Positions 1 through 21,324 of a stretch of DNA of 21,324 nucleotides are shown here, piece after piece. A model generated the notes under the pieces. That model made no database searches and was not told where the DNA came from. It worked only from the letters and a program-made list of their open reading frames with translations. Source of the DNA: a virus; IMG/VR virus record IMGVR_UViG_3300031963_001062, positions 1-21,324 of that record. One strand, 5' to 3'. A program made the position numbers and the translations under genes. The stretch's first letter is position 1; the number at the start of each line of letters is the position of its first letter.

Positions 1-2
1 GA

Positions 3-842
3 ATGTCAGCAGGTCAAACTTACCATCAATGGCAAACAGACGCATTAGCAGCAGCAGCTACTAACGCAACAGTTGAAGGTGATGACGCTTCATTCGCAAC
101 ATTAGCAGCAACAACAGTATTAGGCAACTATACTCAAATCTCACGCAAAACAGTTCAAATTTCAAACACATATGACGTAGTACGTAAGTATGGTCGTAAG
201 TCTGAAGTTGCTTACCAACTTATGAAAGCTGGTAAAGAAATGAAACGTGACATGGAGTATGCTTTAGTACGTAACCAAGCATCATCAGCAGGTGGACCAG
301 CAACAGCTCGAACATCAGCAGGTATTGAGTCTTGGATTACTAACCGAGTAATTGCTACAGGTTCTACAGCAGGTACAACACCTGGCTTCGTAAACGGTAC
401 AGTAGCAGCTCCTACAGACGGTACTTCAGTAACATTCATTGAAGCAGACTTAAAGTCAGCTTTACAATTAGCTTGGACAGACGGTGGCGAGCCATCAACA
501 ATTCTTATGTCAGCTACTAACAAGTCACGTTTCTCTGGCTTTGCTGGTATTGCTACTAAGTTTGTAGACGTACAAGTTAAAGCACAGGCTTCAATTACTG
601 GTGCAGCAGACGTTTACGTTTCTGACTTCGGTAACCATACTGTGAAACTTGACCGTTTCATGCGTGACCAAGCAGTTCTATGTATTGACCCAGGCTATGT
701 TGGTTTAGCTTCACTACGTCCTTTAAGCAAAGAAGAACTTGCTAAGACTGGTGACTCAACAAAATGGCTCTTAACTGCAGAATATGCACTTGTGGTTCAA
801 AACCCAGATGCACATGCTAAAGTTCAAAACGTAGGTGCTTAG
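3..842 (+). CDS. Major capsid protein, DUF5309/SU10 type (5' end outside window)
   Basis: Forms the icosahedral phage head shell (HK97-like fold expected for this family). The visible 279 residues begin with a YHQWQTDALAAAATNATVEG-type segment, which in this family normally lies some 40 residues into the protein; the reading frame is also open to the window edge, so the ATG at position 3 is probably an internal Met and the true start is upstream. The IESWITNR and VSDFGNHTVKLDRFMR segments and the C-terminal 'YALVVQNPDAHAKVQNVGA' end are typical of DUF5309 capsid proteins. All 11 visible arginine codons are CGN and none AGA/AGG, unlike most neighbours, which fits a very highly translated gene. 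A terminator hairpin follows 20 bases after the stop. Identification is by recognition of the family; it is the most secure call in the window. Confidence 0.9.
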   Translation: MSAGQTYHQWQTDALAAAATNATVEGDDASFATLAATTVLGNYTQISRKTVQISNTYDVVRKYGRKSEVAYQLMKAGKEMKRDMEYALVRNQASSAGGPATARTSAGIESWITNRVIATGSTAGTTPGFVNGTVAAPTDGTSVTFIEADLKSALQLAWTDGGEPSTILMSATNKSRFSGFAGIATKFVDVQVKAQASITGAADVYVSDFGNHTVKLDRFMRDQAVLCIDPGYVGLASLRPLSKEELAKTGDSTKWLLTAEYALVVQNPDAHAKVQNVGA

Positions 843-852
843 TAATTAGATA

Positions 853-861
853 TGATATAAT
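853..861 (+). promoter_or_regulatory. Extended -10 promoter candidate behind the capsid gene
   Basis: TGATATAAT matches the extended -10 consensus TGnTATAAT. No convincing -35 box lies 17 bases upstream. The predicted start (about 868) falls inside the 5' arm of the terminator hairpin, so RNA begun here would not form the complete hairpin. The same nine bases recur at 12249-12257, again directly at a gene end. Recognition by the host sigma-70 polymerase is inference. Confidence 0.35.
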
Positions 862-894
862 GGGGGGAGTTAATTCTCCCTCTGTTGTATTTTT
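862..894 (+). terminator. Rho-independent terminator after the capsid gene
   Basis: An 8-base stem (862-869 GGGGGGAG pairing with 876-883 CTCCCTCT, two G-T wobbles) encloses the 6-base loop TTAATT and is followed by the T-rich run GTTGTATTTTT at 884-894. A hairpin just behind the capsid gene is a common phage arrangement that raises capsid mRNA over downstream genes. Read-through or the overlapping promoter candidate must supply the downstream genes, since the next gene starts only 15 bases after the stem. Confidence 0.7.
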
Positions 895-897
895 ATT

Positions 898-1221
898 ATG
901 CCAATATTATTTGACCACAATAGCGTAACAGGTGTAAGTCAGTATTTTGACTATGACCCAGCTAAAGATACATACTACCTAACTAGCACACAAGATATTA
1001 GTGGCATGTTAGACAATATTAAAAAAGCAAGAGATAATCCTGAAGTTTGGAATAACGGTGTAAAACAAGAATGGGCGCACTTTGCTAGTATTCCACCTGT
1101 AGTGGAAATGCAGTTAAAGCAAAAGGGTATAGATATGTATAACCCACACCAAACAAAAGAACTTATAAAAGAAATAAACGAAAACTATCCATATCTCAAG
1201 TTGACTACAAAGCGTGGATAA
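898..1221 (+). CDS. Small conserved phage protein encoded behind the capsid gene
   Basis: 107 residues, with no catalytic motif, signal peptide or membrane segment. It opens with a FDHNSVTGVSQYFDYD stretch and closes with a helical-looking KELIKEINENYPYLKLTTKRG-like tail; proteins of this size and pattern are often found just after DUF5309 capsid genes in phages of aquatic bacteria. Position suggests a head-completion or head-associated role, but the function is not established and this is inference. There is no Shine-Dalgarno sequence before the ATG; the T-rich tail of the capsid terminator lies there instead. I keep the ATG at 898 because the family-like sequence begins immediately after it. 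The gene overlaps the next by 8 bases, suggesting translational coupling. Confidence 0.8.
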   Translation: MPILFDHNSVTGVSQYFDYDPAKDTYYLTSTQDISGMLDNIKKARDNPEVWNNGVKQEWAHFASIPPVVEMQLKQKGIDMYNPHQTKELIKEINENYPYLKLTTKRG

Positions 1222-2542
1222 AGACGAATTAAAACAAGTACAGTTAGCAATACACGACCTCATACAAAAGGAACAGTATGATGTTGCAATGCCTATTATT
1301 AACGAAGTGTTAATGATATATCCTAATGATGCAGCTACATTAAACTTCTTAGGTTACATTTGGTTAATGGGTGATAAGCCTGCATTTGCTTACCAATACT
1401 TCCGTAGAGCATTACAAGAACAACCAGGCAATAAAGCATTATGGACTTCTCTAGGTCGTGCATGTCACGAAATGGATATGTTTGAAGATGCTATTAAATA
1501 CTTTTTAAAGTCAGCAGAATTAGACCCTAGTTATGCAATGGCATACTCTAATGCTAGTGCTTCATTAGTTCAAATGTCTAAATGGGATGATGCAGAAAAG
1601 TCAGCTAAGATGGCTTTGGAATGCGACCCTACAGAATTACACTCACAGCTAAACCTAGCTCATAGTTACCTTGCTAAAGGTGAATGGGAAAAAGGTTGGA
1701 TAGAATGGGATAAGTCACTAGGTGGCAAGTTCCGTAAAGAATTAGTCTATGGTGACGAAGTAAGATGGAATGGCGATAAAGACAAGACTATAGTTATTTA
1801 TGGTGAACAAGGTTTAGGTGATGAGATATTCTACGCATCATGTATACCAGACGCTATTGCTATTAGTAAGAAAGTTTATATAGACTGTGATGAAAGATTA
1901 GAAACATTATTTAAACGTAGTTTCCCTACAGCAATAGTGCATGGCACTCGCAAACAAGATAATGTTGAATGGTTAAAAGATATTACATTTGATGCAAGAT
2001 GTGGTATTGGTGGACTTCCTCAGTTCTTTAGACCAACAAGCAAGTCTTTTCCTGGTACGCCTTTTCTAAAAGCAGACCCTGATAAAGTTACTATGTGGCA
2101 GTCCATGTTTAAGACATGGGGTAAGAAAGTTATAGGTATCACAACTAAAGGCGGTACGTTTAGAACTAACGCTAAAGGTCGTGAGCTTACAGAAGAAGAC
2201 TTACAACTATTACTTAAGCGTAAAGACATACAGTTAGTTAGTTTAGACTATAGCGTAGAACGCAAAATTGATGGTATTAAATACTTTGAATTAGCGACAG
2301 ACGCAAAAGATTATGATGACACAGCAGCTCTTATAGCAGCTTGTGATATGACTCTAGGGGTCAACACTACTGCTTTACATTGTAGTGCTGCTATGGGCGT
2401 TAAAACATGGTGCTTAGTACCTAAATGGCATCAATGGCGTTATGCTCAAGTAAGTATGCCTTGGTATAGACACATGAGACTCATTTACCAAGATGATAGA
2501 ACATGGAAAGAAGTCATTGAGCAGCTTAATGGAACTTTGTAA
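1214..2542 (+). CDS. TPR-repeat protein fused to a GT9-like glycosyltransferase domain
   Basis: Two-part protein of 442 residues. Residues about 1-175 are tetratricopeptide repeats: successive 34-residue units with patterns such as YFRRALQEQPGNKALW, YFLKSAELDPSYAMAY and AKMALECDPTELHSQL. Residues about 185-440 look like a GT-B glycosyltransferase related to the heptosyltransferase (GT9) superfamily, with GEQGLGDE at 197-204 (nucleotide-sugar side) and CDMTLGVNTTALHCSAAMG at 377-395. TPR-linked glycosyltransferases of this type are known in bacteria and phages; the TPR part usually binds a protein partner, so a protein acceptor is a reasonable inference. The acceptor and sugar are unknown. Start is a GTG overlapping the previous stop by 8 bases; no clear Shine-Dalgarno. 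It is the first of four overlapping sugar-related genes. Confidence 0.82.
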   Translation: MDKDELKQVQLAIHDLIQKEQYDVAMPIINEVLMIYPNDAATLNFLGYIWLMGDKPAFAYQYFRRALQEQPGNKALWTSLGRACHEMDMFEDAIKYFLKSAELDPSYAMAYSNASASLVQMSKWDDAEKSAKMALECDPTELHSQLNLAHSYLAKGEWEKGWIEWDKSLGGKFRKELVYGDEVRWNGDKDKTIVIYGEQGLGDEIFYASCIPDAIAISKKVYIDCDERLETLFKRSFPTAIVHGTRKQDNVEWLKDITFDARCGIGGLPQFFRPTSKSFPGTPFLKADPDKVTMWQSMFKTWGKKVIGITTKGGTFRTNAKGRELTEEDLQLLLKRKDIQLVSLDYSVERKIDGIKYFELATDAKDYDDTAALIAACDMTLGVNTTALHCSAAMGVKTWCLVPKWHQWRYAQVSMPWYRHMRLIYQDDRTWKEVIEQLNGTL

Positions 2543-3026
2543 ACTTATTTCTAAAGACTATTTAAAGCAACAACAAGCATTACACAATGATAAAAATTAT
2601 GGTGTTTCTGGTCATAAATGGGCTAGTAAAATATCACATCATAAAGATATATTAGATTATGGATGCGGTAAGAAAACATTAGAAGCAGCACTTAATAGAC
2701 CTATTGCTAATTACGACCCATGTGTAGAAGGATTAGAAAATAACAATCAGCCACATGACTTTGTATTCTGTGGTGATGTATTAGAACATATAGAATTGCA
2801 TTTGCTAGACAATGTATTACAAGATATAAAGCGTTGCATGATAAATTCAGGTTTATTAGTTATAAGTTTAATACCTGCTAAAAAAACTTTGCCAGATGGT
2901 CGTAACGCACATCTTATTTTAGAGACACATCATTGGTGGAAAGATAAACTAGAAAATTACTTCATCATTACTAACGAAGAAGTAAACGATAAAGAATATG
3001 TAGTGGAAGTAAAGCCATGGGTTTAG
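2529..3026 (+). CDS. Class I SAM-dependent methyltransferase
   Basis: 165 residues. The Rossmann-fold motif I is visible as ILDYGCGKKTL (about 41-51), a second acidic position as NYDPCVEG (61-68), and the post-motif GDVLEHIE (82-89), followed by a strand LLVISLIPAKK (109-119) and a conserved-looking PDGRNAHLILETHHWW segment (122-137). These are hallmarks of class I methyltransferases that use S-adenosylmethionine; a similar small enzyme recurs in phages near glycosyltransferases. The substrate is not deducible; a sugar acceptor would fit its neighbours. The frame is open from 2493, but the ATG at 2529 gives a 14-base overlap with the upstream gene and a start where the recognisable sequence begins, so I prefer it. 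It overlaps the next gene by 10 bases. Confidence 0.82.
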   Translation: MELCKLISKDYLKQQQALHNDKNYGVSGHKWASKISHHKDILDYGCGKKTLEAALNRPIANYDPCVEGLENNNQPHDFVFCGDVLEHIELHLLDNVLQDIKRCMINSGLLVISLIPAKKTLPDGRNAHLILETHHWWKDKLENYFIITNEEVNDKEYVVEVKPWV

Positions 3027-3763
3027 GTGATTGGATAATGGCATCTGGTGATGCTAAAGAAGCTAACGAAAGAACTGGTAAAAAAGTTAAGTTAGGTAAT
3101 GGCGTTACAATGTTTTGGGATGGTCAAGTATTTGCCAATAATCCTAGAATGGCTAGTAAATCTGATACAGACGTAGTGTGGGTTAAAAACTATCAAAATC
3201 ACAGACCTTATATAAAAGGCACAAATAATGGTCACATGTTATTTAATGATGACTATAAGCCTGTTGTTGGTGAAATATACTTTGACAATGAAGAACAAAA
3301 AGCTATAGATAAGATACAAGGTGACTACATTATTGTTGAACCTAGTGTTAAAAAAACTTTTATTCATACAGTCAATAAAGCATGGCATGGTTGGGAAGAG
3401 TTATTTAAACATGACTTACCATGGTTACAGTTAGGTGATTTTACTACTGACAAGAAAACAAAGTGGTTAGAAACACCAACCTTTAGAAACGCATTACAAG
3501 TATTAAGCAAAGCAAAGTTATTTGTAGGCACAGATGGTGGTTTACATCATGCAGCAGCAGCATTAGGCATACCTTCCGTAGTGATATGGACAGGTTTTAC
3601 TTCACCAAGGCACTTAGGATATGATACCCATAGAAATATACATGACGGTTCAGAGCCATGTGGGACTTATAATAGCGTATGCAAACATTGCCTTTTAAAA
3701 AGCAAAGCAATCACCGTAGAGCAGGTTTTAGATGCAGTTAATACTGAGTGGCATAGAACGTAG
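3017..3763 (+). CDS. GT9-family (heptosyltransferase-like) glycosyltransferase
   Basis: 248 residues. GLGDWIMASG at the very N terminus is the glycine-rich motif that opens GT9 enzymes; VGTDGGLHHAAAALGIPSVV (170-189) is the donor-binding HH/DGG region, followed by WTGFTSPRHLGY. A C-terminal cysteine group (C215, C222, C225 in CGTYNSVCKHC) is also seen in some GT9 relatives. GT9 enzymes transfer heptose or related sugars to LPS core; this one is shorter than typical cellular members (usually over 300 residues), with a trimmed N-terminal half. All 7 arginine codons are AGA/AGG, the reverse of the capsid gene. Lies inside the four-gene cassette, overlapping its neighbours by 10 and 32 bases. Donor and acceptor are unknown. 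Confidence 0.82.
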   Translation: MGLGDWIMASGDAKEANERTGKKVKLGNGVTMFWDGQVFANNPRMASKSDTDVVWVKNYQNHRPYIKGTNNGHMLFNDDYKPVVGEIYFDNEEQKAIDKIQGDYIIVEPSVKKTFIHTVNKAWHGWEELFKHDLPWLQLGDFTTDKKTKWLETPTFRNALQVLSKAKLFVGTDGGLHHAAAALGIPSVVIWTGFTSPRHLGYDTHRNIHDGSEPCGTYNSVCKHCLLKSKAITVEQVLDAVNTEWHRT

Positions 3764-4445
3764 AGATAACGTCTTAAAACGCTTGCATAAGCATTGTAAG
3801 GGTGTTTTAACAAGGGAATGGGATGGTAAGTCAATTCCAGTTGTAGTAGGTAATTTACAGGGTGCAGATAAGATACAAATAACCTGTAGAGAACAAAACA
3901 TACCCTACATTCTAATAGACCATGGTTACTTTCACAGGTCACCTGACTTAGAATGGGCTAGATTATGTGTTAATAACTACCATTGCACAGATTGGCGTGT
4001 ATCAGATAGAGAAACACCTAAGGTTCATGAGTATCGTAGTGGTGAAAACGTAGTTATTTTGCCTCCAGCAGATAAAATAGCTTATATCTACCAAACTTCT
4101 AACTGGTTAGACAAAACAGTAGAAGAAATTAGAAAACATACAGAGAGAAAAATTGTCATTAAGCGTAAAGGCGAAGGTGACTTTAAAAGAACACTAGAAA
4201 AGGCTCATGTTATTGTGAGTTTTGGTAGTGTGGCAGAAGTGGAAGCACTTATTTGTGGCGTTCCTGTTATAGGTTCACCATATAGCCCTGCAGTACCAAT
4301 ATCCAATAACATACAAGACATAGAAAACTTAACATATTTTGACAGAACAGCATGGTTAAGCTCATTAGCTGCTAGTGAATGGCATAAAGATGAGATGGAC
4401 AAGTGCTGGGATAGACTAAAAGGACAATTAGATGGCGTTTACTAA
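3732..4445 (+). CDS. GT-B glycosyltransferase-like protein
   Basis: 237 residues, not securely recognised. The fold-like signs are a Rossmann-type alternation of strands and helices in the first half (SIPVVVGNL, IPYILIDHGYF) and a C-terminal segment SFGSVAEVEALICGVPVIG (163-181) that strongly resembles the donor-binding region of GT-B glycosyltransferases, where a helix with E/A residues precedes a 'GVPVIG' strand. ERKIVIKRKGEGDFKRTLEK (138-157) could be the domain linker. No signal peptide or membrane segment. Its 32-base overlap with the GT9 gene and 14-base overlap with the adaptor gene tie it to the sugar cassette and to the structural operon. It could alternatively be a polysaccharide-related protein without transferase activity. 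Start ATG follows an AGG at moderate distance. Confidence 0.6.
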   Translation: MQLILSGIERRDNVLKRLHKHCKGVLTREWDGKSIPVVVGNLQGADKIQITCREQNIPYILIDHGYFHRSPDLEWARLCVNNYHCTDWRVSDRETPKVHEYRSGENVVILPPADKIAYIYQTSNWLDKTVEEIRKHTERKIVIKRKGEGDFKRTLEKAHVIVSFGSVAEVEALICGVPVIGSPYSPAVPISNNIQDIENLTYFDRTAWLSSLAASEWHKDEMDKCWDRLKGQLDGVY

Positions 4446-5046
4446 TTACAGTAGCTTTGTAACAGTAGTAGAAAATTACTTAGCAAGAACAGACTTATCG
4501 TCACAGATACCTGACTTCATTCAGTTAGCACAAACAAGAATGTCACGTGACTTAAGAACTGAAAAAATGCTTAAGGTAGCAACAGCTCCTATTACTTCAG
4601 GTGATGGCACAGTATCTTTACCTTCTGACATGCTAGAGGTAAGAGAAATACATTTACAAGGTAACCCACCTATTAGGCTAGAGTTTCAAGCACCTGATTT
4701 GTTTTTCCGTAATGGTCAAACATCATTATCAGGTAAACCATTTTACTTTACAATGTTAGGTTCAGAGTTTCAATTTGCGCCAACACCTAATGGCAGCTTT
4801 ACAGCACAAATTTTATATTATGCTCAACCTACATTTATATCTACATCAACTGCTAGTAATTTATATCTAGCTAACTACCCAGACGCTTTATTATATTCAA
4901 CTCTAGCAGAAGCAGAGCCATATTTATTGAATGATGCACGTATTCAAACATGGTCAGCTTTATATGATAGAGCAATTGCTAATATTAAAACAAGCGACTT
5001 GGGTCAAACATACCCATACACTTCACTAAGCGTAACACCAAGATAA
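4432..5046 (+). CDS. Head-tail adaptor protein (SU10-adaptor type)
   Basis: 204 residues. The helical N terminus with FVTVVENYLARTDLSSQIPDFIQLAQ (about residues 9-34), then RMSRDLR and a beta-rich middle containing SLPSDMLEVREIHLQG and LEFQAPD, then SALYDRAIANIK near the end, is the typical pattern of phage adaptor proteins that form a 12-fold ring under the portal and connect it with the tail nozzle. In related phages this gene follows the capsid gene closely; here the sugar cassette separates them. Starts with ATG 14 bases before the end of the upstream gene. Function by family recognition; the adaptor role itself is well established for relatives of this type. Confidence 0.75.
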   Translation: MAFTNYSSFVTVVENYLARTDLSSQIPDFIQLAQTRMSRDLRTEKMLKVATAPITSGDGTVSLPSDMLEVREIHLQGNPPIRLEFQAPDLFFRNGQTSLSGKPFYFTMLGSEFQFAPTPNGSFTAQILYYAQPTFISTSTASNLYLANYPDALLYSTLAEAEPYLLNDARIQTWSALYDRAIANIKTSDLGQTYPYTSLSVTPR

Positions 5047-5056
5047 GGACAATATT

Positions 5057-5449
5057 ATGGCAGAAATGAGTAACTACCTAGAGAACGCACTTATAAATGT
5101 AACTCTACGCAACACAACATATACAGCACCAGCAACGGTTTATGTATCACTATGGACTTCAGACCCTACAGATGCAGGTAGTGGCACAGAAGTTAGCACA
5201 TCTGGTACAAGCTATGCTAGACAGTCAGTAACATTTGGCGCACCTTCTAGCGGAGCTTCACTAAATACTACAGCAGTAGAGTTTCCACAAGCAACAGCTT
5301 CATACGGAACAGTAGGCTGGATTGGTATTAATGATGCAGTATCTTCAGGCAACCTTTTATATCATTCACCACTAACAACGTCTAAAACAATTGACACAGG
5401 CGATATATTCAAAATTGCTATTGGTAGTCTTTCAGTAACATTATCTTAA
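5057..5449 (+). CDS. Small beta-rich virion protein (Gp80-like, often labelled tail fibre)
   Basis: 130 residues. The N-terminal MSNYLENALINVTLRNTTY, then TAPATVYVSLWTSDPTDAGSGTE and the closing YHSPLTTSKTIDTGDIFKIA segment are the signature of a widespread small phage protein found in tail or decoration regions of many dsDNA phages and usually annotated as a tail fibre or Gp80-like protein. It is beta-strand rich and Thr/Ser rich, without catalytic residues, so a structural role is likely, but its location in the particle is not known. A good AAGGA Shine-Dalgarno at 5045-5049 sits 7 bases before the ATG. Confidence 0.7.
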   Translation: MAEMSNYLENALINVTLRNTTYTAPATVYVSLWTSDPTDAGSGTEVSTSGTSYARQSVTFGAPSSGASLNTTAVEFPQATASYGTVGWIGINDAVSSGNLLYHSPLTTSKTIDTGDIFKIAIGSLSVTLS

Positions 5450-5457
5450 GGTAAATT

Positions 5458-6432
5458 ATGCCAGTACCAATGACGCTAGAGCAACTAGACGTTTATGGTA
5501 GTTTGGAAAATGTACCATATAGTTTAGATAATACATTTTATGACAATGGCACTACTGTATGTGGACCTTGGACATTAGACCAATTGGACGCATTTGGTAG
5601 TTTAGATAACTTAGCCATTTCGCTAGATAGTTCATTATGGACTACTAATGCTTGTATAAATATATCAGATGCACTTATTGATGCAGCCGCATTAGTTGTT
5701 GCAGATGCTACTAGAATAAGAACAAGTAGTGGTGCAATAGATGCCAATGCTGCTGTCGTTGCAGATGGTACTAAAATTTCTACAGGTAGTGCAGTTATTA
5801 CAGCTAACGCACAAGTAGAAGCAGAAGCTACTAGAATTACATTTAGTGGTGCTGACATTACAGGTGAAGCTACTGTTGTTGCTAATGGCGTTAAAGTTGT
5901 AGTAGGTGCTGCAGATATAACAGCTTTAGCTACTGTAGACGCTACAGGCTTTGCAATATACTCATCTAGTGGTTCTATTACAGCCACAGCTACAGTATTA
6001 GCAGATGGTATTAGAGTTCAACTTGGCGAAGGTTCTATTACAGCTAGTGCAGCAGTTGATGCAGATGCAATACGCATTAGAACAAGTGATGCAGATATAA
6101 CAGGAACTGCAGAAGTTACTGCTGTAGGTGGTGTATTGTATGCTGGTGAAGCTAATATAACAGCAGAAGCATTATTATCATGTAGTCCAAATGCAATATT
6201 ATTTGGAGTAGGTAGTATTTCAGCAGTCGCAAGTATTTTAGCAACAGGTACGATATTAGGTGAAGAATGGTCACCAGTCACTCCAGGCTCAGAGTCATGG
6301 ACAGATGTAACACCAAGTAGTGATACTTGGACAGTAATAACAGCAGGTGGTAGTTCATGGACTGATATAAGTTTTGGTTCAGATACATGGACAGCATCAA
6401 GTTCAAGTAACGATACATGGTCACAAATTTAA
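5458..6432 (+). CDS. Tandem-repeat structural protein with 20-residue and 10-residue repeats
   Basis: 324 residues made almost wholly of repeats. Residues 6-28 and 39-61 are two copies of a 23-residue motif (TLxxLDxYGSLxNxxxSLD). Residues 72-268 are ten consecutive units of exactly 20 residues with core ITAxAxVxADG (the last is shortened to 17). Residues 271-324 hold six Trp spaced exactly 10 residues apart (271, 281, 291, 301, 311, 321) in WTDVTPSSDT-like units. The regular small-residue pattern suggests a beta-solenoid or stacked beta-hairpins, hence an elongated fibre-like virion part; this is inference. Only four cysteines or fewer are present and no enzymatic motif. It lies between a small structural protein and a tail fibre gene. 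I do not recognise a named family. Confidence 0.75.
   Translation: MPVPMTLEQLDVYGSLENVPYSLDNTFYDNGTTVCGPWTLDQLDAFGSLDNLAISLDSSLWTTNACINISDALIDAAALVVADATRIRTSSGAIDANAAVVADGTKISTGSAVITANAQVEAEATRITFSGADITGEATVVANGVKVVVGAADITALATVDATGFAIYSSSGSITATATVLADGIRVQLGEGSITASAAVDADAIRIRTSDADITGTAEVTAVGGVLYAGEANITAEALLSCSPNAILFGVGSISAVASILATGTILGEEWSPVTPGSESWTDVTPSSDTWTVITAGGSSWTDISFGSDTWTASSSSNDTWSQI
5671..6261 (+). repeat. Ten in-frame 60-bp units coding a 20-residue repeat
   Basis: Units start at codons for residues 72, 92, 112, 132, 152, 172, 192, 212, 232 and 252. Spacing is constant at 60 bases without insertions, but the DNA copies differ at many positions, so the array is old and held by protein structure rather than by recent duplication. 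Confidence 0.85.
6268..6432 (+). repeat. Five 30-bp units coding a Trp-anchored 10-residue repeat
   Basis: TGG codons lie at 6268, 6298, 6328, 6358, 6388 and 6418, exactly 30 bases apart. Each unit has the form W-T-x-[VI]-[TS]-x-[GS]-[GS]-x-[ST]. The array ends three codons before the stop. Confidence 0.85.
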
Positions 6433-6446
6433 TTACGAGGTAAAAA

Positions 6447-7112
6447 ATGGCAAAAGATAAAATCAGTCAGTACGACTCTACAAGTGCTGGCGCAAACTTA
6501 AACACAGACATTGCAGGTATTAATATTGATGAGGGTTGCGCACCTTCAGGTATTAACAATGCTATTAGAACTCTCATGGCACAAATTCGTGACTTACAGT
6601 CAGGTGTTAGTGGTGACACTATTCCTGTTGCAGCAGGTGGTACTGGTGCTAATACAGCAGCTTCAGCTAGAAGTTCTTTAGGTCTTGTTATTGGTACAAA
6701 CGTATTAGCTCCTCCTTCAGGCACAGCTATTTTAAAAGCTAACTCTGGTGGTGCTTTAGCAAACGCTACAGCAGGTACAGACTATGCAGCAATAGGCACA
6801 GCATCTACATGGTCAGCATCACAACGTGGTACAGTTACTACAGACAATGATGGTTCATTTGATATGTCTGTTACTAATAACTTTTCATGCACACCTTCAG
6901 GAACATTTGCACTTACCTTTACTAATATTACAGCAGGTCAGTCAGGCTATGTATTATTAGTAAATACAGGTGGTCATGCAGTCACAGCAGCAGCAACTAC
7001 TAAAGTAGGTACAACATTCTTAACCACAGTAAGTGCAGCAGGGACATATTTACTATCTTATTTCTCTAATGGCACTAACGTATATGTAACAGCTTCAGGA
7101 GCTTTAGCTTAA
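6447..7112 (+). CDS. Tail fibre protein
   Basis: 221 residues. The N-terminal block KISQYDSTSAGANLNTDIAG followed by NIDEGCAPSGINNAIRTLMA (residues about 5-45) is a very common attachment-end signature of phage tail fibres, and PVAAGGTGANTAASARSSLG (about 60-79) is the collagen-like/AGGTGA repeat motif found in fibre shafts. The remaining part (about 125-221) is a Thr/Gly-rich beta domain containing SFDMSVTNNFSCTPSG and ending in a strand-rich tip; such tips commonly contact the receptor or a further fibre protein. The gene shares one base (TAATG) with the next one, the large receptor-binding candidate, so the two may be co-translated parts of one appendage. A GAGG Shine-Dalgarno is present upstream. 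Confidence 0.8.
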   Translation: MAKDKISQYDSTSAGANLNTDIAGINIDEGCAPSGINNAIRTLMAQIRDLQSGVSGDTIPVAAGGTGANTAASARSSLGLVIGTNVLAPPSGTAILKANSGGALANATAGTDYAAIGTASTWSASQRGTVTTDNDGSFDMSVTNNFSCTPSGTFALTFTNITAGQSGYVLLVNTGGHAVTAAATTKVGTTFLTTVSAAGTYLLSYFSNGTNVYVTASGALA

Positions 7113-9469
7113 TGGCTATTTTAAACAATAGTAATGCCATCTCTAGTGGTGGCTATGACATAAATAACTCACTTCGCTTTAGAGCTAGTGCATCTGCTTA
7201 TCTAAATAGAACGCCAGCTAGTGCTGGAAATAGAAGAACATGGACATGGAGTGCATGGGTTAAAACATCACTTGATTGTTCATTTATGTATGCAAAAAAT
7301 GGCAACTATGGAACAAAAATATATTTTAATGATAATAAATTTGGTATTTTTGATTGGCAAGCTAACGTTGCAATTTATTGGGAAGTAGCATCTAGTGCAG
7401 TATTTCGTGACCCTAGTGCTTGGTATCACCTTGTTGTTGCAGTTGATACTACTCAAGCTACAGCATCAAATAGAGTTAAACTTTATGTTAATGGTAACCA
7501 AATAACAGCATTAGCAACTTCAAATTATCCCACTCAAAATTATGATGGAATAATGAATACTGCAAATCCTACTTTTATTGGAAAACAGTCTACAACTGTT
7601 TATGGTGAACAATCGTTTTTTGACGGCTATATGACTGAAGTAAACTTTGTTGATGGTTCTCAACTAACACCATCATCATTTGGTGAAACAGATACAACTA
7701 CAGGTTCATGGAAACCTAAAGCCTACACAGGCACATATGGCACTAATGGTTTCTACCTTAAATTCTCTGACATAGCTACTACATCAGGTTCTAATGCAGG
7801 TCTAGGTAAAGACTTTAGTGGTAATGCTAACTACTGGACTACTAATAACATATCTGTAACTGCTGGCACAACCTATGATGCTATGATAGACAGTCCTACG
7901 CTAACAAGTGCGACTGTGGCTAATTATCCTGTTTTAAATCCATTGCAAAAAGCAAGTGATGTTACAATATCAAACGGAAATTTAACAGAGTCTCAAGGAG
8001 CTACATATAGAACGACACCAACAACAATGTTTGCATCATCTGGAAAATGGTATGCTGAAATGGTTACTGATGGAGAAGTTGGCGTTGTGCGTGAAGGTGC
8101 ATTTGATATAAACACTAGATTTGGTTTAGGTACAGGACAATCAGGTGCATACGCATATAATGCTTATGATGGAAAAAAAATGAACAATGGAACAGAAACT
8201 TCTTACGGAGCTGGTTTTAGTGCATCAGATGTAATGGGTATTGCATTAGATTTAGACAATGGGACTGTTACATTTTATAAAAACAATGTTAGTCAAGGAA
8301 CTGCATTTAGCTCACTTCCTGCTGGCAATTATTCTTTTGCAACAGGACATGCAAATACAAGCTCAAACGTAAACTTCGGACAACGACCATTCGCATACAC
8401 ACCTCCTACAGGCTTTGTAAGACTAAACACATATAACCTACCTGATAGCACTATTAAAAAAGGTAATACTGTGATGGATGCAAATATTTGGACAGGTAAT
8501 GGAACAGGAATAACTATTACAAATAGCGGTGCAATGAAACCTGATTTAATGTGGATTAAGAGTAGGTCAGTAAATGGTTATTATCATGTATTAACTGACT
8601 CTGTTCGTGGTATTACAAAAGCATTGTATTCAAATGCAACAGACTCTGAAAATACTTTATCAACACGAGTAACTGCTATTAATAGCAATGGCTTTTCTCT
8701 TGGAACGTCTGGTGATGTAAATGACAATGCACAAACTTTTGTAGGTTGGCAATGGCAAGCTGGTCAAGGTTCAACATCATCTAACACTTCAGGTTCTATT
8801 ACATCTACTGTATCTGTAAATACAACTGCTGGGTTTAGTGTGGTAACTTATACAGGAAACGGAACTGCTGGAGCAACTATTGGGCATGGATTAGGTGTTG
8901 CACCTAAATTTATTATTATCAAGAAAAGGTCATCAACTGCTGACTGGGATGTTTACCATGCTTCTCTTGGTGCTACTAAAGCATTATACTTAAATAGAAC
9001 TGATGGTCAACAAACTGGAACCACATTCTGGAATGATACTGCTCCATCATCTACATTAACTACATTTGGAACAAGTCCTGATATTAATTCTAATGGTGTA
9101 ACATATGTTATGTATTCATGGGCAGAAATAGCAGGGTTTAGTAAGTTTGGTTCTTATACAGGTAATGGTTCTACAGATGGTCCGTTTATATATACAGGAT
9201 TTAGACCTAAGTTTTTAATGTTTAAAACCACTACTATTATTGGACATTGGGTAATAGTTGATACTTCTCGTAACACATATAATGTTATAGACAACTCTCT
9301 CTATCCAGATACTTCTGGCTCTGAAATAAATACAATTACAGATGTTGATTTTCTATCTAATGGATTTAAGTGGAGAGGTGTATTAGCTAACGAAACCAAT
9401 GTTAGTGGACAAGTTTATATCTACATGGCATTTGCAGAAAACCCATTTAAGAATAGTAACGCTTTTTAA
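7112..9469 (+). CDS. Large tail protein with LamG-like and SPRY domains, likely receptor binding
   Basis: 785 residues. Residues about 20-215 form a concanavalin/LamG-like fold (TWSAWVKTS, WYHLVVAVDTTQ, VKLYVNGNQ, FFDGYMTEVNFVDG). Residues about 290-430 look like a SPRY domain (GKWYAEMVTDGE, FGLGTGQSGAY, DVMGIALDLDNGTVTFYKNN, NVNFGQRPF). The rest contains three units of about 100 residues, each opening with TGNG (461, 581, 683), then a P-x-[FL]-[IML] strand and W-x-V and S-N-G-[FV] elements, as in the DUF7483 domains of phage fibres. LamG and SPRY folds bind glycans or proteins, so host-surface binding is the natural inference. Starts with ATG overlapping the previous stop. The C-terminal AFAENPFKN motif is common in such proteins. 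Confidence 0.78.
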   Translation: MAILNNSNAISSGGYDINNSLRFRASASAYLNRTPASAGNRRTWTWSAWVKTSLDCSFMYAKNGNYGTKIYFNDNKFGIFDWQANVAIYWEVASSAVFRDPSAWYHLVVAVDTTQATASNRVKLYVNGNQITALATSNYPTQNYDGIMNTANPTFIGKQSTTVYGEQSFFDGYMTEVNFVDGSQLTPSSFGETDTTTGSWKPKAYTGTYGTNGFYLKFSDIATTSGSNAGLGKDFSGNANYWTTNNISVTAGTTYDAMIDSPTLTSATVANYPVLNPLQKASDVTISNGNLTESQGATYRTTPTTMFASSGKWYAEMVTDGEVGVVREGAFDINTRFGLGTGQSGAYAYNAYDGKKMNNGTETSYGAGFSASDVMGIALDLDNGTVTFYKNNVSQGTAFSSLPAGNYSFATGHANTSSNVNFGQRPFAYTPPTGFVRLNTYNLPDSTIKKGNTVMDANIWTGNGTGITITNSGAMKPDLMWIKSRSVNGYYHVLTDSVRGITKALYSNATDSENTLSTRVTAINSNGFSLGTSGDVNDNAQTFVGWQWQAGQGSTSSNTSGSITSTVSVNTTAGFSVVTYTGNGTAGATIGHGLGVAPKFIIIKKRSSTADWDVYHASLGATKALYLNRTDGQQTGTTFWNDTAPSSTLTTFGTSPDINSNGVTYVMYSWAEIAGFSKFGSYTGNGSTDGPFIYTGFRPKFLMFKTTTIIGHWVIVDTSRNTYNVIDNSLYPDTSGSEINTITDVDFLSNGFKWRGVLANETNVSGQVYIYMAFAENPFKNSNAF

Positions 9470-9481
9470 CAAGGAAAAATT

Positions 9482-10012
9482 ATGTTTTTATTAAACGGCA
9501 ACAGACTTCCAGAAGGCACATCCTTCTATGACGCTAATGGAGTTCAATATGGCTCTGGTTGGCTTAACCAAGCTACAGAAGCACAAAAACTAGCTATTGG
9601 TATTACATGGGTAGCAGACCCTGCACCAGTTGATACTCGCTTCTACTGGGACACAGATTTACCTAAAGCCCTAGAAGATAAACTTGAAACTAAACAAGAT
9701 GGTTCACCACTCTATAAACAAGTGTATGACAAAGTTACAAAGTCTATGGTTGACACTACAGAACAAGTCGTTACTAAAGGTCTAAAGTCTAACTTTATTG
9801 CACAAGTTAAACAAACTGCTGGTTCATTACTAGCTAATACTGACTGGTATGTAGTTCGTAAAACAGAACGCAATGTAGACATTCCTGCTAACGTAGTTAC
9901 TAAACGTGCAGCTATCGTTACAGAAGCAGACAGACTTGAAACAGCAATTACTAATGCAGCAAATGTAGAAGCTCTTATTGAGGTATTAAACGCACAAAAC
10001 TGGAGTGAGTAA
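9482..10012 (+). CDS. Tail-fibre-associated protein, possible fibre assembly/chaperone type
   Basis: 176 residues, acidic and helical in its C-terminal half. The N-terminal MFLLNGNRLPEGTSFYDANG and VQYGSGWLNQATEAQKLAIG segments introduce a protein whose C-terminal part contains TDWYVVRKTERNVDIPANVV (about residues 120-139), resembling the 'DWYVIRK' region of DUF4376-like and tail-fibre-assembly proteins that sit next to fibre genes and help fibres fold or join the particle. A clear AAGGA Shine-Dalgarno precedes the ATG. Its place directly behind the large LamG/SPRY gene supports a role with that appendage, but a structural role cannot be excluded. It shares one base with the next gene. Confidence 0.6.
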   Translation: MFLLNGNRLPEGTSFYDANGVQYGSGWLNQATEAQKLAIGITWVADPAPVDTRFYWDTDLPKALEDKLETKQDGSPLYKQVYDKVTKSMVDTTEQVVTKGLKSNFIAQVKQTAGSLLANTDWYVVRKTERNVDIPANVVTKRAAIVTEADRLETAITNAANVEALIEVLNAQNWSE

Positions 10013-11433
10013 TGCCTACTCAAAGGATACAATTTACAGAGTGGTTACCAGACCAGCCTACTACGACTGGAGCTTTACTAGAGGCTAATAACGTCTATCC
10101 ACTAACGATAGGCTATGGTCCATTTCCATTATCTGCTGACTATTCTAGTGCAGCTAGTGAAGACTTAAACAATGTAACTGCAGCTAAGTTTAACTTAGAA
10201 ACACAGTTATTTGCAGGTGGAAATACTAAACTATTTAAGTTTAACCCAGCTACTACAGCTTTGGTAAACGTAAGTAAAACAGGCAATTATTCTAGCTCAG
10301 AACGCTGGAGTTTTACACAATTTGGTAGTGCAATATTAGCATCTAATAACACAGCTAAAATACAAGTATGGTATATAGGAACTTCTAGTCTTTTTGCAGA
10401 CGTATCTGCTACAGCTCCTGTAGCTAAATTTATTACAGTAGTTAGAGACTTTGTAGTGGCTGCTAACATTAGTGGCACTCCTAACAAATTACAATGGTCA
10501 GACATTAATGATGAAACTGACTGGACTTCAGGCGGTGCTTCACAAGCCGACTATCAAATTATAGCAGAAGGTGGAAACATTACTGGCATTACAGGCGGTG
10601 AATTTGGTATTGTTTTATTAGAACGTGCTATTTACCGCATGTCATATATTGGTTCACCATTATTTTTCCAGTTTGACGCTATCTCAAGAAACCTAGGTTG
10701 TAATACACCAGGTTCAGTTACACAATACGGACCTACTACATACTTCTTAGCGGATGACGGTTTCTATGGTTGTGACGGTACTAATGTATATAACATTGGT
10801 AACGATAAGGTAGACGAATACTTTTACGAAAACATGGCTTTAGCACAACAAGATACTATTAGTGCTGCTGTAGACCCAATTAGAAACATTGTTATATGGA
10901 ATTATCCTAATACTTCAGGTGGTCGTTCATTACTTATCTACAATTGGTTAGTTAAGAAATGGTCTTCTGCTAGTACTACTTCAGAATACATTGTATCACT
11001 AGCTTCATCTACTATTACTTTAGAAGGTTTAGATGCTTACGGTACTATAGACACACTTCCTGCTTCACTAGACAGTCGTGTTTGGTCAGGCGGTAAGTTC
11101 TTATTTGGTGGTGCAGACGGTGCTAAAATTGTTACATTTACTGGTGTCAATTCTACTGCGTCTATTGTAGTAGGTGAAATGGAATTTGGATATAACTCTA
11201 TAGTAACTAATGCTCGTTCTCAAATAGATAATGGTGCAGTTACAATAGCTGTTGCATCTCGTAAAGAGTTAGATGACTCTATTACTTATAGTTCTACAGT
11301 TACACAAAACTCAGATGGAAAATGTCCATTACGTTCTTATGGTCGCTATCATAGACTTAAAGTTACACCTACAGGAACATGGACACATGCTATATCTGTA
11401 GATGTAGACTACACACAAAGCGGAAATAGATAA
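10012..11433 (+). CDS. Tail nozzle/hub candidate (beta-propeller-like, gp10-like)
   Basis: 473 residues, mainly beta strands. It opens with an IQFTEWLPDQPTTTGALLEA segment and VYPLTIGYGPFPLS; repeated blocks such as TKLFKFNP, RWSFTQFGSAILASN, FVVAANISGTPNKLQWSDIN, FGIVLLERAIYRMSYIG and TYFLADDGFYGCDG suggest four or more propeller-like blades, a pattern shared by tail nozzle and DNA-stabilisation proteins (P22 gp10 and relatives) of short-tailed phages. Position between fibres and the ejection-type genes fits such a hub. Residues 336-358 carry a third copy of the TLxxLDxYG motif found twice in the protein encoded at 5458-6432. No enzymatic motif. Assignment by overall pattern and location only. 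Confidence 0.6.
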   Translation: MPTQRIQFTEWLPDQPTTTGALLEANNVYPLTIGYGPFPLSADYSSAASEDLNNVTAAKFNLETQLFAGGNTKLFKFNPATTALVNVSKTGNYSSSERWSFTQFGSAILASNNTAKIQVWYIGTSSLFADVSATAPVAKFITVVRDFVVAANISGTPNKLQWSDINDETDWTSGGASQADYQIIAEGGNITGITGGEFGIVLLERAIYRMSYIGSPLFFQFDAISRNLGCNTPGSVTQYGPTTYFLADDGFYGCDGTNVYNIGNDKVDEYFYENMALAQQDTISAAVDPIRNIVIWNYPNTSGGRSLLIYNWLVKKWSSASTTSEYIVSLASSTITLEGLDAYGTIDTLPASLDSRVWSGGKFLFGGADGAKIVTFTGVNSTASIVVGEMEFGYNSIVTNARSQIDNGAVTIAVASRKELDDSITYSSTVTQNSDGKCPLRSYGRYHRLKVTPTGTWTHAISVDVDYTQSGNR

Positions 11434-12251
11434 TGTCTAGGGACATGTATCGTAAGTTAAATTGGCAAGGTGGCACACCTCGTGAAGTATCAGAAATAGT
11501 AAACAATTTAGTAGAAGGTAAGTCTAACAACACAGGTGAAATTACTTTAGCTGCTAGTGGTGCTACAACTACAACCATTAGTGATGAACGTATAGGTTTT
11601 AATTCTGTAGTATTACTAATGCCAACTACAGCTACTGCTGCTAGTACAACGTATGCTGAATTTCCTTATGGTGCATGGCAAGATAGCACAACACAGTCAG
11701 CAGCAAGTACGACTACAGCATATCCTATTACATTTGATACTGTAGACTATGAAAGTGGAATTACATTAACAAGTAGCTCTCGTTTAACAGCTACTTATGC
11801 TGGACTATATAACCTTCAATTTAGTTTTCAATTATCTAATTTAGCCAACTCTACAGAAGATGTAGATGTATGGTTTAGAGTAAATGGTACGGATGTAGCC
11901 AAGTCTAATAGTATATTTGGTTTAGCACCTAGAAAAAATGCTAGTAACCCATATCATATAATTGCATCCATGAACTTTTTTGTTTCATTAGCTGCTACAG
12001 ACTATGTGCAGATTATGTGGAGAGCATCTAGTACAGACGTTACTATTAAAGCTCAAGCAGCACAAACATCACCTACTAGACCAACAACACCTAGTGTTAT
12101 TGCTACTATGCAATATGTATCTGCTGGAGGTTACTCATCTAATGTATTTGGTGGTGTATATGTAAGTTCTACCACTAAAGGTAGTGCAGTTATTACGCAT
12201 CCAGCTAACACATTAACAGACAAGACATACAGGTATCTAATTGTAGCGTGA
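11433..12251 (+). CDS. Tail/fibre protein with a C1q-like beta domain
   Basis: 272 residues. The N-terminal 60 residues (YRKLNWQGGTPREVSEIVNN followed by a Thr-rich TLAASGATTTTI stretch) resemble the adaptor segment placed in front of fibre domains in many phages of aquatic bacteria. The middle part (about 85-215) with GITLTSSSRLTATYAGLYNLQFSFQ-like strands, DVWFRVNGTDVAKS and YVQIMWRASSTDVTIKA is a jelly-roll beta sandwich of the C1q/TNF type, which in phage fibres usually forms trimers. The final 60 residues are another beta segment (about 225-272). Structural or receptor-contact role inferred. One-base overlap with the previous gene; its stop codon overlaps a promoter-like sequence. Confidence 0.62.
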   Translation: MSRDMYRKLNWQGGTPREVSEIVNNLVEGKSNNTGEITLAASGATTTTISDERIGFNSVVLLMPTTATAASTTYAEFPYGAWQDSTTQSAASTTTAYPITFDTVDYESGITLTSSSRLTATYAGLYNLQFSFQLSNLANSTEDVDVWFRVNGTDVAKSNSIFGLAPRKNASNPYHIIASMNFFVSLAATDYVQIMWRASSTDVTIKAQAAQTSPTRPTTPSVIATMQYVSAGGYSSNVFGGVYVSSTTKGSAVITHPANTLTDKTYRYLIVA

Positions 12252-12257
12252 TATAAT
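12249..12257 (+). promoter_or_regulatory. Extended -10 promoter candidate before the GNAT-like gene
   Basis: TGATATAAT, an exact match to the extended -10 form and to 853-861. It overlaps the TGA stop of the upstream gene. The distance from its last base to the next ATG at 12264 is 6 bases, so the predicted +1 is the A of that ATG, which would give a leaderless mRNA. There is no -35 box at the normal distance and no Shine-Dalgarno before the ATG. Confidence 0.35.
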
Positions 12258-12263
12258 AGTTGC

Positions 12264-12662
12264 ATGATATTACACTATATACCTAAAGATAAATTAAGAG
12301 AACATTGGGATTATGTTAAACATGGTCTTGAATTAGTAAGAGCAAAAGGTCACACATCTTGGATAGTTGAAGATGTTTATTGTGACTGTTACGAAAACAG
12401 GTCTATGTTATTTTTAGGCATCATAGATAACAAGGCAGTAGGTTTTGTAGTACTTCAACCATTAGGAGATACGCTTCATGTATGGGCTTCTTGGTCTACT
12501 ATTAATGACAATACACTCTTTCAACAAGCATTTCAAGAAATTCAAACGATAGCAAAACAAGGCGGTAAGTCTAAAGTTACATTCAATTCACAACGAAAAG
12601 GATGGGAACGTAGAGCAAGACTAATGGGTTTTAAACCTCAAACATGGGAATATACACTTTAA
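12264..12662 (+). CDS. GNAT-fold acetyltransferase-like protein
   Basis: 132 residues. The order of segments HYIPKDKLREHWDYVKHGLE, WIVEDVYCDCYENRSMLFLG, NKAVGFVVLQPL and a closing SKVTFNSQRKGWERRARLMG (about residues 108-127) matches small GNAT-like proteins encoded among phage virion genes, where the 'RKGWERRA' element is a family hallmark. In T7-like phages a protein in this position (gp13-like) is needed for assembly of internal virion proteins; here that link is inference from position and shape. The canonical acetyl-CoA R/Q-x-x-G-x-G/A loop is not clearly visible, so it may have lost catalysis or be purely structural. It lies immediately upstream of the four ejection-type genes. No Shine-Dalgarno is seen. 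Confidence 0.65.
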   Translation: MILHYIPKDKLREHWDYVKHGLELVRAKGHTSWIVEDVYCDCYENRSMLFLGIIDNKAVGFVVLQPLGDTLHVWASWSTINDNTLFQQAFQEIQTIAKQGGKSKVTFNSQRKGWERRARLMGFKPQTWEYTL

Positions 12663-12672
12663 GGAACTAGAT

Positions 12673-13797
12673 ATGTTTAAGTTACACAATTGGGTACAAG
12701 AATTAGTACAATCATTTACATTTTATGGTGGTGGTGGGTCAGGTGGTGGAGGTACAACTACTTCTAAAACTTCTTCTGAGTTAGACCCAACAGTTAGACC
12801 GTTTGTAGAATATGGTTTACAAGAAGCTAAAACATTATACGGTACTCCTGGTCCTTCTTACTATCCTGGCTCAACTTATGTTGGACCATCTTCTCAAACA
12901 GAAGCAGCATTAAAAGCAGCTCAAACAAGAGCTATGACAGGAAGTCCATTATCTTCAGCAGCTCAAGCTCAACAATTGGGTACTGTAGGTGGTGCATATT
13001 TAGGTGCTAACCCATATTTTGAAGCAGCAATGAGACCTGCAGTAAGTTCAGCTACTACTGCATATAATGATGCAATTAAAGGCGCATTTGGCACATCATC
13101 ATTAGCTGGTCGTTATGGTTCTGGTGCTATGGCAGATTTAACAGGTCGTGCTAATAAAACACTTGCTGATACATTGGCAGGAAAAGCTGGAGAACTTGCT
13201 TATACCAATTATGCTACAGAACGTGGCTTACAAAACCAAGCTGCAGTTAATGCTCCACAAATGGCTGCTGCTGACTATGCAGACATTCAACAATTAGCCA
13301 ACGTAGGTAAAACTGCTGAAGGCTATCAACAAACAGCATTACAATCAGCTATTGACCGTTATAACTACGAACAAAACTTACCATATCAAAAACTTTCTGC
13401 ATACCTTGGTGCTGCTTATGGCTCACCTCAAGGTCAAGTTTCTACATCACAACAACAGTCTAGTGGTGGTGGCAAGATTGTATGTACAGCTATGAATGCT
13501 GAATATGGCTTTGGTAGTTTCCGTAACGCTATCTGGTTAGCTCAGTCTAAAGACTTAGACCCAGCATACGAAAAAGGTTACCATGCACTATTCTTACCAT
13601 TAGTAAACTACGCTTACAAAGCAGGTGAAAAGAATGCCCTACAACGCATTTTAAGGGGTGTTTTAGAGCATATCGCAAGACACCGTACTGCTGATATATG
13701 GAAACAAAAACGTGGTAAAACTAGAGATAATTATGGCATGATTTATCGTGCTATTTTAGAACCAATTTGTTATGTAGTAGGAAAGGTAGGTAAATAA
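12673..13797 (+). CDS. Internal virion/ejection-type protein with Gly-rich linker
   Basis: 374 residues. It has a short N-terminal segment, a GGGGSGGGG linker at residues 19-27, an Ala/Gln/Gly-rich helical middle (about 40-255; for example SGAMADLTGRANKTLADTLAG), a second linker with STSQQQSSGGG, and a separate C-terminal domain at about 268-374 (TAMNAEYGFGSFRNAIWLA, YEKGYHALFLPLVNYAYKAG, then a basic RHRTADIWKQKRGKTRDN). The C-terminal block is a recognisable module of phage structural proteins near tail or ejection genes. The Ala/Gln-rich middle fits internal virion proteins, but the exact role is inference. AAGGA Shine-Dalgarno at 12661-12665 is 7 bases before the ATG. Shares one base with the next gene. 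Confidence 0.6.
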   Translation: MFKLHNWVQELVQSFTFYGGGGSGGGGTTTSKTSSELDPTVRPFVEYGLQEAKTLYGTPGPSYYPGSTYVGPSSQTEAALKAAQTRAMTGSPLSSAAQAQQLGTVGGAYLGANPYFEAAMRPAVSSATTAYNDAIKGAFGTSSLAGRYGSGAMADLTGRANKTLADTLAGKAGELAYTNYATERGLQNQAAVNAPQMAAADYADIQQLANVGKTAEGYQQTALQSAIDRYNYEQNLPYQKLSAYLGAAYGSPQGQVSTSQQQSSGGGKIVCTAMNAEYGFGSFRNAIWLAQSKDLDPAYEKGYHALFLPLVNYAYKAGEKNALQRILRGVLEHIARHRTADIWKQKRGKTRDNYGMIYRAILEPICYVVGKVGK

Positions 13798-14522
13798 TGG
13801 GCGCACCAATATTAATTCCAGCAGCAATAGGTGCTGTAGGTTCAGCAGCAATGGGTAAAAGTCCTATTACCGGTGCTTTAATGGGCGGTGCTTTAGGTGG
13901 TTTTGGTTCAGCATCTGGTTTATTTGGTGCAGGTGCTACAGGAGCAGGTGCTACACAAGCAGCAGGTGCAGCAGCTCCATCTTCACTTTTTGGTGCTACA
14001 GAAGCTATTAGTCCATTTACTCCTACAGGTGTATTAGGCACACAAACAATGAACTCAGCATTAACAGGTATGCAACCTGCTTTAGGTATGGCAGGTGAAC
14101 AATTTGCAGCACAAAATGCACCTATGTTTGCAGGTCAAGGCGGTATGTTTGATGTAGCTGGTACACAAAACCAAATTTTAGGTGGCATTGGTCAACAAAC
14201 AGCAATGGGTGGTGGTGGATTTGACCCATCATTTATGGGTGGTATTCAAAGAGGTGTTGAGTCAGGTTATGGAGCATTATCAGATTGGGCTAAAGCTAAC
14301 CCTATGCAAGCATTATCTACTACAGGTCAAGCTATTCAAGCAGTAAGCCCACAAGAGCAACAACCACAAATAGGTCAACCTGCAATTCCACCAATTACAA
14401 AAGGTACATATAATGCAGCACCTACATTAGGTCAAGGTCCAAATGAAAGAGTAGCTACTAGAATGCAAGTTACTCCTAACCAACTTAATTTATACCCTTC
14501 ATTCTATAGAGGAGGCTATTAA
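13797..14522 (+). CDS. Gly/Ala-rich virion (ejection-type) protein
   Basis: 241 residues, low complexity. The first 60 residues are almost only Gly, Ala, Met, Ser, Ile and Leu (for example GAVGSAAMGKSPITGALMGG), which suggests a membrane-active or flexible segment; then a Met/Gln/Gly-rich part (MFAGQGGMFDVAGTQNQILG) and a Pro/Gln-rich tail (QEQQPQIGQPAIPPITK), closing with NLYPSFYRGGY. No catalytic motif. Proteins of this composition are typical of short-tailed phage ejection proteins that are injected with the genome, which fits its place between two others. Function inferred from composition and neighbours only. Start uses a TAATG one-base overlap. Confidence 0.55.
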   Translation: MGAPILIPAAIGAVGSAAMGKSPITGALMGGALGGFGSASGLFGAGATGAGATQAAGAAAPSSLFGATEAISPFTPTGVLGTQTMNSALTGMQPALGMAGEQFAAQNAPMFAGQGGMFDVAGTQNQILGGIGQQTAMGGGGFDPSFMGGIQRGVESGYGALSDWAKANPMQALSTTGQAIQAVSPQEQQPQIGQPAIPPITKGTYNAAPTLGQGPNERVATRMQVTPNQLNLYPSFYRGGY

Positions 14523-14523
14523 T

Positions 14524-15735
14524 ATGGCTTTTTTCCCTACAAACACAAGTGGTTTTTTTGATGGTATGAATATTTTTGGTGCTAAACAACCTGATTATTT
14601 AAAAGGCATATTATCACCAGAAGAATTACAAAAGGTTGAAAATCAATCTTTTATGCAAGGTCTTTTAGGAACTGCAGCAACATATTTAGCACAACCTAAA
14701 AACCAAGGATATGGTTCTGCATTACCTTATTTAGGTAAGGCTTATCTTGGTGGTATGCAACAATCTCAAGGTGCTTATGATACTGCTACACAAAATTTAC
14801 TTACTAAAGGTAAATTAACTGAAATGCAACGTGAAGTAGAAAAAACTAAATTAGAACGTGATGCAATAAATGAGTTAATTAAAGACCCTGCTATTGCTAA
14901 TGACCCAGTTGCTAAAGCAGCAATATTAGCTGGAGGAGTTAAAACAGGTTTAGAATATATTAGACCTGCTATTTCTACAGATAGAGATGCTTATGCTATG
15001 GCAAATTATGGAAAAGTATTTAATAAATTAACTTCTCCAGAACAAAAAGATGTTCTTAAACAGCTTCAAGATGTTAAATTACAAGCAGCTCCTTATTATC
15101 AAGCAGTTCCAACCGAAGAAGGTTATGCACGTTTTAATGCAAGAACTGGTAATTTAGAACCATTAACTGTTGGAGGTAAACAAGTATTACCTGCAGCATA
15201 TTCACCAACATTACAAGGCGCAATTAAAGCTGAAGAAGCTACAGCAACTTCAAAAGCTAAAAAAGTAGCAGGTATGGAAGGTGCTTCAGACATTATTGGT
15301 CAAGCTGAAATGGTATTAAAAGGTCAAAAAGTTAATGAGCAAGGTCAAATAATACCTGCACCTAAACCAACACAAAGCGGTATTGGAACATTAGTTGACA
15401 TTAGTGGTGCTGTATTTGGTAAAGCTCCACAAGGTGCTGCTGAAGCAGATAAACTTAAAGCTCTTGGTGGTCAACTTGTATCAAAAATGCCACGTATGGA
15501 AGGTCCACAATCTGACTATGATGTTCAAAACTATAAAGAAATGGCTGGTCGTGTTGGAGACTCAACTCTTCCAATTGAAAGACGTTTAGCTGCTCTTGAA
15601 ACAGTAAAACAAATTGTTCAAAAATATGAACCATTAAATCAACCTCAAGGTAAAACTGTTGTTAGAACTGGAAAAGATAAATCAGGTAAAACAGTTGTTC
15701 AATATTCTGATGGGAGTATAGGTTATGGCAATTAA
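14524..15735 (+). CDS. Internal virion/ejection-type protein
   Basis: 403 residues, mostly helical. Residues about 93-120 (KGKLTEMQREVEKTKLERDA, then INELI) are predicted coiled coil; the C-terminal third has a KMPRMEGPQSDYDVQNYKEM segment followed by PIERRLAALETVKQIVQKY, which I associate with internal virion or DNA-transfer proteins of phages. The last part (KTVVRTGKDKSGKTVVQYSD) is a basic beta hairpin. The strongest Shine-Dalgarno in this region (AGAGGAGG at 14508-14515) lies 8 bases before the ATG, suggesting strong translation. It overlaps the next gene by 11 bases. Assigned by sequence pattern and position among similar genes; no enzyme motif is present. Confidence 0.6.
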   Translation: MAFFPTNTSGFFDGMNIFGAKQPDYLKGILSPEELQKVENQSFMQGLLGTAATYLAQPKNQGYGSALPYLGKAYLGGMQQSQGAYDTATQNLLTKGKLTEMQREVEKTKLERDAINELIKDPAIANDPVAKAAILAGGVKTGLEYIRPAISTDRDAYAMANYGKVFNKLTSPEQKDVLKQLQDVKLQAAPYYQAVPTEEGYARFNARTGNLEPLTVGGKQVLPAAYSPTLQGAIKAEEATATSKAKKVAGMEGASDIIGQAEMVLKGQKVNEQGQIIPAPKPTQSGIGTLVDISGAVFGKAPQGAAEADKLKALGGQLVSKMPRMEGPQSDYDVQNYKEMAGRVGDSTLPIERRLAALETVKQIVQKYEPLNQPQGKTVVRTGKDKSGKTVVQYSDGSIGYGN

Positions 15736-17329
15736 TCCAAAGGATATTACTTGGGATGAAATTAGCATACAAGATGTAACATGGGATGAACCTGTTGCTA
15801 CTACTCAAAAAATAAAACCAACAAAAGCTAAATATTCTGTTGCAGATATTCCTCAAGCAGCAGTTATGAATGCTCCACAAGATGTTGCAAATATAGCATC
15901 TGGTTTAGCTAATGTTGTTTCAAGTCCAATTCAAACAATGGATAATCTTATTAAATTAAGTTCAGGTATGTTAAGTAAAGCACTTCCTGAGTCAGTTATG
16001 AAATATGCTGATAAAAACAAAAGAAAAGAAGCTGAACAAGTTGCTGATACCGTAATACAAAGCTATAAGGACTCTTATGGAAGCAAAGAAGATATTAAAA
16101 GAACTTTAGCAGAAAGACCTGTAAGTGCATTATTAGATGTATCAACAGTTTTAGGTGGTGGCGGTGCTTTGTTAAAAGGTGCAGGTAAAGCTGGTCAAAC
16201 TGGAAATATTATTACTAAAACAGGTGAAGCATTATCACAAGCAGGTAATTATACAAACCCAATCACAGGTGGAATAAAAGCTATTCAATATAGTGCTCCT
16301 AAAATTGGTTCTGCAGTAGCTAATGTTGTTGACTACTTAGGTACTCATACTGGCGCAGAAGCTATTAAACAAGCAGCAAAAGCTGGTTTTACAGGCAACA
16401 AAGAAACATTCCTTAAAAATTTAAGAGGTGATGTTAGCTTTACAGAAGTTGTAGACCAAGCTAAAACTAATTTAGAAACTATTGCTTCAGCAAAAAGAGA
16501 AGCATATAAAGCTGGAATGGTTAATGTAGCAAAAGATAAAACTATTTTAGAATTTGCTCCAATTGACAAGTCATTTGAAGATGTATCTAAAGTTGTTAAA
16601 TATAAAGACATTGTTAAAAATGATGCAGCTAAAGCAGTATATGACAAAATTTCAGGCGAAGTAAATGCTTGGAAAAATTTAAATCCTACTGAATACCATA
16701 CTCCAGAAGGTTTTGACGCATTAAAACAACGTATTGGCTCTGTAGTTGAACAAATACCGTTAGATGAAAAAACAGCTAAAACAGTAGGAAATACTTTATA
16801 CAATTCTGTAAAAAATTCTATTGTTAAGCAAGCTCCTTCTTATGCTAATGTAATGAAAGATTATGCAGAAGCTACAGATTTAATTAAAGAAATTGAACGT
16901 TCATTATCATTAGGTAAACAAGCATCTGTTGACACATCTTTACGTAAATTACAATCAATTATGCGTAATAATGTAAATACAAATTATGGCGGTAGAACTG
17001 AATTAGCTAAACAACTTATGCAACAAGGTGGAACTGATATTATGCCTGCATTAGCAGGTCAAGCATTAAGTTCTGCATTCCCACGAGGTTTAGCTGGAGC
17101 AGGTTTAGGTGCTGGAACAGCATTAGGAGCTGGTTTAGTTGGTGGCATACCATTAGGGTTAGCTACTGCAGCTATTCAATCTCCATATTTAGTTGGTCAA
17201 ACAGCTTTAAGAACAGGTCAACTAGCAAAAGGAATTAAACAAACTCTTGGAACTAATGCTGCTCAACAAGCATATCCATACTTATATCAATTAAATAGAA
17301 CTGACCCACAAGGTCTTCTTTCAGAATAA
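15725..17329 (+). CDS. Large internal virion/DNA ejection protein candidate
   Basis: 534 residues, helical. The N terminus has two TWDE elements ten residues apart (9-12 and 19-22), a feature often repeated in phage ejection proteins. The middle contains a Gly-rich hydrophobic stretch (STVLGGGGALLKGAGKAG) and a block VVDYLGTHTGAEAIKQAAKA, then a FLKNLRGDVSFTEVVDQAK segment that resembles a recurring module of large phage ejection/virion proteins. A second hydrophobic Gly/Ala-rich stretch (about residues 452-485, GLAGAGLGAGTALGAGLVGG) could insert into the host membrane. It is the last of the ejection-type genes. Function is inference from composition, family resemblance and position. No lytic-transglycosylase motif was seen. 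Confidence 0.6.
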   Translation: MAINPKDITWDEISIQDVTWDEPVATTQKIKPTKAKYSVADIPQAAVMNAPQDVANIASGLANVVSSPIQTMDNLIKLSSGMLSKALPESVMKYADKNKRKEAEQVADTVIQSYKDSYGSKEDIKRTLAERPVSALLDVSTVLGGGGALLKGAGKAGQTGNIITKTGEALSQAGNYTNPITGGIKAIQYSAPKIGSAVANVVDYLGTHTGAEAIKQAAKAGFTGNKETFLKNLRGDVSFTEVVDQAKTNLETIASAKREAYKAGMVNVAKDKTILEFAPIDKSFEDVSKVVKYKDIVKNDAAKAVYDKISGEVNAWKNLNPTEYHTPEGFDALKQRIGSVVEQIPLDEKTAKTVGNTLYNSVKNSIVKQAPSYANVMKDYAEATDLIKEIERSLSLGKQASVDTSLRKLQSIMRNNVNTNYGGRTELAKQLMQQGGTDIMPALAGQALSSAFPRGLAGAGLGAGTALGAGLVGGIPLGLATAAIQSPYLVGQTALRTGQLAKGIKQTLGTNAAQQAYPYLYQLNRTDPQGLLSE

Positions 17330-17338
17330 GGAATAGTA

Positions 17339-17497
17339 ATGGTCAAGACAGACACAGACTCACGTTTAAGTACGCATGAGGAAGTTTGTGCTATTCGCTA
17401 CGAACAAATAAATGCAAGACTCAAGCGTTTAGAACAAATACTTTTAGGTACAGCAGGTTTCATCATTGTTTATTTACTAACTAATGGAATGAAATAA
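17339..17497 (+). CDS. Small membrane protein, XhlA-like topology
   Basis: 52 residues encoded by ATG at 17339 with AAGGA Shine-Dalgarno about 6 bases upstream, ending with TAA that shares a base with the next ATG. Residues 1-33 are hydrophilic with a coiled-coil-like STHEEVCAIRYEQINARLKR segment, residues 34-49 are one hydrophobic transmembrane segment, and two residues remain outside. Tiny proteins with 'HEEVCAIRYEQI' and a single membrane segment are common in phage lysis regions (haemolysin XhlA-like) and may assist the holin; that role is not proven here. The gene is easy to miss because it is short, but the start, ribosome site and coupling are all normal. Confidence 0.7.
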   Translation: MVKTDTDSRLSTHEEVCAIRYEQINARLKRLEQILLGTAGFIIVYLLTNGMK

Positions 17498-18006
17498 TGC
17501 AATCATTAAGAAACTTAATAGCATTAATTGTAGGTATGTCTATAGGTATGTTATTAGCACTTTCTATGGATGCTAAAGCAGATACAACTACTATCAACTA
17601 CAAAGGTCAACCACCACCTAGTGCCATTAGCCCTTCTATAAGTGCTTTTAGCCAAGACGTTTGTATTGTGCCTGTTACTGGTTCTGTATCTAGTACATTG
17701 TTTGGCGTAAGTGGTGGCTCTGGCTATAAAGACGTTAATTGTGAACGCATTAAATTAGCTAAAACTCTTAATGACTTAGGTCTTAAAGTTGCAGCAGTAT
17801 CTATCCTTTGTCAAGATGATAGAGTATTTGAAGCCATGATACAGTCAGGTTCACCATGTCCTATAAATGGTTCTATTGGTGATGCTGCTAAACGTGGTTG
17901 GTATGAACGTAACCCTTCTATATTCAAGAAACTATATGGCGATACATACACGATACCGCTTGTTCCTGACGAGCCTATTACTACTTCTATCCCTACAAGG
18001 AAATAA
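17497..18006 (+). CDS. Exported four-cysteine phage protein
   Basis: 169 residues. Residues 1-28 are a signal peptide (basic RN, hydrophobic IALIVGMSIGMLLALSM, AKA cleavage site before D29). The mature part holds four cysteines (56, 82, 105, 121), likely two disulfides in the periplasm, and a conserved-looking CERIKLAKTLNDLGLKVAAV followed by CQDDRVFEAMIQSGSPCP. Similar small exported proteins occur in lysis-side regions of phages of aquatic bacteria, but no function is established to my knowledge. It overlaps the next exported gene by 71 bases in another frame. Candidates are envelope disruption or superinfection exclusion; both are speculative. Confidence 0.7.
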   Translation: MQSLRNLIALIVGMSIGMLLALSMDAKADTTTINYKGQPPPSAISPSISAFSQDVCIVPVTGSVSSTLFGVSGGSGYKDVNCERIKLAKTLNDLGLKVAAVSILCQDDRVFEAMIQSGSPCPINGSIGDAAKRGWYERNPSIFKKLYGDTYTIPLVPDEPITTSIPTRK

Positions 18007-19012
18007 TGCTTATGCTTGGTATTGCAACTATACTCCAACGCCTGAAGGTTATATGCTTCCAGGTTCTCTCGTATGTAATGGCATTGAAAACGAAGTTGCT
18101 ATCAGGGATTACTGGTGTAAAAGTTATGTCACTCATGACCCAATTTGTGGTGCGTATCAAGTCCCTGCTTGTTCAGACTTGGTTGAAAATCAAACCACAG
18201 CTTGTACGTTACCTCATTATAGCGGTGCTGTTAATCAAAGCAGGACTTTTAATTGTACTGCAAACGCTTGGTCACCTTGGACAGAAACTAGCAACAATTG
18301 CACGCAAGACCCTCCAACGTGTCAAGCAAGCGTTGAAACTAGACAAGTAGCCTGTCAACCAGAATACGTAGGTTCAGTTACAGAGACAAGAACATCATCT
18401 TGTCCTGACCCTTATAACCCATCTATATGGGGAACATGGGTAGAAACATCTAATTCATGTGTTAAAAGTGCTACAAACGTCACTAACGTATCTTCACCTG
18501 TTAGTCCTAGTAGTCCACTTAACCCTGTAAATAATCCACCTCCTGTTGCAGCTCCACCGCCACCAGAGGTTAATCCATTAGCTTCGCCACCACCTCCTGA
18601 ACCACCTAAGGTAGAGTCAGCTCCGCCTAAGGTTGAACAACCAAAACAGGAAGTTAAAAGTGAGCCAAAAGCAAAAGAAGACAGCCCAAAAGACCCACCA
18701 AAGGCTGAACAAAAGAATGAGAGCAAGGATAGTCCTAAACTTGACGTACCAAAGGGTAAAGAGCTTGTACATGGCTTTGGGATAGTCCTTTCTTTAGAAA
18801 TACTTAACAAACCTATTATACAACAAATTGAATTAACAGATGCTTTCAAATTTGATACGGAGATAAACAATGAGTTCGGAAAAAATCAAAACCTTCAACT
18901 TGAGCTTATCCAGCTCGGCACTTCTGAAGTTGATTTTAATAGCATTGCCAATAGTAGCTGGCTCGGCTTACGCAGGCATAACTTTCTACAACAAGATGGT
19001 TTCGGCAATTGA
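17936..19012 (+). CDS. Exported Cys-rich modular protein with Pro/Lys-rich stalk
   Basis: 358 residues. Residues 1-27 are a clear signal peptide (RYR, LFLTSLLLLLSL, AYA site before W28). Residues about 76-122 and 126-175 are two related Cys modules (Cys 79, 90, 107, 122 and 129, 140, 156, 175, near-identical spacing) ending in W-x-x-W-x-E-T-S-N-x-C, thrombospondin-like. Residues about 187-270 form a Pro-rich then Lys/Glu/Pro-rich stalk. The frame is open from 17867, but the ATG at 17936 begins the signal peptide, so I use it. It overlaps the upstream gene by 71 bases and the downstream gene by 143 bases, unusual here. Function unknown; an extracytoplasmic binding protein is plausible. Confidence 0.65.
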   Translation: MAIHTRYRLFLTSLLLLLSLQGNNAYAWYCNYTPTPEGYMLPGSLVCNGIENEVAIRDYWCKSYVTHDPICGAYQVPACSDLVENQTTACTLPHYSGAVNQSRTFNCTANAWSPWTETSNNCTQDPPTCQASVETRQVACQPEYVGSVTETRTSSCPDPYNPSIWGTWVETSNSCVKSATNVTNVSSPVSPSSPLNPVNNPPPVAAPPPPEVNPLASPPPPEPPKVESAPPKVEQPKQEVKSEPKAKEDSPKDPPKAEQKNESKDSPKLDVPKGKELVHGFGIVLSLEILNKPIIQQIELTDAFKFDTEINNEFGKNQNLQLELIQLGTSEVDFNSIANSSWLGLRRHNFLQQDGFGN

Positions 19013-19277
19013 GGCTGTTGACAGTTTAGACTTAGCTCCTATAGAGTCTAAGTTAAATGGTTTAGAGATACAAGTTAAAGCTATTAATGAAAGACAATAC
19101 CAACTATCAGAGTCTATAATGAAAGCTAGTGAAAAGTCTTCAGACGCTATTGCTAACTCACGTGAGACTTCTGCTATGGTATCAGGACTACGTAAAGAAT
19201 TAGAAGCAACCGTAAACGCAATGGATGATAAGTTAAATACAGTTAAACGTTCAACTATGAACCCACTATCAAAATGA
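18870..19277 (+). CDS. Membrane-anchored coiled-coil protein (possible inner-membrane spanin-like)
   Basis: 135 residues. Residues 1-17 are short and basic-polar, residues about 18-40 (LLKLILIALPIVAGSAYAGI) are a transmembrane segment or signal anchor, and residues about 48-128 are charged heptad-like helix (ESKLNGLEIQVKAINERQYQ and LRKELEATVNAMDDKLNTVK). This N-in membrane anchor with a periplasmic coiled coil is the topology of inner-membrane spanins (Rz type), but no matching small lipoprotein partner (Rz1 type) with a lipobox was found inside or beside it. The ATG overlaps the previous gene by 143 bases. It overlaps the next gene by ATGA. The spanin interpretation is therefore only a possibility. 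Confidence 0.6.
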   Translation: MSSEKIKTFNLSLSSSALLKLILIALPIVAGSAYAGITFYNKMVSAIEAVDSLDLAPIESKLNGLEIQVKAINERQYQLSESIMKASEKSSDAIANSRETSAMVSGLRKELEATVNAMDDKLNTVKRSTMNPLSK

Positions 19278-19633
19278 CATTCATTACAGAGAACAATATA
19301 GCTAATCTATATTCAGCTCTGATAGAAATGCCTGTCTTTGACGAATACAAATTACCACCAGCATCTAAAGTAGATTTTATCATAGTCAATGACATTGGTA
19401 TATGTGGTGAATATCAACCACCAGAACAAGGTGAACCTCATGTTATTACCATAAGTGTAGCAAGACATTCACACTTATATCCTGTTCTAATTACGCTATG
19501 CCATGAAATTATACACATGTGTGTGTATTTAGACTCACCAAAAACAGAACAATACACAAGCCATAAAGGCTTATTTCTTAAACTACAAAAACGTGTAGCC
19601 AATACATTTGGCTTTGACCCAAAGGAACTATAG
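19274..19633 (+). CDS. SprT-like zinc metallopeptidase
   Basis: 119 residues. HEIIH at 77-81 is the zinc-binding HExxH motif with catalytic Glu78, and a third ligand is likely His97 in SHKGLFLKL, the helix position used by SprT/wss-type peptidases. The preceding strands PHVITISVA and LYPVLITLC fit that fold. Proteins of this kind bind one zinc and cleave protein or serve as DNA-associated proteases; short phage versions are found but their substrate is not known. It has no signal peptide, so it acts in the cytoplasm or virion. The ATGA overlap with the upstream gene shows coupling. Position next to the lysis genes could mean a lysis or maturation role; this is inference. Confidence 0.72.
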   Translation: MTFITENNIANLYSALIEMPVFDEYKLPPASKVDFIIVNDIGICGEYQPPEQGEPHVITISVARHSHLYPVLITLCHEIIHMCVYLDSPKTEQYTSHKGLFLKLQKRVANTFGFDPKEL

Positions 19634-20145
19634 TGGATATTGCAGAATTTTTAAGGCAATTAACAGAACAAAAAAATACTCAACCAAATGCTACTAGCAT
19701 AGGTAATGAAAACTTAAACTTAAATGCTTATACTAGACCTACATTAGGTGGCAATGTTAATGCTTATCAAGAAACTCCTGTAGGCTTATTAAGTGGCACT
19801 ATTGGTAAAGAAGGCACAAATCCAATATACAAAGACGTTGCTTTAACAAACCAAAATTTACGTGGTGGCATATTAAGTCAACCAGGTGATGTTGCTCCTT
19901 ATGGCGAGTATCGTGATGGTAATATTATGGCTAAAGTTATGGGTGGTAACTATCCTAATGCTTCTGCTAACTATACAACTCCATTAGCAGGTGGTCAGTT
20001 TACAGGTGGTGCTAATTATAGCAATCAAGGTTTAGGTATTAATGCAGAATATGCAAAAGCATTAAATGATTGGATATTAAAAGCAAGATTAAATGCTAAC
20101 CCACAAGAACAACAATTATTACTTGGATTAGGAAAAGGATTTTAA
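19633..20145 (+). CDS. Unrecognised Asn/Gly-rich protein before the holin
   Basis: 170 residues, start GTG at 19633 overlapping the previous TAG by one base, with AAGGA Shine-Dalgarno 7 bases upstream. I do not recognise a family. The N-terminal 15 residues look helical (IAEFLRQLTEQK), the middle is Asn/Gly/Tyr-rich (NENLNLNAYTRPTLGGNVNA, GNYPNASANYTTPLAGGQFT), resembling beta-rich structural or barrel-like repeats, and the last 30 residues are helical (EYAKALNDWILKARLNANPQ). No signal peptide or membrane segment. It ends exactly before the holin ATG. A small virion component would fit, but no evidence beyond composition supports it. Confidence 0.6.
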   Translation: MDIAEFLRQLTEQKNTQPNATSIGNENLNLNAYTRPTLGGNVNAYQETPVGLLSGTIGKEGTNPIYKDVALTNQNLRGGILSQPGDVAPYGEYRDGNIMAKVMGGNYPNASANYTTPLAGGQFTGGANYSNQGLGINAEYAKALNDWILKARLNANPQEQQLLLGLGKGF

Positions 20146-20646
20146 ATGTTTAGTATCATCTCAGGAATTTTAGGCTTTGCTACTTCAGGTTTACCATCAC
20201 TACTTGGCTTCTTTCAGCAAAAAGGTGACCAAAAGCATGAACGTGAAATGGCTCAGTTACAAAATCAACAAGCATTGCTTATGGCTGAAAAAGGTTTTGT
20301 ATCACAAGAAAAAATTGCTGCAATTGAATTAGAAGGAACGTACGCAGAAACGTACGCACAAGAACGTGAAGCATTATATGAACATGATGCTAAACTTGTT
20401 GCTGAAGCAGCACCATGGGTTAAAACTCTTAATGCTAGTGTAAGACCTATTGTAGCATTTACATTTGTAGGTTTACTTGTATTTGTAGACATAGCAGGTT
20501 TTATATGGGCTGTTAAATCTACTGGTGGATTTACTCCTGAAGCAATGGATACTATATTCTCTAGTGATGAGATGAGCATTGTAGCGTCAATTATTGGTTT
20601 CTACTTTGGCTCAAGAACTTGGGAAAAGAAACGTGAAAGCGTCTAA
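20146..20646 (+). CDS. Holin, three-transmembrane-segment type (GTA_holin_3TM-like)
   Basis: 166 residues. Hydrophobic segments lie at about 1-23 (SIISGILGFATSGLPSLLGF), 101-123 (PIVAFTFVGLLVFVDIAGFI) and 141-158 (EMSIVASIIGFYFGSRTW), separated by a charged helical stretch (about 26-90) rich in Glu, Gln and Lys. The closing IIGFYFGSRTWEKKR motif and the topology match the three-segment holins known from gene transfer agents and phages. Holins permeabilise the inner membrane to release endolysin. It begins directly after the preceding stop with a GGAAAAGGA Shine-Dalgarno, and the endolysin gene overlaps its end, which is a typical holin-endolysin pair. Confidence 0.78.
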   Translation: MFSIISGILGFATSGLPSLLGFFQQKGDQKHEREMAQLQNQQALLMAEKGFVSQEKIAAIELEGTYAETYAQEREALYEHDAKLVAEAAPWVKTLNASVRPIVAFTFVGLLVFVDIAGFIWAVKSTGGFTPEAMDTIFSSDEMSIVASIIGFYFGSRTWEKKRESV

Positions 20647-21082
20647 TGTTTGCATACAACTTCTTAAACATCATGAGGGTGTTCGCTACAAGCCTTATAC
20701 TTGCCCTGCTGGTCTGTGGACTGTGGGCGTTGGTCATCTTATCGGTGATGGTAAATCTCTGCCTAGAGAGTGGAACAAAACTTTTACACCGGATGAAGTA
20801 GATGGACTTCTTAAAAGAGACCTCAGTCGCTTCGAGCTGGGAATATCTAAGATGTTACCTAACGTGCCTCTTAGACAACATGAATTTGACGCTATCTTAT
20901 CTTTCTGCTTTAATCTTGGTCTTGGTTGTTTTCAGCGAAGCACCATCCGTCAAGCGTTGCTTCGTGGAGATAAAGAACAAGCTATGGAGTCATTAGTTAA
21001 GTATTGCAGAGCTGGTGGTAAGATATTAAAAGGTTTACAAAACAGAAGATTAGATGAACGCAAATTGTTTTTGGGTATATAA
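20633..21082 (+). CDS. Endolysin, GH24 (T4-lysozyme-type) muramidase
   Basis: 149 residues from the GTG at 20633. E15, C24 and T30 (E-8-C-5-T, within HHEGVRYKPYTCPAGLWTVG) match the catalytic triad of lambdoid/P1-type lysozymes in which Cys replaces the Asp of T4 lysozyme. GVGHLIG and the FDAILSFCFNLGLGCFQRST block (about 83-102) are conserved in the family. It hydrolyses the peptidoglycan glycan backbone. The frame is open from a TTG at 20594, but a GTG start gives the family-typical beginning MKASNVCIQLLKHHEG and a 14-base overlap with the holin, so I choose it. There is no N-terminal signal or SAR segment, so export depends on the holin. Confidence 0.88.
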   Translation: MKASNVCIQLLKHHEGVRYKPYTCPAGLWTVGVGHLIGDGKSLPREWNKTFTPDEVDGLLKRDLSRFELGISKMLPNVPLRQHEFDAILSFCFNLGLGCFQRSTIRQALLRGDKEQAMESLVKYCRAGGKILKGLQNRRLDERKLFLGI

Positions 21083-21110
21083 TAAAGTATCTCAACGATA
21101 GGAGAGTTAC

Positions 21111-21324
21111 TTGAAATATAAATCAGTTCTAGTCATATCTGACTTACATATTCCATATCATCATCCTGACGCATTTGCGTTTCTTAAAGCATTAAAAACT
21201 AAATACAAGTTTGACCATATAGTCAACATAGGTGATGAGCTAGACCAACACGCTATCTCTATGCACGAACATAATCCAGACTTATACTCTGCTGGACATG
21301 AATTAGAAGAGTCTAAAAAGCATG
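21111..21324 (+). CDS. Metallophosphoesterase, calcineurin-like (3' end outside window)
   Basis: The first 71 residues are visible, from a TTG start 6 bases after AGGAGAG (21100-21106, a strong Shine-Dalgarno). The protein opens with a strand KYKSVLVISDLHIPYHHPDA holding the metal-binding D-x-H (SDLH) and continues to NIGDELD, which contains the second conserved GD-x-x-D element of metallophosphoesterases. These enzymes use two metals to hydrolyse phosphoesters; phage versions commonly lie after the lysis genes, with unclear substrate. A typical member is about 200-300 residues, so most of it lies beyond the window. The TATAAT at 21078-21083, overlapping the endolysin stop, is a weak promoter hint. 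No signal peptide. Confidence 0.78.
   Translation, partial: MKYKSVLVISDLHIPYHHPDAFAFLKALKTKYKFDHIVNIGDELDQHAISMHEHNPDLYSAGHELEESKKH

Follow-up and report, generated by a model that had tools for sequence, protein, structure and literature searches.

A glycosyltransferase cassette with exchangeable finishing enzymes ahead of the adaptor gene of an uncultivated virus, and its possible role in virion-protein glycosylation

The window, i.e., the whole stretch of DNA analyzed here, is a 21,324-base record of an uncultivated virus. At its start lies the gene for an SU10-type major capsid protein (3-842, plus strand, as are all features in this paragraph; PF17236 4e-83, phrog_1328 3e-86), the 5' end of which may be cut off by the contig end. 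After an intrinsic-terminator-like hairpin (854-891), there follows a small conserved gene (898-1221; phrog_3982 1.9e-10), which directly adjoins the adaptor gene in cassette-free relatives. Next come genes for a TPR-glycosyltransferase (TPR-GT; 1214-2542), a SAM-dependent methyltransferase (2529-3026, with a longest ORF from 2493; Methyltransf_23 1e-6, phrog_24759 2e-19), a compact GT9, i.e., heptosyltransferase-like, glycosyltransferase (3017-3763) and a probable GT-B glycosyltransferase (3732-4445). An SU10-type head-tail adaptor gene (4432-5046; PF24175 5e-33) completes the region. A preliminary description of this DNA had placed four ORFs between the capsid-side small gene and the adaptor, at 1214-2542, 2493-3026, 3017-3763 and 3732-4445, and these were all confirmed. 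Its overlaps of 10-32 bases were roughly right, our measurements being 8 nt for the small gene and TPR-GT, 14 nt (start at 2529, which is backed by homologues) or 50 nt (longest ORF) for TPR-GT and the methyltransferase, 10 nt for the methyltransferase and GT9, 32 nt for GT9 and GT-B, and 14 nt for GT-B and the adaptor. Similar junctions were seen in relatives, in which the GT9/GT-B overlap was 32 or 38 nt in all 40 loci measured, and GT-B overlapped the adaptor by 14 nt in 31 of 42 loci. For pairs with measurable divergence, all four cassette genes displayed dN/dS values of 0.10-0.34, i.e., purifying selection. Judged from its sequence, the four-gene arrangement is real, and chance is ruled out.

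The TPR-GT was found to begin with a TPR array, to which a GT-B domain is fused, as indicated by Pfam (TPR match 4.5e-14), the predicted structure (pLDDT 85.5; TPR helices at residues 3-167, approximately 1-170, and a GT-B domain at 186-442) and both Foldseek and VIA matches. The best overall structural matches in Foldseek were SPINDLY (6e-11) and OGT (about 1e-8), GT41 enzymes in which TPRs likewise precede a GT-B domain. These matches spanned both domains, although the whole-chain rmsd was high (12-17 A or more), sequence identity was 8-18%, and the phage glycosyltransferase domain is short and GT9-like. The catalytic domain aligned to the GT9 structure 3tov with a Z score of 16.2 and an rmsd of 3.2 over 244 residues. 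The fold, a conserved GD and C-terminal donor-site motifs are common to TPR-GT and the GT9 heptosyltransferases (3tov, WaaC, TibC), but TPR-GT has Asn384 at the position of the GT9-motif Asp, and comparison with the GT9 profile yielded no more than a short match of low probability. Across loci carrying any of the three downstream modules described below, both the GD motif (D203) and the GxNTTA region at the C-terminal end are kept, consistent with one fixed reaction followed by variable finishing steps. In a bacterial scan with alignment A1, one full-length TPR-GT homologue was detected, with no glycan genes visible among its neighbors, which counts against the glycosylation role proposed below; the best 80 matches in a scan with alignment A2 all belonged to the same clade. 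The bacterial protein FlmG of Caulobacter, which is required and sufficient for flagellin modification, also consists of an N-terminal TPR and a C-terminal GT-B domain (PMC7591256). FlmG resembles TPR-GT in domain layout; it differs in acting on flagellin and in its size of 596 residues, its TPR portion being longer. By analogy with such enzymes, we infer a protein-directed role for TPR-GT.

With a length of only 248 aa, the separate GT9 protein matched GT9 models over its C-terminal part alone, where it exceeded the curated PF01075 threshold (4e-7; 30 bits vs. a cut-off of 22); its residues G4, D5 and D173 are invariant. The fourth protein gave no Pfam match over cut-off, no match in a PDB sequence search, nothing of weight in comparison with the GT9 profile, and a weak TIGR00661 match (0.0067). 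On a poor model (pLDDT 52.9), no Foldseek match reached E <= 0.001, GT-B enzymes and Kdo transferases (KpsC, WbbB) topping the list, with the leading GT-B matches at E 0.002-0.007. These matches suggest that the fourth protein is probably a GT-B glycosyltransferase.

GT9 is classically an LPS enzyme family, which counts against a target on the virion. An alternative is that cytosolic GT9-type enzymes alter the LPS core during lytic infection, thereby blocking superinfection or the sticking of new virions to cell debris. In keeping with this, LPS heptosyltransferase models were the best matches of the GT9 protein (TIGR02193 2e-7), all cassette enzymes look soluble and could act on the inner core, and exchange of modules would also fit receptor or exclusion types. 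The TIGR02193 score, however, lay far under the equivalog cut-off (30.6 vs. 185.3 bits), and as all GT9 equivalog models fell below their cut-offs, we refrained from deducing a donor sugar or a target from the sequence. Moreover, TPR-GT has the layout of a protein glycosyltransferase, and the cassette sits directly ahead of the adaptor and is without a flippase or ligase gene. An integrase (PF00589) was absent from 13 relatives of 30-44 kb, records that may be incomplete, while all control genomes were positive; this argues against lysogenic LPS conversion of the gtr type. We regard alteration of the LPS as unlikely. Phage glycosyltransferases that act on DNA exist as well, and the cassette might accordingly glycosylate or hypermodify phage DNA bases, but a base-synthesis gene was not found in the 21,324-base window and the closest-matching models are those of protein- and LPS-type enzymes, making this explanation highly improbable.

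Relatives were gathered by scans with the capsid, the adaptor, TPR-GT and the fourth protein, using the best 80 matches per scan; two of these four scans selected for cassette genes, and the frequencies given here pertain to close relatives rather than to phages at large. Within this set, 90 distinct loci spanned the region from capsid to adaptor, and TPR-GT was present in all 90. The block 3' of TPR-GT held enzymes other than those of the window in more than half of the relatives. Module A, i.e., GT9 plus GT-B, occurred in 42 of the 90 loci, and module B, a lone methyltransferase approximately 40% identical to that of the window, in a further 42; module C, comprising an FkbM methyltransferase and a GT-A-like protein with a DTD motif, was found in six. 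GT9 and GT-B co-occurred in 42/42 module-A loci, only nine of which also possessed the methyltransferase. The cassette lay invariably within the late structural block and ran into the adaptor, and glycosyltransferase genes are thus placed with virion structural genes. The preliminary description of a sugar-modification cassette inside a structural block is upheld by these data, whereas the idea of a fixed four-gene unit had to be rejected: TPR-GT is constant, GT9 and GT-B are obligate partners, the methyltransferase is an optional addition and the whole block is replaceable. That description had considered that independent occurrence of the genes in related phages, together with an unchanged virion or LPS glycan, would speak against it, and such independence was found for gene composition only. 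In some module-A loci (e.g., L141:6379-8714 and L133:6041-8714), TPR-GT and GT-B kept their frames but that of GT9 was shortened or broken. In another locus (L034:3505-4104), the methyltransferase and the adaptor were separated by an ORF of 199 aa, which matched NUMOD3 weakly and may encode a homing endonuclease.

Comparison of closely related loci revealed how these modules are exchanged. By blastn, the window and locus L005 were 94.5% identical up to position 2530 and 93% identical from 4427 onward, with complete replacement between these breakpoints. Similarly, loci L016 (module A) and L242 (module C) encode identical capsid proteins and share 99.4% DNA identity upstream, 90% across TPR-GT and 97.8% across the adaptor, with no match within the module. 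An unmatched module between flanks of such identity indicates clean exchange of the segment bounded by the stop of TPR-GT and the start of the adaptor, the latter being the downstream swap boundary. In quick trees with SH-aLRT support only, the minimum number of module changes was seven on the capsid tree, 10 on the TPR-GT tree and 13 on the adaptor tree. At the level of sequence, an exchangeable sugar-modification cassette is established.

Endonucleases and small ORFs were also found inserted at this junction, which may therefore simply tolerate insertions, a point against a role in virion modification. The inserts might then be opportunistic cargo with varied, unrelated roles and a common insertion site only, and the differing chemistries of the modules are in line with this. 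Nearly all of the larger inserts are nevertheless sugar- or methyl-transferases, and TPR-GT is found in every one of the distinct loci under purifying selection, so that we consider the cargo explanation rather improbable.

The same junction was examined in other lineages. In a sister lineage with a ctXG6705-like adaptor, the cassette genes were absent from 70 loci in which the upstream sequence extended over 500 nt or more. In most of these loci the small gene adjoins the adaptor at 0-9 nt, representing an empty site, as is also the case in Venkman and in Microcystis phage Mvi-Yong1342-1. About 15 of the 70, however, had an insert of 683-706 nt at the small-gene/adaptor junction, which, in those that were translated, encodes a single GT-A-like protein (L361-L391, e.g., L391:5318-5998). 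This protein measures 225-227 aa, contains a DSD motif and matches glycosyltransferase-2/Anp1 weakly. Relatives of this protein in phage records are partly annotated as glycosyltransferases, and one that was inspected occupies the same junction. In the ctDrO704 lineage, the adaptor is of the SU10 type while the capsid is of a different family (Phage_capsid_3), and ahead of the adaptor are a TPR-GT (29-32% identity), a methyltransferase (39-43%) and a GT8-like enzyme. The association is thus with the adaptor rather more than with the capsid, which hints weakly at a substrate other than the capsid. This association across lineages with different capsid families, together with the structural-block position, also speaks against the possibility that the cassette glycosylates a surface protein of the host (pilin or flagellin) serving as receptor, resulting in superinfection exclusion. 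TPR-GT could bind a host protein, and FlmG-type enzymes naturally modify flagellin (PMC7591256), yet on the evidence of gene position we hold this possibility to be distinctly improbable.

Related enzymes were also encountered outside this setting. In Caulobacter jumbo phages, homologues of the GT-B protein, the methyltransferase and GT9 are clustered with a GT8-like enzyme, the cluster being preceded by a large tail gene and followed by lysis genes (L163:5962-8862, L397:4443-7382). This cluster corresponds to the gp128-131 region of CcrColossus and CcrPW; it shows about 25-44% identity to the window proteins, but TPR-GT was not seen there. The available passages of the jumbo-phage genome paper (PMC3556154) contain no discussion of the gp128-131 enzymes, nor do those of papers on phiCbK-like phages and an OM43 phage discuss the cassette genes. 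Caulobacter jumbo phages with related enzymes can be grown on a laboratory strain and are a possible cultured test system, in which part of the idea set out below would be directly testable. In Pelagibacter phage Mosig, relatives of the GT-B protein lie outside a structural block, which counts against that idea.

The preliminary description had suggested co-expression of the cassette with the particle. The hairpin at 854-891 has a 16-pair stem and a T-rich tail, and in relatives a hairpin folded in every one of the short spacers between capsid and small gene (42 distinct ones), although its stem differed in sequence. Promoter-like sites were in no excess over shuffled sequences. A conserved terminator-like hairpin between the capsid gene and the cassette implies that the latter is not simply co-expressed with the capsid; more probably, the cassette and adaptor are expressed together via read-through and less strongly than the capsid. 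The suggested co-expression is therefore only partly correct.

As for the joint function of the cassette genes, we infer that they glycosylate a virion protein, by means of a constant and an exchangeable part of the cassette, a reading that we hold with a little more confidence than doubt. A protein-type TPR-GT and cleanly swapped finishing enzymes between shell and adaptor genes suggest that the phage probably decorates its own particle. This is supported by the likeness of the TPR plus GT-B layout to that of protein O-glycosyltransferases, by the apparent recurrence of unrelated putative glycosyltransferase genes at the same junction in other lineages, and by the clustering of related enzymes next to a tail gene in Caulobacter jumbo phages. 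In this scheme, the TPR domain would hold a newly made virion protein, to which the GT9-like domain of TPR-GT would add an initial sugar in the cytoplasm, with a nucleotide sugar made by the host as donor. The module would then extend or cap the glycan, using GT9 and GT-B with or without methylation, a methyltransferase only, or FkbM and GT-A enzymes, such that a module swap might give a particle a different glycan and leave the rest of it as it was, akin to a serotype switch. Epimerase-family sugar genes were not found in 12 of the 13 relatives that gave no integrase match, which makes it probable that sugar donors are made by the host; as far as these possibly incomplete records go, the phages, without an integrase match, are probably virulent and use host sugar donors.

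Virion glycosylation is known mainly from actinobacteriophages. In Che8, Rita and their relatives, phage glycosyltransferases have been reported to decorate capsid and/or tail proteins (Freeman et al. 2023, as covered in passages of PMC11256854 and PMC11652166), and a methyltransferase accompanies the glycosyltransferase in some, according to passages of PMC13313380. The cassette resembles these systems in its phage-encoded glycosyltransferases, sometimes with a methyltransferase. Che8, Rita and their relatives are, however, phages of Actinobacteria, and the passages on them do not describe a constant TPR-GT with exchangeable modules. A tentative extension, to which we give somewhat less credence than to virion glycosylation as such, is that common aquatic podoviruses possess a glycan-serotype system for their particles. 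In it, a head-tail protein would be primed by the one conserved TPR-GT, and the finishing enzymes would be swapped by recombination at gene junctions, so that the virion glycan changes while capsid and tail proteins stay the same. If so, virions of common uncultivated water phages that are alike in their capsids may differ in surface chemistry, recognition and removal.

The preliminary description had considered glycosylation of the capsid or a fibre, or a system that alters LPS and blocks superinfection. Virion glycosylation remains the favored function, with the adaptor, nozzle or a fibre preferred to the capsid as the protein held by TPR-GT, on weak grounds. Tail-fibre and downstream virion genes varied independently of the module, so the module could be tied to no one fibre gene and no partner protein is singled out. 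Likewise, Ser/Thr content singled out no substrate. Downstream of the adaptor, the window encodes a 324-aa protein with degenerate repeats (5458-6432), variable between relatives, in whose Ser/Thr-rich end these residues make up half of the 30 residues from residue 288. It also encodes what is probably a fibre protein (7112-9469), containing SPRY and DUF7483 domains, and, at 20146-20646, a protein with a weak match, under the family's cut-off, to a three-TM holin family.
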